From: Variovorax sp. PBL-E5
Lineage (GTDB): Bacteria > Pseudomonadota > Gammaproteobacteria > Burkholderiales > Burkholderiaceae_C
Direction of reading: 5' to 3'
Assembly: GCF_901827185.1 (NCBI RefSeq)
Contig: NZ_LR594671.1
Location: forward strand, 1,736,001 to 1,800,000
Length of the DNA: 64,000 bases
In this document: positions 1 to 64,000 of the stretch, piece by piece
Position numbering within the stretch: position 1 is the first letter of the stretch
Layout of the letters: each line of letters begins with the position of its first letter
Notes under the pieces: model-generated
Databases searched by the model: none
What the model was told of the DNA's origin: nothing
Seen by the model: the letters and a program-made list of their open reading frames with translations, nothing else
Program-made: the position numbers and the translations under genes

Positions 1-1
1 C

Positions 2-46
2 CGCTCGATCGCCGACATCGCGCCTGATATGTTGCGCGGCGCCTGA
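2..46 (+). CDS. possible 3' end of a truncated gene
   Basis: One frame stays open from the left edge and ends in TGA at 44-46. It gives a 14-residue tail, RSIADIAPDMLRGA. It stops just before the convergent cupin gene. The fragment is too short to assign to a family, and an open frame this short could be chance in GC-rich DNA. Confidence 0.3.
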   Translation, partial: RSIADIAPDMLRGA

Positions 47-56
47 GCGCTGGTGC

Positions 57-473
57 TCAGCCGCTGTGTTCGGCGGTGACGCGTCGCGTCTCGCCGGTCT
101 CGGTCAGCGTGCGCGTGGCGTCGAGCGAGGCATAGATCCAGAGAATCTTCATCGGCTTGTCGGCGTTGAGGTTGCGAAAGCGATGCGGCAGCCCGGGCGG
201 GATCCAGGTCGTGTCGAGCGGATGCAGGCGATGTTCGCGGCCATCGATGTCGAGCATGGCATCGCCTTCGAGCAGCATCACGCTCTCTTCGCAGTTGTGG
301 CTGTGGAATGCGATCTTCGCGCCCGGCCCGAACTCGGTGATGCCGTTGATGAAGCCGCGCGCGCCGATGCCGGCCGTCACCAGCGGCGTGGTGCTGGCGC
401 CGCCGCCGCGGTCGTAGGATTTCAGCTGGCCGGGACGCAGCACGGCGGGGGAGGGTGTGGTCGCGGCGTTCAT
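57..473 (-). CDS. cupin-domain protein
   Basis: This is a 138-residue single-domain cupin, probably a small cytosolic metal-binding beta-barrel. Cupin motif 1 is visible around residues 49-70, with H57, H59 and E62/E63 as likely metal ligands. Motif 2, with PPGLPH at 92-97, supplies the fourth histidine. The family includes dioxygenases, isomerases and sugar- or acid-binding proteins, so no reaction can be fixed. It is the last gene of a leftward set starting with the Ldh-type dehydrogenase at 2454, about 12 bases after the DUF1330 gene. The arrangement suggests a role in degrading a small oxygenated compound, which is inference. Confidence 0.8.
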   Translation of the reverse strand: MNAATTPSPAVLRPGQLKSYDRGGGASTTPLVTAGIGARGFINGITEFGPGAKIAFHSHNCEESVMLLEGDAMLDIDGREHRLHPLDTTWIPPGLPHRFRNLNADKPMKILWIYASLDATRTLTETGETRRVTAEHSG

Positions 474-484
474 CGATGATTCCT

Positions 485-787
485 TCAGATGCCGGGCATC
501 GCTTCGACGATCACCAGCTCCACTTCGCCTGCGCCTTCTTCCTGCCGATGCCGGGCTGCCGCCTGGTAGGCGGGCGATTCGTAGCAGGCGCGGGCATGGG
601 CCAGCGAGGGGAACTGGATGACCACGAAGCGCTCGAATTTCTTCGGCCCTTCCAGCACGGCGAACTCGCCGCCGCGCGCGAGGATGCGGCCCTGGTGCGC
701 AGCGATGATGTCGGGCACGAGGTCGGTGTAGCGCTTGTAGCGCACGGGGTCGTTGATCTTCGAACGGGCGAGCCAGTAGGCACTCAT
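485..787 (-). CDS. DUF1330 family protein
   Basis: This is a 100-residue protein of the DUF1330 family, small dimeric alpha/beta-barrel ferredoxin-like proteins. It opens with the typical YWLARSKINDPVRYKRY segment and carries the FVVIQFPS strand and ARACYESPAYQ helix characteristic of the family. A more upstream in-frame start exists at 805. I chose the ATG at 787 because an AAAGGA ribosome site precedes it and the family begins there. The biochemical role of DUF1330 is not established. It sits between VOC and cupin genes in the same direction, as expected for an accessory catabolic enzyme. Confidence 0.85.
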   Translation of the reverse strand: MSAYWLARSKINDPVRYKRYTDLVPDIIAAHQGRILARGGEFAVLEGPKKFERFVVIQFPSLAHARACYESPAYQAAARHRQEEGAGEVELVIVEAMPGI

Positions 788-823
788 GGAAGTCCTTTCA
801 AGCACGACGCGACGCCGCGCAGG

Positions 824-1333
824 TCATCGGGTTTCGGTCGTCGCGGCGCTGTTGTCGCCGGTCGATGTCCAGCTTGCGACGCGGCCGGCGCGCACGGCCT
901 CCTCGGCGCTGAAGTTGAGCTCGACCTTGATGCCGTTGATCGGCTCGCGCATGAAGAGCTGGTAGAGGTCGGAGTTGTGTGCCTTGCGTTCGTTGAAGAC
1001 CACGCCGTTGCGCGTCAGGCGCTCGACGAACTCGTCGATGCCCTCGCAGTTGAAGCACACATGGTCGATGCGGCCCGAGCCGGGCGCGCCGGCGGCCGAG
1101 TAGTCCTCGCCGTCCTTGTCGGAGGGCGTGCGCAGGTAGGTGTCCTGGTGCGCCGAGTGCCGCGCCTTGCCGATGTGCACCACGTCCTGCTCGCCGATGT
1201 AGAGCCAGTGCACCGGGAAGCCGAACTCCGGGTGGTAGCCGCTGCGAAAGCCGAGGTTGGTGCAGAACCAGTCGCGCGTGGCGTCGGGGTCGTGCGTGAG
1301 GATGAGGATGTGCTCCATGAACTTCAGTCCCAT
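824..1333 (-). CDS. VOC (glyoxalase/bleomycin resistance) family protein
   Basis: This is a 169-residue protein with the paired beta-alpha-beta-beta-beta modules of the vicinal-oxygen-chelate fold. The first module begins MEHILILTHDPDATRDWF and the second IDHVCFNCEGIDEFVERL. Candidate metal ligands are the His in MEHI, the His in IDHV and the Glu in KVELNF. VOC enzymes include extradiol dioxygenases, lactoylglutathione lyases and epimerases, and the substrate cannot be read from sequence. The ATG at 1333 was chosen because the family begins there. The dehydrogenase stop lies 14 bases upstream, so the two are probably co-transcribed. Confidence 0.82.
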   Translation of the reverse strand: MGLKFMEHILILTHDPDATRDWFCTNLGFRSGYHPEFGFPVHWLYIGEQDVVHIGKARHSAHQDTYLRTPSDKDGEDYSAAGAPGSGRIDHVCFNCEGIDEFVERLTRNGVVFNERKAHNSDLYQLFMREPINGIKVELNFSAEEAVRAGRVASWTSTGDNSAATTETR

Positions 1334-1347
1334 GGCGTGCTCCGTGT

Positions 1348-2454
1348 TCAGGGGTTGGGCGCGAGGATCGTACGCGTGTCGGGCTCGGCGCGCATCGCGG
1401 CCAGGCGCTCGGCGCCGAGGCTGGTCGCCAGCGCGTCCAGGTCGGCCATCAGGTTGGGCGCGATCGGAATGCCATCGCGGGCATAGTCCCGCCGCCGCAG
1501 CTGGCTCTGCTCGCCCGGCAGCCAGATGCGCTCGACGCCCGGCAGCCGCTCGCCGTCGCGGATGTCGCGCACCAGCGCATCGATCGCACCGCGGAACACC
1601 TGCGTGTCGGCAAAGGCCGCGATGTCGATGACCAGGATCGCCTGGCCGGTGTTGGTGCGGGTGACATGGTCCTGGTTGAAGTCGACCACCGCCTTGCCCA
1701 TCGCGGCACCGTTCAGCGTGCCGGCGAGCAGGCCGATGACCAGCGCCAGGCCATAGCCCTTGTGGCCGCCGATGGGCAGCAGAAAGCCTTCGTGGGCGCG
1801 TACGGGATCGCGCAGCGGCCGGCCTGCGCGGTCGATCATCCAGCCCTCGGGCATCATCTCGCCGCGTGCGGCCTTGGCCTTGACCTTGCCGTAGGCCGTG
1901 ACGGTGGTCGCCATGTCGAGGACCACCGGCGCCTCGTCGCCGGCCGGGATCGCGACGGCGATCGGGTTGGTCGACAGCAGCATCTCCATGCCGCCCCAGG
2001 GCGGCAGGTGGTTGGCGTTGCCGACCGCGAAGTAGAGGCCGATCATGCCGTGCGCCACCGGCATGCGCGCGTAGAGCGATGCCGGCCCGGCATGGTTGCT
2101 GGCCCGCGAGCCGACCCAGGCGATGCCGGTCTCGCGCGCCTTCGCGATCGCCAACTCGGCCGCGAAGGACATCACGAGATGGCCCATGCCGTTGTCGCCA
2201 TCCACCAGGGCGGTGCTTGGCCGTTCCGTCACCACGCGGATGTCGGGCTGCACGTTGATGCCGCCGGCGAGGATGCGCTTGACGTATTGCGGCAGCCGTA
2301 TCACGCCGTGGCCGTCGGAGCCCTGCAGGTCGGCCTGCGCCATCAGGGCGGCGACCCTGGCCGCATCGGGCGCGGGCAGGCCTGCGCGCTGCAGCACCGT
2401 GTCGATGAATCGGTTCAGCGTTTCGAGGTCCACACGGATCGAGTCCTTGGCCAT
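1348..2454 (-). CDS. malate/L-lactate/ureidoglycolate-type NAD(P)-dependent dehydrogenase (Ldh2 family)
   Basis: This 368-residue protein belongs to the LDH2/MDH2 oxidoreductase family, which reduces 2-oxoacids or oxidises 2-hydroxyacids with NAD(P) and is unrelated to classic Rossmann lactate dehydrogenases. The family histidine is in SDGHGVIRLPQYV (H49). Further family segments are VGSRASNHAGPASLYA, MATTVTAYGKVKAKA and GGHKGYGLALVIGLLAG. Length is near the family norm. It is probably the first gene of the leftward dehydrogenase-VOC-DUF1330-cupin set, with a divergent LysR gene 185 bases away. Malate, lactate, ureidoglycolate or sulfolactate are all possible substrates. Confidence 0.85.
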   Translation of the reverse strand: MAKDSIRVDLETLNRFIDTVLQRAGLPAPDAARVAALMAQADLQGSDGHGVIRLPQYVKRILAGGINVQPDIRVVTERPSTALVDGDNGMGHLVMSFAAELAIAKARETGIAWVGSRASNHAGPASLYARMPVAHGMIGLYFAVGNANHLPPWGGMEMLLSTNPIAVAIPAGDEAPVVLDMATTVTAYGKVKAKAARGEMMPEGWMIDRAGRPLRDPVRAHEGFLLPIGGHKGYGLALVIGLLAGTLNGAAMGKAVVDFNQDHVTRTNTGQAILVIDIAAFADTQVFRGAIDALVRDIRDGERLPGVERIWLPGEQSQLRRRDYARDGIPIAPNLMADLDALATSLGAERLAAMRAEPDTRTILAPNP

Positions 2455-2561
2455 GGGTTGTTTGTCTCGCACGTGCGCACGGGTCTTTGATGGGCCGGAG
2501 TCTAGGAGCGGGATGCTGGCAGCGTCCAATACCGAATTTCCTGCTGCCCATATCAGTTCGC

Positions 2562-2575
2562 TATGCGAGTGGCAT
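2562..2575. promoter_or_regulatory. candidate LysR-type operator
   Basis: The 185-base divergent region between the dehydrogenase (start 2454) and the LysR gene (start 2640) contains TATGCGAGTGGCAT. This is a T-N11-A motif with ATGC/GCAT arms, the usual layout of LysR-family binding sites. The match is short and could be chance, but the position suits control of both divergent genes. Confidence 0.3.
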
Positions 2576-2639
2576 CCTTCGCGCGCGATCCGGCCTATCA
2601 TCCGCAGCGCCGGTGACAGCCGGCGATCCGGGTCTTCTC

Positions 2640-3581
2640 ATGAACCTCCGAACACTGAAGTACTTCGTCGCGATCGTCGATGCCGGCAGCCTGACGGCGG
2701 CGGCCGAAGCCATCGCCATCGCGCAGCCGGCATTGAGCCGCCAGATGCACGACCTCGAGCGCGACCTCGGTGCGCAGCTGCTGCTTCGCACGCCGCGCGG
2801 CGTGCGCATGACGAAGGCCGGCGCGGCGCTCTACGAATCGGCGCAGCGCATGCTGGCCGAGGCGCAGAAAGTGAGAAAGCACCTGGAAGGACCGCAGCCG
2901 GCGGTCGAAAGCAGCGTCGTGCTCGGCGCCTCGCCGACCTTGTCGCGCGTGCTGGTGCCGGGGGTGTTCGAACGCTGCCAGCGTTCGCTGGCCGGCGTGA
3001 AGCTCACAGTGCGTGAAGCCTTCACGCCGATGCTGCTCGAATGGCTCGAGAAGGGGCTGATCGACATGGCCATCATCACCAGCAGCGGCATCGGTTCGGG
3101 CCGCGGCATCGCGACGCAGCCCCTGCTGGGCGAGCCCTTCGTGCTGGTCACGCAGAAGTCCAGGCAGATGAGCGCCATCGTTCCGGTGACGCGGCTGCCG
3201 CGCATTCCGCTTCTGATGACGACCCTGCACCGCAGCATCATCGAGCACGACCTGATGCCGCTGGGCATCCACCTGAACGTGCACTCCGAGATCGACTCGG
3301 TGGACACGATCCGCGAGCTGGTGATGCAGGGCCACTGGTCGACGCTGATGCCGGTGTCGGTGTTCAAGCCGGCCGATCCACAGGGCCGTATCGTGCTGTC
3401 GGAGGTTTCCGGCGTGCAGCTGAACCGGCAGCTGATGATGGCCACGCGCATCGAGCGCAACGAGACTGCAGCGATCTCCGTGCTCAAGGATCTGGTGCAG
3501 GCCGAGCTCGTGCGGCTGACGCGGCGCGGGATGTTCAGCCTTGGGAACTTCGCGGGCGCCGAGCCTGCGCCGTCACGCTAG
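2640..3581 (+). CDS. LysR-family transcriptional regulator
   Basis: This is a 313-residue LysR protein. The N-terminal winged helix runs from MNLRTLKYFVAIVDAGSLT through AAEAIAIAQPALSRQMHDLE, followed by the linker helix and the type-2 periplasmic-binding-like effector domain (about residues 90-300). The ATG at 2640 gives the standard LysR start. It is divergent from the dehydrogenase/VOC/DUF1330/cupin genes, so it probably controls them in response to their substrate. It runs convergently into dnaJ with 22 bases between stops. Confidence 0.9.
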   Translation: MNLRTLKYFVAIVDAGSLTAAAEAIAIAQPALSRQMHDLERDLGAQLLLRTPRGVRMTKAGAALYESAQRMLAEAQKVRKHLEGPQPAVESSVVLGASPTLSRVLVPGVFERCQRSLAGVKLTVREAFTPMLLEWLEKGLIDMAIITSSGIGSGRGIATQPLLGEPFVLVTQKSRQMSAIVPVTRLPRIPLLMTTLHRSIIEHDLMPLGIHLNVHSEIDSVDTIRELVMQGHWSTLMPVSVFKPADPQGRIVLSEVSGVQLNRQLMMATRIERNETAAISVLKDLVQAELVRLTRRGMFSLGNFAGAEPAPSR

Positions 3582-3603
3582 CCGGCGCGACGCGGCCGCC
3601 GCC

Positions 3604-4743
3604 TCAGCTGAAGAATTCCTTCGCCTTGTCGAACCACCCCTTGTCGGTCGGGCTGTGCTTGTCGCCGCCCTTCTTGAGCGACTCGTCGAGTTCCTTCAGC
3701 AGCTTGCGCTGGTGCTCGGTGAGCTTGACGGGCGTCTCCACGCGCACGTGGCAGTACAGGTCGCCGGGGTAGCTTGATCGCACGCCCTTGATGCCCTTGC
3801 CGCGCAGGCGGAACTGCTTGCCGCTCTGCGTGCCGTCGGGGATGTCGATCGCCGCCGCGCCCTTGAGCGTCGGCACGCTGATCTCGCCGCCGAGCGCGGC
3901 CGTGCTGATGCTGACCGGCACCACGCAGTGAAGATCGTCGCCGTCGCGCTCGAACAATTCGTGCTTCTTGAGCCGGATCTCGATGTAGAGGTCGCCGGGC
4001 GGCCCGCCGTTGGTGCCGGGCTCGCCGTTGCCGGTGCTGCGGATGCGCATGCCGTCGTCGATGCCGGCGGGGATCTTCACTTCCAGCGTCTTGTTGTTCT
4101 TGATCTTGCCCTGGCCGTGGCAGGTGGTGCAGGGCTCGGGAATGATCTTGCCGGTGCCGTGGCAGGTCGGGCAGGTCTGCTGCACGCTGAAGAAGCCCTG
4201 GCGCATCTGCACCGCGCCCTGGCCGTGGCAGGTGGTGCAGGTGATCGGCTTGGTGCCGGGCTTGGCGCCGCTGCCCTTGCAGGTGCCGCACTCGTCCCAG
4301 CTCGGGATGCGGATCTGCGCTTCCTTGCCCTCGGCGGCTTCCTCGAGCGTGACCTCCATCGCGTAGCTCAGGTCGCTGCCGCGGAAGACCTGGCGCCCGC
4401 CGCCCTGGCGGCCGCCGCGCGCACCGCCGAACACGTCGCCGAAGATGTCGCCGAACGCCTCGGCAAAGCCGCCGAAGCCTTCCGCGCCCGGACCGCCGCG
4501 CATGTTGGGGTCGACGCCCGCATGGCCGTACTGGTCGTAGGCGGCCCGCTTCTGCGGGTCCGACAGCATCTCGTACGCCTCCTTGCACTCCTTGAACCTG
4601 GCTTCGGCGTCCTTGCCGGTGTCCCCGTGGTTGCGGTCGGGGTGGTGCTTCATCGCGAGCTTGCGATAAGCCTTCTTGATCTCGTCCTCGTTCGCATTCT
4701 TGGGGACGCCGAGGGTTTCGTAGTAGTCGCGTTTGGTGGCCAT
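3604..4743 (-). CDS. dnaJ: chaperone protein DnaJ
   Basis: This is the 379-residue type-I Hsp40 co-chaperone that delivers clients to DnaK and stimulates its ATPase in the cytosol. The J-domain is at about residues 4-70 with the HPD motif in [11 protein letters not shown] Gly/Phe-rich segment rich in GGxGGF follows. The zinc domain has four CxxCxGxG repeats ([32 protein letters not shown]), then the C-terminal client domains. It lies 90 bases downstream of dnaK, with a hairpin terminator or attenuator between them. It is probably driven from the sigma-32 promoter ahead of grpE. Confidence 0.98.
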
Positions 4744-4778
4744 GGTCAGGGGTCGGTGGCAGGGTCGTCAGAAAACGG

Positions 4779-4814
4779 AAAAAGGCCGGACCACCTTGCC
4801 AAGGGGGTCCAGCC
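4779..4814 (-). terminator. hairpin terminator/attenuator between dnaK and dnaJ
   Basis: On the minus strand a 12-base stem (GGCTGGACCCCC with GGTGGTCCGGCC, two mismatches) closes a 7-base loop and is followed by five T residues. It lies directly after the dnaK stop at 4834 and before dnaJ. It could lower dnaJ expression relative to dnaK by partial termination. Confidence 0.7.
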
Positions 4815-4833
4815 TCGTGTCAGGGTCGAGCGA

Positions 4834-6771
<1,938 letters not shown>

Positions 6772-6875
6772 GATGTTGTTGCTCCTGAACGCGAAAAATA
6801 GGTTGTTGTGAACTTGTGGATAACCGGGCTCGATTCAAGGGACAGAGCGGGGATTTCCTGTGGGTTGCTTGTGAT

Positions 6876-7445
6876 TCAGTTCGGCGCGCTGACGGTCACG
6901 AGCGCGGGGCGCAGCACGCGCTCGGCGATGGTGTAGCCCTTCTGCAGCACGTTGGCGACGGTGTTGGGTTCCTGGCCCGGCGCGGGCACCACCGAGATCG
7001 CCTGGTGCTGGTGCGGATCGAACTTGCTGCCGGCGGCCGGCGCGATCTCGATCACCTTGTTGCGTTCCAGCGCGCTCTTGAGCTGGCGCAGGGTCGCTTC
7101 GGCGCCCTCGCGGATCTGCTCGGGCGTGGCGTCGGTGACGGCCAGGCCGGCCTCCAGGCTGTCCAGCACCGGCAGCAGGCCTTCGGCGAAGGATTCGATC
7201 GCGAACTTGCGGCCCTTGGTCACCTCCTCGTCGGCGCGGCGGCGGGCGTTCTGCACATCGGCCTGCGCGCGCAGGTACTGGTCCGCCAGCTCGGCATTCT
7301 TCGCCTTCAGCTCCGCCAGCTCGGCGGTCGCCACTGCCAGCGCGTCGGCCTCGTTGGCGGCCTGCGCGGCCTCCAGCTCTTCGGGGCTCGGTTCGCCCTG
7401 CAGGAAGGATTCGGGATTCTGATGTGGGTTTTGCGGGTCAGACAT
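6876..7445 (-). CDS. grpE: nucleotide exchange factor GrpE
   Basis: This 189-residue protein is the dimeric exchange factor that releases ADP from DnaK. It has the long N-terminal coiled-coil helix (about residues 20-75, [20 protein letters not shown] then [16 protein letters not shown]). The beta-wing C-terminal domain carries [20 protein letters not shown] and [21 protein letters not shown]. It is the first gene of the heat-shock operon, with the sigma-32 promoter starting about 58 bases before its ATG. Confidence 0.97.
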
Positions 7446-7502
7446 GCTTCAAAAGCCGGCGGCCACGCCGGAAAACAATGAAAAACGAAGGATGCGTGCC
7501 AC

Positions 7503-7528
7503 GTGGGGCCGCCCTCGCACTTTTCAAG
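7503..7528 (-). promoter_or_regulatory. sigma-32 (RpoH) heat-shock promoter of grpE-dnaK-dnaJ
   Basis: Read leftward the sequence gives CTTGAA (7528-7523), a 14-base spacer and CCCCAC (7508-7503). The known sigma-32 consensus is CTTGAA-N13/14-CCCCAT, so only one base differs. It lies 58 bases upstream of the grpE start and just downstream of the preceding transcript's terminator, as expected for an independent heat-inducible start. Confidence 0.82.
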
Positions 7529-7530
7529 AC

Positions 7531-7556
7531 AAAAAAATGCGGCCTTTCCGACCGCA
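7531..7556 (-). terminator. rho-independent terminator after the FKBP gene
   Basis: On the minus strand TGCGG and CCGCA form a stem around a 9-base loop, followed by a run of seven T residues (7537-7531). It ends transcription from the FKBP gene (stop at 7706) just before the grpE heat-shock promoter, insulating the operon. Confidence 0.72.
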
Positions 7557-7612
7557 GCGCAGCATGATTTCCCCTTCGTGGGCACCGCCGCCGTGGCAGG
7601 GTCTCCCTTCGG

Positions 7613-7705
7613 GAAACACCGCGGAACCGGCTCTGCCGGGCCGCTGGTGTTGCCCCCGGCGGGGGGGTGGCGGCCACACGAAGTGGGCAAGCCTGGCGGC
7701 GAGCG
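7613..7705 (-). repeat. intergenic hairpin repeat, type A (copy 1)
   Basis: This roughly 90-base repeat starts directly after the FKBP stop codon. In the direction of transcription it carries CACTTCGTGT, a run of C residues pairing with G residues, and a long hairpin AACACC-GCGG ... CCGC-GGTGTT around CCGGC/GCCGG. The same element occurs after five other genes in the window (10626, 38225, 41712, 53456, 59833). Confidence 0.85.
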
Positions 7706-8056
7706 TCAGTGGCTATCGAGGAGCTCGACGTCGAACTTGAGGGTCGCATTCGGCGGAATCACGCCGCCCGCGCCGCGCGCGCCATAACCCAGCTCTGCCG
7801 GAATGATCAGCGTGCGCTTGCCGCCGATCTTCATGCCGGCCACGCCCTCGTCCCAGCCCTTGATGACCTGGCCGGCGCCGAGCGAGAAGGCGAAGGGGTC
7901 GTTGCGATCGCGGCTCGAATCGAACTTGGCGCCCTGCACGCCGTCGTTGTAGAGCCAGCCGGTGTAGTGCACATGCACGTGGTGGCCGGCCTTGGCCTCG
8001 GCGCCGTCGCCGACGGTCGTGTCTTCGTATTGCAGGCCGGAGGGAGTGGTGGGCAT
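7706..8056 (-). CDS. FKBP-type peptidyl-prolyl cis-trans isomerase
   Basis: This is a 116-residue single-domain FKBP without a signal peptide, so probably a cytosolic prolyl isomerase and chaperone. Family landmarks are HVHYTGWLYNDG near residue 25, FDSSRDRNDPFAFSLGAG, VIKGWDEGVAGMKIGGKRTL and the terminal GYGARGAGGVIPPNATLKFD, which contain the active-site aromatics. Length matches minimal FKBPs. It is followed by a hairpin repeat and a terminator, so it is probably monocistronic. Confidence 0.94.
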   Translation of the reverse strand: MPTTPSGLQYEDTTVGDGAEAKAGHHVHVHYTGWLYNDGVQGAKFDSSRDRNDPFAFSLGAGQVIKGWDEGVAGMKIGGKRTLIIPAELGYGARGAGGVIPPNATLKFDVELLDSH

Positions 8057-8105
8057 GGAGCGCTCCTTGTGTCGGAATGGGAGAAGAAAGAGCCGGGCAG
8101 TTTAA

Positions 8106-8447
8106 CTAACGGCCCGGGCCGACCACCGGCGGCGCGGTCTTCTTGATCTGGCTCTGCTGCCACTTGCCGGCGAAGGCCTGCAGGTCGGACAGGCGCTTGA
8201 GCAGATCCTGCCCGCTCGGCGTCAGGCAGTAGCCGTCGCTGGCATGGCTCACCAGCCCGGCCTCGCGCAGTTCCTTGATGCGGGTGTTGAGCGTGTTGGG
8301 CGTGATGCCGCCGACGCTGTCCTGCAGCAGGCGGAAGGTTTGCGCATGGCCGTCGCGCAGCGCCCAGAGCACACGCAATGCGTAGCGGGCTTCCAGCAGC
8401 GCGAGCAACTGGCTGACGGCTGCGGTTTCCTTGCTGCTCATCGACAT
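8106..8447 (-). CDS. HxlR-type winged-helix transcriptional regulator
   Basis: This is a 113-residue winged-helix protein. LLEARYALRVLWALRDGHAQTFRLLQ, then VGGITPNTLNTRIKELREAGLV and the wing YCLTPSGQDLLKRL match the HxlR layout. The usual HxlR cysteine near the N-terminus is absent, so redox sensing by it is unlikely. The ATG at 8447 is preferred over an upstream start at 8492 because GAGGAG stands 4 bases before it. Its target is unknown. It is 49 bases upstream of the FKBP gene in the same direction. Confidence 0.8.
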   Translation of the reverse strand: MSMSSKETAAVSQLLALLEARYALRVLWALRDGHAQTFRLLQDSVGGITPNTLNTRIKELREAGLVSHASDGYCLTPSGQDLLKRLSDLQAFAGKWQQSQIKKTAPPVVGPGR

Positions 8448-8618
8448 CGTCTCCTCGGCTGGCGGCGCGGTGCCGCTGTCGTGGCCGCGCATTTCGCATT
8501 TCTTTTGTGAAAGGTGACGGACCGTTCGGACCGGCCGGCGACTATAGCGCAGAAGCTGGTGTGCTACAAGTTTTATAGCTATGGACGCAGGCCGGCTGCG
8601 GCCCGTGGCATCAAGGCC

Positions 8619-9470
8619 TCAAGCGATCGGGTAGCTGGCCATCGGCTCGCCGAGCCGCACCGGACGTGCCGGCGACCAGTCCGGATCGAAGCGCAGGGGC
8701 GGCGCGGGAAACAGCATCACCACCGTCGAGCCGAGCAGGAAGCGGCCCATCTCCTCGCCCTGGCGCAGCACGATCTGCTGGCCGTCATAGCGCCATTCGC
8801 GCACCTCGCCGCCGCGCGGCGGATTCACCACGCCGTGCCACACCGTCGCCATGCTGCCGACGATGGTCGCGCCCACCAGCACCAGCACGAAAGGCCCGCG
8901 TGCCGTCTCGAACACGCAGACCACGCGCTCGTTGCGCGCGAACAGGCCGGGCACGCCGCGCGCGGTGATCGGGTTGACCGAGAACAGCTCGCCCGGCACG
9001 TAGACCATGCGCACCAGCCGCCCATCGCAAGGCATGTGGATGCGGTGGTAGTCCCTGGGGCTGAGATAGAGCGTGGCGAAGCTGCCGTGCGCGAACTGCG
9101 CGGCCAGCGCCGCATCGCCGCCGACCAGGGCGGTCGTGGTGTAGCGGTGGCCCTTGGCCTGGAAGATCTGGTCGCCCTCGATCGGCCCGAACTGGCTGAT
9201 CGCGCCGTCGACCGGCGACACGAAGTCGGCCTGCGCAATCGGCCGGGCGCCGGGCTTGAGGGCGCGGGTGAAGAATTCGTTGAAGGTCTGGTAGCTCGCG
9301 ACGTCGCTGGCCAGCGCCTCGCCCATGTCGACGCCGTACTTGGCGACGAAGCGGCGGATGATCCAGGTCGTGACCGCGCCGCGCTCCTTGCCCGCGACCC
9401 AGCCGGCGAAGGCGGTCAGCGCCTGCTTGGGGAACAGGTACTGGGGCAGGACGGGGAGGCGGTCGGACAA
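8619..9470 (-). CDS. psd: phosphatidylserine decarboxylase
   Basis: This 283-residue enzyme makes phosphatidylethanolamine from phosphatidylserine at the inner membrane. It is a self-cleaving pyruvoyl enzyme. The LGST cleavage motif is in GRFLLGSTVVMLF near the C-terminus, so the Ser becomes the pyruvoyl group of the alpha chain. The other triad residues fit the Asp in FVSPVDGAISQFG and the His in DYHRIHMPCDG. Length is standard for the bacterial class. It is separated from the next gene upstream by a type B repeat and has no obvious operon partner. Confidence 0.96.
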   Translation of the reverse strand: MSDRLPVLPQYLFPKQALTAFAGWVAGKERGAVTTWIIRRFVAKYGVDMGEALASDVASYQTFNEFFTRALKPGARPIAQADFVSPVDGAISQFGPIEGDQIFQAKGHRYTTTALVGGDAALAAQFAHGSFATLYLSPRDYHRIHMPCDGRLVRMVYVPGELFSVNPITARGVPGLFARNERVVCVFETARGPFVLVLVGATIVGSMATVWHGVVNPPRGGEVREWRYDGQQIVLRQGEEMGRFLLGSTVVMLFPAPPLRFDPDWSPARPVRLGEPMASYPIA

Positions 9471-9518
9471 AGAGGCTTCTCAAAAATGGAAGGCGATTCT
9501 ATCGAGGCCATGCCCAGG

Positions 9519-9600
9519 CCGGCGCCGGGCCGCCCCAAGGCGGCCTGCGGCCCCCTCGGGGGGCAGCGAGTACACGAAGTGACGGCGCGTGGGGGCCACA
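9519..9600 (-). repeat. intergenic hairpin repeat, type B (copy 1)
   Basis: This GC-rich element of about 80 bases directly follows the stop of the Bug receptor gene. In transcription direction it has CACTTCGTGTAC, CCCCCCGAGGGGG and GCCGCCTTGGGGCGGC. A second copy in the same relation to a gene lies at 19052-19139. It shares the CACTTCGTGT block and the C-run/G-run hairpin with type A. Confidence 0.75.
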
Positions 9601-10596
9601 TCATTCAGGCTTGATGTTCGCGGCCTTGATCACCTGCGCCCACTTCTCGACCTCGGCCTTCTGGAAGGCCGAGATCTGCGCCGTCGTCATGTCGGCCGGC
9701 TCCATGCCGAAGCCCTTGAGCTTTTCCTGCACCTCGGGCTGCGCGAGGATCTTGCGGATCTCGGTGTGCAACCGGTCGATGATCGGCGCCGGCGTGCCGG
9801 CCGGCACGAAGATCGCCTGCCACGAGACGACCTCGAAATCGGCCAGCCCGGGCACGCCAGATTCGGCGATCGTCGGCACGTCGGGCATCGAGGCCAGCCG
9901 CTTGGCCGAGGTGACGGCGATGGCACGCAGCTTGCCGCTCTGGATGTGCGGACCCGCGACCACGGTGGTGTCGAACATCATGTCGACCTGGCCGCCGATC
10001 GCGTCCTGGATCGCCGGGCCGCTGCCCTTGTAGGGGATGTGCGTGAACTTGACGCCCGACTTGTAGGCCATCAGCTCCAGCGCCAGATGCTGCGAGGTGC
10101 CGGTGCCTGCCGACGCCGACGAGAGCCCGCCCGGCTTGGCCTTGCTGGCGGCGAGGATGTCCTTCAGTGTCTTGTAGGGGCTGTCCTTGCTCACCACCAG
10201 CACGACCGGGTTGGTGCCGATCAGCGTCACCGGCGCGAAGGACTTGATCGGGTCGTAGCCGATGCGCGGATAGAGGCTCACGTTGATCGCGTGCGAGCTG
10301 ATGGTGCCGCCCAGCAGCAGGTAGCCGTCGGGTGCGGCGCGCGACGCGACCTCGGAACCGACGCTGCCGCCGGCGCCGCCCTTGTTGTCCACGATCACGT
10401 TGGTGCCCAGCGCCGGGCCGAGCTTCTGCGCGATCAGGCGGCCCAGCACGTCGGTCGTGCCGCCGGCGGGGAAGGGCACGAGGTAGGTGATCGTCTTGCC
10501 GGTCGGCCAGCTGCCTTGCGCGAAGGCCGGCAAAGCGCCGAGGCTGCCAGCGGCCAGTCCGGCCGCGGCGGTATGGATGAAGTGACGACGCTGCAT
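9601..10596 (-). CDS. Bug-family periplasmic solute-binding protein
   Basis: This is a 331-residue tripartite tricarboxylate transporter receptor (Bug/TctC family). The export signal MQRRHFIHTAAAGLAAG has a twin-arginine-like RRHF and is followed by an Ala-rich stretch and cleavage near AFAQ. Mature-domain landmarks are WPTGKTITYLVPFPAGGTTD, NVIVDNKGGAGGSVGSEVA and the FTHIPYKGSGPAIQDAIGGQ segment common to Bug proteins. No TctA/TctB genes are nearby, as is usual for these orphan receptors in Burkholderiales. As last gene of the leftward uronate set it may bind an aldarate or other pathway acid, which is inference. Confidence 0.9.
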   Translation of the reverse strand: MQRRHFIHTAAAGLAAGSLGALPAFAQGSWPTGKTITYLVPFPAGGTTDVLGRLIAQKLGPALGTNVIVDNKGGAGGSVGSEVASRAAPDGYLLLGGTISSHAINVSLYPRIGYDPIKSFAPVTLIGTNPVVLVVSKDSPYKTLKDILAASKAKPGGLSSASAGTGTSQHLALELMAYKSGVKFTHIPYKGSGPAIQDAIGGQVDMMFDTTVVAGPHIQSGKLRAIAVTSAKRLASMPDVPTIAESGVPGLADFEVVSWQAIFVPAGTPAPIIDRLHTEIRKILAQPEVQEKLKGFGMEPADMTTAQISAFQKAEVEKWAQVIKAANIKPE

Positions 10597-10625
10597 GGTG
10601 TGAGACTCCTTGTGTGTGATGGTGG

Positions 10626-10717
10626 GATACCGCGGAACCGGCTTTGCCGGGCCGCTGGTGTCGCCCCCGGCAGGGGGTTGGCGAAGCGACACGAAGTGCG
10701 CGCAGTCTGGGGGCGAG
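10626..10717 (-). repeat. intergenic hairpin repeat, type A (copy 2)
   Basis: The element starts directly after the garD stop codon and ends 29 bases before the Bug receptor start. The outer stem here is ATACC against GGTGT, keeping pairing through a G-T wobble, around CCGGC/GCCGG. Confidence 0.85.
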
Positions 10718-12310
10718 TCAAGTGACCGGCGCCGGGTTGAAGAGCACGAGTGCGTTGTGCAGTTTCCAGTGTTCGGCCCAGGTTTTCCTGCGGCCACTGG
10801 CGATGTCGAGCATCAGGCGGAACAGCTCCCAGCCCACGTCCTCGATGGTGGCTTCGCCGTCGGCGATGCGGCCCGCGTTGACGTCCATCAGGTCGTGCCA
10901 GCGCCGCGCGAGATCGCTGCGCGTCGCGACCTTGATCACCGGCACCTCGGCCAGGCCGTAGGGCGTGCCGCGGCCGGTGGTGAAGACGTGCAGGTTGATC
11001 CCGGCGGCCAGCTGCAGCGTGCCGCAGATGAAATCGCTGGCGGGCGTGGCTGCGTAGATCAGGCCCTTCTGCCGCACCTTCTCGCCGGGCGAAAGAACGC
11101 CGGAGATCGGTGCGCTGCCCGACTTGACGATCGATCCCATCGCCTTCTCGACGATGTTCGAAAGCCCGCCCTTCTTGTTGCCCGGCGTGGTGTTGGCGCT
11201 GCGGTCGACGCGCCCCTTGTCGAGGTAGGCGTCGTACCAGGCCATCTCGCGGATCATTGCCTCGGCCACCTCGGGCGTGGTCGCGCGCGAGGTCAGCTGG
11301 TCGATCCCGTCGCGCACCTCGGTCACTTCCGAGAACATCACGGTCGCGCCGGCGCGCACCAGCAGGTCGGTGCAGAAACCGACGGCCGGATTGGCCGTGA
11401 CGCCCGAGAACGCGTCGCTGCCGCCGCATTGCACGCCGACCACCAGCTCGCCGGCCGGCACGGTTTCGCGGCGGCGCGCGTTCAGGCGTTCCAGGTGCTC
11501 TTCGGCCTGCCGCATGATCGAATCGACCATCGACATGAAGCCCACGTGCGCATCGTCCTGCAGGCAGACCACGTCGAGCTTCGCGTCCGCGCTGTCGCCG
11601 ACGTCGGCCACGTTGCGCTCGTCGACCAGCGGGATGGTGCCGGGCGGCATCAGGCGCTCGGGCTGCAGCTTCTCGCAGCCGAGGCTGACCAGCATCACTT
11701 CGCCGCCGAAGTTCGGATTGAGGCTGATGTTGCGCAGCGTGCGGATCGGGATGATGGCGTCGGGCGCATCGATCGCCACGCCGCAGCCATAGCTGTGTTC
11801 GAGCGCAACCACATCGTCGACGTTGGGAAACTTCGGCAGCAGCTCGGCCTTGATGCGCTGCACCGCGAACGCGGTCACCCCGGCCACGCACTGCACGGTC
11901 TGGGTGATGGCGAGGATGTTGCGTGTGCCGACCGAGCCGTCGGCATTGCGGTAGCCCTCGAAGCTGTAGCCCTCGAGCGGCGGCAGCGCCGGCGGCTGGA
12001 CGGTGGCGATCGGCAGCCCTTCGAGCGAACGCGCGGCGGGCATTTCCAGCAGGCGCTCGTGCACCCAGCTGCCGGCGGGAACGTCGCGCGTCGTGCGGCC
12101 GATCACCACGTTGTAGCGCAGCACCGGCGTGCCGGCCGGCAGGTCGACCAGCGCGACCTTGTGGCCTTGCGGCACCTTGTCGATCAGCGTGAGGCCGGAT
12201 GGGAACACGGTGCCTGCGGTCAGGCCGCCGTCGTTGGCAACGATCGCGACGTTGTCGCGCTCGTGCATCGTGATGTAGAGCGGTGCGCGGCTCTGGATGG
12301 CAGTGGGCAT
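10718..12310 (-). CDS. garD: galactarate dehydratase (UxaA/GarD family)
   Basis: This 530-residue lyase fits dehydration of galactarate (meso-galactarate) to 5-dehydro-4-deoxyglucarate. An N-terminal SAF-like domain (about residues 10-75) is followed by the UxaA/GarD catalytic domain starting [27 protein letters not shown] and the later [21 protein letters not shown] segment carry family Cys and His residues. Length is closer to GarD than to altronate dehydratase UxaA. Its position between the lactonase and the Bug receptor, opposite the KDG dehydratase and semialdehyde dehydrogenase genes, supports aldarate rather than altronate as substrate. Confidence 0.86.
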
Positions 12311-12322
12311 GGCGGATCGTCC

Positions 12323-13333
12323 TCAGCTGTCGAGCATGATGCTCTCGATCCAGTTCGGTCCGTGGCCTGCCGCGCAATCGCCCAGTTCATTCAGCGAACC
12401 CGTATCGGCGTCGATCGCGTACAGGCGCACGCGATGCGAGCGCTGGCCGGCAGCGACCAGGAAGCGGCCATCCGGCGTCACGTTGAAGCCGCGCGGCTGT
12501 GCCTCGGTCGGCACATGGCCGATCAGCGCGAGCGTGCCGCCGGCGGCATCGACACGGAACGCCGCGAGCGTGCCGGAGCGCCGCTCGCTGCTGTAGAGAA
12601 AACGCCCGTCGGGCGTGAGATGCAGGTCCGCGGCCCACGGCTCGCCATGGAATCCGGGCGGCAATGAATCGAGCGTCTGCACCGTGTGCAGCGTGCCGTG
12701 GTCGGCATCGAGCGCCAGCACGTCGATCGCCGCGTCGAGTTCGTTCAGCAGATAGACGAAGCGCGCGTCGCGACTGAAGACGAAGTGCCGCGGGCTGGCC
12801 GCCGCATGCGGCTGCATCGTCGGCGGCGTGTTCGGCACCAGCTGCCCGGTCGCCGCATCGAAGCGGAACTGCGTCATCACACCGCCGCCCAGGCTGGTGG
12901 CGAAGACGAAACGGTTCGACGGATCGGCGTGGATCGCGTGCGCGTTCGGCCCAGTCGACAGCACCTGCTGCGCGACCTGCACGACGCCATCGGCATCGAT
13001 CGGGCTGACGGCGACCAGGTGGCCGCCATAGGACGCGCTGAAGAGGAAGCGGCCGCTGCGGTCGGTCGCGATCGAGGCCATGCTGTGCGGCAGCGCCGCG
13101 GCGCCGAGGGCGTCGAGCTCGCCGCTCTTCGGATCGATCTCGAAGCTCAGCACTTCGCGCGGCTCGGAACGGCGCACCGCATACAGGTGCCGGTGGTCAG
13201 GACCGAGCGCGAGCGGCATCGCTTCGCCGCCGACCTCGGCGCGCTGCACCGCCGTCAGCGCGCCGCGCTGCGGGTCCAGATGGAGCACCGAGATGTCGCC
13301 GCTCTCGGCGTTGGAAACGTAGACCGCGATCAT
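12323..13333 (-). CDS. lactonase, 6-phosphogluconolactonase-like beta-propeller (probable aldarolactone hydrolase)
   Basis: This is a 336-residue seven-bladed propeller of the YbhE-type lactonase family, with repeated blades such as DHRHLYAVRR, GRFLFSASYGGHLV, NRFVFATSLGGGVM, ARFVYLLNELD and GRFLYSSERRSG. There is no signal peptide, so it is cytosolic. In this setting it probably opens galactaro- or glucarolactone made by uronate dehydrogenase, before the aldarate dehydratase. A classic 6-phosphogluconolactonase role is less likely because no pentose-phosphate genes are near. It lies 3 bases from dctM and 12 from garD. Confidence 0.86.
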   Translation of the reverse strand: MIAVYVSNAESGDISVLHLDPQRGALTAVQRAEVGGEAMPLALGPDHRHLYAVRRSEPREVLSFEIDPKSGELDALGAAALPHSMASIATDRSGRFLFSASYGGHLVAVSPIDADGVVQVAQQVLSTGPNAHAIHADPSNRFVFATSLGGGVMTQFRFDAATGQLVPNTPPTMQPHAAASPRHFVFSRDARFVYLLNELDAAIDVLALDADHGTLHTVQTLDSLPPGFHGEPWAADLHLTPDGRFLYSSERRSGTLAAFRVDAAGGTLALIGHVPTEAQPRGFNVTPDGRFLVAAGQRSHRVRLYAIDADTGSLNELGDCAAGHGPNWIESIMLDS

Positions 13334-13336
13334 GGG

Positions 13337-14689
13337 TCAGAACACCGGATGGCCGGTGATGATGGACGGCAGCCAGGTCGAGAACGAGGGCACGTAGGTC
13401 ACCAGCGTGATGGCGATGAAGATCGCCAGGTAGTAGGGCCACGCGGTCTTGGTCGCCTCGCCGATCGAGATCTTGCCGATCGCGCAGCCGATGAACTGCA
13501 CCGTACCCACCGGCGGATGCACCAGGCCCAGCGCGCAGTTCAAGAGCAGCATCATCCCGAACTGCACCGGGCCGACGCCCATCTGGATCGCGAGCGGCAG
13601 GAACAGCGGCGTGGTGATCAGGATGTGCGCCGCCATGTCCAGGAAGATTCCCAGGAAGATCTGGATGATGTTGATGTACAGCAGCATCAGCCATGGCGTC
13701 GTGGTCGCGGCCAGCAGCGCGGCCTCGATGGTGTCTGGGATCTCGAGGTACGCCATCTGGTAGCGAAGCATGTTGGACACGCCGATCAGGAGCAGGATCA
13801 CGCCGGTGGTCTTCGAGGCCTTGGCCAGCGACTTCAGCAGGTTCTTGCGCGTCATCGTGCGGTAGGCGACGGTGGTCAGGAGCAGCGAGTAGGTGACCGC
13901 GATCGCCGCGGCCTCGGTCGCGGTCGCGATGCCCTTCATCACGCTCACCAGGATGATCACGATCACCATCAGCCCGGGGATTGCCGCGATGAAGGTGCGC
14001 AGCACGGTGGGCCATCCCGGAAAGCGTTCGAGCATCGTGCTGCCGTCGGCGCGCTTCGGATAGCCGTACTTCGCGGCCTGCCAGTAGGCCGCGACCAGCA
14101 TGCAGACCATGATCCAGAACACCGGGATCAGCCCCGCGAACATCAGGTCGCCGATCGACACACCCTTGATCACGTGGCCCGCGATCTCGCCGACCGCCGC
14201 CTGCGCCGCGAAGGCGTAGATGATCATGTTGTGCGAGGTCGGCATCAGCGCGCCCGACAGCGAGGCGTGCGTCGTGACGTTGACCGCATAGGCCGCGCTG
14301 TAGCCCTCGCGCTTCATGATCGGGATCATCACGCCGCCCATGGCCGAGGTGTCGGCCACCGGCGAGCCCGAGACGCCGCCGAACAGCGTCGAGGCCATCA
14401 CGTTCGCCAGACCCAGGCCGCCCCTCCAATGGCCGACCAGGCTGCGCGCGAACACGACGATCTTGTCGGCAATGCCGCCGTGCAGCATCAGCTCGCCCGA
14501 GAAGATGAAGAAGGGGATGGCGAGGAACGAGAACACGTTCATGCCCGACACCATCATCTGGATCGCCGTCTCGAAGGGCAGGCCCTCGGCCGCGAAGGTC
14601 AGGAGGCAGCTCAGCCCGATCGCGAACGCGACGGGCATCCCGAGCAGGAGGAAGACCAGGAAGCTGACCGAAAGCAGCGTCAATGCCAT
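13337..14689 (-). CDS. TRAP transporter large permease (DctM)
   Basis: This is a 450-residue integral membrane protein of the DctM family with about 12 hydrophobic segments. It forms the sodium-coupled translocation channel of a TRAP importer. Typical segments are FLAIPFFIFSGELMLHGGIA, LANVMASTLFGGVSGSPVADTSA and NCALGLVHPPVGTVQFIGCA. Its start overlaps the dctQ stop by 10 bases, so they are translationally coupled. It is flanked by uronate-oxidation genes, so the transporter probably imports hexuronates. Confidence 0.95.
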   Translation of the reverse strand: MALTLLSVSFLVFLLLGMPVAFAIGLSCLLTFAAEGLPFETAIQMMVSGMNVFSFLAIPFFIFSGELMLHGGIADKIVVFARSLVGHWRGGLGLANVMASTLFGGVSGSPVADTSAMGGVMIPIMKREGYSAAYAVNVTTHASLSGALMPTSHNMIIYAFAAQAAVGEIAGHVIKGVSIGDLMFAGLIPVFWIMVCMLVAAYWQAAKYGYPKRADGSTMLERFPGWPTVLRTFIAAIPGLMVIVIILVSVMKGIATATEAAAIAVTYSLLLTTVAYRTMTRKNLLKSLAKASKTTGVILLLIGVSNMLRYQMAYLEIPDTIEAALLAATTTPWLMLLYINIIQIFLGIFLDMAAHILITTPLFLPLAIQMGVGPVQFGMMLLLNCALGLVHPPVGTVQFIGCAIGKISIGEATKTAWPYYLAIFIAITLVTYVPSFSTWLPSIITGHPVF

Positions 14690-15174
14690 GATGGGACGAC
14701 CTCATGGCCGGTGAATTGCGCCACCAGGTGCTCGAGCGAGAACAGGGTGATGAGCACGCCGGCGATCAGCACCGGCACATAGCGGACCGCTTCGGAAATG
14801 CCGAGCGTGGGGATCGTGTCGCTGCGCGTCGACGTCGCCATCTCCGCGCCGCCGGCGAAGAGAGCGACCGCGAACGCAATGCTCAGCGCGTAGACGATGA
14901 ACTTGCACCAGAACTGCACCTTCGCCGGCAGCACCTTGACCAGCGAATCCAGACCGATGTGGCCGGCGTCGCGCACGCCGGCGGAAGCGCCGAACATGGC
15001 GACCGAGATCACCAGCAGCAGGGCCACCTGCTCGACGTAGGGCGGCGCGTCGTTGAAGACGTAGCGCAGCACCACGCCGTAGACGACGACCCCGAGCAGG
15101 CCGGCCAGGCACACGCAGGCCAGGTACATCGTCCAGCGCGAGAGAAGCGCGTTCAGTCGGGAAAACAAGCTCAT
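14680..15174 (-). CDS. TRAP transporter small permease (DctQ)
   Basis: This is a 164-residue four-helix membrane protein of the DctQ family, partner of DctM at 13337-14689. Hydrophobic segments begin MYLACVCLAGLLGVVVYGVV, then VALLLVISVAMFGASAGVRD, a third near FIVYALSIAFAVALFAGG and a last near VPVLIAGVLITLFSL. The segment GASAGVRDAGHIGLDSLVKVLP resembles the conserved loop of the family. It starts 10 bases downstream of dctP. Confidence 0.92.
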   Translation of the reverse strand: MSLFSRLNALLSRWTMYLACVCLAGLLGVVVYGVVLRYVFNDAPPYVEQVALLLVISVAMFGASAGVRDAGHIGLDSLVKVLPAKVQFWCKFIVYALSIAFAVALFAGGAEMATSTRSDTIPTLGISEAVRYVPVLIAGVLITLFSLEHLVAQFTGHEVVPSWH

Positions 15175-15184
15175 CGCGAAGCCG

Positions 15185-17067
<1,883 letters not shown>

Positions 17068-17090
17068 GATGGGAAAGAGGTCAGTTATAT

Positions 17091-17103
17091 GTTGTCGTAC
17101 AAC
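17091..17103. promoter_or_regulatory. FCD/GntR operator of the uronate regulon (site 1)
   Basis: GTTGTCGTACAAC contains TTGTCGTACAA, a perfect match to the TNGTNNNACNA consensus of FadR-subfamily GntR regulators. It lies in the 59-base divergent space between udh and the regulator gene. A second, 11 of 13 matching site lies at 18008-18020 before the other pathway genes. Confidence 0.75.
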
Positions 17104-17126
17104 GGGTTGCGAATTATGATCGGGGC

Positions 17127-17972
17127 ATGGCGCTGACGGCTGCGGGTAATCCCCAGGTTCGAGAGCCGCCGGCGACAGTTGCCGGCGAGGCCGGCGCAGC
17201 CGTGCCCGGGTCCGCCTTCGTCGGGCGACCGCGTCAGCGGTCGCGCGGGCTGGCGCATGGGCTGGTCGAGGATCTGAGTGTCAAGATCCGCGACGGCGCG
17301 CTGCGTGCCGGCGACAAGCTGCCGACCGAGTCCGAAATCATGCGGGCCTTCGGCGTCAGCCGCACCGTGGTGCGCGAGGCGCTGTCCAAGCTGCAGGCTT
17401 CGGGGCTGGTCGAGACCCATCATGGCGTCGGCACCTTCGTGCTCCAGCCGCGCGCGGGCGGTGTGTTCCGGCTCGATCCGGGCGACATCGCCACCTCGGT
17501 CGACGTGCTCGCGGTGCTCGAGCTGCGCATCAGCCTCGAGACCGAATCCGCCGGCCTGGCCGCGACACGGCGCACCGAAGAGCAATTGCTGGCGATGCGC
17601 GAGGCGCTCGACGATTTCGAGCGCAACGTGGCGGTGGCGGGCAACACCGTGGCGCCCGATTTCCGCTTTCATCTGCAGATCGCGCAGGCCACGGGCAATC
17701 CGTATTTCGCGGACATCATGAGCCACCTGGGCACGACGATCATCCCGCGCACGCGCATCAACGCGATTCGCAACCACGACCGGCGCGGCGAATACCTGAG
17801 CCGCGTGAACCGCGAGCACGAGGAGATCTACGCTGCCATCGCGCGTGGCGATGCCGAGTCGGCGCGCGCGGCGATGCGCATCCATCTCACCAACAGCCGC
17901 GAGCGTTTGCGGATCGCGCAGGAGGCCGCGAAGAGCGTGGCCGGGGCTGCGCCTGGCTCGCCATCGACCTGA
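17127..17972 (+). CDS. FadR-subfamily GntR regulator of uronate catabolism
   Basis: This 281-residue regulator has an N-terminal winged helix (about residues 45-110, GALRAGDKLPTESEIMRAFG then VSRTVVREALSKLQASGLVE) and an all-helical FCD effector domain. The FCD metal site fits the Asp and His in APDFRFHLQIAQATGN and later His residues. A non-conserved stretch of roughly 40 residues precedes the DNA-binding domain, so a later start is possible. It is flanked on both sides by matching operators and divergent from udh, so it probably represses the whole pathway until a uronate or aldarate binds. Confidence 0.9.
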   Translation: MALTAAGNPQVREPPATVAGEAGAAVPGSAFVGRPRQRSRGLAHGLVEDLSVKIRDGALRAGDKLPTESEIMRAFGVSRTVVREALSKLQASGLVETHHGVGTFVLQPRAGGVFRLDPGDIATSVDVLAVLELRISLETESAGLAATRRTEEQLLAMREALDDFERNVAVAGNTVAPDFRFHLQIAQATGNPYFADIMSHLGTTIIPRTRINAIRNHDRRGEYLSRVNREHEEIYAAIARGDAESARAAMRIHLTNSRERLRIAQEAAKSVAGAAPGSPST

Positions 17973-17987
17973 AAAACGCGTCATTCA

Positions 17988-18020
17988 TTGGACAAAACGC
18001 AAACTCAGTTGTACGATGAC
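17988..18020 (+). promoter_or_regulatory. promoter with overlapping FCD operator (site 2)
   Basis: TTGGAC (17988) and TACGAT (18012-18017), 18 bases apart, form a plausible sigma-70 promoter for the bug-kdgD-dehydrogenase genes. Over the -10 lies GTTGTACGATGAC (18008-18020). It matches the reverse complement of site 1 at 11 of 13 positions and fits TNGTNNNACNA with one mismatch, so bound repressor would block the promoter. Confidence 0.5.
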
Positions 18021-18076
18021 TGATGACATGACGCCGCAGCGTTCATTCATTTCACACGCATCAGGAGACACAAGAC

Positions 18077-19051
18077 ATGCCCTTGAATCGACGTGAGCTC
18101 GTGCTCGGCGCCGTGGGCGGCAGCCTGCTGGCCGCCAGCGTGGCACGGGCGGCCGATGCCTGGCCTTCGAAGCCGATCCGCATCGTCGTGCCGTACCCGC
18201 CCGGCGGTTCGTCCGACATCATCGCGCGCTCGGTCAGTCAGCCGCTGGCAGAGGCGCTCAAGCAGAACGTGATCGTCGAGAACCGCGCCGGCGCCAACGG
18301 CAATCTCGGCGCCGACCTGGTGGCCAAGGCGCCGGGCGATGGCTACACCCTGCTGCTGTGCGATGTGGGCGCGCTCGCGATCAGTCCCTCGGTCTACACC
18401 AAGCTGTCCTTCGACCCGTCCAAGGATCTGCGCGGCGTGACCATGCTGGCCTATTCGCCGCACCTGCTGGTGGTGCATCCGTCGGTGCCGGCCAGCAACC
18501 TCAGGGAACTGGTCGCACTGTCGAAGAAGTCGGACCTGAACTTCGCCGTCACCGCCACCGGCAGCGCGCCCCACCTCGCGGGCGTCGCACTCGAACGCGC
18601 GAGCGGTGCGCACTGGCAGTACGTGCCCTACAAGGGCGGCATCCAGGCGGTGCAGGACACCGTGGGTGGCCAGACCCAGATCCTCATGAACGGCATGCTG
18701 GCCACGCTGCCGATGGTGCAGAGCGGCAAGCTCAAGGTGCTCGGCGTGTCCAAGGCGACGCGCATGCCGCTGATCGGCAATGTGCCGACCATCGCCGAGC
18801 AGGGCGTGCCCGGCTTCGAGTCCGGCACCTGGCAAGGCGTGCTGATGCCGCGCGGCACGCCCGACGCGGTGGTGCAGCGGCTCAGCAAGGAACTGGTCAC
18901 GATCATCCGCTCGGCCGACATTCGCTCGCGCCTGGCCGGGCAGGGCGCCGAAGTGGTGACCATGGCGCCGGCCGAGCAGGAGCAGTTCTTCGAGAAGGAA
19001 CGCGCGCGCTGGGCCAAGGTCGTCGCGGCCGCGCAGATCAAGCTCGATTAG
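18077..19051 (+). CDS. Bug-family periplasmic solute-binding protein
   Basis: This is a 324-residue tripartite tricarboxylate transporter receptor (Bug family). The signal MPLNRRELVLGAVGGSLLA carries an RR pair that could suit Tat export. The mature part shows WPSKPIRIVVPYPPGGSSD, NVIVENRAGANGNLGADLVA and WQYVPYKGGIQAVQDTVGGQ. It is a diverged paralogue of the receptor at 9601-10596 and sits at the other end of the same regulon, downstream of operator site 2. It may bind an aldarate or uronate for a TctAB pair encoded elsewhere, which is inference. Confidence 0.9.
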   Translation: MPLNRRELVLGAVGGSLLAASVARAADAWPSKPIRIVVPYPPGGSSDIIARSVSQPLAEALKQNVIVENRAGANGNLGADLVAKAPGDGYTLLLCDVGALAISPSVYTKLSFDPSKDLRGVTMLAYSPHLLVVHPSVPASNLRELVALSKKSDLNFAVTATGSAPHLAGVALERASGAHWQYVPYKGGIQAVQDTVGGQTQILMNGMLATLPMVQSGKLKVLGVSKATRMPLIGNVPTIAEQGVPGFESGTWQGVLMPRGTPDAVVQRLSKELVTIIRSADIRSRLAGQGAEVVTMAPAEQEQFFEKERARWAKVVAAAQIKLD

Positions 19052-19139
19052 ATGTCGGCCCCCGGCTTGCCGCTTCATGTACTTCGCCACCCCCCGAGGG
19101 GGAGGCGCGGCCCGCGTTGGGGCGGCTCGGCGGCGGCTG
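19052..19139 (+). repeat. intergenic hairpin repeat, type B (copy 2)
   Basis: It directly follows the Bug receptor stop. It contains GGCCCCC, a CACTTCGTGTAC-like block (GCTTCATGTACTTC), CCCCCCGAGGGGG and GTTGGGGCGGC in the same order as copy 1 at 9519-9600 when both are read in the direction of the preceding gene. Confidence 0.7.
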
Positions 19140-19173
19140 CCGTTGACCTTTTTTCAATTGGAAGTTTTTTCGC

Positions 19174-20085
19174 ATGAACCCCCAAGAACTCAAATCCATC
19201 ATGGGCTCCGGCCTGCTGTCCTTTCCGCTCACCGACTTCGATGCGGACGGCAACTTCCACAAGAAGGGCTACATCGAACGCCTCGAATGGCTGGCGCCGT
19301 ACGGTGCCAGCGCGCTGTTCGCGGCGGGCGGCACGGGCGAGTTCTTCTCGCTGACCGGCGACGAGTACCCCGAGATCATTCAGACGGCCGTCGACACCTG
19401 CCGCGGCAAGGTGCCGATCATTGCCGGCGCGGGCGGGCCGACGCGCTTCGCGATCCAGTGCGCGCAGGCCGCAGAGAAGGCGGGCGCGCATGGCGTCCTG
19501 CTGTTGCCGCACTATCTGACCGAGGCGGGGCAGGAAGGCCTGGCCGCGCACGTGGAAGCGGTGTGCAAGAGCGTGAAGTTCGGCGTCATCGTCTACAACC
19601 GCGGTCAGAGCCGGCTCTATCCGGACGCGCTCGAGAAGCTGGCCGCGCGCTGTCCGAACCTGGTAGGCTTCAAGGACGGTATCGGCGACATCGAGCTCAT
19701 GAGCGCCATCCACCTGCGCATGGGCGACCGCTTCGCCTATCTGGGCGGGCTGCCAACGGCCGAGGTCTATGCCGCAGCCTACAAGGCGCTCGGCACGCCG
19801 GTGTACTCGTCGGCCGTGTTCAACTTCATTCCGAAGACCGCGATGGACTTCTACAAGGCCGTGGCAACGGACGACATGGCGACGCAGCATCGGCTGCTCA
19901 AGGATTTCTTCATGCCCTACCTCGAGATCCGCAACCAGGGACAGGGCTATGCGGTGAGCATCGTCAAGGCCGGCGCGAAGATCGTGGGGCACGACGCGGG
20001 TCCGGTGCGCACGCCGCTGACCGATCTCAAGCGCAGCGAGTACGACGCACTGGCCGCCCTGATCGACAAGCTCGGTCCGCAGTAG
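19174..20085 (+). CDS. kdgD: 5-dehydro-4-deoxyglucarate dehydratase
   Basis: This 303-residue DapA-superfamily aldolase-fold enzyme dehydrates and decarboxylates 5-keto-4-deoxyglucarate to 2-oxoglutarate semialdehyde and CO2. GTGE at 53-56 binds the carboxylate, Tyr141 is in GVIVYNRGQ, and Lys167 in [13 protein letters not shown] forms the Schiff base. The GFKDG context and length are typical of KdgD rather than DapA. It follows garD in the pathway and precedes the semialdehyde dehydrogenase by 71 bases. Confidence 0.93.
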
Positions 20086-20086
20086 G

Positions 20087-20110
20087 GGCGGCCACACGAG
20101 GCGGACAATC
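20087..20110. repeat. short remnant of a type A repeat
   Basis: About 22 bases after the kdgD stop (GGCGGCCACACGAGGCGGAC...) match the distal end of type A copy 1 at 18 of 22 positions. Here the orientation relative to the gene is opposite. It may be a decayed repeat end. Confidence 0.4.
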
Positions 20111-20156
20111 GACGCCTCGCCCGCGCTTTTTTCAGACAGACTTCAAGGACCCTGCC

Positions 20157-21593
20157 ATGCAGAACTTCGACAACCTCATCAACGGCGAATGGCGCGCCGG
20201 CGCCAGCTACAGCGCCAACACCAACCCGAGCAACCTGGGCGACGTGCTGGGCCACTACACCCAGGGCGACGCCACGCACGTCGAAGCCGCTGTGGCGGCT
20301 GCGACGGCCGCCTTCCCCGCCTGGTCCACCGGCGGCATCCAGGCGCGCTCGGACGCCCTCGACAAGATCGGCAACGAAATCCTCGCCCGTAAGGAAGAAC
20401 TCGGCACCCTGCTCGCGCGCGAAGAAGGCAAGACAAAGGCCGAAGGCATCGGCGAAGCCGCCCGCGCCGGCCAGATCTTCAAGTTCTTCGCCGGCGAATG
20501 CCTGCGCCTCTCGGGTGAAGTCCTCCCCTCCGTGCGCCCCGGCATCGGCATCGAGATCACCCGCGAGCCCCTCGGCGTCGTGGGTCTGATCACCCCGTGG
20601 AACTTCCCCATCGCCATCCCCGCCTGGAAGATCGCCCCGGCCCTGGCCTTCGGCAACTGCGTCGTGATGAAGCCCGCCGACCTCGTGCCCGGCTGCGCCT
20701 GGGCGCTGGCCGAGATCATCAGCCGCTCGGGCATCGCCCCCGGCGTCTTCAACCTCGTCATGGGCCGCGGCAGCCTCATCGGCGATGCACTGGTCAACCA
20801 CCCCGGCATCCACGCCATCAGCTTCACCGGCTCCGTGGGCGTCGGCCGCCACATCGCCATCCAGTGCGCCACGAAGCACAAGAAAGTCCAGCTGGAGATG
20901 GGCGGCAAGAACCCGCAGGTCGTGCTCGACGACGCCGACCTGAACCAGGCCGTCGAGCTCAGCGTGCAGAGCGCCTTCTACTCCACCGGCCAGCGCTGCA
21001 CCGCAGCCAGCCGGCTGATCGTGACCGAAGGCATCTACCCGAAGTTCATCGACGCCATGAAGGCCCGCATGGCGAAGATCCAGGTCGGCGATGCCTTGGC
21101 GCAGGGCACCGACATCGGCCCGGTCTCCAGCGGCAGCCAGCTCCAGCAGGATCTTGAATACATCGAGATCGGCAGAAAGGAAGGCGCCACGCTGGCCGCG
21201 GGCGGCGAGCGCCTGAAGCTCGACACCGAGGGCTTCTACATGTCGCCCGCACTCTTCAGCGAATCGGTGGCCGGCATGCGCATCAACAAGGAGGAGATCT
21301 TCGGCCCGGTGGCCAGCGTGATCCGGGTGAAGAACTACGAGGAGGCGCTGGCGACGGCGAACGACACCGAATTCGGCCTCTCGGCGGGCATCGCGACGAC
21401 GAGCCTGAAGTACGCGACGCACTTCAAGCGCCACAGCCAGGCGGGGATGGTGATGGTGAACCTGCCCACGGCAGGGGTGGACTACCACGTGCCCTTCGGC
21501 GGGCGCAAGGGCTCGAGCTACGGGCCGCGCGAGCAGGGGCGCTATGCGCAGGAGTTCTTCACGGTGGTCAAGACGGCCTACACGCTGGCCTAG
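20157..21593 (+). CDS. 2-oxoglutarate semialdehyde dehydrogenase
   Basis: This 478-residue NAD(P)-dependent aldehyde dehydrogenase is placed to convert 2-oxoglutarate semialdehyde to 2-oxoglutarate, the last step of the uronate pathway. The catalytic cysteine is C281 in STGQRCTAASR and the general base E247 in VQLEMGGKNPQ. The Asn of TPWNFP and the FTGSVGVG coenzyme loop are present. Other aldehyde dehydrogenases have similar sequences, so the specificity rests on context. It is the last gene of the rightward set and is tail-to-tail with the permease fusion, overlapping by 4 bases. Confidence 0.9.
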   Translation: MQNFDNLINGEWRAGASYSANTNPSNLGDVLGHYTQGDATHVEAAVAAATAAFPAWSTGGIQARSDALDKIGNEILARKEELGTLLAREEGKTKAEGIGEAARAGQIFKFFAGECLRLSGEVLPSVRPGIGIEITREPLGVVGLITPWNFPIAIPAWKIAPALAFGNCVVMKPADLVPGCAWALAEIISRSGIAPGVFNLVMGRGSLIGDALVNHPGIHAISFTGSVGVGRHIAIQCATKHKKVQLEMGGKNPQVVLDDADLNQAVELSVQSAFYSTGQRCTAASRLIVTEGIYPKFIDAMKARMAKIQVGDALAQGTDIGPVSSGSQLQQDLEYIEIGRKEGATLAAGGERLKLDTEGFYMSPALFSESVAGMRINKEEIFGPVASVIRVKNYEEALATANDTEFGLSAGIATTSLKYATHFKRHSQAGMVMVNLPTAGVDYHVPFGGRKGSSYGPREQGRYAQEFFTVVKTAYTLA

Positions 21594-23122
21594 CTTCCCG
21601 TCTGACGGCGGCTGCGCCGCAGCGCGTAGTCGATCAACTCGAACACCGCCTCGCTCAACAGCGCCAGCACCGCGGCCGGCACGGCACCTGCCATCAGCAG
21701 TTGCCGGTCGTTGAGCGCGAGGCCGGTCACGATCCGCTCGCCGAACCCGCCGGCGCCGATGAAGGCCGCGATGGTCGCGGTGCCGATGGCGATCGTGGTC
21801 GCGGTTCTCACGCCGGCCAGCAGCGTGGGCAGCGCCAGCGGCAGCATCACCGTGCGCAGGCTCTGCGCGCCCGTCATGCCCAGCGCGGTGCCGGCCTGGC
21901 GCAGGCCGCCCGGCACCTCGGCCAGTCCGGTCACGGTGTTGCGCATGATCGGCAGCAGCGAATAGAGCGTCAGCGCGATGAGCGCAGGCAGTGTCCCGAT
22001 CGCGCCCAGCAGCGAGATCAGCACTGCGAGCAGGGCCAGCGAGGGAATGGTCTGCAAGAGCCCGGTCAGCCCGAGCACCACCGCGCGCAGGCGCAGGTTC
22101 GGGAACACGAGAATCCCGAGCGGCACTGCAATCAGGATCGCCAGCCCCACCGAGACGGCGACCAGCAGCAGATGCTCGCGCGCCAGCCGGCCGAGGTCCG
22201 GCCCGAACAGCTTGGCGACGAAGCCTCGCTCTGCGCTGGCTGCCGGCGCGGCGCCGCCCTGGGCCTGCACGAGGAAGTCGCGCGCGATCACGTCGAAGGC
22301 CGCGCCCTGCAATTCGGCGCGCGCGTTCATCGCGATCATCGCGCGCTCGTCGATACGGCCTTCGAGCTTCGTCAGTGCGGCCCAGGCTTGCGGAAAGCGC
22401 TTCGGCACGTCGAGGCGGTACAGCACGACCGCGTCGTAGCGCGGAAAGTAGTGGCGGTCGTCCTCGAGCACGCGCAGGCCGAGATGGTCGATCTTCGCGT
22501 CGGTGGTGTAGATGTCGATCACGTCGATCTGCTGGGCGGCGATCGCGTCGTAGGCGAGGCCGTGGTCCAGGCCGGTGGGCGCCTGCCTGAAGCCGTAGCG
22601 GCTGGCGAGTCCCTGCCAGCCGTCGGCGCGGCCGATGAATTCGTTCGACAGGCCGAGCTTGAGTTCGGGATGGGCGGCCAGGTCGCTCAGCGTCTTCACG
22701 CCGAGACGGTCCGCATCGGCCGCGCGCATGGCGAGCGCATAACCGTCGTTGAAGCCGAGCGGAATCGCGACGCCCAGTCCGAGCGGCGCCAGTGCCGCGT
22801 TCATGGCCTCGCGCGTCATCGACTGCGGGCCCTTCAGGATCTCCTGCGCGATGGTGCCGGTGTACTCGGCGTAGAGGTCGATGCCGCCGGAGCGCAGGGC
22901 CTCGTAGACGATGGCCGTGTTGCCCAGCCCCTGCTTCACCACGGGCGGGGAGGGCAGTTGCGGCGCCGCCGTCTGCGCCAGCACTTCGGCGAGGATGTAC
23001 GACTCGGTGAAGCGCTTGGACCCGACGCGCAGGCTCTCGCCCTGCGCGAGCGCGGGTGCCGCCGCGCAGAGCAGACCCAGGCAGAAAGCGGCGCGGAGCC
23101 ACGCGCGGTACAAGGAAGGCAT
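21590..23122 (-). CDS. glycine betaine/osmoprotectant-type ABC transporter: binding protein fused to permease
   Basis: This is a 510-residue fusion. A Sec signal at about 1-27 (FCLGLLCAAAPALAQ) is followed by an OpuAC/OsmF-type binding domain beginning LRVGSKRFTESYILAEVLAQ (to about residue 300). An OpuBB-type permease domain follows, with EAA-like ALGMTGAQSLRTVMLPLALP and about five or six membrane spans. In most bacteria the binding and permease parts are separate or fused in the opposite order. No ATPase gene is adjacent. The ligand may be a quaternary amine, and the ATPase is presumably encoded elsewhere. The ATG at 23122 is preferred because it gives a clean signal peptide. Confidence 0.87.
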   Translation of the reverse strand: MPSLYRAWLRAAFCLGLLCAAAPALAQGESLRVGSKRFTESYILAEVLAQTAAPQLPSPPVVKQGLGNTAIVYEALRSGGIDLYAEYTGTIAQEILKGPQSMTREAMNAALAPLGLGVAIPLGFNDGYALAMRAADADRLGVKTLSDLAAHPELKLGLSNEFIGRADGWQGLASRYGFRQAPTGLDHGLAYDAIAAQQIDVIDIYTTDAKIDHLGLRVLEDDRHYFPRYDAVVLYRLDVPKRFPQAWAALTKLEGRIDERAMIAMNARAELQGAAFDVIARDFLVQAQGGAAPAASAERGFVAKLFGPDLGRLAREHLLLVAVSVGLAILIAVPLGILVFPNLRLRAVVLGLTGLLQTIPSLALLAVLISLLGAIGTLPALIALTLYSLLPIMRNTVTGLAEVPGGLRQAGTALGMTGAQSLRTVMLPLALPTLLAGVRTATTIAIGTATIAAFIGAGGFGERIVTGLALNDRQLLMAGAVPAAVLALLSEAVFELIDYALRRSRRQTGS

Positions 23123-23230
23123 CGCGGCAGTGTATCGGCGCCGCGGTTCGCGGCGAATACGCCGGTCTCCTACAGCCGATCGTGCGCACAGCCGATGCGG
23201 CTGCGGGCCGGCTGAACTCAAAGTGAACGC

Positions 23231-24019
23231 GTGCTGATCAACTATGTCCGCCGCGGAGAAGGTAAGACCTTGCTGCTGATCCACGGATTGGGCAGCAACT
23301 GGCGTTCGTGGCAGACGATCATGGCGCCGCTGGCGACCGAGCGCAGCGTGGTGGCGATCGACCTGCCGGGCTTCGGCAAGAGCCCGCCGCTCGAGGGCGA
23401 GGTGTCGATCCGCGCGCTCGCCGATGCGGTCACCCGCTTCCTGCACGAACACGAATTGCTCGGCACCGACGTCGTCGGCAGTTCGATGGGCGCGCGCCTG
23501 GTGCTCGAGCTCGCGCGCCGCGGCAACGTGGTCGGCGCGGTGGTGTCGCTCGACCCCGGCGGCTTCTGGGCCGGGTGGGAGCGCCATGCCTTTCACGCCT
23601 CGATCTGGCTGTCGGTGCGCCTGGCGCGCAGGCTGCAGTTCGCGATGCCGGCGATCACGCAAAGTCCTCGCTGGCGCGCGCTGCTGCTCACGCAACTCTC
23701 GGCGCAGGCGGCGGCGCTGGCGCCTTCGCTGGTGCTGGAGGAGATGCGCAGCTATGCAACGGCGCCGTCCTTCGACCGGATGCTGCGGGATCTGGTTCGC
23801 GGTGCGGCGCAGGAAGGTGCGGCCAGCGGGAGCCTGGGCAAGCCGCTGGTGATCGGCTGGGGCCGTCTCGATCGGGTCTGTCTGGCGCGGCAGGCGGCGC
23901 GTGCCCGGCTGCTGTTCCCCGATGCGCGCCTGCACTGGTTCGAACGCAGCGGGCACTTCCCGCACTGGGATGCGCCGGAGGAGACGGCGCGCCTCATCCT
24001 CGAGACGACGGCCGATTGA
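23231..24019 (+). CDS. alpha/beta hydrolase
   Basis: This 262-residue cytosolic alpha/beta hydrolase begins at a GTG. The oxyanion HG is in LLLIHGLGSNW, the nucleophile elbow GSSMG is in VVGSSMGARLVLEL, the likely acid Asp is in IGWGRLDRVC, and the His is in RSGHFPHWDAPE. These fit the haloperoxidase/epoxide-hydrolase-like branch, with substrate unknown. It is divergent from the permease fusion, and the ROK-family gene follows 17 bases later in the same direction, so they may form a pair. Confidence 0.85.
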   Translation: MLINYVRRGEGKTLLLIHGLGSNWRSWQTIMAPLATERSVVAIDLPGFGKSPPLEGEVSIRALADAVTRFLHEHELLGTDVVGSSMGARLVLELARRGNVVGAVVSLDPGGFWAGWERHAFHASIWLSVRLARRLQFAMPAITQSPRWRALLLTQLSAQAAALAPSLVLEEMRSYATAPSFDRMLRDLVRGAAQEGAASGSLGKPLVIGWGRLDRVCLARQAARARLLFPDARLHWFERSGHFPHWDAPEETARLILETTAD

Positions 24020-24036
24020 TCGACATCCATCTCCTC

Positions 24037-25107
24037 ATGAAAGACTTCATGCCAACCGACACGCCCGCGCATCCGCTTCCCGACGTCCACGGTGCGAGGG
24101 AGCTGTCTTCGGTGGTGGTCGAGGGCTACAGCCTTCAGTTGCGCGACAAGGATGGCTTCGTCGGCGACCAGGCCAGCCAGACCGCGTTCAGGCAGTTGCT
24201 GGAACGCTGGCGGCAACGGCGCCGCAGGAAGGGCGAGGATCCGCTGGGCGGCAAGCATTCGAGAGAGCTGACCAAGAAAGTGCTGGACCAGGCGGTGGCC
24301 AGCAGGATGGCTTCCGAGGCGGCCGACCTGGTGCACGGCGCGATCGAGGAATTCGCCGAGGAACTGGCCTGGGTGATCGACCGCTTCCTGCGCCAGCCGT
24401 CGTGGAAGGGTGTCGAGCGGATCGTGATCGGCGGCGGCTTTCCGGGTAGCGATGTCGGCGAACGGGTGATCCTGCAGGCGGCGGCCGTGCTCGAGGAGAT
24501 GAACGTGCATGTTCAGCTCGGGCGCATCGGCCACGAGACCGACGATGGCGGCCTGATCGGCTGGGTGCATCTCACGCCGCCGCCGATGCTCCGGCACCAC
24601 GATGCCATCCTCGCGCTCGACATCGGCGGCACCAACGTGCGTTGCGGCATCGTCAAGACGCGCATCCGGCGGGCATCGGACCTGTCGAAGGCCAAGGTGG
24701 TGCGGCGCGAGAAGTGGCGCCATGCGGACGAGCGCCCGAGCCGCAAGGTGCTGGTCGAGCGGCTGGCCGAGATGCTCGAGGACAAGATCCGCTACAGCCG
24801 GAAGAAGGGCCTGCGGCTCGCACCCTTCATCGGCATCGCCTGCCCGGGACTGATCCGCAAGGACGGCTCGATCGCGCGCGGCGCGCAGAACCTGCCGGGC
24901 GACTGGGAGAGCGACAACTTTCACCTGCCGACCGAGCTGTGCAAGCGGCTGCCCTCGATCGGCGGCGAGGCGACCGTGGCGCTGATGCACAACGACGCCG
25001 TCGTGCAAGGCCTCAGCGAGCTGCCCTTCATGCAGGACGTGAAGCGCTGGGCCGTGCTGACCATCGGCACCGGACTCGGCAACGCGAGTTACACCAATCG
25101 GCGGTGA
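24037..25107 (+). CDS. ROK-family kinase-like protein with circularly permuted motif order
   Basis: This 356-residue protein carries the motifs of sugar-kinase-type ROK proteins in rearranged order. The motifs that normally lie near the ROK C-terminus come first: VIGGGF (130-135) and DDGGLIG (169-175). The N-terminal half follows: LALDIGGTN (192-200, phosphate 1), GIACPGLI (266-273), HND with likely catalytic Asp320, and TIGTGLGN (342-349, phosphate 2), only seven residues before the end. The cysteine zinc motif of many ROK proteins is absent. The simplest reading is a circular permutation joining the old C- and N-termini near residues 180-190. It could phosphorylate a sugar-like substrate, which is inference. 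An alternative start lies at 24049. Confidence 0.8.
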   Translation: MKDFMPTDTPAHPLPDVHGARELSSVVVEGYSLQLRDKDGFVGDQASQTAFRQLLERWRQRRRRKGEDPLGGKHSRELTKKVLDQAVASRMASEAADLVHGAIEEFAEELAWVIDRFLRQPSWKGVERIVIGGGFPGSDVGERVILQAAAVLEEMNVHVQLGRIGHETDDGGLIGWVHLTPPPMLRHHDAILALDIGGTNVRCGIVKTRIRRASDLSKAKVVRREKWRHADERPSRKVLVERLAEMLEDKIRYSRKKGLRLAPFIGIACPGLIRKDGSIARGAQNLPGDWESDNFHLPTELCKRLPSIGGEATVALMHNDAVVQGLSELPFMQDVKRWAVLTIGTGLGNASYTNRR

Positions 25108-25108
25108 T

Positions 25109-26356
25109 TCAGTCGCGCGCCGCGCCGCCCGCATGGGCCGCTTCCGCGGCATCCAGCCATCGGCCGACGAGGCCGGCATCGCGTGCGTCGTACGCCTGTT
25201 GCAGGTCGCTGCCGGCAATGAAGGTCAGCGACGGATGCGCGAGGCGCAAGCGCTCGATCTCCTCGCCCGTTTGCGCGATGCCGCGGCGGTTGCCTGCGAC
25301 GTACAGGGTGACCGGAACGACCGCCACCCTGAGTTCGCGCGACCACGCCTGCGCGCGGCGTCGAACATGGGCTGCGAGGCCTTCGCCGAGTGCGCGCAGC
25401 GCATCGTCGACCGCCACCAGCACGCCCGTTCTTCCATCGAGCTCGAACAGGACCGTGTCCGTCCCCGCGCCGCCCTTCTGCGCATAGGCGCCCAGCGCAT
25501 GCAGCACCAGGGCCGCGGCATCGAGCGCGCCGACGGCATCGCCATCATGCAATTGCCGCAGGAAGGCCAGGTCCGAAAGCTGCCGCGCCAGCGTGTCATG
25601 TTCGGCGTCGAGTGCCCGCCGTTGTGCGGCAAGCTCGGCCAGGCGCCGGCGCAACGCCGACTCGCCAGGCATGTCGAACGAGGTCTTCCACGCAGGCGAT
25701 GACGACGGCGCCGAGCCTTCGAAGCGAAGGCGCGAGGCCATGTCGGCGATCGCGCGCACGATGCCGTCGACGGCGGCGGCCGGAACGGACGGCGCGAGTG
25801 CGGGAAGGACGATGACGCGGCCAGGGTGGCGGTACTGGTACAGCGCGCAGACGCGCTCGGTTCCCGCGACGGTCGCGATGGGCTGCGCATTCGCGGCGTC
25901 GAACTCGGCGGTGGCCGCGAAGCGCTCGCCGATGGCATCGAAGAAGCTGCGAAAGGGCTCGCCGACCGTGCATGCGACCGCGGCCGGCGCGCGTTCCGTT
26001 CGGCGCAGGCCGGCATGGTCCGGCAGCGCCTCGATGAAGTCGTAGCCCACCACGTCCTGCACCGTGTGGATGCCCAGCGTGCCGTGACCGGGCGCCAGCA
26101 TCACGAGTGTGCCGCCGCGGCCGATGAAGGCCCGGAACTCGTCGCGCCAGAAACGCGAATCCTTGACGAGCCGCTGCGAGTCGGCGACGCCCAGCACGGG
26201 GCGCCCCAGGTGCGTGCCCTCCACCCCATACACACCGGTGATCGCGGCCGGCTGCCATACCAGCACGTCGACCGAATCCAGCGGACCCGGCTGCGGGAAG
26301 CTCAAGTGGAGGGCGTGGTCCAGCGAGGCCGGGAGGTCGAGAAGTGCGAGCTGCAT
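25109..26356 (-). CDS. hypothetical protein with central coiled coil
   Basis: I do not recognise this 415-residue protein. Residues 1-110 look like an alpha/beta domain, with FIGRGGTLVMLAPGHGTLG resembling a glutamine-amidotransferase-like or ThuA-like fold. A charged helical stretch follows near residues 220-260 (RRRLAELAAQRRALDAEHDT), likely a coiled coil. The C-terminus (about 270-400) alternates strands and helices, with VLFELDGRTGVLVAVDD and VVPVTLYVAGNRRGIA reminiscent of restriction-endonuclease-like folds but without a visible E-x-K. No signal peptide is seen. It is tail-to-tail with the ROK gene and divergent from the GntR gene. Confidence 0.75.
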   Translation of the reverse strand: MQLALLDLPASLDHALHLSFPQPGPLDSVDVLVWQPAAITGVYGVEGTHLGRPVLGVADSQRLVKDSRFWRDEFRAFIGRGGTLVMLAPGHGTLGIHTVQDVVGYDFIEALPDHAGLRRTERAPAAVACTVGEPFRSFFDAIGERFAATAEFDAANAQPIATVAGTERVCALYQYRHPGRVIVLPALAPSVPAAAVDGIVRAIADMASRLRFEGSAPSSSPAWKTSFDMPGESALRRRLAELAAQRRALDAEHDTLARQLSDLAFLRQLHDGDAVGALDAAALVLHALGAYAQKGGAGTDTVLFELDGRTGVLVAVDDALRALGEGLAAHVRRRAQAWSRELRVAVVPVTLYVAGNRRGIAQTGEEIERLRLAHPSLTFIAGSDLQQAYDARDAGLVGRWLDAAEAAHAGGAARD

Positions 26357-26373
26357 GCGGCTTCAAAACGTCG

Positions 26374-26402
26374 TTGACAGCCAGTATAGCCCTTCATATC
26401 AT
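26374..26402 (+). promoter_or_regulatory. sigma-70 promoter of the GntR/Liv/di-iron locus, with candidate operator arms
   Basis: TTGACA (26374-26379), a 17-base spacer and TATCAT (26397-26402) form a near-consensus sigma-70 promoter 43 bases before the GntR start. GTTGACAGC (26373-26381) and GCTGACAAC (26416-26424) are inverted at 8 of 9 positions and could be arms of the regulator's operator. Confidence 0.6.
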
Positions 26403-26444
26403 CATGTCCGTACTTGCTGACAACACGAAGCAAAGAACGGATCC

Positions 26445-27281
26445 ATGCCCGAACTCTCCTCGACGGCCCGCGGCGATCGCAACGAAGGCAGTGCCCTGGC
26501 GCTGGACCTCGATCGCGCGTCGCCGCTGCCGCTGTATGCGCAGGTCAAGCGCCGCTTGCAGGCCATCATCCGCAGCGGCGTGCTGGGCGATGGCCGCTTC
26601 TATTCCGACCAGGAGGTGTGTGCCATGTTCGGCGTCAGCCGCTTCACGGTGCGCCAGGCCATCCAGGAACTGGTGGCGCAGGGCCTGTTGCGGCGGGTGC
26701 AGGGGCACGGTACCTTCGTCAACACCGAAAAGTTCGACGAGATCTTCGGTCCCCAGATGGACTTCAAGGACCAGTGGGAGCGCATCGGCCGGCCGTTGAC
26801 CTTCAGGCTCCACAGGTTCGCCGCGCTGCCCTGTCCCGAAGACATGGCCTTCCACCTGGGCGTGGGCATCGAGCAGACGGTGCTGCACATCGAGCGCGTG
26901 CGCCAGAGCGGCGACACGATCGCCTCCTACGATTTCCGCTACATCCATCCCGACTTCGCCGCCTCCATCACGCAGGCGGATGCGCTGCAGCACTCGCTGC
27001 TCGATCTGCTGTCGCGCTGCGTGAGCCTGTCCCATGCGCAGAACCGCATGGAGGCCTCGCTGGCGGACGCCGAGGTCGCGCAACTGCTCGACGTGGCGCC
27101 CGATTCGCCGGTGATGGTTCGCGAACTCGTCTACTTCGGCAAGGATGGCCTGCCGGTGATGGCGGGGCGCTCCTATTCGCCCGGAAGCCTCGTTCGGCAC
27201 ACCTTCACGGTGGCCCTGTCCTCGCCCGAGTCGGCAGCAGGCGCCACCGGCGACACGATGGCCTTCGAGGTCAACGACTGA
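26445..27281 (+). CDS. GntR-family regulator with UTRA effector domain (HutC subfamily)
   Basis: This 278-residue repressor-type protein has the GntR winged helix at about residues 27-90 (PLPLYAQVKRRLQAIIRSG, SDQEVCAMFGVSRFTVRQAI, then LLRRVQGHGTFVN). A UTRA ligand-binding domain follows (about 105-265), with RVRQSGDTIASYDFRYIHP and MEASLADAEVAQLLDVAPDSPVMVREL. HutC-type regulators respond to small catabolites such as urocanate or amino sugars. It heads the rightward Liv/di-iron/hydrolase locus and probably represses it until substrate appears. Confidence 0.92.
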   Translation: MPELSSTARGDRNEGSALALDLDRASPLPLYAQVKRRLQAIIRSGVLGDGRFYSDQEVCAMFGVSRFTVRQAIQELVAQGLLRRVQGHGTFVNTEKFDEIFGPQMDFKDQWERIGRPLTFRLHRFAALPCPEDMAFHLGVGIEQTVLHIERVRQSGDTIASYDFRYIHPDFAASITQADALQHSLLDLLSRCVSLSHAQNRMEASLADAEVAQLLDVAPDSPVMVRELVYFGKDGLPVMAGRSYSPGSLVRHTFTVALSSPESAAGATGDTMAFEVND

Positions 27282-27338
27282 GCGCTGCGCGCACGCGAAT
27301 CCTGGTCCCTGTTCATCAACCCTTCCTATCCCATTGCC

Positions 27339-28505
27339 ATGATCCACTCGCTTCTTCGCCATTCGCTCAAGCTGGTTCTCGCATGCGCCGTCGCCGGACC
27401 GCTGGTCCCCGCGATGGCACAGGACACCTACAAGATCGGCTCCGTGCTTTCCATGACCGGGCCCGCGGCCTTCCTCGGCGAGGACATGAAGGCCGGCATG
27501 GAACTGGCGCTGGACGAGATCAACGCCAAGGGCGGCGTCAACGGCAAGAAGCTCGAATGGTTCTTCTACGACGCCGAGAGCCAGACCCAGAAAGGCCTGA
27601 CCGCGACGCGGCGCCTGCTCACGCAGGACAAGGTCGAGATGATCGTCGGCGGCGGCAACATGAGCGGCATGGCGATCGCGATGCTGCAGCAGACCGAGAA
27701 AGCAGCCGTCCCCTTCATCTCGACCGAAGGCAGCATGCAGATCGTCACGCCCGTGGCGGAGCGCGCGTGGACCTTCAAGTCCACCGTCGACGACGACCAG
27801 GTGATGGAGCGGCTGGCCGACTACTTCGCCAAGAAGTCGATCAAGAAGATCGGCATGCTGGCCGATTCGTCCGGCTTCGGCCAGAGTGCGGTGGAGCAGC
27901 TCAAGAAGACGGCCGCGGCGCGCGGGCTCGACGTCGCCTATGAATCCTTCAACCCGACCGACACTGACATGACGCCGCAACTGAGCGCGCTCAAGGCGGC
28001 CGGCGTGCAGGCGATCCTGTGCTGGACCGTCACGCCCGCCGGCGTCGTCGCCATGAAGCAGGCCAAGACGCTCGGCCTCGGCGACATTCCCTTCGTTCAC
28101 AGCTACGGCTTCGTCGACAAGCGCTACATGGACCTGGCCGGCGACGCGGCCAAGGGCGTGCTGCTGGTGAGCGTGAAGTTCCCGGTCGGCGAGGACCTGC
28201 CCGACAGCGATCCGGCCAAGCCGCGCATCCTGGCGCTCAACAAGAATTTCGAGGCGCGCTTCAAGCGCCGGCCCAACCAGTTCGCGGCACAGACCTACGA
28301 CGCCATCTACCTGGCGAAGACGGCGCTCGAAAAGGGCGGCACCGACAAGGAGAAGGTGCGCGATGCGCTCGGCGCCATCCGCAACTACAACGGCGTCGGC
28401 GGCACCTTCAACTTTTCGCCCACGCAGCACTCGGGCCTGTCGAAGGCCGACCTCGTGCTGCTGAAATACGAAGGCGGACGCTTCCGCCTGGCCGATTACC
28501 AGTAG
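27339..28505 (+). CDS. branched-chain-amino-acid-type ABC transporter substrate-binding protein
   Basis: This 388-residue periplasmic receptor has a Sec signal at about 1-28 (LVLACAVAGPLVPAMA). The LivK-type fold starts YKIGSVLSMTGPAAFLGEDM, with ELALDEINAKGGVNGKKLEW near residue 55. It is the receptor for the LivHMGF genes downstream, although two di-iron-protein genes are inserted between. Related receptors bind amino acids, amides, urea or aromatic acids, so the ligand is unknown. The context (RidA, hydrolases, di-iron proteins) suggests a nitrogen-containing organic compound. Confidence 0.93.
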   Translation: MIHSLLRHSLKLVLACAVAGPLVPAMAQDTYKIGSVLSMTGPAAFLGEDMKAGMELALDEINAKGGVNGKKLEWFFYDAESQTQKGLTATRRLLTQDKVEMIVGGGNMSGMAIAMLQQTEKAAVPFISTEGSMQIVTPVAERAWTFKSTVDDDQVMERLADYFAKKSIKKIGMLADSSGFGQSAVEQLKKTAAARGLDVAYESFNPTDTDMTPQLSALKAAGVQAILCWTVTPAGVVAMKQAKTLGLGDIPFVHSYGFVDKRYMDLAGDAAKGVLLVSVKFPVGEDLPDSDPAKPRILALNKNFEARFKRRPNQFAAQTYDAIYLAKTALEKGGTDKEKVRDALGAIRNYNGVGGTFNFSPTQHSGLSKADLVLLKYEGGRFRLADYQ

Positions 28506-28513
28506 GAGATGCC

Positions 28514-29452
28514 ATGGCACCCGCTGCAACGATGACGTCGCGCACGATCCTGGATGCGCCCGAGAACCGCTTTCCGCTGAACCTCGACATCGAGATTCCG
28601 CGCATCCGCAATCTCTTCCATGCGGCCACCAGCAACCAGTGGAACCCAAGCCTGGACATCGACTGGCCCGCGCTGGACATCAGCCCCTACAGCGAGAAGC
28701 AGCTCTATGCCGCGCGCATGTACTGGAGCCGCCGCGCCTGGGGCGAGTACGGCGCGATCTCCGAATCGCCCGCGCTCCAGATCCGCTTCTGCAAGGAGAA
28801 CTGCGCGCCCGACATGCGCCTGTTCTTCGCCATCCGCACGCAGGAAGAGTCGCGCCATGCCGAGGTGTGCTTTCGCATGGCCGAGATGCTGGGCGGCTAC
28901 ATCGAGCAGCCCGATCTCTCCGAGTTCCAGGGCGCGGTCGCCACGCACGGCGTGCGCAAGATGGCGCTCGATCCGGACGTACCGCTCGAAGGCGTGATCG
29001 CGGCGCTGGTCTGCGCGGCCGAAGAGATCGCCTTCGACGTGTTCCGCCACCTGATCGACATCACGCCCAACCCGGTCGCCGCGCAGGTCTTGAAAAGCAT
29101 CATGCGCGACGAGGTCCGGCATTGCGCCTTCGGCTGGGCCTTCATGAACAGCCGCATTCCCCATCTGTCGAAGACGCAGCTCGGCGCGGTGGAAGATGCC
29201 GTCATCACCATGATCGAGAAGGTGGAGCTCAACGGTTATCACAGCGCCTGGCTGTCGCCGGAAGGGCCAGCGGCCCGGGCCGAAATCGAAGTCGACCGGC
29301 TGACCTGGGAAGCCGGACTGGGCGCCACGGTGGAGGAGTTGGAGAAGCCTGTCTTCATCGCCTCCGTGCAGCGCGTTCGCCGGCAGATGCAGGAGTCCTG
29401 GGGCATCCGCCTGCCGATGTTCCGCCACCACAAGATCGACGGCGAGTTCTGA
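28514..29452 (+). CDS. ferritin-like di-iron protein A (possible oxygenase)
   Basis: This 312-residue, mainly helical protein has a complete set of candidate di-iron ligands in the four-helix order of ferritin-like oxygenases. They are E78 or E84 (WGEYGAISES), E112-x-x-H115 (QEESRHAE), E170/E171 (CAAEEIAFDVF) and E200-x-x-H203 (RDEVRHCAFGW). The family includes R2-type and AurF/CADD-type enzymes that activate O2 for oxidation or N-oxygenation. No signal peptide is seen. It sits 8 bases after the Liv receptor gene and 2 bases before a paralogue. Substrate unknown, possibly the imported compound. Confidence 0.8.
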   Translation: MAPAATMTSRTILDAPENRFPLNLDIEIPRIRNLFHAATSNQWNPSLDIDWPALDISPYSEKQLYAARMYWSRRAWGEYGAISESPALQIRFCKENCAPDMRLFFAIRTQEESRHAEVCFRMAEMLGGYIEQPDLSEFQGAVATHGVRKMALDPDVPLEGVIAALVCAAEEIAFDVFRHLIDITPNPVAAQVLKSIMRDEVRHCAFGWAFMNSRIPHLSKTQLGAVEDAVITMIEKVELNGYHSAWLSPEGPAARAEIEVDRLTWEAGLGATVEELEKPVFIASVQRVRRQMQESWGIRLPMFRHHKIDGEF

Positions 29453-29454
29453 CG

Positions 29455-30372
29455 ATGACACCCACTTCTTCTTCGACTGCCTTGCTGGTGGAGCGGCGGT
29501 TCCCGCTCGCACTCAAGCGTTCGATCGGCTCGATCCGCGAGCTCTACGAGACCAGCAAGCAAAGCCGCTGGGTGCCGGCCAAGGACATCGCGTGGGAGCG
29601 CTTCGACGCTGCCACGTCGTCTGCGGCTGCGCTCGAAGCCGCGCGCTCGGTCTGGAGCCGGCGCGCCTGGGTCGAATACACCGGCCTCGCCGAGACGCCA
29701 GCGCTGCTGATCCGCTTCTGCCTGGAGCTCGACCGCGAGTCGGATCCGAAGTATTTCCTCACGGTGCGCAACACCGACGAGGCCTGGCACGTCGAGAGCT
29801 TCCATCGCTATGCCCAACTCCTGGGCGGCTACCTTGCGCGACCACGCGACGCGCGTTGGGAGGCCGTGCTGAATCGGACGCTCTACCGCGATGCGCTGGA
29901 CGCCACGCAATCGCTCGATGCCTATGTCGCCGTGCATTGCGCGGTCGAGGACGGCCTCGAACTCGCGCTGTACCGCCTCTATGCGGCCAATGCCCGCGAA
30001 CCCGTGGCGGCACAGCTGCTGGAAAAGGTCGTCGCCGCCAAGGAACGCCATGCATCCTTCGGCTGGCTGTATCTCGGGGAGCGCGCGGCGCAGCTGGATG
30101 CGGCCGCGAAGCAGGGCATCGCCGCGCAGATCGAGGCCTGGCTGCGCCACGTCGCCTTTGCGGGCTATCACATCCCGAGCCTGGCGACCGAGATCGACTC
30201 GGGCCCCGATGCCGCGGCTGCGACGCAGGCCGCCGAGGCCGGCCTGGGCGCGGCCACACCGCAGCAGGAAGAGCAGGCCTTCAAGGCTTACCTCGGCGAT
30301 GCGCGCGGGCGCCTCGCGGCGCTCGGCTTCGCATTGCCGGCGCTGCAGCATCCGCGGCTCGGCGAGGTCTGA
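29455..30372 (+). CDS. ferritin-like di-iron protein B with an altered metal site
   Basis: This 305-residue paralogue of the preceding protein shares the SRRAWxEYxxxxExPALxIRFC segment and the same helix order. Candidate ligands E74 or E80, E109-x-x-H112 (DEAWH) and E165 are kept. In the fourth-helix motif the aligned Glu is replaced by Lys (K196-E-R-H199 against E-V-R-H in protein A), so a standard two-iron site is unlikely unless E197 shifts in. It could be a non-catalytic partner forming a heterodimer with protein A, or use one metal. The genes are 2 bases apart, so balanced expression is expected. Confidence 0.78.
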   Translation: MTPTSSSTALLVERRFPLALKRSIGSIRELYETSKQSRWVPAKDIAWERFDAATSSAAALEAARSVWSRRAWVEYTGLAETPALLIRFCLELDRESDPKYFLTVRNTDEAWHVESFHRYAQLLGGYLARPRDARWEAVLNRTLYRDALDATQSLDAYVAVHCAVEDGLELALYRLYAANAREPVAAQLLEKVVAAKERHASFGWLYLGERAAQLDAAAKQGIAAQIEAWLRHVAFAGYHIPSLATEIDSGPDAAAATQAAEAGLGAATPQQEEQAFKAYLGDARGRLAALGFALPALQHPRLGEV

Positions 30373-30380
30373 GCGTTCAT

Positions 30381-30440
30381 GAGCGCCGCGCCGGGCCGCC
30401 CCAAGCAAGCTCGCACCGCAGCCCGCAGGGCGGAGGTCGC
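30381..30440. repeat. degenerate type B-like repeat
   Basis: GCGCCGGGCCGCCCCAAG here repeats the end of type B copy 1, followed by TCGCACCGCAGCCCGCAGGGCGGAGG. Its orientation relative to the preceding gene is opposite to the other copies. Its end supplies the GGAGG that serves as ribosome site for the livH-type gene at 30444. Confidence 0.5.
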
Positions 30441-30443
30441 CTG

Positions 30444-31316
30444 ATGAATGAGTCAGTGCAACTGCTGTTCGCGGGCCTGAGCACCGGGAGCATCTATGCG
30501 CTGGTCGCGCTCGGCTTCAACATCATCTTCAAAAGCACCGGTGCGCTCAACTTCGCACAGGGCGAATGGGTCATGCTGGGCGGCATGGTGGCCGCGACGC
30601 TGTATGCGGCCAAGGTGCCGCTGCTGCTGTCGCTGGTGGCCGCGGTGCTGGTCGCGATGGCCTTCGGCGCGCTGTCCGAGCGCCTCGTGGTGCGGCGCCT
30701 GAAGCGGCCGTCGGCGATGTCGATCACCATCGTCACCATCGCGCTGGCGATCTGCACCAAGAGCCTGGTCATGCTGGTGCTCGGCAAGAACCCGGCGGGG
30801 CTGCCTTCGTTCTCGGGCAGCGAGGCGGTGCATCTGGCCGGCGCGGTGTTCGAATCGCAGACGCTCTGGATCGTCGGCATCGCCGCCGTCGTGATGGGCG
30901 GCGCCGGCTACTTCTTCAACCGCACGCTGCTCGGCAAGGCGATGCGCGCGGCGGCGGCGCAGCCCGAAGCCGCGGCGCTGGTCGGCATCAGCCCGCGCAT
31001 GACGATGGCGTTGTCCTTCACGCTGGCCGCTGGCATCGGCGCGTTGGCGGGCGTGATCGTCACGCCGTTGACGCTGACTTCCTTCGACCACGGCACGATC
31101 CTCGGCTTCAAGGCCTTCTGCGCGGCGATGCTGGGCGGTCTCGGCAGCCTGCCGGGTGCGGTGGTCGGCGGCCTGGCGCTCGGGCTGGCCGAGAGCTTCG
31201 CGGGCGGGATGCTGTCGTCCCATTTCAAGGACGCGGTGTCCTTCGTCGTGCTGCTGCTGGTGCTGGTGCGATGGCCCAACGGCCTGCTCGGCCAGAGCCA
31301 GATCGAGAAGGTATGA
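30444..31316 (+). CDS. branched-chain-amino-acid-type ABC transporter permease (LivH-like)
   Basis: This 290-residue LivH-type inner-membrane permease has about eight hydrophobic spans. It starts LLFAGLSTGSIYALVALGFN with the family signature IIFKSTGALNFAQGEWVMLG, and ends with GGLGSLPGAVVGGLALGLAE, the conserved loop contacting the ATPases. The GGAGG ribosome site lies 8 bases before its ATG. The stop overlaps the LivM-type start by 4 bases (ATGA). It belongs with the receptor at 27339-28505. Confidence 0.94.
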   Translation: MNESVQLLFAGLSTGSIYALVALGFNIIFKSTGALNFAQGEWVMLGGMVAATLYAAKVPLLLSLVAAVLVAMAFGALSERLVVRRLKRPSAMSITIVTIALAICTKSLVMLVLGKNPAGLPSFSGSEAVHLAGAVFESQTLWIVGIAAVVMGGAGYFFNRTLLGKAMRAAAAQPEAAALVGISPRMTMALSFTLAAGIGALAGVIVTPLTLTSFDHGTILGFKAFCAAMLGGLGSLPGAVVGGLALGLAESFAGGMLSSHFKDAVSFVVLLLVLVRWPNGLLGQSQIEKV

Positions 31317-32365
31317 CGGTGGCATCCAGCGACAGCGTGCTCGCCCGCAAACTGGCGAGAAGCCGGCGCGGCCTGATGGTGATCTGGGCGATCGCGATCG
31401 TCTGGCCCTTCGTCGCACCCAACGACTACATGCTGAGCCTGGGCATCTATTTCTTCATCAACCTGATCCTGATCGCGAGCCTCAACCTCATCATGGGATG
31501 GACCGGCCAGGTCTCGCTCGCGCACGCGGCCTTCTACGGGTTGGGTGCGTATGCGAGCGGCGTGCTCAATACCAAATACGGCATCTCGCCATGGCTCGGG
31601 ACGGCCGCCGCGATCGTCATCGTGGGCTGCGTCGCGGCGCTGATCGGGCTGGCCACGTTGCGGCTGCGCGGCCCCTATCTCTCGATGGGCACGCTGGGTT
31701 TCAGCGGCATCCTCTCGGTGCTGTTCGTCGAGCTGGTCTCGCTGACGGGCGGCCCGAACGGCCTCGCGGGGATCTCGCCCTACGCGCTGTTCGGCTTCGA
31801 GCTGGACAGCCCGATGCGTTTCTACTGGCTCGTGTGGGCGGTCGCCGCGGTGGTGATGTGGATGCTGCTCAATCTCTTCGGCAGCGTGCCGGGCCGCGCC
31901 TTGCGCGCGATCGCCGGCAGCGAGATCGGTGCCAACACGCTCGGCGTCGACACCTTCCTCTACAAGGTCATCGCCTTCAGCCTGTCGGCGGGACTGGCCG
32001 GACTGGCCGGTGCGATGTATGCCCACTTCAATCTGTTCGCATCGCCGGAGACCTTCGGCTTCTTCGCCTCGGTGCTGCTGGTCGTGATGGTGGCGCTGGG
32101 CGGCACCGGCTTGTACTGGGGGCCGTTCTACGGCGCCGCGATCTTCACCGTGGTTCCCGAACTGCTGAGGCAGTTCCAGGACGTCGAGCTGCTCGTGTTC
32201 GGCATCTGCATGGTGGTCGTGCTGCTCTATTTCCCGAGCGGGCTTGCGGGCCTGGCCGGGAGTCTCAAGCGCAAGCCGAAAGCGCCGGCGGGCGTGGCGA
32301 GGCCGCCCGAGCAGAGCCTGCGCCCTTCATCCGTGGAGGCCGCCGATGGCTCTGCTGGAAGTTAG
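31313..32365 (+). CDS. branched-chain-amino-acid-type ABC transporter permease (LivM-like)
   Basis: This 350-residue second permease subunit has a basic N-terminus (ARKLARSRRG) and about ten membrane segments. The family motif SLNLIMGWTGQVSLAHAAFYG is followed by LRLRGPYLSMGTLGFS, and MVALGGTGLYWGPFYGAAIF is the coupling loop. It overlaps the upstream permease by 4 bases and the LivG-type gene by 20, so expression is coupled. Confidence 0.93.
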   Translation: MTVASSDSVLARKLARSRRGLMVIWAIAIVWPFVAPNDYMLSLGIYFFINLILIASLNLIMGWTGQVSLAHAAFYGLGAYASGVLNTKYGISPWLGTAAAIVIVGCVAALIGLATLRLRGPYLSMGTLGFSGILSVLFVELVSLTGGPNGLAGISPYALFGFELDSPMRFYWLVWAVAAVVMWMLLNLFGSVPGRALRAIAGSEIGANTLGVDTFLYKVIAFSLSAGLAGLAGAMYAHFNLFASPETFGFFASVLLVVMVALGGTGLYWGPFYGAAIFTVVPELLRQFQDVELLVFGICMVVVLLYFPSGLAGLAGSLKRKPKAPAGVARPPEQSLRPSSVEAADGSAGS

Positions 32366-33116
32366 GGATCTGCGCGTCACCTTCGGCGGTCTGCATGCCG
32401 TCGATGGATTGAGCACGTCGGTGCGCGAAGGACAGATCAAGGGGATCATCGGGCCGAACGGCGCGGGCAAGACGACCTTGTTCAATGCCATCGCCGGCAT
32501 CCAGAAGCTGAGCGCGGGTGCCATCGAACTGGAGGGCGTGCGCATCGAGTCGCTGCGGCCGTTCCAGCGTGCGCGGCTCGGCCTGGCGCGCACCTTCCAG
32601 AACCTGCAGATCTTTCCCGAGCTGAGCCTGGTCGAGAACGTGATGATCGGCTGCCACCCCGGCGCGCGCACCGGCTTCTGGACCGCGATGCTGGGCACCA
32701 CGGGCGCGCGCCGCGAGGAGCGCCGCATCGAGGCCACGGCCTACGACAAGCTCGCGATGCTCGGCATGGCCGATCGCGCGATGCTGCCGGCCGGCAACCT
32801 GAGCTTCGGCGAATCGAAGCTGCTCGAGATCGCGCGCGCGCTGGCGGCTGAGCCGAAGATCCTCATGCTCGACGAGCCGATCGCCGGCGTTCCCGCGTCC
32901 GAGCAGGCGCCGATCGCGAAGATGATCCGCCAGGTCAACGCGCAAGGCGTGACCGTGATCCTGGTCGAGCACAACATGCGCATGGTGATGGGCCTGTGCG
33001 ACGAGATCCTGGTGTTGCAGAGCGGCCGCTTCCTGGCGGAAGGCACGCCGGCCGAGATTGCGAGCCATCGCGAGGTGATCGGCGCCTACCTCGGCGAGGA
33101 GACGGCCGATGCTTGA
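32346..33116 (+). CDS. branched-chain-amino-acid-type ABC transporter ATPase (LivG-like)
   Basis: This is a 256-residue ATPase. Walker A is GPNGAGKTT (in GIIGPNGAGKTTLFN), the Q-loop follows in TFQNLQIFPELS, the signature is LSFGESKLLEIARAL, Walker B is ILMLDEPIAG and the switch His is in VILVEHNMRMVM. The signature LSFGES and the insertion before it are usual for LivG. Its start overlaps the LivM-type gene and its stop the LivF-type gene. Confidence 0.94.
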   Translation: MALLEVRDLRVTFGGLHAVDGLSTSVREGQIKGIIGPNGAGKTTLFNAIAGIQKLSAGAIELEGVRIESLRPFQRARLGLARTFQNLQIFPELSLVENVMIGCHPGARTGFWTAMLGTTGARREERRIEATAYDKLAMLGMADRAMLPAGNLSFGESKLLEIARALAAEPKILMLDEPIAGVPASEQAPIAKMIRQVNAQGVTVILVEHNMRMVMGLCDEILVLQSGRFLAEGTPAEIASHREVIGAYLGEETADA

Positions 33117-33822
33117 GCTCGACGAACTGCATGTGTCGTACGGGCAGGGCGATGTGCTGCATGGCGTGTCGCTCGACATCGCGCAGGGCGGATTCACCGC
33201 GCTGATCGGCGCCAACGGTGCCGGCAAGTCGACGCTGATGCGAACCGTCAGCGGCCTCATGAAGCCGGTGCGCGGCGCGGTGCGCTTCGAGGGCAAGGAC
33301 ATCGCCGGGCTCGGCGCCGAACGCATCGTGCGCCTGGGCATCTCGCTGGTGCCCGAAGGGCGCAAGGTGTTCGCGCCGCTGTCGGTGGCCGAGAATCTCG
33401 AGATGGGCGCCTTCCATTTTCTCGTGCGCGGCGACGCGGCCAGGTACCGCCGCCGGCTCGACTTCGTGCTCGCGCTTTTTCCGAAGCTGGGCGAGCGGCT
33501 GGCGCAGGCCGCGGGCACGCTGTCGGGCGGTGAGCAGCAGATGGTCGCGATCGGGCGCGCACTGATGTCCGAGCCGCGGCTGCTGCTGCTCGACGAACCT
33601 TCGATGGGGCTCGCGCCACTGGTGGTCAAGCAGATCTTCCAGGCCCTGTCCGAACTCTGCCGCCAGGGCCTGACGATCTTCGTCTGCGAGCAGAACAGCG
33701 AGGTGACCTTGCGCCATGCCGGCAACGGGCACGTGCTGGAAAGCGGGCGCATCGTTCTCTCCGGCCCGTCGTCGTCGCTCTTGACCGATTCGCGCGTGAA
33801 GGAAGCCTATCTTGGAGTTTGA
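33109..33822 (+). CDS. branched-chain-amino-acid-type ABC transporter ATPase (LivF-like)
   Basis: This 237-residue second ATPase has Walker A GANGAGKST, signature LSGGEQQMVAIGRAL, Walker B LLLLDEPSMGLAP and, notably, FVCEQNSEVTLRHA, where Glu-Gln replaces the usual Glu-His of the switch region, as in many LivF proteins. It overlaps the LivG-type gene by 8 bases and the next hydrolase gene by 11, so the importer and hydrolase are one transcription unit. Confidence 0.94.
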   Translation: MLELDELHVSYGQGDVLHGVSLDIAQGGFTALIGANGAGKSTLMRTVSGLMKPVRGAVRFEGKDIAGLGAERIVRLGISLVPEGRKVFAPLSVAENLEMGAFHFLVRGDAARYRRRLDFVLALFPKLGERLAQAAGTLSGGEQQMVAIGRALMSEPRLLLLDEPSMGLAPLVVKQIFQALSELCRQGLTIFVCEQNSEVTLRHAGNGHVLESGRIVLSGPSSSLLTDSRVKEAYLGV

Positions 33823-34717
33823 TACCCCGCGCATCATGGAACTGCTCGAGCGCATGGAGCAGAACTACAGCCTGCGCCCCCGGCATCCCGAGAGGGAAGG
33901 CATCTATGCGGACTACCGTGCGCGCAGCGAGCGCCTGCGCGCCTTGATGCCCGATCGCAAGGTCTACGCCTATGCCGTGCCGGCGCGCTGCGCCATCGAC
34001 TGGTTTCCGGCGAGCGCGGCGCAGGCCGCGCCCGCGGAGGGCGTGCCGCTGTTCGTCTTCATCCACGGCGGCTTCTGGCGCGCGCTGGACCGCGAGATCT
34101 TCAGCTTCATGGCCGAGCACTACGTGAAGGCCGGCGTCGCGGTGGCGATGATCGGCTACGAACTCGCGCCCGCAGTGCGCCTCGGGCGCATCGTCGAGCA
34201 GGTGGCCGATGCCTTCGTCTGGCTGAACCGCCGTGCGGGCGAACTCGGCTTCGATCCGCGACGGGTCAGCGTCTCGGGCCACTCCGCCGGCGGGCATCTG
34301 GCCGCGATGATCAGCGCGACGCCGCCGACCATCCTCGAAGGCCATCCGCTGGTCGCGACGATTCCGGTCAGCGGCTTGTTCTCGCTGGCGCCGCTGCTGC
34401 TCACCAGCATCAACCACGACGTGCGGATGACGCCGCACGAAGCCATGCGCCTGAGCCCGAGCGAGATGCAGCGCTTCTACACCGGCGAATTCATCGTCGC
34501 GGTGGGCGAGGCCGAGACCGAGGGCTTCATCGGCCAGAGCCGCGACTTCGCCGCGGCGGCGAAGGCCGCGGGATCGCGCGCGACGCTGGAGATCGTTCCC
34601 CGGCGCACGCACTTCGATGTGCTCGAGGATCTGGCCAGCCCCGAACTCGCCCTGTTCCAGCGCGTGCTCGGCGCGGTGAAGGGCGTGCCGCAGCTTTCCG
34701 ATTCCCACAGCATTTGA
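33812..34717 (+). CDS. alpha/beta hydrolase (kynurenine-formamidase/esterase-like)
   Basis: This 301-residue protein has the HGG oxyanion loop (FVFIHGGFWRALD), nucleophile elbow GHSAGG in VSVSGHSAGGHLAAM, and a His near the C-terminus (PRRTHFDVLEDL). Together these resemble arylformamidases and carboxylesterases of the HSL-like branch. The chosen start is a TTG at 33812 with AAGGAAG 6 bases upstream, overlapping the livF stop. An ATG at 33836 is the alternative. Next to RidA it may hydrolyse an amide, carbamate or ester intermediate, which is inference. Confidence 0.85.
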   Translation: MEFDTPRIMELLERMEQNYSLRPRHPEREGIYADYRARSERLRALMPDRKVYAYAVPARCAIDWFPASAAQAAPAEGVPLFVFIHGGFWRALDREIFSFMAEHYVKAGVAVAMIGYELAPAVRLGRIVEQVADAFVWLNRRAGELGFDPRRVSVSGHSAGGHLAAMISATPPTILEGHPLVATIPVSGLFSLAPLLLTSINHDVRMTPHEAMRLSPSEMQRFYTGEFIVAVGEAETEGFIGQSRDFAAAAKAAGSRATLEIVPRRTHFDVLEDLASPELALFQRVLGAVKGVPQLSDSHSI

Positions 34718-35121
34718 TGATGAAAGAACCCATGTCCGAATCCCTGAATCCTTCCACCGTGCCTGCGCCTGCCGGCCCCTATTCGCAGGCGATCGTCGTG
34801 ACCGGCCCCGGCAAGTGGCTGCACATCTCGGGCCAGATCGGCGTCGGTGCCGACGGGGCGACGGCCGAAGGCATCGTGCAGCAGACGACGCTGGCCTGGC
34901 AGAACCTCGTCGCGGTGCTGGCGGCGGCCGGCATGACGGTCGACCATCTGGTGAAGGTCACCACCTTTCTGGTCGATGCGTCGCATCTCTCCGCCGTCGG
35001 CCCGGTTCGCACGCGCTTTCTCGGCAGCGCGCGTCCGGCTTCCACGCTGGTCATCGTCAAGGAGCTGGCAAAGAAGGAATGGCTGGTCGAGGTCGAGGCG
35101 GTGGCTTTCAGCGCGAGCTGA
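34714..35121 (+). CDS. RidA/YjgF-family enamine/imine deaminase
   Basis: This 135-residue RidA-superfamily protein has SPAP-like PAPAGPYSQAIVVTG at the N-terminus, ISGQIGVGADG, and KVTTFLVDASHLSAVGPVRT, then RPASTLVIVKELAKKEWLVEVEAVA. The Arg that binds the substrate carboxylate in active RidA (in the RPA segment, here SARPAST) and the final Glu of VEVEAVAF are kept, so deaminase activity is plausible. It overlaps the hydrolase stop by 4 bases. A start at 34732 (MSESLNPS) is also possible. RidA proteins remove reactive enamines. In the Rut pathway one works beside a hydrolase. Confidence 0.92.
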   Translation: MMMKEPMSESLNPSTVPAPAGPYSQAIVVTGPGKWLHISGQIGVGADGATAEGIVQQTTLAWQNLVAVLAAAGMTVDHLVKVTTFLVDASHLSAVGPVRTRFLGSARPASTLVIVKELAKKEWLVEVEAVAFSAS

Positions 35122-35130
35122 GCGGGCGAC

Positions 35131-36156
35131 GTGTCCGACGCCGTTTCGTTCGACAGCCCGCCCGGCTTCTCGCCGGAAGCGTTCGAGCGCTATGCGTATC
35201 CGCGCACGCTCGATCCGCGCATGGTCGAGATCCTCGCGCAACAGCGCGCCGCCGCGGCACCGGTCGATCGCTACGCTTTGCCTTTCGATCAAGCGCGCGC
35301 GCTGCTGCTGCAGGAGCGGCGCAAAAGCCAGACCGGCTTGCCGCGCATGCACGCGATCGAGGATGCCGAACTGCAGGTCAATGGTCGCCGCGTCGGCCTG
35401 CGCTGGTATCGCCCGCAGGCATCCGTTGATGCAGCACCCATCGTGTACCTGCACGGCGGCGGCTGGTGCGTCGGCTCGAACGAGACGCACGACACCGTGC
35501 TGCGACACCTCGCCGCGGGCTCGGGCCTGCCGGTGTGCGGGGTCGACTATTCGCTCGCGCCCGAGCATCCTTTCCCGGCGGCGCTGGAGGATGTGGCCGG
35601 CGCGGTGGATGCCGTGCTGGCGCAGCATGGGCGCGTCGTGCTCGCGGGCGATTCGGCCGGTGCCAACCTGGCGCTCGTCGAAGCCATGCGCCGCCGCGAC
35701 GCGCGGCCTGCGGCGGGCGATGCAGATGCGGATGGCATCGCGGGATTGATCCTGTTCTACGGCGTGTTCGGGCCGATGCGCAGCGGCGGCTCCGTCGGCG
35801 CCTATGGAAGCGGCGAGTTCGGCCTCAGCTGCGCGGCACAGCAGCGCTATCTGGACGCCTATCTGCCGGGCGCGTCGAACACGGACGACCCGCGCGCATT
35901 TCCCCTGCGCGGTGAACTCGGCGGCCTGCCGCCCGCGCTGATCCTCGCGGCGGGGCTGGACCTGCTGCTCGACGACTCGGTGCGGATGCACCATGCCATC
36001 GGTGCAGCCGGCGGCCGTTCGACGCTCAGTGTCGCGCACGGCGTGCCGCACGGCTTCCTCAATCATGCGAATGCGCTGCCGCGTGCGGCACAGGCCTTGG
36101 CGGAAGCGGCTTCGTTCGCGCGCTCACTGATCGAGCGCCGGCCGGCTCAGAGCTGA
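35131..36156 (+). CDS. alpha/beta hydrolase, hormone-sensitive-lipase family
   Basis: This 341-residue HSL-family esterase or amidase starts at GTG. The HGGGW oxyanion motif is in IVYLHGGGWCVGSNE, the nucleophile elbow GDSAG in VVLAGDSAGANLALVE, the Asp in AAGLDLLLDDS and the His in VAHGVPHGFLNH. A long helical cap of about 75 residues precedes the core. It is the last gene of the rightward locus, 9 bases after ridA, and overlaps the convergent cardiolipin synthase gene by 10 bases. Substrate unknown. Confidence 0.88.
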   Translation: MSDAVSFDSPPGFSPEAFERYAYPRTLDPRMVEILAQQRAAAAPVDRYALPFDQARALLLQERRKSQTGLPRMHAIEDAELQVNGRRVGLRWYRPQASVDAAPIVYLHGGGWCVGSNETHDTVLRHLAAGSGLPVCGVDYSLAPEHPFPAALEDVAGAVDAVLAQHGRVVLAGDSAGANLALVEAMRRRDARPAAGDADADGIAGLILFYGVFGPMRSGGSVGAYGSGEFGLSCAAQQRYLDAYLPGASNTDDPRAFPLRGELGGLPPALILAAGLDLLLDDSVRMHHAIGAAGGRSTLSVAHGVPHGFLNHANALPRAAQALAEAASFARSLIERRPAQS

Positions 36157-37526
36157 AACGCGATCGTCAGCAGCAACCCTTCGGCCACGTCGCGCAACAG
36201 CCCGGGCCGACGCGCACGGTAGGCCTCGCCGGCCGAAGCCGTGGTCTCGATCCATTGCGCGAACCAGTCGATCTCGCCGCGGTCGTAGAACACCACCGCG
36301 GCCTCGTGATTCAGCAACAGGCTGCGCAGATCGAGGTTGATCGAGCCGCACAGCGCGAGCTCTTCGTCCACCACCACGGCCTTGGCATGTGCCATGAACG
36401 GCAGCATGCGGAAGATGACGCCCGCGCGTGCCAGGTCGCGCATCGCTCGCGCCCGCACGAAATCGGCCAGCCGGTGGTTCGACTGCGCCGGAATCGCGAT
36501 CGTGACCTGCACCCCGCGCCGCGCCGCCAGCCGCAGCGCGTCGCGCAGGCCGTCGCCGGGCACGAAGTAGGGCGTGATCGCGAGCACGCGGTGCTCGGCG
36601 CGAAAGCAGGCGTCGATCAGCAGCGCGTGCGCCGTGTCTTCCGTCTGGTCGGGGCCGCTCGGCAGGAACTGCGCCAGGCTGCCGCTCGAAGGCTCTTCGT
36701 CGGTCCCGATGGCGCGCGGCTTGCGCCCGCGCACCGAGGCCCAGTCGTGATCGAACTGCCGCGCCGCCGCGGCGGCCACGCTGCCGTGGAGATCGAAGGA
36801 CAGGTCGCGCCACGGCGTGGGGTGCTCGTCGTTGCCCAGAAAATATTCGCCGGCCAGGTTGCGGCCGCCGGACCACAGCCAGCCGTCATCGGCGATCGTG
36901 AGCTTGCGGTGGTTGCGCAGGTTGCGCGGGCCCAGTCGGCGCAGGCTGAAGAAGGGCCGGAACACCGCGACCTCGACGCCGGCATCGCGCAGCGTGTCGA
37001 CATGGTGGCGCGGCAGCGAGAGCGCGCCGAAGCCATCGAGCAGCACCCGCACCTTGATGCCTTCGCGCGCGCGTCGCGACAGGCGCGCGATCACCTCGTG
37101 GCCGAGCGCGTCGTCGCCGATGATGAAGGTGCAGACGTCGATGCGCACCTGTGCGCCTTCGATCACCTCCCAAAGCGCATCGCGCGCGGCGGCGCCATCC
37201 GAATGCAGGCGCACCGCGCAGTGTCCGGGCGGCGCCAGCCCGAAGCTTTCGATCAGGTCGGCGGCCCAGTGCACCATCGGCAGCGAGCGCGGCGGCCGCG
37301 GCGAACCGGCCGGCCGCAGCTTGCGCTGGCCGAACAGCAGATACATGGGCAGGATCAGGTAAGGCACCAGCACCAGGCCCATCACCCACGCGATCGCGGT
37401 GGTCGGCGCGCGCTGCTCGCGCCGGGCGCGCGTGGTCAGCACGTAGACCAGCAGCGCGAAGGTGACAACCAGCAGATGCTGCGACGGCGAAGGCAGCCAG
37501 TCGAGCTGTTTGTCGATGTGGTTCAC
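36147..37526 (-). CDS. cls: cardiolipin synthase (phospholipase D family)
   Basis: This 459-residue membrane enzyme joins two phosphatidylglycerols to make cardiolipin. Two N-terminal hydrophobic segments (about 15-35 and 45-70) anchor it. Two HKD catalytic motifs follow: NHRKLTIADDGWLWSGG and MAHAKAVVVDEELALCGSIN. This layout and length match ClsA-type enzymes. It overlaps the glutathione transferase start region by 4 bases (37523-37526), both reading left. Confidence 0.9.
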   Translation of the reverse strand: MNHIDKQLDWLPSPSQHLLVVTFALLVYVLTTRARREQRAPTTAIAWVMGLVLVPYLILPMYLLFGQRKLRPAGSPRPPRSLPMVHWAADLIESFGLAPPGHCAVRLHSDGAAARDALWEVIEGAQVRIDVCTFIIGDDALGHEVIARLSRRAREGIKVRVLLDGFGALSLPRHHVDTLRDAGVEVAVFRPFFSLRRLGPRNLRNHRKLTIADDGWLWSGGRNLAGEYFLGNDEHPTPWRDLSFDLHGSVAAAAARQFDHDWASVRGRKPRAIGTDEEPSSGSLAQFLPSGPDQTEDTAHALLIDACFRAEHRVLAITPYFVPGDGLRDALRLAARRGVQVTIAIPAQSNHRLADFVRARAMRDLARAGVIFRMLPFMAHAKAVVVDEELALCGSINLDLRSLLLNHEAAVVFYDRGEIDWFAQWIETTASAGEAYRARRPGLLRDVAEGLLLTIAFQL

Positions 37527-38191
37527 GCGCCAAGCAAGGACTGGAGGTACACGGGCACCGGACGGTTCTGCGACGCCAGGAAGGCCATCATCCGCCCGAC
37601 CACCTCGCGCACCGGCGGCCGCGCGCCGATGCGCTCGCGCCAGGCCAGCAGGCGCGGTGTGGCAGCGGTCATGCCGGCGCCCTTGCGGTCGGCGAACACG
37701 TGCGCCATGTAGAAGGCGATGTCGGCGAAGGAGTAGGCGCTGGCGAGGTAGTCGCCGTGCGCGAGCCGCTCTTCCATCCGTTCATAGAAACGCGCGCAGC
37801 CCGCGCAGGCGGCGATCGCGGCCTCGCTGCCCATGTCGTGCTGCAGGCCCATGAGGCGGATCACGTGCGGAAAGAACACCTCGTCCGACATGTGCTCGAG
37901 CTGCCGCGCCAGCGCGCGCTGCGCCGCATCGCCCGGCCAGAGCGGCGGCTCGGGGGCGATGTCTTCCAGGTACTCGAAGATCTGCGTCGAGTCGAACAAC
38001 TCGACATCGCCGTCGATCAGCACCGGCACCTGCCGCTTCGGATTGATGCGCAGGACCTCGGGGTGCTTGGGCTCGTAGCGGTCGTCGCGATCGAAAGGAA
38101 CCATCTCGTAGTCGAAGGCGAGGCCCTTTTCGAGCGCGGCGATCTGCACCTTGGCGCCGAACATGCTGAGGGGGGCGGTGTAGAGCTTCAT
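37523..38191 (-). CDS. glutathione S-transferase family protein
   Basis: This 222-residue protein has an N-terminal thioredoxin-like domain (KLYTAPLSMFGAKVQIAALE, with KRQVPVLIDGDVELFDSTQIFEYLE carrying the cis-Pro and glutathione Ser region) and an all-helical C-terminal domain (YSFADIAFYMAHVFADR). The true substrate is not predictable. It is upstream of cls, overlapping by 4 bases, and its own upstream flank carries a type A repeat that follows the MetE-like gene. Confidence 0.85.
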   Translation of the reverse strand: MKLYTAPLSMFGAKVQIAALEKGLAFDYEMVPFDRDDRYEPKHPEVLRINPKRQVPVLIDGDVELFDSTQIFEYLEDIAPEPPLWPGDAAQRALARQLEHMSDEVFFPHVIRLMGLQHDMGSEAAIAACAGCARFYERMEERLAHGDYLASAYSFADIAFYMAHVFADRKGAGMTAATPRLLAWRERIGARPPVREVVGRMMAFLASQNRPVPVYLQSLLGA

Positions 38192-38224
38192 AAGCCCGGA
38201 GCCTACTTCACCAGCCCGATTCGT

Positions 38225-38310
38225 GAAACACCGCGGAACCGGCTCCGCCGGGCCGCCGGTGTTGCCCCCTGCAAGGGGGTAGGCGGAGCGACACGAAGTG
38301 CGCGAAGTGG
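38225..38310 (-). repeat. intergenic hairpin repeat, type A (copy 3)
   Basis: It follows the MetE-like stop (38319) after 8 bases and ends 33 bases before the glutathione transferase start. In this copy the outer stem and middle G-C pairs are complete (AACACC/GGTGTT with CGGCGG/CCGCGG). Confidence 0.85.
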
Positions 38311-38318
38311 GTGTGTGC

Positions 38319-39437
38319 CTAGTCCTTCCAGACTTCCTGAGCGGTCTCGATGACCAGCCGCAGCTTGGCCCGCTGCGCCTCGACCGCAATGTTGTTGCCA
38401 TGCACCGTGCTCGAGAAGCCGCACTGCGGCGACAGCGCGAGCTGCTCCAGCGGCGCGTACTTGGCGGCGGCCTCGATGCGGCTCTTGAGTTCGTCCTTGT
38501 CCTCCATCTCGCCGAACTTGGTGGTCACCAGGCCCAGCACCACGGTCTTGCCCTTGGGCAGGAAGCGCAGCGGACGGAAGTCGCCCGAGCGCGCATCGTC
38601 GTACTCGAGGAAATAGGCATCGAGGTCCATCTCCTTCAGCAGCGCCTCGGCCACCGGCTCGTAGTTGCCGGCCGCCGCGTGCGTGCTCTTGAAGTTGCCG
38701 CGGCACAGGTGCATCGCGAGCGTCATGCCGGCGGGCTTCTGCGCCACCACCTTGTTGATGAAGGCGGCGTAGCGGTGCGGGAGTTCGTTCGGGTCGTCGC
38801 CGCGCTGGCGGGCGGCTTCGCGCATCTTCTCGTCGCACAGGTAGGCGAGATTGGTGTCGTCCATCTGCACGTAGGTAGCGCCCGCGGCGGCCAGCGAGCG
38901 CAGTTCGTCACCGTAGGCCCGGGCGACGTCGTCGTAGAACACCGGATCGAGTTCGGGGTATGCCTCCTTGCTGATGCCGGCGCGCCCGCCCCGGAAGTGC
39001 AGCATGGTGGGCGAGGGGATCGTGACTTTCGGCGTGCAGCCGGCCGAGACCTGGCTCTTGAGGTACTCGAAGTCGGCCAACTGGATGTTCTTCGCATGGC
39101 GCACCTTGTCGATCACGCGCATCACCGGCGGCGCGAGCTCCTCGGTGCCGTCGGGCCGGCGGATGGTGACCGGGATGTCGGTCTTCACGCCGCCGAGCTG
39201 TTCGAGGAAGTCGATGTGGAAATAGGTGCGGCGGAACTCGCCGTCGGTGATGCTCTTGAGCCCGACGTCCTCCTGGAACTTGACGATCTCGGTGATGGCC
39301 TTGTCTTCGACCTTGCGAAGCTGCTCGGGCGTGATCTCGCCCTTGGCTTTCTGCTCGCGCGCTTCGAGCAAATACTTGGGGCGCAAGAAGCTGCCGACGT
39401 GGTCGTAGCGGGCAGGCAGGGAGGCGTGCTGGGACAT
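38319..39437 (-). CDS. MetE-like cobalamin-independent methyltransferase (short form)
   Basis: This 372-residue protein resembles the C-terminal catalytic half of methionine synthase MetE. It keeps the zinc-binding HxC (TLAMHLCRGN) and the downstream Cys (LSPQCGFSST), plus the opening DHVGSFLRPKYLLEAREQ and VQMDDTNLAYLC. Full MetE is about 750 residues, so the N-terminal half is absent, as in the widespread short class often labelled methionine synthase II. It may transfer methyl groups from an unusual donor rather than folate. It is divergent from an FCD/GntR gene, 146 bases away, suggesting substrate-induced control. Confidence 0.82.
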   Translation of the reverse strand: MSQHASLPARYDHVGSFLRPKYLLEAREQKAKGEITPEQLRKVEDKAITEIVKFQEDVGLKSITDGEFRRTYFHIDFLEQLGGVKTDIPVTIRRPDGTEELAPPVMRVIDKVRHAKNIQLADFEYLKSQVSAGCTPKVTIPSPTMLHFRGGRAGISKEAYPELDPVFYDDVARAYGDELRSLAAAGATYVQMDDTNLAYLCDEKMREAARQRGDDPNELPHRYAAFINKVVAQKPAGMTLAMHLCRGNFKSTHAAAGNYEPVAEALLKEMDLDAYFLEYDDARSGDFRPLRFLPKGKTVVLGLVTTKFGEMEDKDELKSRIEAAAKYAPLEQLALSPQCGFSSTVHGNNIAVEAQRAKLRLVIETAQEVWKD

Positions 39438-39564
39438 GGGTGCTCCGTCAGATGCTGAAATAGAGCGGTCGATCGTAAACGCACCGCGAGGGCCTTGGTT
39501 GCATACAGGGGATTGAGTGTTTACCCGAGGTTTTGCCCTGATGTCTTGGGTCTGCGCGATTCTC

Positions 39565-39572
39565 TGTATACA
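39565..39572. promoter_or_regulatory. candidate GntR operator core
   Basis: TGTATACA is a perfect 8-base palindrome in the divergent region between the MetE-like gene and the FCD regulator, 11 bases before the GTG start. A related GCATACA lies at 39501. GTATAC-type cores are frequent in operators of this regulator class, but the match is short. Confidence 0.35.
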
Positions 39573-39583
39573 TTTCGTATCCC

Positions 39584-40357
39584 GTGACAGCGCCAAACTC
39601 TCCCGTCCTGACTCCCAGCGAGCCGATCGAAGCCAGCAGTTCGCAGGCCGTCAAGGCCCAATTGCGGCTGCGCGAGATGGTGCTCGCAGGTGAATTGGCC
39701 GGCGGCGCGCGCATCGCCGAGGTGGCGGTCTCGGAATTGCTCGGCGTCTCGCGCACGCCGGTGCGCAGCGCGCTCATGCGGCTCGAGCAGGAGGGCCTGC
39801 TCGAGGCCCTGCCCAATGGCGGCTATGCGGTGCGGACCTTTTCCGAGCGCGATGTGTCCGATGCGATCGAACTGCGCGGCACGCTCGAAGGCCTGTCGGC
39901 GCGGCTCGCGGCCGAGCGCGGCGCACCGCCGGTGGTGATGCGCGAGGCGCGCGCCTGCCTCAGGCGCATCGACGAACTGCTGCGCCAGCCCGCGCTCGAC
40001 GATGCAGCGTTTTCGCAATACGTCGCCTTCAATGCGCAGTTCCATCGCCTGTTGTCGGAGCTCTCGGGCAGCCCGCTGATCACCCAACAGCTGGAGCGCG
40101 TCGTCAACCTGCCTTTCGCGTCACCCTCCGGCTTCGTCGTGATGCAGGCCAACTCGGCCGCGGCGCGCGACATGCTGCTGATCGCACAGGACCAGCACGG
40201 CCAGGTGCTGGACGCGATCGAGAACCGCGAGGGCTCGCGCGCCGAGGCGCTGATGCGCGAGCACAGCCGCATCGCGCAGCGCAATCTTCGCGAAGCGCTG
40301 CACGGCGCGCAGAGCCATCCGTTGCCGGGCGTGCAACTGATCCGCCGCCGCCACTGA
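39584..40357 (+). CDS. GntR-family regulator with FCD domain
   Basis: This 257-residue protein starts at GTG. The winged helix covers residues 15-85 (LRLREMVLAGELAGGARIAE, VAVSELLGVSRTPVRSALMR, then LEQEGLLEALPNGGYAV), followed by the helical FCD domain with FNAQFHRLLSELSGSPLI and later His residues for metal binding. It is divergent from the MetE-like gene and upstream of a full Liv importer. It probably controls both, sensing an amino acid or organic acid. Confidence 0.9.
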   Translation: MTAPNSPVLTPSEPIEASSSQAVKAQLRLREMVLAGELAGGARIAEVAVSELLGVSRTPVRSALMRLEQEGLLEALPNGGYAVRTFSERDVSDAIELRGTLEGLSARLAAERGAPPVVMREARACLRRIDELLRQPALDDAAFSQYVAFNAQFHRLLSELSGSPLITQQLERVVNLPFASPSGFVVMQANSAAARDMLLIAQDQHGQVLDAIENREGSRAEALMREHSRIAQRNLREALHGAQSHPLPGVQLIRRRH

Positions 40358-40538
40358 GAACCAGACTTCCGAATGACTGTCCTGCCCTGTCCGAGCTCGC
40401 GCGATGATCGCGCAATCGATCGACTCATCGCGCAGAAGTTCGAGCGCGGCCCGGCCCGCTAGGTGTTTGCCGCGAAGGCGGCACGCTTTCATTTGTTCAC
40501 AATATCGCCTGTTTCGGCACTCACCCCAAGGAGACTTC

Positions 40539-41711
40539 ATGCAACGTCGCCACCTCGTCCAGGCCGCGAGCCTGACCGCCCTCGCGCTGGCCTTGCCGCT
40601 GGCCAACGCCCAGAGCAACACCTTCAAGATCGGCCTGATCCTGCCGATGACCGGGCAGCAGGCCTCCACCGGCCGCCAGGTCGAAGCCGGTGTGCGGCTC
40701 TACATGGCGCAGAACGGCGACACGGTCGCGGGCAAGAAGATCGAGGTCATCGTCAAGGACGACACCGCCACGCCCGATGTCACCAAGCGCCTCGCGCAGG
40801 AACTCGTGGTCAACGACAAGGTGAACGTGCTGGCCGGCTTCGGCGTCACGCCCGCGGCGCTGGCGGCCGCGCCGATCGCCACGCAATCGAAGACGCCCGA
40901 GCTCGTGATGGCCGCGGCCACCTCCAGCATCACCGAGGCCTCGCCCTACATCGTGCGCTCGAGTTTCACGCTGCCGCAGGTCTCGGTGGCGATGGGCGAC
41001 TGGGCGCCGAAGAACGGCATCAAGACGGTCGTCACGCTGGTCAGCGACTACGGCCCGGGCAACGATGCCGAGAAGTTCTTCAAGGAACGCTTCCAGCTCA
41101 ACGGCGGCAAGGTGCTCGATTCGCTGCGCGTGCCGCTGCGCAACCCCGACTTCGCGCCCTTCCTGCAGAAGGTGCGCGATGCCAAGCCCGATGCGCTGTT
41201 CGTCTTCGTGCCCTCGGGCGCGGGCGCGGCGGTGATGAAGCAGTTCCTGGAGCGCGGCATGGACAAGGCCGGCATCCGGCTGATCGCCACCGGCGACGTG
41301 ACGGACGACGACCAGCTCAACGACATGGGCGACGGCGCGCTCGGCGTGGTCACCTCGCACCACTACTCGGCCGCGCATCCGTCGGCGATGAACAAGAAAT
41401 TCGTCGAAGCCTTCGAGAAGGCCAACAAGAACATGCGGCCGAACTTCATGGCGGTCGGCGGCTACGACGGCATGCACATCATCTATGACGCGCTGCGCAA
41501 GACCAAGGGGCAGGGCGGCGGCGATGCGCTGCTGGCCGCGATGAAAGGCCAGATCTTCGAAAGCCCGCGCGGCCAGATCCTGATCGACGCGCAGACGCGC
41601 GACATCGTGCAGGACGTGTATCTGCGCAAGGTCGAGAAGAAGGACGGGCAGCTCTACAACGTCGAGTTCGACGTCATCAAGAGCGTCAAGGATCCCGGAA
41701 AAGCTAAATGA
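40539..41711 (+). CDS. branched-chain-amino-acid-type ABC transporter substrate-binding protein (second system)
   Basis: This 390-residue LivK-type receptor has the signal MQRRHLVQAASLTALALALP and cleavage near LANAQ, with an RR pair that may suit Tat export. The mature fold opens FKIGLILPMTGQQASTGRQV and includes KIEVIVKDDTATPDVTKRLA and AAATSSITEASPYIVRSSFT. The ligand is unknown. AAGGAG precedes the ATG. It is separated from its permease genes by a type A repeat, so receptor and membrane parts may have different mRNA levels. Confidence 0.93.
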   Translation: MQRRHLVQAASLTALALALPLANAQSNTFKIGLILPMTGQQASTGRQVEAGVRLYMAQNGDTVAGKKIEVIVKDDTATPDVTKRLAQELVVNDKVNVLAGFGVTPAALAAAPIATQSKTPELVMAAATSSITEASPYIVRSSFTLPQVSVAMGDWAPKNGIKTVVTLVSDYGPGNDAEKFFKERFQLNGGKVLDSLRVPLRNPDFAPFLQKVRDAKPDALFVFVPSGAGAAVMKQFLERGMDKAGIRLIATGDVTDDDQLNDMGDGALGVVTSHHYSAAHPSAMNKKFVEAFEKANKNMRPNFMAVGGYDGMHIIYDALRKTKGQGGGDALLAAMKGQIFESPRGQILIDAQTRDIVQDVYLRKVEKKDGQLYNVEFDVIKSVKDPGKAK

Positions 41712-41799
41712 CCCCCAGGCTTGCCCACTTCGTGTGGCCGCCCACCCCCTTTCAGGGGGCAACACCTGCGGCCCGGCGGAGCCGGTTCCGCGGTGTTTC
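41712..41799 (+). repeat. intergenic hairpin repeat, type A (copy 4)
   Basis: It begins directly after the TGA of the receptor gene and ends 24 bases before the permease start. This copy lies between two genes of one transporter operon, so it could set receptor-to-permease mRNA ratios. Confidence 0.85.
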
Positions 41800-41823
41800 T
41801 GATCTGAGGCTGCGGATCGACGT

Positions 41824-42696
41824 ATGTTGACGATTCTCTTTGACGGCATCGCCTACGGCATGCTGCTGTTCGTTCTCGCGGTCGGCCTGGCCGTGACGCT
41901 GGGGCTGATGAACTTCATCAACCTCGCGCACGGTGCCTTTGCCATGGCAGGCGGCTACCTCACCGTGTTCGCGATGCAGAAGCTGGGCGTGCCTTTTCTC
42001 GTCTGCCTGCCGCTCGCGTTCATCGCGGTGGGCACGCTCGGCGCGCTGCTCGAACGCACGCTTTACCGCCCGATGTACGGCAAGTCGCATCTGGACCAGG
42101 TGCTGTTCTCGATCGGGCTCGCCTTCATGGCGGTCGCCGCGGTGGACTATTTCGTCGGCTCCTCGCAGCAGAACATCCAGCTGCCCGAATGGCTGCGCGG
42201 CCGCACCGAGATCGGCGATGGTGCGCTGCTGCTGGGCATGGGCCATTACCGGCTCTTCATCATCGCGCTGTGCGCGTTGCTGACGGTGGTGCTGCAACTG
42301 ATCCTCTCGAAGACGCGCTTCGGCAGCCGCTTGCGCGCGGCGGTCGACGATCCGCGCGTGGCGGCGGGGCTGGGCATCAACGTCAACGTGGTGTTCCTGC
42401 TGACCTTCGCGGTCGGCTCCGGCCTGGCGGGGCTGGGCGGTGCGCTGGGCGCGGAGATCCTCGGGCTCGATCCGACCTTCCCGCTCAAGTACATGATCTA
42501 TTTCCTGATCGTGGTCTCGGTCGGCGGCACCTCGTCGATCACCGGGCCGCTGCTGGCCGCGCTGCTGCTGGGCATCGCCGACGTGGGCGGCAAGTATTTC
42601 ATTCCGAAGATGGGTGCCTTCACCGTCTACCTGCTGATGATCCTGATCCTGATGTGGCGCCCGCAAGGCCTGTTTGCCCGCAAGGGAGGCAAGTGA
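41824..42696 (+). CDS. branched-chain-amino-acid-type ABC transporter permease (LivH-like, second system)
   Basis: This 290-residue LivH-type permease has eight or so membrane spans. It starts ILFDGIAYGMLLFVLAVGLA, with the signature LGLMNFINLAHGAFAMAGGY and the coupling loop VSVGGTSSITGPLLAALLLG near the end. Its stop overlaps the next start by 1 base. It works with the receptor at 40539-41711. Confidence 0.94.
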   Translation: MLTILFDGIAYGMLLFVLAVGLAVTLGLMNFINLAHGAFAMAGGYLTVFAMQKLGVPFLVCLPLAFIAVGTLGALLERTLYRPMYGKSHLDQVLFSIGLAFMAVAAVDYFVGSSQQNIQLPEWLRGRTEIGDGALLLGMGHYRLFIIALCALLTVVLQLILSKTRFGSRLRAAVDDPRVAAGLGINVNVVFLLTFAVGSGLAGLGGALGAEILGLDPTFPLKYMIYFLIVVSVGGTSSITGPLLAALLLGIADVGGKYFIPKMGAFTVYLLMILILMWRPQGLFARKGGK

Positions 42697-43666
42697 TGCA
42701 GGATTTCCAGGCGGCGCTGTTGCGCCGGGCGCGCTGGCGGCCGTGGGAGTTCGCGATCTGGATCGTGGCCTTCGCGCTGCCGGCCATCGTTCCCGCGCAT
42801 GCGCTGATGATCAACGAGATCGCGATCGTCGCGCTGTTCGCGATGTCGCTCGACCTGATCCTCGGCTACACCGGCATCGTCTCGCTCGGGCACGCGGCTT
42901 TCTTCGGCTTTGGCGCGTACACGGCAGCGCTGTTCGCCAAGCTGGTGATGCCCGATCCGACCGTCGGCCTCGTGGTCGCGATCGTGCTGTGCGCCGCGCT
43001 CGGCGCGGTGGCGAGCATCACCATCCTGCGCGGCACCGATCTCACGCGGCTGATGGTCACGCTGGGCACGGCGCTGCTCCTGCTCGAACTCGCGAACAAG
43101 CTCGACTGGCTGACCGGCGGCGCCGATGGCCTGCAGGGCGTGGTGATGGGGCCGGTGCTCGGCCTGTTCGATTTCGATCTCTACGGCCGCACAGCCGCGT
43201 GGTATTCGCTTGCAGTGATGCTGCTGCTGTTCCTGCTGATGCGGCGTCTGGTGCATTCGCCCTTCGGCGCCACGCTCAAGGCAGTGCGCGACAACCGGCT
43301 GCGCGCGATGGCGATCGGCATCCCGGTCGTCTCGAGGCTGGCGGTGATCTACACCGTGGCCGCCGCGATCGCGGGCGCGGCCGGTGCGTTGCTGGCGCAG
43401 ACCACCGGCTTCGCCTCGCTCGACGTGCTGGCCTTCGACCGCTCGGCCGACGTGCTGCTGATGCTGGTCATCGGCGGCGTCGGCTGGCTCTACGGCGGCA
43501 TCACGGGCGCGATCGTCTTCAAGCTGCTGCAGGACACGCTGTCGTCCGTCACGCCGCAGTACTGGATGTTCTGGATCGGCCTGATCCTGGTGCTGCTGGT
43601 GCTGGTCGGGCGCGACCGGCTGTTCAAGCCCTGGACCTGGTTCGGCGCCCGCAGGAGCGCGAAGCC

Positions 43667-43670
<4 letters not shown>
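42696..43670 (+). CDS. branched-chain-amino-acid-type ABC transporter permease (LivM-like, second system)
   Basis: This 324-residue LivM-type permease has MSLDLILGYTGIVSLGHAAF, the family signature, then LRGTDLTRLMVTLGTALLLL and MLVIGGVGWLYGGITGAIVF, the coupling loop. The predicted start follows a GGAGG at 42685. It overlaps the LivG-type GTG start by 4 bases (GTGA). Confidence 0.93.
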
Positions 43671-44420
<750 letters not shown>

Positions 44421-44428
<8 letters not shown>

Positions 44429-45125
44429 ACTTCTGCGCATCGAGAACCTGAGCGCGGGCTACGGCGAGGCCGTGGTGCTGCACGGCATCGGCCTCGCACT
44501 CGGCGAAGGCCGCACGCTGGCGCTGCTGGGACGCAACGGCACCGGCAAGACCACGCTCATCAACACGCTCGCCGGCGCGACGCGCCAGCATGGCGGCAGC
44601 ATCACGCTCGGCGGCGCGGCGCTGCACAAGCTGTCACCGCACCAGCGCGCGGCCGCCGGCATCGGCTGGGTGCCGCAGGAGCGCAACATCTTCAAGTCGC
44701 TCACGGTGGACGAGAACCTCAGCGCGGTGGAGCGGCCGGGCCAGTGGAATCCGCAGCGCGTCTACGAGATGTTCCCGCGCCTGGCCGAGCGCAAGCGCAA
44801 TCTCGGCACGCAGCTGTCGGGCGGCGAGCAGCAGATGCTGGCCGTGGGCCGCGCGCTGGTCGTCAATCCCACGCTGCTGCTGCTCGACGAGCCGCTCGAA
44901 GGCCTGGCACCGATCATCGTGGAAGAGCTGCTGCGCGCCATCCGCCGCATCACGCAGGAAGAAGGCTTGGCGGCGATCATCGTCGAACAGCATCCGCAGG
45001 CGATCCTCGCGATCTCCGACGAGGCGGTGGTGCTCGATCACGGCACCATCGTGCATGCGGACCGCGCGGCGACGCTGCGCACCCAGCCCGAAGTGCTGGA
45101 AAGATTGCTTGGCGTCGCGCGCTGA
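44421..45125 (+). CDS. branched-chain-amino-acid-type ABC transporter ATPase (LivF-like, second system)
   Basis: This 234-residue ATPase has Walker A GRNGTGKTT, signature LSGGEQQMLAVGRAL, Walker B LLLLDEPLEGLAP and switch IIVEQHPQAILAI. It completes the second importer (receptor, two permeases, two ATPases). The SRPBCC gene follows 31 bases later. Confidence 0.94.
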
Positions 45126-45156
45126 GCGCAGGTCATCCATTCCGGAGGGTTCGTTC

Positions 45157-45549
45157 ATGGCATCCATCCACCGCGAAATGCAAGTCGCAGCGAGCGCAGA
45201 GAAGATCTGGGACGCGGTGCGCGACGTCGGCGAAATCCACAGGCGCCTCGTGCCCGGCTTCGTGACCGACTGCAGGCTCGAAGGCAATGCGAGGACCGTC
45301 ACCTTCGGCAACGGCATCGTCGCGCGCGAAGTGATCGTCGATCTCGACGATGCCGTGCGCCGGCTGGTGTGGTCGGCAAGCGGTGGGCGCTTGTCGCATC
45401 ACAACGCATCGCTGCAGGTGTTCGCGGAAGACGCCACGCACAGCCGCATCGTCTGGATCGCCGATCTGCTGCCCGACGAGATGGCCGGGCCGATCGGCAC
45501 CATGATCGACGAGGGCATGAAGGCAATGAAGAGAGCGCTGGAGAGCTAG
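45157..45549 (+). CDS. SRPBCC (START-like/polyketide cyclase) family protein
   Basis: This 130-residue helix-grip protein has REMQVAASAEKIWDAVRDVG (first strand and helix), VTFGNGIVAREVIVDLDD, and a long C-terminal helix IGTMIDEGMKAMKRALES. Such proteins bind hydrophobic ligands or act as cyclases or hydrolases, and no catalytic residues can be assigned. CGGAGGG stands 9 bases before the ATG. It is the last gene after the Liv operon and faces the decarboxylase-like gene. Confidence 0.82.
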   Translation: MASIHREMQVAASAEKIWDAVRDVGEIHRRLVPGFVTDCRLEGNARTVTFGNGIVAREVIVDLDDAVRRLVWSASGGRLSHHNASLQVFAEDATHSRIVWIADLLPDEMAGPIGTMIDEGMKAMKRALES

Positions 45550-45593
45550 GGGCATGCCGAGGGCGACCGAGCCCGGACCGGTCGAAGATGGTT

Positions 45594-46322
45594 TCAGGCC
45601 TGCGGCCCGAACAGGCTGCCCCAGCCCTTGACGCCGCGCATGTCGACGCCGATCACCTTCAGAGCTTTCCATACCACGGTGGCCACCGAGTCGTAGATCG
45701 GGATGCCGAGCTCGCGTTCCATCTCCTCGACCAACTGCGCGCCGTGCAGGTTGGTGCACATCACAGTCATCGCGTCCGGCTGCTGCCGCGCCACCTCGCG
45801 CAGCATGCGGCGCAGTGTGTCGGGTGCGACCTTGCTGAACGAGAAATTCACCGTCAGATCGAGGTGCCGTTCAGCCACGCAGTCGATGCCGATGCGCGCG
45901 TAGTTGGCAATGATGCGTCGTTGCACGTCGTCGACATACGGCGAGATCAGGCCCATGGTGCGAGCGCCTTGCGCGGCCAGCAATTCGTTGAGCGCCAGGA
46001 CCGAGGTCGTGGCCGGAATGCCGGTCGCCTCGGTGATGCGTGCGCACAGGATCTCGTCCTTCTCGAAACCGAGCCAGCTCGCCGAGGTGCCGCTCCAGCA
46101 GATCACGTCCACGCGTGCATCGGCCAACAGCCGCGCAGCTTCGAGGATCTTGCTGTCGTCGAACTGATTCATCGAGGCATCGCGCATCGAGATCTCGGTG
46201 ACGGTGAAGCGCGAGAAGTGCGCGGAAACGCCGGGTACCGCACTGACCATCGCGCTGGTCAGCGGCTCGAGCGCGGTGTTGGAAGACGGCGTCAGCACGC
46301 CGATGAGTTTTCGTTGCGTCAC
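45594..46322 (-). CDS. Asp/Glu racemase superfamily protein, arylmalonate-decarboxylase-like
   Basis: This 242-residue protein fits arylmalonate decarboxylase (AMDase) better than racemases or maleate isomerase. The first catalytic Cys of two-Cys racemases is replaced by Gly78 in CWSGTSASWL, as Gly74 in AMDase. The second is kept as C189 in VMCTNLHGAQ, as C188 in AMDase. The C-terminal WGSLFG resembles the YGRLF end. It lacks a signal peptide. AMDases remove one carboxyl from alpha-substituted malonates. Maleate isomerase remains possible but would need the first Cys. It is convergent with the second Liv operon. Confidence 0.8.
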   Translation of the reverse strand: MTQRKLIGVLTPSSNTALEPLTSAMVSAVPGVSAHFSRFTVTEISMRDASMNQFDDSKILEAARLLADARVDVICWSGTSASWLGFEKDEILCARITEATGIPATTSVLALNELLAAQGARTMGLISPYVDDVQRRIIANYARIGIDCVAERHLDLTVNFSFSKVAPDTLRRMLREVARQQPDAMTVMCTNLHGAQLVEEMERELGIPIYDSVATVVWKALKVIGVDMRGVKGWGSLFGPQA

Positions 46323-46352
46323 GGTGCTCGGAACAGGTTTTTCATGGGCGCA

Positions 46353-46535
46353 TCAACTCTTCAGCCTCCAGAGTGTCGCTCCGATGCGCAGCAGAACCTC
46401 ATAGTCCGCCTGACCGAGCGTAGGCCGCAAACTCTCCAGCATCTCGGCCAGCGCGGAGATCGCTTCGCCCGTCGTGAGCGAGCAGCCGTCACTCGCCAAT
46501 CGAGCCATCAGAACGACGAGATCGGCGTCGGCCAT
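46353..46535 (-). CDS. small hypothetical protein
   Basis: This 60-residue, mostly helical acidic protein (GEAISALAEMLESLRPTLGQ, then ADYEVLLRIGATLWRLKS) is not recognised. The ATG at 46535 has only a weak AGGC before it. It is followed by the decarboxylase-like gene 31 bases downstream in the same direction. The amphipathic pattern and the compact spacing favour a real gene, but it could be spurious. Confidence 0.4.
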   Translation of the reverse strand: MADADLVVLMARLASDGCSLTTGEAISALAEMLESLRPTLGQADYEVLLRIGATLWRLKS

Positions 46536-46585
46536 ATTGCCTGCATATGCCAGGGGACGGGCGCTGAGCGGCTGATGAGTCGAAT

Positions 46586-46930
46586 TCAGTCCCGATCTCC
46601 TCGATCGTCGTCATCACGGCGGTGGTGGCGGTGCTCGCGCCAACGGTCGCCCCGTTCGTAGTAGGCCGGCGGCGGCCCATAGTATGCGGGTGCCGGACGG
46701 TAGTACACCGGCGGCGGCTGGTAGTAAACCGGCGGTGCCGGCCGGTAGTAGACAGGCGGCGGGTCGTAGTACACAGGGCCAGGTTCGGCAACGCCGATCG
46801 CGATACCCGGCACGTCGATGCCCACGGACCAGCTCGGGCCGGCGTCGGCAGACACAGCGGCGAAAAGTGCGCCGACTGCGATGGCGCCAGCGCCAGCCAA
46901 TTTGAAGAGTGCAGAGCGCTTGAGATTCAT
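46586..46930 (-). CDS. secreted Pro/Tyr-rich repeat protein
   Basis: This 114-residue exported protein has a Sec signal at about 1-30 (LFKLAGAGAIAVGALFAAVS, cleavage near ADAG). The mature part has a short strand-like stretch (SVGIDVPGIAIGV), then five or six near-repeats of YYxPPP/YYRPAP type, ending in a highly charged His/Arg/Asp tail. Such repeats are usual in small envelope proteins of Burkholderiales with no known function, perhaps binding cell wall or metals through the tail. The ATG at 46930 is preferred over 46936 because AAGGA then stands 8 bases upstream. Confidence 0.82.
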   Translation of the reverse strand: MNLKRSALFKLAGAGAIAVGALFAAVSADAGPSWSVGIDVPGIAIGVAEPGPVYYDPPPVYYRPAPPVYYQPPPVYYRPAPAYYGPPPAYYERGDRWREHRHHRRDDDDRGDRD

Positions 46931-47131
46931 GGTCATAGTCCTTCTAAGAGCAAAGGCGAAATCCGCCCCATGAGTCGACAACGCGCGCCCCCTGGGGCGG
47001 GTCGACGTCCATTCTGTGAAGATGGTTCCCAAACGTGACGGCCGCAGCGCGCCCCTGTCTCCAGACTGGGGATGACCCATTTGAAGCGCCGTAGGACATG
47101 CGTTCCCTTCGCGACGATGGATGGCCAAGGA

Positions 47132-48847
47132 TCACTGCTTGACCACGACCAGACACCTCGCGTCCTCGAACACGATGCGCATCGGCAGCTCGCGCTGGCG
47201 AAGCGCCGCCCACGTCGTCCGGTTCATGTAGGCCGCGGCCTGGGGAAGCGAGCGCCAGCGCTGGGCGAATGCATCCAGGGTCGGGATCGATTTCCAGGGT
47301 TCCAGGCGCTGGCCCAGGGCGAACTCGTCGGCATAGTCCACCAGCACCACGTCGCGCCGAAGATAGAAGGGCAGTGTCTGGTCGTAGCTGCGGACGGCAA
47401 ACACGGGCGTGTCCGGTTGCAGGAGCGGGAGCAGCACCGTCGACAAAGCCGCGGAACTCTTGAGCTGTCCGAAGCGGTCGTGGCCTTGCAGCACAAGGGT
47501 CGTCGCAACGAAGTGACCCAGCGCCATGCACAGCACGGCCGCGGTCGTCTGCCGGCGCCCGAGGTGCCACCAGGCAGCAGCGGCACCGAGCAGGAACACG
47601 ACGCACGCGAGTCGCACGGCCATCGCGATAGCCGACAGCGCCTCCGGCGGTGCGCTCGGCGAGACCAGCCGGCCGTACTGCGTCGAGGCGATCAGCGCCG
47701 CGAGCCACACCAGCGTCGGCACCCCCAGGTGCCAGCGCAATGTCGACGGGCGTGCATCGCGGATCCGCAGCGCCGCCAGCATGGCGAGCGCGGGGAACAT
47801 CGGCAGAATGTAGGAGGGCAGCTTGGAGCCGGAAGCGCTGAAGAACAACAGGATGAACAGCGACCAGACGATCAGCACATTGCGCGAATCGATCGGGGGC
47901 CCATCGGTTTCGCCATGGCGGCGGTCCGGCTTGAGCGACCACGCCAGACCACCGGTCCATGGCAGCGCACCGGCGAGCAGGATCGGAAGGTAGTACCACC
48001 ACGCTCCCTCGCGGCGATGCTCGGTCGTCAGGTAGCGCGTGAAGTGCTCATGAATGAAGAAGAAGTTCGCGAACTCGGGATGCCGCAACGACATCAGGAC
48101 GAACCACGGCGCCGCGAGCGCCAGGAAGATCACCGCGCCCGAGCCCCAGCGCATGCCACGCAGCAGCGCCATGTCTCGTCGCCACAGGCTGATGGTCAGC
48201 AGCACGCCGCCTGGAATCGCAATGCCGATCAATCCCTTGCTCAGCACGGCGCCGGCCATCGCGGCCCAGGCGATCCAGATCCAGCGGCGGCGCGCGTCGT
48301 GCGCCACGCGCCCCGGGCTCGCGTCGTGCCGCATCGCCAGCAGCACGCTGCAAAGCGCCAGCGTGAGGAACAGCGTCAGGCCCGCATCGAGCGTGAGGAA
48401 ATGGCTGTTGCCGACGATCCAGGTGGTCGATGCCGTGATCGCCAGCGCCTGCAGACCCACTTCGCGCCCCCACAGGCGCCATGATGTCCATCCGACGACG
48501 ATCACCGTCAGGAAGCCCGCCAGGCCCGGCCCCAGGCGCGCAGCGAACTCGGTGATCCCTAGACACTTGAAGCTCAGTGCGCCGATCCAGTATTGCAGCG
48601 CAGGCTTCTCGAAGTAGAGCAGGCCGTTCAGCCGCGGCGTGATCCAGTCGCCGCTGCGTGCCATCTCGAGCGCCAGCGTGGCGTAGCGGCCTTCATCGGG
48701 ACTGATGAGCGACCGCGTCCCCAGGCTCGCGAACCAGAGCAAGGTGGCGAGGCCTGCCATCCACGCGAGCCAGCGCAAGGACGGCGTGTTGCGGTGCGAG
48801 GTCGGCGCCGGGGCTGTCGTGCGCTCCGGCGGTGCGGCTCCATGCAT
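47132..48847 (-). CDS. GT39/ArnT-like glycosyltransferase
   Basis: This 571-residue multi-span inner-membrane protein has about 11-12 hydrophobic segments. The first periplasmic loop carries RSLISPDEGRYATLALEM, with the Asp-Glu motif of GT-C enzymes of the ArnT/PMT group, and GDWITPRLNGLLYFEKPAL. These use undecaprenyl-linked sugars to modify lipid A or proteins. The first six residues of the mature part are disordered (Pro/Thr-rich). It is alone, so the sugar (possibly aminoarabinose) is uncertain. Confidence 0.87.
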   Translation of the reverse strand: MHGAAPPERTTAPAPTSHRNTPSLRWLAWMAGLATLLWFASLGTRSLISPDEGRYATLALEMARSGDWITPRLNGLLYFEKPALQYWIGALSFKCLGITEFAARLGPGLAGFLTVIVVGWTSWRLWGREVGLQALAITASTTWIVGNSHFLTLDAGLTLFLTLALCSVLLAMRHDASPGRVAHDARRRWIWIAWAAMAGAVLSKGLIGIAIPGGVLLTISLWRRDMALLRGMRWGSGAVIFLALAAPWFVLMSLRHPEFANFFFIHEHFTRYLTTEHRREGAWWYYLPILLAGALPWTGGLAWSLKPDRRHGETDGPPIDSRNVLIVWSLFILLFFSASGSKLPSYILPMFPALAMLAALRIRDARPSTLRWHLGVPTLVWLAALIASTQYGRLVSPSAPPEALSAIAMAVRLACVVFLLGAAAAWWHLGRRQTTAAVLCMALGHFVATTLVLQGHDRFGQLKSSAALSTVLLPLLQPDTPVFAVRSYDQTLPFYLRRDVVLVDYADEFALGQRLEPWKSIPTLDAFAQRWRSLPQAAAYMNRTTWAALRQRELPMRIVFEDARCLVVVKQ

Positions 48848-48871
48848 TTCAGCATGATCGCAAGCCCTTCC

Positions 48872-49366
48872 TTACCGCCGCCTTATCTGCGTGCGATCCG
48901 ACCGGATCTGCTGGGGATCGCGTGGCACCAGGTCGTAATGGCACAGCGTGCCGAGGATCGTTCCGGCACTGTCCATGAGCGGCACTCTGCAATAGGTCAG
49001 GACCTGCGCCCTGGCGGGATGCTGCGCGAGGCGCTCGTCCACGAGCGCGTTCGGGGTCATGAACGGCGCATGGCTCTCTCGCACGAAGCAGCAATAAGTG
49101 GCCGTATCGGGGACCTCCTGGGCCGTAAGGACGTCCGGATTCTCGCGGTCATAGTGGACGGCAGCGTTGGCCTTGCCGTCTTCGAAACGCCATATTCCGA
49201 TGAAACGATAGTCCGTCCGCTGCAGCAAAGACGCGAGCGCTTCTCGAAGTCCTTCGGCGCGCAGCGCGGCCGGCCCGGGTCTCGTCGCATCGCCGCGTGA
49301 CTTAAGTCGCTCGTAAGCAGGGATCGCCGAGGATTGGGCCTCGACATGGTCCTCAGCAACACCCAC
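48872..49366 (-). CDS. GAF-domain protein
   Basis: This 164-residue protein starts at a GTG at 49366, with TGAGGAG 9 bases upstream. It forms a single GAF-like sensory domain: LREALASLLQRTDYRFIGIW, VHYDRENPDVL, then CCFVRESHAPFMTPN and CRVPLMDSAGTILGTLCHYD. Such domains bind haems, tetrapyrroles, nucleotides or other small ligands. No output domain is present. An earlier start cannot be excluded. It is divergent from the secreted unknown gene. Confidence 0.65.
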   Translation of the reverse strand: MGVAEDHVEAQSSAIPAYERLKSRGDATRPGPAALRAEGLREALASLLQRTDYRFIGIWRFEDGKANAAVHYDRENPDVLTAQEVPDTATYCCFVRESHAPFMTPNALVDERLAQHPARAQVLTYCRVPLMDSAGTILGTLCHYDLVPRDPQQIRSDRTQIRRR

Positions 49367-49426
49367 CTGTTCGAACTCCTCAGCGCTGCAATGCCTGTGA
49401 GAGCGCTGCGCTCCATTTCCTGCGTC

Positions 49427-50287
49427 ATGGCCAAGGGCCTCGATCAGCGCGGCGCTGCCGTCGCCGCGCTTGCCGTCGTCATGGCATTGACCGCATCTGC
49501 CGCACAGGCGTCGAGCGCTGACGAACTGAGCGGCAAGCTGACCTTGCTGCGGGGCCCATTGGACAGGTCGGCTTTCAACCGCCCCCTGATGCTGAATGCG
49601 AGCGACACGGCGAACGGACTCCAGGGCGATGTGTACGCCATCGTCGATCATCCCCTTGCAGCGCTCAGCTCGACGCTGAGCACGCCTGATGCATGGTGCC
49701 AAGCCATGCTGCTGCATGTCAGCAATCGCCGCTGCACGGTGTCGACGGAAGCCGCAGGCTCGACGCTCGCGTTGAGCGTGGTGCGCAAGTACGACCAGCC
49801 TGTCGACAGCGCCTTTCGCCTCGTCTTCGACTTTCGCCTGATCGATGCAACACCGCAGCACCTGCAGGTGCAACTTGGCGCGTCAGCCGGTCCTCTGGGC
49901 ACCAGCAACTACCGGATCGCGTTCGAGGCCATTCCTGCCGATGCGGCGCACAGCTTCCTGCACTTTTCGTATTCCTACGACGAGAACGCCCTGACCAGTG
50001 TCGCCATGCAGGCCTACCTGGCCACCTTCGGCCGTTCCAAGGTCGGCTTTAGCGTGCTTGGGCGAACGGCCGATGGGCAACCCGAGTACATCAGAGGCAT
50101 GCACGGGCTGGTCGAGCGCAACGCCATGCGCTACTTCCTGGCGGTGGATGCCTACCTCGACGCCCCCAGGGACGCCATTTCCCGGCGGAATGCCTGGTAC
50201 GCCGCCACAGAACAATATCCGCGGCAGCTGCATGAAATCGACCGCCAGACCTATCTGGAATTGAAGGCTGCCGATGACCACCGCTGA
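49427..50287 (+). CDS. secreted protein of unknown function
   Basis: I do not recognise this 286-residue protein. The N-terminus, MAKGLDQRGAAVAALAVVMA, and the following AQASSADE look like a Sec signal. The mature part is mixed, with LVFDFRLIDATPQHLQVQL, SFLHFSYSYDENALTSVAMQ and VERNAMRYFLAVDAYLDAP. Cysteines are two in the WCQAMLLHVSNRRCTV segment, possibly a disulfide. Starts at 49346 and 49391 are alternatives. I prefer 49427 because it gives a normal signal. Confidence 0.7.
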   Translation: MAKGLDQRGAAVAALAVVMALTASAAQASSADELSGKLTLLRGPLDRSAFNRPLMLNASDTANGLQGDVYAIVDHPLAALSSTLSTPDAWCQAMLLHVSNRRCTVSTEAAGSTLALSVVRKYDQPVDSAFRLVFDFRLIDATPQHLQVQLGASAGPLGTSNYRIAFEAIPADAAHSFLHFSYSYDENALTSVAMQAYLATFGRSKVGFSVLGRTADGQPEYIRGMHGLVERNAMRYFLAVDAYLDAPRDAISRRNAWYAATEQYPRQLHEIDRQTYLELKAADDHR

Positions 50288-50321
50288 GCGCGCATGCTCA
50301 GCTGAAAGCGGCATTCACGCG

Positions 50322-50939
50322 CTAGTACCCGACCGTGAAGCGCTGGTGCGAATGCGCCGGCTTTTCGAACTCGTCGGCCAGCGCGATCGCGTAGTCCTCC
50401 ATCGAGATCCAGCTCTTGCCATCGGCGGCGGTCAGCAGGCGATCGCCACCGAGGCGGAACTTGCCGGTGCGCTCGCCCGGCGCGAACAGCGCCGAGGGCG
50501 ACAGAAAGGTCCAGTCCAGGTCTTGCTCGGCCTGCAGGGCCTCGAGGAACACGCGGCCCGCCAGTGCTTCGGGCTTGTAGGCCTCGGGAAATTGGGGTGT
50601 GTCGACCAGCGCCTGGCCCGGTGCGACTTCGAGGCTGCCGGCGCCGCCGACCACCAGCAGGCGCGGCACGCCGGCCTGCCTGGCCGCGGCGATGACCGTC
50701 GCGGCATCGCTGCCACCTGCGAAGCGGGTGGCGCTGATCACCGCGTCGTGGCCACGCAGCGCCGGCGCCAGCGAATCGACCTGCGTCGCATCGGCCTGCT
50801 TGAATGCGAGGCCCGGCCGGGCTTCGGCCTGCGCGATGTTGCGCGCGATGCCGGTGACCGTGTGGCCGCGGCCCAGCAGTTCGGTGGCGATGCGGGAGCC
50901 GGCACGGCCGGTGGCTCCGAGGATGGCAATGTGGCTCAT
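50322..50939 (-). CDS. NAD(P)-binding oxidoreductase (NmrA/atypical SDR)
   Basis: This 205-residue Rossmann protein has the glycine motif GATGRAGSRIATEL at residues 8-21 and the VISATRFAG and LLVVGGAGSLEVAPGQ segments of atypical SDRs such as NAD(P)H-binding YwnB-like proteins. No Tyr-x-x-x-Lys catalytic pair in the usual place is visible, so it may act as an NADP-dependent sensor or quinone-type reductase. It is monocistronic, with 114 bases to the upstream HPP gene. Confidence 0.8.
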   Translation of the reverse strand: MSHIAILGATGRAGSRIATELLGRGHTVTGIARNIAQAEARPGLAFKQADATQVDSLAPALRGHDAVISATRFAGGSDAATVIAAARQAGVPRLLVVGGAGSLEVAPGQALVDTPQFPEAYKPEALAGRVFLEALQAEQDLDWTFLSPSALFAPGERTGKFRLGGDRLLTAADGKSWISMEDYAIALADEFEKPAHSHQRFTVGY

Positions 50940-51053
50940 GGCCGGACTCCTGTTTTCCTGAAGTCGCTATCCTAGGTTGCACCACTCGAACGACAAAGGA
51001 CCAACGGCGAAACTGTGTGTTGCCCGGCAGGCCGTCGCTGCGACAGGGTCAGG

Positions 51054-52187
51054 TTAGCCCTGCGGGCCGACGACGCGGTAGAGGGCGCGCACGAAATCCG
51101 ATTCGGTGACCATGCCGCGCAGCCGCCGCGCCTCGTCGATGATGGGAATGTGGTGATGGCCGCTCTCGGAGAAGATCGGCACCAGCTCGGCCATCGGCCG
51201 GTCTTCGCTGGCCACGCGCACCTGCCGGGTCATGATCTCGCCGACCACCTGGGGCTTGTTCGACAGCGCGCTGCGGGTCGCGCGGATGAAGTCGCGCAGC
51301 CGTCCGCCGAATCCTTCGTGGTGGGTCAGGTCGATCTGGCGGAAGAAGTCGGCCTGCGTGACGATGCCGACGACCTGACGCGAGCGGTCGATCACGGGCA
51401 GCGCCTTGATGTGCCGCGCGTGCATCAGGGCCCATGCTTCCTGGAGCGGCGTGGCAATGGCCACGGAGACCGGGTCGTGCGACATGATGTCGGCACACCG
51501 CACCGTGCCGAGCCGGCGCCGCCAGGCCTCGAGTTCGGTCTCGCGGATCAGCAGTTCGAGGTCGTCGCGGCTGATGTCGAGCACCTGGTTGTAGCGCGCC
51601 AGCACGGCGTCGATGTCGGCCGAACTGAAGGGCGCATTGCCGGCTGCCGGGCGCGGCGAGAGCTGCACGTGCGGATAGCGCCGACCCGTCAGGCTGTTGT
51701 AGACGACGCCGACCAGCACCAGCAGCAGCGAGTTGGCCAGCACCGGAAACAGCGCAAAGCGGAACTGTGTCGCATGCGCGAGCACCGCGAGCAAGGCCAC
51801 GGCGCCGCCCGGCGGATGCAGGCAGCGCAAGGCCAGCATGGCCGCGATGGCGAGTGCCGTCGCGAGCGCACCGGCCCAGGCCGGATCCGGAATCCATCGG
51901 ACGCAGGCAATGCCGATCAAGGCCGCGACCGCGTTGCCGCCGATCACCGACCAGGGCTGCGCGAGTGGGCTGGCCGGCAGTGCGAACACCAGCACGGCGC
52001 TGGCGCCCAGCGGTGCGATCAGCCAGGCACTGTCGATCGAAGGCTGCGCCAGCGCGCGGCAAACCAGCGCGGTGAGCAGAAGCCCCAACCCCGCGCCGGC
52101 GATGGCACGCAGGCGCTCGCGCGTGTTGATCGCCGTTCGGCCCGGCAGCCAGGCGCGCGCTGCCGCGGGCAGTCTCTCGAGCCGCAT
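51054..52187 (-). CDS. HPP-family membrane protein with CBS domain pair
   Basis: This 377-residue protein has an N-terminal HPP domain (about residues 30-165) with four or five membrane segments and the signature LRCLHPPGGAVALLA. Two CBS domains follow (about 225-285 and 310-370), with IMSHDPVSVAIATPLQEAWA and EIMTRQVRVASEDRPMAELV. HPP domains are linked to nitrite transport in plants. CBS pairs bind adenosine ligands, so it could be an ATP-sensing anion transporter. It starts 5 bases after the stop of the efflux gene (52192) in the same direction. Confidence 0.85.
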   Translation of the reverse strand: MRLERLPAAARAWLPGRTAINTRERLRAIAGAGLGLLLTALVCRALAQPSIDSAWLIAPLGASAVLVFALPASPLAQPWSVIGGNAVAALIGIACVRWIPDPAWAGALATALAIAAMLALRCLHPPGGAVALLAVLAHATQFRFALFPVLANSLLLVLVGVVYNSLTGRRYPHVQLSPRPAAGNAPFSSADIDAVLARYNQVLDISRDDLELLIRETELEAWRRRLGTVRCADIMSHDPVSVAIATPLQEAWALMHARHIKALPVIDRSRQVVGIVTQADFFRQIDLTHHEGFGGRLRDFIRATRSALSNKPQVVGEIMTRQVRVASEDRPMAELVPIFSESGHHHIPIIDEARRLRGMVTESDFVRALYRVVGPQG

Positions 52188-52191
52188 GCGC

Positions 52192-53430
52192 TCAGATCGC
52201 CTCGCCAGCCACGCGCCGGCCGATCTCGGGCCAGCGTCCGTGAAGCCAGACCCACGCGACCAGACCCACGCCCATCATCCCGATCGAGGTCAGGGCCATC
52301 GCCAATGTGGAGTGCATGACCAGCGGCGCGACCACGCCCGCCACGATGCCGTTGGCGGTGGAGCCGATCACCGCCTGCAGCGACGAGGCCATGCCGCGGC
52401 GCGCGGGATGCAGGTCGAGCACCAGCAGTGTGATCACCGGCACCATCAGCGCCCAGCCGAATGCGAACACGGCCAGCGGGAACAGCGCCCAGGCGGCGTT
52501 CGCGGTGAAGAGGGCATTGGCCGCGACGTTGACGACCGAGGTCGCCAGCATGATCACGAAGCCGTGGCGGATCTGCCGTTTGGGCGCGACCTTGCCGGCC
52601 ATGCGGCCGCTGGCCCAGGCGCCGGCCATGATGCCGCCGATGGTGAGCAGGAAGAACCAGAAAAACTGGGTCGGCGCGAGCGCGAGATGGTCACCCAGGA
52701 ACGCGGGCGCAGCCAGCACGTAGAGGAACATGCCGTTGAACGGCACGCCGCTGGCGAGCGCCAGCAACAGGAAGCGCGGATCCGAGCACAGGTCCCAATA
52801 GCCGCGCATCAGGTGCCGGACCTCGAAAGGCTGGCGATGGCTTTTGTGCAGCGTCTCGGGCAACAGCTTGTAGTTGGCGCCGAACAGCACCACGCCGACC
52901 GCGACCAGGAACCAGAAGACGCTGTGCCAGCCGAGGTGCACGAACAGGAAGCCACCCACGATCGGCGCGATCGCGGGTGCGACACCGAAGTAGATGGTGA
53001 TCTGGCTCATCACCTTCTGCGCATCGGCCGGTGCGAACATGTCGCGCACCACCGCGCGCGACACCACGATGCCTGCACCGGTCGACAGGCCTTGCAGCGC
53101 ACGGAAGAACACCAACTGCCCGATGTTCTGCGACAGCGCACAGCCCAGCGAAGCCGCGGTGAACACCGCCAGGCCCCACAACACGACCGGCCGGCGCCCG
53201 AAGCTGTCCGACAGCGCGCCGTGGAACAGGTTCATGAATGCGAAGCCGAACAGGTAGGCCGAGAGCGTCTGCTGCATCTCGACCGGCGTGGCGCCGATCG
53301 ACTGCGCGATACCCGAGAAGGCCGGGATGTAAGTGTCGATCGAGAACGGGCCGAGCATGCCCAGCACGGCAAGTAAAACGGCCAGCGCCCAGCGCGGCGC
53401 CTGCCAGATCTTGTGAGCGTCGGGATTCAT
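52192..53430 (-). CDS. Bcr/CflA-type multidrug efflux transporter (MFS)
   Basis: This 412-residue MFS drug/H+ antiporter has twelve predicted spans. It carries LGMLGPFSIDTYIPAFSGIA at the start, the loop 2-3 motif GALSDSFGRRPVVLWGLAVF (MFS motif A), and GIVVSRAVVRDMF (DHA1 motif C region). Bcr-type pumps export bicyclomycin, chloramphenicol or sulfonamides, so exact specificity is open. The HPP-CBS gene follows 4 bases after its stop in the same direction. Confidence 0.92.
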   Translation of the reverse strand: MNPDAHKIWQAPRWALAVLLAVLGMLGPFSIDTYIPAFSGIAQSIGATPVEMQQTLSAYLFGFAFMNLFHGALSDSFGRRPVVLWGLAVFTAASLGCALSQNIGQLVFFRALQGLSTGAGIVVSRAVVRDMFAPADAQKVMSQITIYFGVAPAIAPIVGGFLFVHLGWHSVFWFLVAVGVVLFGANYKLLPETLHKSHRQPFEVRHLMRGYWDLCSDPRFLLLALASGVPFNGMFLYVLAAPAFLGDHLALAPTQFFWFFLLTIGGIMAGAWASGRMAGKVAPKRQIRHGFVIMLATSVVNVAANALFTANAAWALFPLAVFAFGWALMVPVITLLVLDLHPARRGMASSLQAVIGSTANGIVAGVVAPLVMHSTLAMALTSIGMMGVGLVAWVWLHGRWPEIGRRVAGEAI

Positions 53431-53455
53431 GGGGAGGTGGCGATGCCTTGTTCGT

Positions 53456-53550
53456 GAAATACCGCGGATCCGGCTCGGCCGGTCCGCTGGTATTGCCCCT
53501 GGCAGGGGGTGGCGTAGCGACGCGAAGTGCGCGCAGCCTGGGGGCGAGCT
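53456..53550 (-). repeat. intergenic hairpin repeat, type A (copy 5, with compensatory changes)
   Basis: It follows the rpoD stop codon directly and ends 25 bases before the efflux gene start. The outer stem is AATACC/GGTATT instead of AACACC/GGTGTT, and the mid segments change from GGAACC/GGGCC to GGATCC/GGTCC. The outer-stem change preserves base pairing, which supports a selected structure. Confidence 0.85.
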
Positions 53551-55863
<2,313 letters not shown>

Positions 55864-56118
55864 ACGACCTCGTACAACAAGATGGACCAAGCGGAATCAC
55901 AGGCGCCAAGAACCCGACGCAGGCAGGAACACGGACAAGGGAGCGAAGAGGAAGCGAATCCTCAGGCACTCTTCAAAAGACAAGATGTCGGGCGAACATT
56001 TGGTGTGCAGTCCTTGCGGTGTATTGACCCGTTTCCCGTTGGGAAGTGCATTGCGCATGGGGCCGGCCCGGAGGTGCTGCTGTCGCTCTTGTCTATTTCG
56101 CGAGTAGCGAAGCCTTAC

Positions 56119-56144
56119 ATTATAGCGCGTCGCGCGCTTTTCAA
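56119..56144 (-). promoter_or_regulatory. candidate promoter for rpoD
   Basis: Minus strand reads TTGAAA (56144-56139), 14 bases, TATAAT (56124-56119). The -10 is perfect but the spacer is short for sigma-70 (17), so another -35 could be used. It overlaps the 3' end of dnaG, about 255 bases ahead of rpoD. The rest of the 277-base dnaG-rpoD gap shows no other clear signal. Confidence 0.4.
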
Positions 56145-58042
56145 GTGTTGTCGGGATTGTCCGGCTTGAGGCGGCGGCGCAATTCCAGACGGCGCGCCTC
56201 CAGGGCCTTGTAGCGTTCCAGCGCGCGCGGGTCGCTGCCGACCGCTGCGATCGCCTCGCTTTGCTGGGCCTTGAGCCGGTCGTCCAGCATGTAGTCGAGG
56301 ACGTTGCGCAGCTCCCTGACGGCATCGGCCGCCTGTTCGCCCTCGAGATCGGGCACGGGGCCGCCGTCCGGGCCGGTCATGACGCGTTCGGCCAGGGCTT
56401 CGAATTCCATGCCGCGCAGGCCCTCGCGCAATGCCGCCCAGGGTTGCATGCCGTGTTCGTGCAACTGGCTGTCGAGCCAGGCGAACAGCCGGCCGTGTTC
56501 CCCGGGCAGGTCGCACAACATCGCATGCAGCTCGTGGGAGAGCGCCTCCCATTGCGCCATGTTCGACAGCAGGAGCCGCGCTGCGACATCGGGCCGGCCG
56601 GGCGGCAGCACGCGGCCGGCGGCGAGGCGCCGGGGTGTCGGAGCGCCGCCGTGGCGCCGCTCGAATGACCGTGTGTCTCCCATCCGGCGATCGTCCCCTT
56701 GCTGACGGAACGAGGGCACGGGCCGGGCAGCCGGGGTCGGCGCCCACAGTTCGCCGAGCTCCTGGGGGCTGAGCTGCACCAGCTCGGCGAATTCGCCCAG
56801 CAGCTGGCGCTTGAGGGCGCCATCAGGCAGTGCGCTCCAGAGTGGTCGTGCGTTGCTGGCCAAGTGGGCCCGGCCCTCGGCGCTGCCGAGATCGCAGCCT
56901 TCGCGTGCGGCTTCGATCATGAAGCGGCTGAGCGGGGTCGCCTCATTGACGAAGCGCGCGAAGGCATCGGCCCCGAATTCGCGGATGAAGCTGTCGGGAT
57001 CGTGTTCGGCCGGCAGGAACAGGAACTTGATGCTGCGCACGTCGCTCGCGTAGGGCAGCGCGCCGTCGAGCGCCTTGCGCGCGGCGCGGCGGCCGGCCGC
57101 GTCGCCGTCGAAGCTGAACACCACCGACTCCGTGAAGCGGAACAGCTTCTGGACGTGCTCCGGCGTGCAGGCCGTGCCCAGCGTCGCGACGGCGTTCGGG
57201 AATCCGAGCTGCGCGAGCGCCACCACATCCATGTAGCCCTCGGTCACCAGGGCATAGCCGTGCTCCCGAAATGCGGCGCGCGCTTCATAGAGGCCATAGA
57301 GTTCGCGGCCCTTGCTGAACACGGGGGTTTCGGGCGAGTTGAGGTACTTGGGTTTCTCGTCGCCCATCACGCGGCCGCCGAAACCGATGCACTCGCCCTT
57401 GACGTTGCGGATCGGGAACATGACCCGATCGCGAAAGCGGTCGTAGCGCTTGCCTTCCCCGTTGTCGGTCTCTTCGCCGACGATCACCAGGCCGCTTTCG
57501 GCCAGCAGCGGATCGTCGTATTCGGGAAAAACGCTTGCCAGCGTGCGCCATCCGGCGGGCGCATAGCCGATGCCGAATTGCCGTGCGACTTCGCCCGAGA
57601 CACCGCGCCCCTTGAGGTAGTCGATCGCCGAGGGCGATTGCCGCAGGTGCTTTCGGTAGGCGTCGCCGGCCTTCTCGAGCACCTCGGTCAGCGTGGCCTG
57701 CTTCTGGCGCTGGCCGGCGGCGCGGGCGCGTTCCTCGGGCGAGGCATCGTCTTCCGGCACTTGCAGGCCGTACTGGCCGGCGAGATCGTGCACGGCCTCC
57801 ACGAAGCCCATGCCGGCGTGCTCCATCAGGAAGCCGATCGCATTCCCGTGCACGCCGCAGCCGAAGCAGTGATAGAACTGCTTGGTCGGGCTGACCGAGA
57901 ACGAGGGCGATTTTTCGCCGTGGAACGGGCACAAGCCCATGAAATTGGCGCCGGCCTTCTTCAGCTGAACGTAACGCCCGACGATTTCCACCACGTCGGC
58001 GCGTGCGATCAGTTCCTGGATGAATGAGGCGGGGATGGTCAT
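56141..58042 (-). CDS. dnaG: DNA primase
   Basis: This 633-residue primase makes RNA primers for replication. The CHCC zinc motif is CPFHGEK ... CFGCG (about residues 39-65). The TOPRIM core contains VTEGYMDVVALAQLGF (acidic Glu) and SFDGDAAGRRAARKAL (DxD). The C-terminal helicase-binding domain follows (about 470-633). The ATG at 58042 starts a standard TIPASFIQELIARADVVEIV N-terminus. It is the upstream partner of rpoD. Confidence 0.97.
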   Translation of the reverse strand: MTIPASFIQELIARADVVEIVGRYVQLKKAGANFMGLCPFHGEKSPSFSVSPTKQFYHCFGCGVHGNAIGFLMEHAGMGFVEAVHDLAGQYGLQVPEDDASPEERARAAGQRQKQATLTEVLEKAGDAYRKHLRQSPSAIDYLKGRGVSGEVARQFGIGYAPAGWRTLASVFPEYDDPLLAESGLVIVGEETDNGEGKRYDRFRDRVMFPIRNVKGECIGFGGRVMGDEKPKYLNSPETPVFSKGRELYGLYEARAAFREHGYALVTEGYMDVVALAQLGFPNAVATLGTACTPEHVQKLFRFTESVVFSFDGDAAGRRAARKALDGALPYASDVRSIKFLFLPAEHDPDSFIREFGADAFARFVNEATPLSRFMIEAAREGCDLGSAEGRAHLASNARPLWSALPDGALKRQLLGEFAELVQLSPQELGELWAPTPAARPVPSFRQQGDDRRMGDTRSFERRHGGAPTPRRLAAGRVLPPGRPDVAARLLLSNMAQWEALSHELHAMLCDLPGEHGRLFAWLDSQLHEHGMQPWAALREGLRGMEFEALAERVMTGPDGGPVPDLEGEQAADAVRELRNVLDYMLDDRLKAQQSEAIAAVGSDPRALERYKALEARRLELRRRLKPDNPDNT

Positions 58043-58124
58043 GTAGGCGAAGAGCGGCAAATCATACGCAAGCCCTCGTCTGGCTGCCTGCCGGCGGCAT
58101 ACTGGCTGCTCCGAAATCCGACGC

Positions 58125-59006
58125 ATGATTCGCAGCACCTTCACCCACGCAGCGCCGCTGCTGCGCCATCCGCTGAGGTTCGTCTGGGAGGCGCTGAAGG
58201 CCTTCAAGGGCAACCAGGGCCTGTTGCTCGCGGGGGCCGTCGCCTACTACGCGCTGTTGTCCATCGTGCCGCTGCTGATCGTGAGCGTGATCGCGCTGTC
58301 GCATTTCATCGAGCAGGCGGAACTGCTCAGCACGGTCGGGCGCTATCTGGAGTGGCTGTTGCCGGGACAGTCGCGTGCGATCGTCGCGGAACTGTCGAAC
58401 TTCCTGGCGCACAGCGACGTGCTGGGGCCGGTGCTGCTGGTCACGATGATCTTCTTCAGCTCGCTTGCCTTCACGGTGCTCGAGAGCGCGATGGCGGTGA
58501 TCTTTCATCATCGCAAGGCGGAGCGGTCCCGCCATTTCATGGTGTCGGCCGTCATGCCCTACATCTACATTCTGTGTCTGTGCGTCGGGTTGCTGCTGGT
58601 CACGCTCGTCTCGGGCGCGCTGCAGCTCATCGGCAAGGAGAGCGTGGATCTCTTCGGCTACAGCTGGTCCTTGTCGGGCGTGTCGGGCCTGCTGCTCTAT
58701 CTGGTCGGCCTCGGCGGCGAGATCTTCATGCTGACCTCGCTCTACCTCGTGATGCCGGTCGGACGTCTTTCGCTGCGCCATGCGCTGCTCGGCGGCGCGA
58801 CGGCCGCCTTGCTGTGGGAGGTCACGCGCCGGGTGCTGGTCTGGTATTTCTCGACGCTGTCCCAGGTGAATGTCGTCTACGGTTCGTTGACGACGGCGAT
58901 CGTCGTGCTGCTCAGCCTCGAGATCGCCGCTACCCTGGTGCTTTTCGGTGCGCAGGTGATCGCCCAGTTCGAGCGCCTGGAACGCGACGCTGGAACCCAG
59001 GCTTAG
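58125..59006 (+). CDS. YihY/BrkB-family inner-membrane protein
   Basis: This 293-residue protein of the YihY (formerly virulence factor BrkB) family has six predicted membrane segments. Landmarks are [20 protein letters not shown] near the N-terminus, [20 protein letters not shown] and [20 protein letters not shown]. The function of the family is unclear. It is divergent from dnaG with about 80 bases between and tail-to-tail overlaps the SDR gene by 4 bases. Confidence 0.88.
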
Positions 59007-59761
59007 CGCGGCGCGAGGCGGATCGCGCCGTCCAGCCGGATCACTTCGCCGTTGAGCATGTCGTTCTCGATGATGTGCCTGGCGAGCTTCGCATAATCCT
59101 CCGGTGTGCCAAGGCGCGAAGGGAAGGGCACGCTCGCGGCCAGCGCGTCCTGCACTTCCTTGGGCATTCCGAAAAGCATCGGCGTGCCGAAGATGCCGGG
59201 GGCGATCGTCATGTTGCGGATGCCGCTGCGCGCCAGGTCGCGTGCGATCGGCAGCGTCATTCCCACCACGCCGCCTTTCGAGGCGCTGTAGGCGGCCTGG
59301 CCGATCTGGCCGTCGTAGGCGGCGACCGAAGCGGTCGAGATCAGGACACCGCGCTCGCCGGTGCTTTCGGGTTCGTTCTTGCTCATGGCATCGGCAGCCA
59401 GGCGGATCATGTTGAAAGTGCCGATCAGGTTGACGGTGACGGTCTTGCTGAACACGGCGAGAGCATGCGGCCCGGTCTTGCCGACGGTCTTCTCGGCCGG
59501 CGCGATGCCGGCGCAGTTGACCAGACCCATCAGCTTGCCGAGCTTCTGCGCTGCGGCCACGGCAACCTGGCCGTCGGCCTCCTGGCTGACATCGCACTTG
59601 ACGAAAACGCCGCCGATTTCCCTGGCAACCGCCTCACCCTTGTCCACCTGCATGTCGGCAATGACGACCTTGCCGCCATTCGCAGCCAGCATCCGCGCCG
59701 TGCCCTCGCCCAACCCAGAAGCGCCGCCCGTCACGATAAAAACCTTGCCGTCAATTTGCAT
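59003..59761 (-). CDS. short-chain dehydrogenase (3-hydroxyacyl-CoA dehydrogenase type 2-like)
   Basis: This 252-residue classical SDR has the TGGASGLG cofactor motif at about 11-18, an acidic residue after the second strand ([10 protein letters not shown]) favouring NAD(H), NCAG, Ser in [12 protein letters not shown] and Y-S-A-S-K in [14 protein letters not shown]. The similarity to HSD10/3-hydroxy-2-methylbutyryl-CoA dehydrogenases is clear in [20 protein letters not shown]. The ATG at 59761, with GGAG 6 bases upstream, is preferred over 59788. It may oxidise 3-hydroxyacyl-CoA in fatty acid or isoleucine catabolism. Confidence 0.87.
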
Positions 59762-59832
59762 CTCGATCTCCAAATGATGTGTCGCCATTATCAAAGACCC
59801 GGCACCCGCCCCCCGCAAAGGGGCAAATTCGA

Positions 59833-59926
59833 GAAACACCGCGGAACCGGCTTTGCCGGGCCGCTGGTGTTGCCCCCGGCAGGGGGAAGGAGAAGCGACA
59901 CGAAGTGCGCGCAGCCTGGGGCGAGC
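59833..59926 (-). repeat. intergenic hairpin repeat, type A (copy 6)
   Basis: It lies downstream of the phasin gene (stop 60016), just after its rho-independent terminator, and ends 71 bases before the SDR start. It is a full-length copy with AACACC/GGTGTT stem. In this case it is separated from the stop by the terminator. Confidence 0.85.
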
Positions 59927-59954
59927 AAAAAAAGCCCCGTCCGAGGACGGGGCT
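59926..59954 (-). terminator. rho-independent terminator of the phasin gene
   Basis: On the minus strand AGCCCCGTCC and GGACGGGGCT form a perfect ten-base stem with a very small loop, followed by a run of seven T residues. It is 62 bases after the phasin stop. Confidence 0.9.
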
Positions 59955-60015
59955 GAATTGGATCCCGAAGGACCCAAGGAGACAATCGGCGCCCGCTTCG
60001 AGCGGGCTTGGAAAA

Positions 60016-60573
60016 TCAGCGCTTGCGGGCTGCGGTTTGAGCGGTGCTCTTGGCCGCGTTCACAGCGGTGGTCGACACGGCCTGGAAGTTGGCTTCGGCA
60101 ACGTCGGACGCTTGCTTGACAGCCTTTTGCACGGATTCGAACGCGTTGTTGGCGGCGGCCACTGCGCTCTTCATCACGGCCACGGCCGTTTCCGAACCGG
60201 CGGGAGCATTTTTGGCAGCGCTGTCGACCAGGCCGACGAAGGCTTGCTGGGCTTCGGCCGCCTTGACTTCGAAAGCCTTGGTGAACTCGGCACCCGTGCC
60301 TTGGGCGATGTCATACAGATGACGGCTGTAGGCGGCGGTCTTTTCGGCCAGGGGCTGGAACAGGCTGGCTTGCAGTGCGAGCAGTTCTTGCGCGTCCTTG
60401 ACGCTCAGCAGGGCCTGGGCGGTACCGGCGGCTTCCGTCAGTGCGGCCTTCGAGGCCGTCACGTTCAGCTCGACGAGCTTTTCGACGCCTTCGAAAGCCT
60501 TGGTCGTGAGACCGAAGAGGGTTTCGAGGCTGGCTTTTTGGGAGGCGATGATTTGGTCGGCGGTGAGTGCCAT
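60016..60573 (-). CDS. phaP: phasin (PHA granule-associated protein)
   Basis: This 185-residue alpha-helical, Ala-rich amphiphilic protein coats polyhydroxyalkanoate granules and controls their size. The phasin_2-type helix starts [20 protein letters not shown] with [20 protein letters not shown] and [22 protein letters not shown]-terminal KR tail with Ala/Lys repeats ([10 protein letters not shown]) may also bind DNA or granule partners. It has its own sigma-70 promoter, terminator and a PhaR-like operator. It is abundant when PHA accumulates. Confidence 0.94.
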
Positions 60574-60652
60574 GAGGGAGCTCCAGTTGATTGAAAAAAG
60601 TGGATTCACGTCGCTGCTCCTCTTGTTTATGTTGCGGTGCAGCATGGCCTCG

Positions 60653-60680
60653 AGTATAGGTAGCCGCGTGCAACGATCAA
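60653..60680 (-). promoter_or_regulatory. sigma-70 promoter of phaP
   Basis: Minus strand reads TTGATC (60680-60675), 16-base spacer, TATACT (60658-60653), a good sigma-70 match about 80 bases before the phaP start. Confidence 0.65.
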
Positions 60681-60687
60681 GCGTTTT

Positions 60688-60704
60688 TTGCTGCTTTGCA
60701 GCAA
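60688..60704. promoter_or_regulatory. candidate PhaR operator upstream of phaP
   Basis: TTGCTGCTTTGCAGCAA is a perfect 7-base inverted repeat around TTT, containing CTGC-N3-GCAG, the site reported for PhaR of Paracoccus. It lies 7 bases upstream of the phaP -35. PhaR releases it when PHA granules form, so binding here could tie phasin synthesis to storage. No phaR gene lies in this window. Confidence 0.6.
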
Positions 60705-60782
60705 TTTAGAGCAGGCTTTCTAAAACGCCGGTCATGAGGTTGCGCGCTCGATGGCTGGAAGGCGCTGGCAGAATCCCCGGCC

Positions 60783-61226
60783 ATGAGCGACAGACCCACG
60801 CCCGATTCCCGCAGCAGCTATCGCGTCTTCCGCAGCATCCAGACGCGCTGGGCCGACAACGACATCTACGGGCACGTCAACAACGTCGTTTACTACGGTT
60901 GGTTCGACACGGCGGTCAATGCGCTCCTGATCGAGCGCGGTGCGCTCGACATCCACCATGGAAAGACTGTCGGCTTCGTGGTCGAGACCCGTTGCAACTA
61001 CTTTGCCCCGCTTGCGTTTCCGCAGACTGTCGAGGCCGGCATCCGGGTCGCGCAGGCCGGCAGTTCCAGCGTGCGCTACGAGATCGCACTCTTCGCCGAG
61101 GGCATCGAGACGGCTGCAGCCCAGGGGCATTTCGTCCATGTCTATGTCGATCGGGTGACGCAGCGGCCGGTCGAGCTACCGCCTGCCTTGAGAGCCGTCG
61201 TCGACGAGTTGCGCGCAGCGCCATGA
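60783..61226 (+). CDS. acyl-CoA thioesterase, hotdog-fold (4-hydroxybenzoyl-CoA thioesterase family)
   Basis: This 147-residue hotdog protein has [20 protein letters not shown], with Asp and HVNN as in the YbgC/4HBT family, and [20 protein letters not shown], then [12 protein letters not shown] for the long central helix and sheet. Its acyl substrate is unknown. It is divergent from phaP with about 209 bases between and ends 51 bases before the convergent secreted gene, with a terminator between. Confidence 0.88.
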
Positions 61227-61250
61227 AAAAATGGCGCCCGAAGGCGCCAT
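61225..61250 (-). terminator. rho-independent terminator of the small secreted gene
   Basis: Minus strand ATGGCGCC and GGCGCCAT form an eight-base stem with a four-base loop, followed by six T residues. It lies 26 bases beyond the stop at 61277. Confidence 0.85.
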
Positions 61251-61276
61251 CCATGGTGTGAGACGGCGTTGGCCGG

Positions 61277-61681
61277 TCACATCTTCTTCATGGCCTTGAT
61301 GTCGGCCTTGCCCTTGGCCTGATCGGCCTTGGCCTGTTTTTCGCACGCGCTCTTCTCGGCGCCCTTCTGGTCGTCGCACTTTTCCTTGGCGACGTCATAG
61401 GCAGCATCTACCTTCTCTTCCTCGACCTTGCGGGCGTGGCTGTCGCTGGGCTGGTATTGCTGTTCGAGTTCGGCCTTGGCGACGTTCTCCTTGCCCTTGG
61501 CTTCCTTCTGGCAGACATCCTTGGCGTTGTCCTTCATCGTGTCGCACTGGGCCTTGGCCGACTTGTAGTCGGCCTCGATCTTGTCCTTGGCCATCTTGTA
61601 TTCGTCCTTCGTCATCGCGCTGGCGTGCATGGAGACGAAGCAGGTCGACGCGATGGCGAGCATGAGCAGGTGCTTTTTCAT
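61277..61681 (-). CDS. small secreted Lys/Glu/Ala-rich protein
   Basis: This 134-residue protein has a Sec signal at 1-22 (HLLMLAIASTCFVSMHASA). The mature part is a highly charged helix with repeated motifs EYKMAKDKIEADYKSAKAQC and VDAAYDVAKEKCDDQKGAEK, plus four Cys in pairs that may form disulfides. Similar small periplasmic proteins occur in Burkholderiales and no role is known. It ends at a strong terminator and follows CsbD by 57 bases in the same direction. Confidence 0.83.
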   Translation of the reverse strand: MKKHLLMLAIASTCFVSMHASAMTKDEYKMAKDKIEADYKSAKAQCDTMKDNAKDVCQKEAKGKENVAKAELEQQYQPSDSHARKVEEEKVDAAYDVAKEKCDDQKGAEKSACEKQAKADQAKGKADIKAMKKM

Positions 61682-61737
61682 GGGATGTTCCCTCGTGGAG
61701 TTGGTAAATCGGTGTGTGAGCGGGGCCGGAGTGCAGG

Positions 61738-61974
61738 TCAATACTTTTCCATCCAGAGCGCCGACGGCGTGCGGCCGTCGCGGGATTCCCAGTCACTGAC
61801 CTGCTTTTCGGCTTCGTCCCTGCTGATGCCGTGCCGCTCCTGGATGCGGCCCAGCAGCTGGTCCCGCTTGCCGGCGATGACATCGAAATCGTCGTCGGTG
61901 AGCTTGCCCCACTGTTCCTTGATCTTGCCCTTGAGCTGCTTCCAGTTGCCCTCGACGGTGTCTTTGTTCATCAC
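61738..61974 (-). CDS. CsbD-family stress protein
   Basis: This 78-residue protein has the family pattern NKDTVEGNWKQLKGKIKEQW and LTDDDFDVIAGKRDQLLGRI. CsbD proteins are abundant in stationary phase and under stress with unknown mechanism. Its upstream 181-base gap to pncB holds no clear promoter. It is probably co-transcribed with the small secreted gene. Confidence 0.9.
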   Translation of the reverse strand: MMNKDTVEGNWKQLKGKIKEQWGKLTDDDFDVIAGKRDQLLGRIQERHGISRDEAEKQVSDWESRDGRTPSALWMEKY

Positions 61975-62155
61975 GTATCTCCTTCAGATGGGTTGCTTCG
62001 CCGGCCTCGAAAGCTCTGGTGGCCGGCGTGAACACACTGTCGCGTCGGCATTTCGATCGACCGGTAGGACGCTCCGCGAAGGCGCCGTAGGCACATGCCG
62101 ACTCGGCCCGTGATAATCGACCTGCACGACACACCCGGGATCCGCGCGCCGCATC

Positions 62156-63367
62156 ATGATCATTCAAAGCCTGCTCGACACCGATCTCTACAAGTTCACG
62201 ATGATGCAAGTGGTGCTTCACCACTTTCCGGGCGCGCACGTCGAGTACCGTTTCAAGTGCCGCAACCCGGGCGTCGACCTGGCGCAGTTCGCGGGCCAGA
62301 TCCGGGAGGAAGTCCGGCACCTGTGCTCGCTCGGCTTCAAGGATGCCGAACTCGCGTACCTGCGATCGATGCGCTTCATCAAGAGCGACTTCGTCGATTT
62401 TCTCGGCCTGTTCCGGCTCAACGAGAAGTACATCAACATCATCCCGCAGGCCTCGGGTGAACTCGAGATCCGCATCGAGGGGCCATGGCTCTACACCATC
62501 CTGTTCGAAATCCCGGTGCTTGCCATCGTCAACGAGGTCTACTTCCGCAACATGCACAAGCAGCCCGACTACGCGGAAGGCCGGCGCCGGCTCGATGCGA
62601 AGCTCGCCCAGTTGCACGATGCAGGCCTGTCGGACCTGAAGATCGCCGACTACGGCACGCGCCGCCGCTTCTCCAAGGAATGGCACGAAGAGGTGCTGCG
62701 CACGTCGACCGCGAAGCTCGGCGCGGTGAGCGCCGCACCGCACACCGGCGAGCGCCTGCCGCAACTGGCCGGAACCAGCAACGTGCTCTATGCGATGAAG
62801 CTCGGCCTGATTCCCCTGGGCACCATGGCGCACGAGTACCTGCAGGCCTGCCAGGCGCTCGGTCCGCGGCTGCGCGACAGCCAGATCTACGGCTTCGAGA
62901 TGTGGGGTCGCGAATACCGCGGCGATCTCGGCATCGCGTTGTCCGACGTGTACGGGATGACCGCTTTCCTGCGCGACTTCGACCTGTTCTTCTGCAAGCT
63001 GTTCGACGGTGCGCGCCACGACAGCGGCGATCCCTTCCACTGGGGCGAGCGCATGCTGGCGCACTACACGGCGAACCGGGTCGACCCGCGCACCAAGACG
63101 CTGATCTTCAGCGACGGCCTCACGGTGACACGGATCATCGAGCTCTATCAGCAGTTTCGCGGCCGCTGCCAGCTGGCCTTCGGCATCGGCACCAACCTGA
63201 CGAACGACCTGGGCTACGAACCGCTGCAGATCGTGATCAAGATGATCCGCTGCAACGACCAGCCCGTGGCCAAGCTGTCCGACACGCCCTCCAAGAACAT
63301 GTGCGAAGACGAAAGGTATCTGGCCTATCTGCGGCAGGTTTTCGAGATCGCCCAGCCGGCGGGCTGA
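62156..63367 (+). CDS. pncB: nicotinate phosphoribosyltransferase
   Basis: This 403-residue enzyme converts nicotinate and PRPP to nicotinate mononucleotide in NAD salvage. The N-terminus is [20 protein letters not shown] and the family segments are [40 protein letters not shown] with HE, and [20 protein letters not shown]. Length matches type I PncB. The stop is 11 bases before the antiporter start, so the two may be co-transcribed. Confidence 0.97.
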
Positions 63368-63378
63368 GGCGCGTCGAC

Positions 63379-64000
63379 TTGACCCCGAAGCTCCTGCGCC
63401 TTTTCGCGCTCGCCGTGGTGGCGACGACGGTCCCCGCGATGGCGATGGCCGCCGATGTCGACGGCAGCAAGCTGTCGCCGCTGTGGGGCGTGCCGTTCGC
63501 CGGCATCCTGCTGTCGATCGCGTTGCTGCCGCTTCTCGCGCCGTCGTTCTGGCACCGCCACTACGGCAAGGTGTCGGCCGGCTGGGCACTGGCCTTCCTG
63601 CTTCCGTTCGCGGCCGCGTACGGTGCGTCGAGCGCCGGTGCGCAGCTGCTCCATGCGCTGCTCGCCGAATACCTGCCGTTCGTGATCCTGCTGGCTGCGC
63701 TTTTCACGGTCGCCGGCGGTATTCATGTCCGCGGCAACCTCCACGGCGCGCCGGGGCTCAACACAGCCATCCTCGCGGCGGGCGCCGTGCTGGCAAGCTG
63801 GATGGGCACGACCGGCGCTTCGATGCTGCTGATCCGGCCATTGATCCGCGCCAACGACAACCGCGTGCACAAGGTGCACGTGATCGTGTTCTTCATCTTC
63901 ATCGTGTCGAACGTGGGCGGCGCGCTCACGCCGCTGGGTGATCCGCCGCTGTTCCTCGGCTTCCTGAAAGGCGTCGACTTCTTCTGGACCGCGAAGCACA
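63379..64000 (+). CDS. NhaD-type sodium:proton antiporter, 5' part (cut by the window edge)
   Basis: The visible 207 residues begin at a TTG preceded by GAGG and give a signal-like first helix (LLRLFALAVVATTVPAMAMA). Membrane segments include SPLWGVPFAGILLSIALLPL, FVILLAALFTVAGGIHV and LASWMGTTGASMLLIRPLIR, then IFIVSNVGGALTPLGDPPLF and LGFLKG. The GGALTPLGDPPLF region is a hallmark of NhaD antiporters. The gene continues past 64000, so length and C-terminus are unknown. Confidence 0.85.
   Translation, partial: MTPKLLRLFALAVVATTVPAMAMAADVDGSKLSPLWGVPFAGILLSIALLPLLAPSFWHRHYGKVSAGWALAFLLPFAAAYGASSAGAQLLHALLAEYLPFVILLAALFTVAGGIHVRGNLHGAPGLNTAILAAGAVLASWMGTTGASMLLIRPLIRANDNRVHKVHVIVFFIFIVSNVGGALTPLGDPPLFLGFLKGVDFFWTAKH

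Follow-up and report, generated by a model that had tools for sequence, protein, structure and literature searches.

A probable circularly permuted ROK-family kinase in Variovorax and rhizobia

The DNA considered here, referred to as the window, is a stretch of 64,000 nucleotides from Variovorax sp. PBL-E5 (contig NZ_LR594671.1, positions 1,736,001 to 1,800,000 of the forward strand). It carries an open frame of 356 codons and one stop, the translation of which resembles ROK-family kinases with the two halves of the protein in swapped order. The surrounding genes and the features of the protein are listed in Table 1. The alpha/beta hydrolase gene directly upstream is possibly co-transcribed with the permuted gene. 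No clear ribosome-binding site is seen before the ATG of the permuted gene, and its exact start is therefore uncertain. No sugar operon was recognized around it. Farther along the window, at about 28550-30372 (+), two consecutive ORFs look alike by eye, and the first one has a sub-threshold match to AurF, a diiron N-oxygenase.

Table 1. Genes and protein features at the locus (window coordinates).
Feature	Coordinates	Strand	Basis or remark
Fusion of OpuAC-type substrate-binding protein and permease, divergent	21590..23125	-	Pfam
Alpha/beta hydrolase	23231..24019	+	PF12697, 4e-22; ends 17 bases upstream of the permuted gene
Circularly permuted ROK-family gene	24037..25107	+	Open frame, 356 aa; kept in hundreds of relatives
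Residues 18-175, C-terminal half of canonical ROK, now N-terminal	24088..24561	+	Profile (~77-186) and fold
GFVGDQAS, residues 40-47, tentative counterpart of ROK GCLExxxS	24154..24177	+	Low-confidence profile alignment
IGGGF, adenosine motif of the ROK C-terminal half	24427..24441	+	G132-G134 and F135 invariant in 22-row family alignment
DDGGLIG, canonical C-terminal DDAGLIGA motif	24541..24561	+	D169, G172, L173 and G175 invariant in 22-row alignment
Linker from old C-terminus to old N-terminus, residues 176-189	24562..24603	+	Junction crossed by one profile alignment
Residues 189-356, N-terminal half of canonical ROK, now C-terminal	24601..25104	+	Pfam, profile and fold
DIGGTN, phosphate-1 motif	24619..24636	+	Translation and 22-row alignment
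NLPGDW, counterpart of the ROK NLPGW motif (presumed sugar site)	24889..24906	+	N285, P287 and W290 invariant in 22-row alignment
HND, motif of the presumed catalytic Asp	24988..24996	+	Invariant in 22-row alignment
GTGLGN, phosphate-2 motif	25066..25083	+	Followed by 7 residues to the chain end, at the hairpin through which canonical ROK proteins continue
Gene of 415 aa, convergent	25109-26356	-	No Pfam match

In the window protein, IGGGF (residues 131-135) and DDGGLIG (169-175) precede DIGGTN (195-200), HND (318-320) and GTGLGN (344-349), the last of these lying seven residues ahead of the stop. The original prediction, made from the DNA letters, had given these five positions, and all are confirmed by translation of the frame 24037-25107 (+). 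It had also described a single continuous frame free of frameshifts; this holds, with 356 residues and one stop, and the same order recurs in other genomes and plasmids. A nearby upstream frame encoding a normal N-terminal ROK half was sought and is absent. Indeed, the upstream neighbor is the hydrolase and the convergent downstream gene has no Pfam match, so that no missing ROK half lies next door. The idea that a neighboring frame supplies one is thus rejected.

The central proposal of the original prediction, a circular permutation, is supported by profile comparisons, in which each half of the protein matches the opposite half of ROK and a single alignment crosses the junction. The Pfam ROK profile PF00480 covers only residues 192-354 of the window protein, with profile positions 2-141 of 294 (1.9e-5; 24.8 bits, above the curated cut-off of 22.9). 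Among ten relatives tested, this score rises to 47 bits and one (L156) has no match. Matches to NCBIfam models are weak, far below the cut-offs, and fall on the N-terminal part of sugar-kinase models. A profile of the permuted proteins (56 sequences, 52 used) was then compared with that of 38 ROK proteins in canonical order. In the permuted profile, the C-half aligns to canonical positions 8-143 with a score of 107, and the N-half, over residues ~77-186, aligns to positions 204-306 with a score of 50.1, the next N-half alignment scoring 12. When columns were shuffled, the maxima in 99 of 100 trials were 22.5 for the N-half, 23.2 for the C-half and 24.7 for the whole protein against the duplicated profile. 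The remaining shuffle was an artefact that scored 133-136 on 7 to 28 columns at the end of the template, with 133 on 7 columns for the N-half and 136 for the whole protein against the duplicated profile. Both halves therefore match ROK, the N-half weakly but specifically, and the window protein, with the same qualification, has its homologue of the ROK C-terminal half at the N-terminus.

Against a tandem-duplicated canonical ROK profile, one alignment runs from permuted position 77 to 348 and crosses the old C/N junction, with a score of 150.3 (E 3e-19) vs. 108.7 for the best half on the single profile. An earlier and smaller profile set gave 112.6 on the duplicated profile vs. 81.3 on the single one. 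When ROK groups of four sequences were used instead, the scores were 126.6, 73.6, 63.1, and 45.3, the 45.3 group showing no crossing. A four-sequence profile of PF02685 glucokinases gave 40.6, with neither crossing nor N-half match, and PF02685 itself scores 12.4 bits on the window protein, below its cut-off of 22.1. A permuted PF02685 glucokinase in place of a ROK protein is disfavored by these scores, which come from profiles of unequal depth. The swapped order can also be read in Pfam matches: two ROK stretches are found in 4 of 10 family members tested, and in relative L100 (genome G066) a match to ROK positions 177-293 (20.3 bits, below the cut-off) lies upstream of the match to positions 2-140.

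The original prediction expected the N-terminal region to superpose on the C-terminal half of ROK. In the structural model, residues 27-168 indeed align on residues 145-299 of 3vgk, and residues 18-76 would be assigned to the ROK C-half on the modeled fold alone. Foldseek run with the N-half alone returned nothing useful. The lists obtained with the whole model include CoaX, MreB, Ppx/GppA, and DnaK besides ROK, which is not surprising in this superfamily. By homology of both halves the family belongs to ROK, whereas by order and signature it does not.

Other genomes were searched for the same motif order, a search that the original prediction had called for, and the order was found in abundance. 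All five motifs stand in permuted order in 342 of the 353 distinct full-length family sequences, a set that includes the window protein and close relatives and that a canonical-order protein could hardly enter, because a model of the permuted family was used to collect it (391 sequences collected at E <= 1e-20, of which 390 are near full length and 354 distinct). The other 11 miss a motif by strict pattern, owing to DIGGS, DQAAL, IAIGGG, or similar variants and, in one case, to a truncated end. DIGGS or DVGGS replaces DIGGT in several members outside the 22-row alignment, and DQAAL occupies the DDGGLIG position in L197 and L199.

A protein search with the window protein gives at least 8000 matches at E <= 0.001. 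The best 120 matches listed are 69-98% identical over 95-100% of the query; those that bear a name are called “ROK family protein,” “glucokinase,” or the like and come mainly from Variovorax. A search from a Bradyrhizobium-type member likewise gave at least as many matches as could be scored, and among those listed, names are mainly Bradyrhizobium. When one genome per species was scanned, relatives proved to be encoded in 521 stretches, and the 80 best of these were retained. Plasmids are also frequent carriers: 206 plasmid records have a match, 200 of them covering at least 80% of the query, with Rhizobium (111) and Sinorhizobium (79) prevailing, and they include pSymB of S. meliloti 1021 and pRL10 of R. 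johnstonii 3841. In genome samples, the permuted gene is present in at least 18 of 200 genomes of the same taxonomic family as the window genome, in at least 22 of 398 of its phylum, and in at least 12 of 289 of the class of a Bradyrhizobium-type genome. An order-level sample yielded at least 5 candidate genomes out of 300, one of which (G790) proved to hold a canonical-order ROK (L155) and is not counted as a member. These counts are lower bounds, since 5-10 candidates per genome were scored at most, and the samples overlap, each including its center genome. Members are found in beta- and alphaproteobacteria, mostly soil or root bacteria.

Two Bradyrhizobium-type genomes (G429 and G445) carry two permuted copies each; in G445, one copy (L139) is near rpmA- and obg-like genes and the other (L138) lies elsewhere, with a loose EcfG-like site. 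On plasmid pCC1502_1 of Bradyrhizobium barranii, a decayed remnant of the gene (L161:5001-5394) has stops and frame breaks and no annotated gene across it. Hence, the permuted gene can also be lost.

The position of the new termini can be deduced from the order of elements in ROK proteins. In canonical ROKs, GTGxGxG is followed by a hairpin, a second strand, ExGH, the zinc loop, and GCLE, and this layout from GTGxG to GCLE is also visible in the canonical sequences examined. The permuted chain stops seven residues past GTGLGN. At its other end, a tail that varies in length precedes a conserved His-Gly and a strand, so that both termini lie in the hairpin beside the sugar site. This region falls within the part covered by the ROK signature, and the chain end precedes the point at which canonical ROKs carry Glu/His and the zinc loop. 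Neither the zinc motif CxCGxxGC nor ExGH is present in the window protein, and residues 1-188 contain no Cys. The ExGH/zinc loop is also missing in some canonical-order ROKs, for example L002 and L190. GFVGDxAS may be a remnant of GCLExxxS, with an alignment confidence near zero. No variation of the ATP and catalytic motifs is seen in the 22-row family alignment, and the variants found elsewhere are conservative. Family-specific residues appear in the same alignment, in which K226, W227, and H229 are invariant and R224 nearly so, and the block HNDAVVQGLSExPF is near-invariant.

The neighborhoods differ between the two groups of carriers. In Variovorax-type loci and related beta genera, the hydrolase, the OpuAC-type gene, and other neighbors recur. 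A look-alike hydrolase ORF is found within 5 kb in 13 loci and lies directly upstream on the same strand in L008 and L010, the two of the 13 inspected for placement. The ORF group containing the OpuAC-type fusion occurs in 72 of 81 loci, the window included, as counted by group membership and not locus by locus. Bradyrhizobium-type copies lie near genes reading by eye as rplU, rpmA, and obg, those of Rhizobium and Shinella next to otsB, and others in different surroundings. No operon is shared by the beta and alpha groups, between which only abundant families (TctC-type receptors, SDRs) recur, and a conserved operon that would name the substrate is therefore rejected. The window genome has no PF02685 glucokinase and three other ROK genes; PF02685 is found in 18 of 36 carriers, and replacement of the normal glucokinase by the permuted gene is unsupported.

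In alphaproteobacteria, a promoter pattern and the neighboring otsB point to a link with the general stress response. Of the five annotated plasmid loci in which the gene is complete, two (Rhizobium johnstonii and Shinella; L156 and L159) have the trehalose-phosphatase gene otsB divergent from the permuted gene, and relative L145 shows the same arrangement by eye. As a side observation, look-alikes (by eye) of a DUF892 ferritin-like protein and a LigD-type DNA ligase, both typical general-stress genes, were seen in the neighborhoods of L147 and L149. An EcfG-type promoter pattern was first noticed, in a slightly looser form, in four of five plasmid loci. Scored as GGAAC-N15-18-[CG]GTT in the 250 bases that precede the conserved His codon, it is present in 12 of 30 distinct alphaproteobacterial upstream regions vs. 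0 of 24 others, and is absent upstream of the window gene as well as in the remaining 18 alpha regions. By set, it occurs in 7 of 21 alpha loci of the discovery set and, in a second set collected afterwards, in 5 of 11, two loci of which, both negative, repeat the first set. One of the alpha loci, L145, is assigned to that group by kinship and resemblance. Shuffled upstream regions give a rate of 0.65%. When the search is anchored on the chosen start codons, 6 of 20 regions are positive for a background of 1.4% of 250-base windows; the S. meliloti copy is negative with this anchor and positive with the conserved His codon in its place. The consensus for EcfG promoters is given as GGAAC-N17-20-GTT in an excerpt of PMC6599016, and otsBA of Ensifer aridi is described as RpoE2-mediated in an excerpt of PMC8877191. 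The alphaproteobacterial gene is thus predicted from its upstream sequences to be switched on by the general stress sigma factor EcfG/RpoE2 in many species.

Taken as a whole, the gene product is probably a ROK-family kinase that has been circularly permuted in nature; it would act on a probably sugar-like substrate, and its relatives in many Alphaproteobacteria would have a stress role. The old C- and N-termini are joined by the short linker, and the new chain end lies in the hairpin after GTGxG. The two RNase H-like lobes would fold into the normal ROK cleft. ATP-Mg would be bound through DIGGTN, GTGLGN, and IGGGF, with Asp320 of HND as the base in phosphoryl transfer to a hydroxyl group; the substrate, small and probably sugar-like, would be held in part by NLPGDW. 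Retention of the ATP and catalytic motifs makes an active cytosolic kinase the likeliest reading of the sequence. Its substrate preference probably differs from that of glucokinase or NagK, because the sugar-reading loop is rebuilt at the new termini and the zinc site is lost. In many Alphaproteobacteria, the EcfG/RpoE2 pattern, sometimes with adjoining otsB, makes a role in stress carbohydrate metabolism likeliest, for example in supplying hexose phosphate for trehalose. This does not extend to the window gene, the upstream region of which lacks the pattern.

Other readings concern what the protein does. The permuted protein might be an active kinase whose substrate is not a sugar but, for example, an anhydrosugar, an amine, or a polyol, family-specific conserved residues defining a new pocket. 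This is a rather doubtful alternative, to which the loss of the zinc motif and the many conserved residues beyond the general ROK pattern (K226, W227, H229, R224, and HNDAVVQGLSExPF) lend some weight; however, two motifs typical of hexose kinases, HND and the one of NLPGW type, are kept. It is unlikely that the protein has ceased to be a sugar kinase and acts as a sensor or partner protein, like the ROK repressors or some ASKHA ATPases. The canonical Glu/His and zinc sugar loop are unrecognizable, DIGGS replaces DIGGT in some members, and no sugar operon is recognized in the window or common to the beta and alpha groups, all of which would suit such a role, but the invariant ATP and catalytic motifs of the 22-row alignment and the lack of a helix-turn-helix match argue against it.

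The permutation itself is much harder to dispute. Because the two lobes of ASKHA proteins are internal duplicates, each with an RNase H fold, an ordinary member of the superfamily could merely look swapped, and MreB, CoaX, and Ppx/GppA are likewise among the proteins to which the model aligns in sequence. We consider this very improbable: the N-half matches the ROK C-half and not the N-half (50 vs. 12 for the next alignment), the C-half does the reverse, and the five motifs all fit the permuted order. A frameshift, misassembly, or gene fusion peculiar to the window genome is ruled out for practical purposes, since hundreds of sequences from elsewhere, on plasmids as well as in other genomes, have this order. 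We therefore retain a permuted ROK kinase as the preferred reading.

No permuted ROK kinase appeared among the results listed for searches of an open-access collection, outside which most subscription papers fall; in the excerpts of PMC1976428, PMC8014075, PMC10326533, and PMC7824862, the paired search terms occur in unrelated contexts. We tentatively suggest that the family could be the first natural and widespread permuted sugar-kinase family in the actin/hexokinase superfamily, with termini at the mouth of the active site, a general-stress kinase in many bacteria acting on a substrate not handled by canonical ROKs. Public names still call these proteins “ROK family protein” or “glucokinase” although, as a rule, only half of the profile matches and the order is swapped. 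If confirmed, the fold would show, as an experiment of nature, how far an actin-like kinase can accommodate new termini beside the active site. The family also offers a conserved candidate kinase, present in rhizobia and Variovorax and open to direct assay, for which stress regulation is predicted in many Alphaproteobacteria.

Among known systems, ROK kinases (PF00480) such as the Streptomyces griseus glucokinase (3vgk), the ManNAc kinase of GNE (2yhw), and NagK are the best profile and fold matches. The permuted family shares with them both halves, the ATP motifs, HND, the NLPGW-type motif, and the adenosine motif; it differs in the swapped halves, the termini in the hairpin after GTGxG, the missing CxCGxxGC, and the variable N-terminal tail. 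L115, L190, and L208, which we take to be ROKs of the polyphosphate-glucokinase type, resemble it in being zinc-less and in carrying NDAxxQGL and LTxGTGxGxAxF, whereas they are shorter and have the canonical order. Their profile (3 sequences, 9 loci examined) scores 85 with the C-half, a good fit, and 24, over 8 columns, with the N-half, a very weak one; judging from their motifs, such ROKs are a possible parent group. The ROK repressors NagC, Mlc, and XylR have the same fold, and the N-half model aligns to 1z05 and 1z6r; unlike them, the permuted protein keeps the phosphate motifs and shows no helix-turn-helix, none being found at its N-terminus in Pfam and NCBIfam scans. Similarity to glucokinase PF02685 and hexokinase PF00349 is weak and lies around DIGGTN and GTG. 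Finally, rearrangement inside the ASKHA fold is known from FtsA-type proteins, in which a subdomain is relocated and the order of the whole chain is unpermuted.
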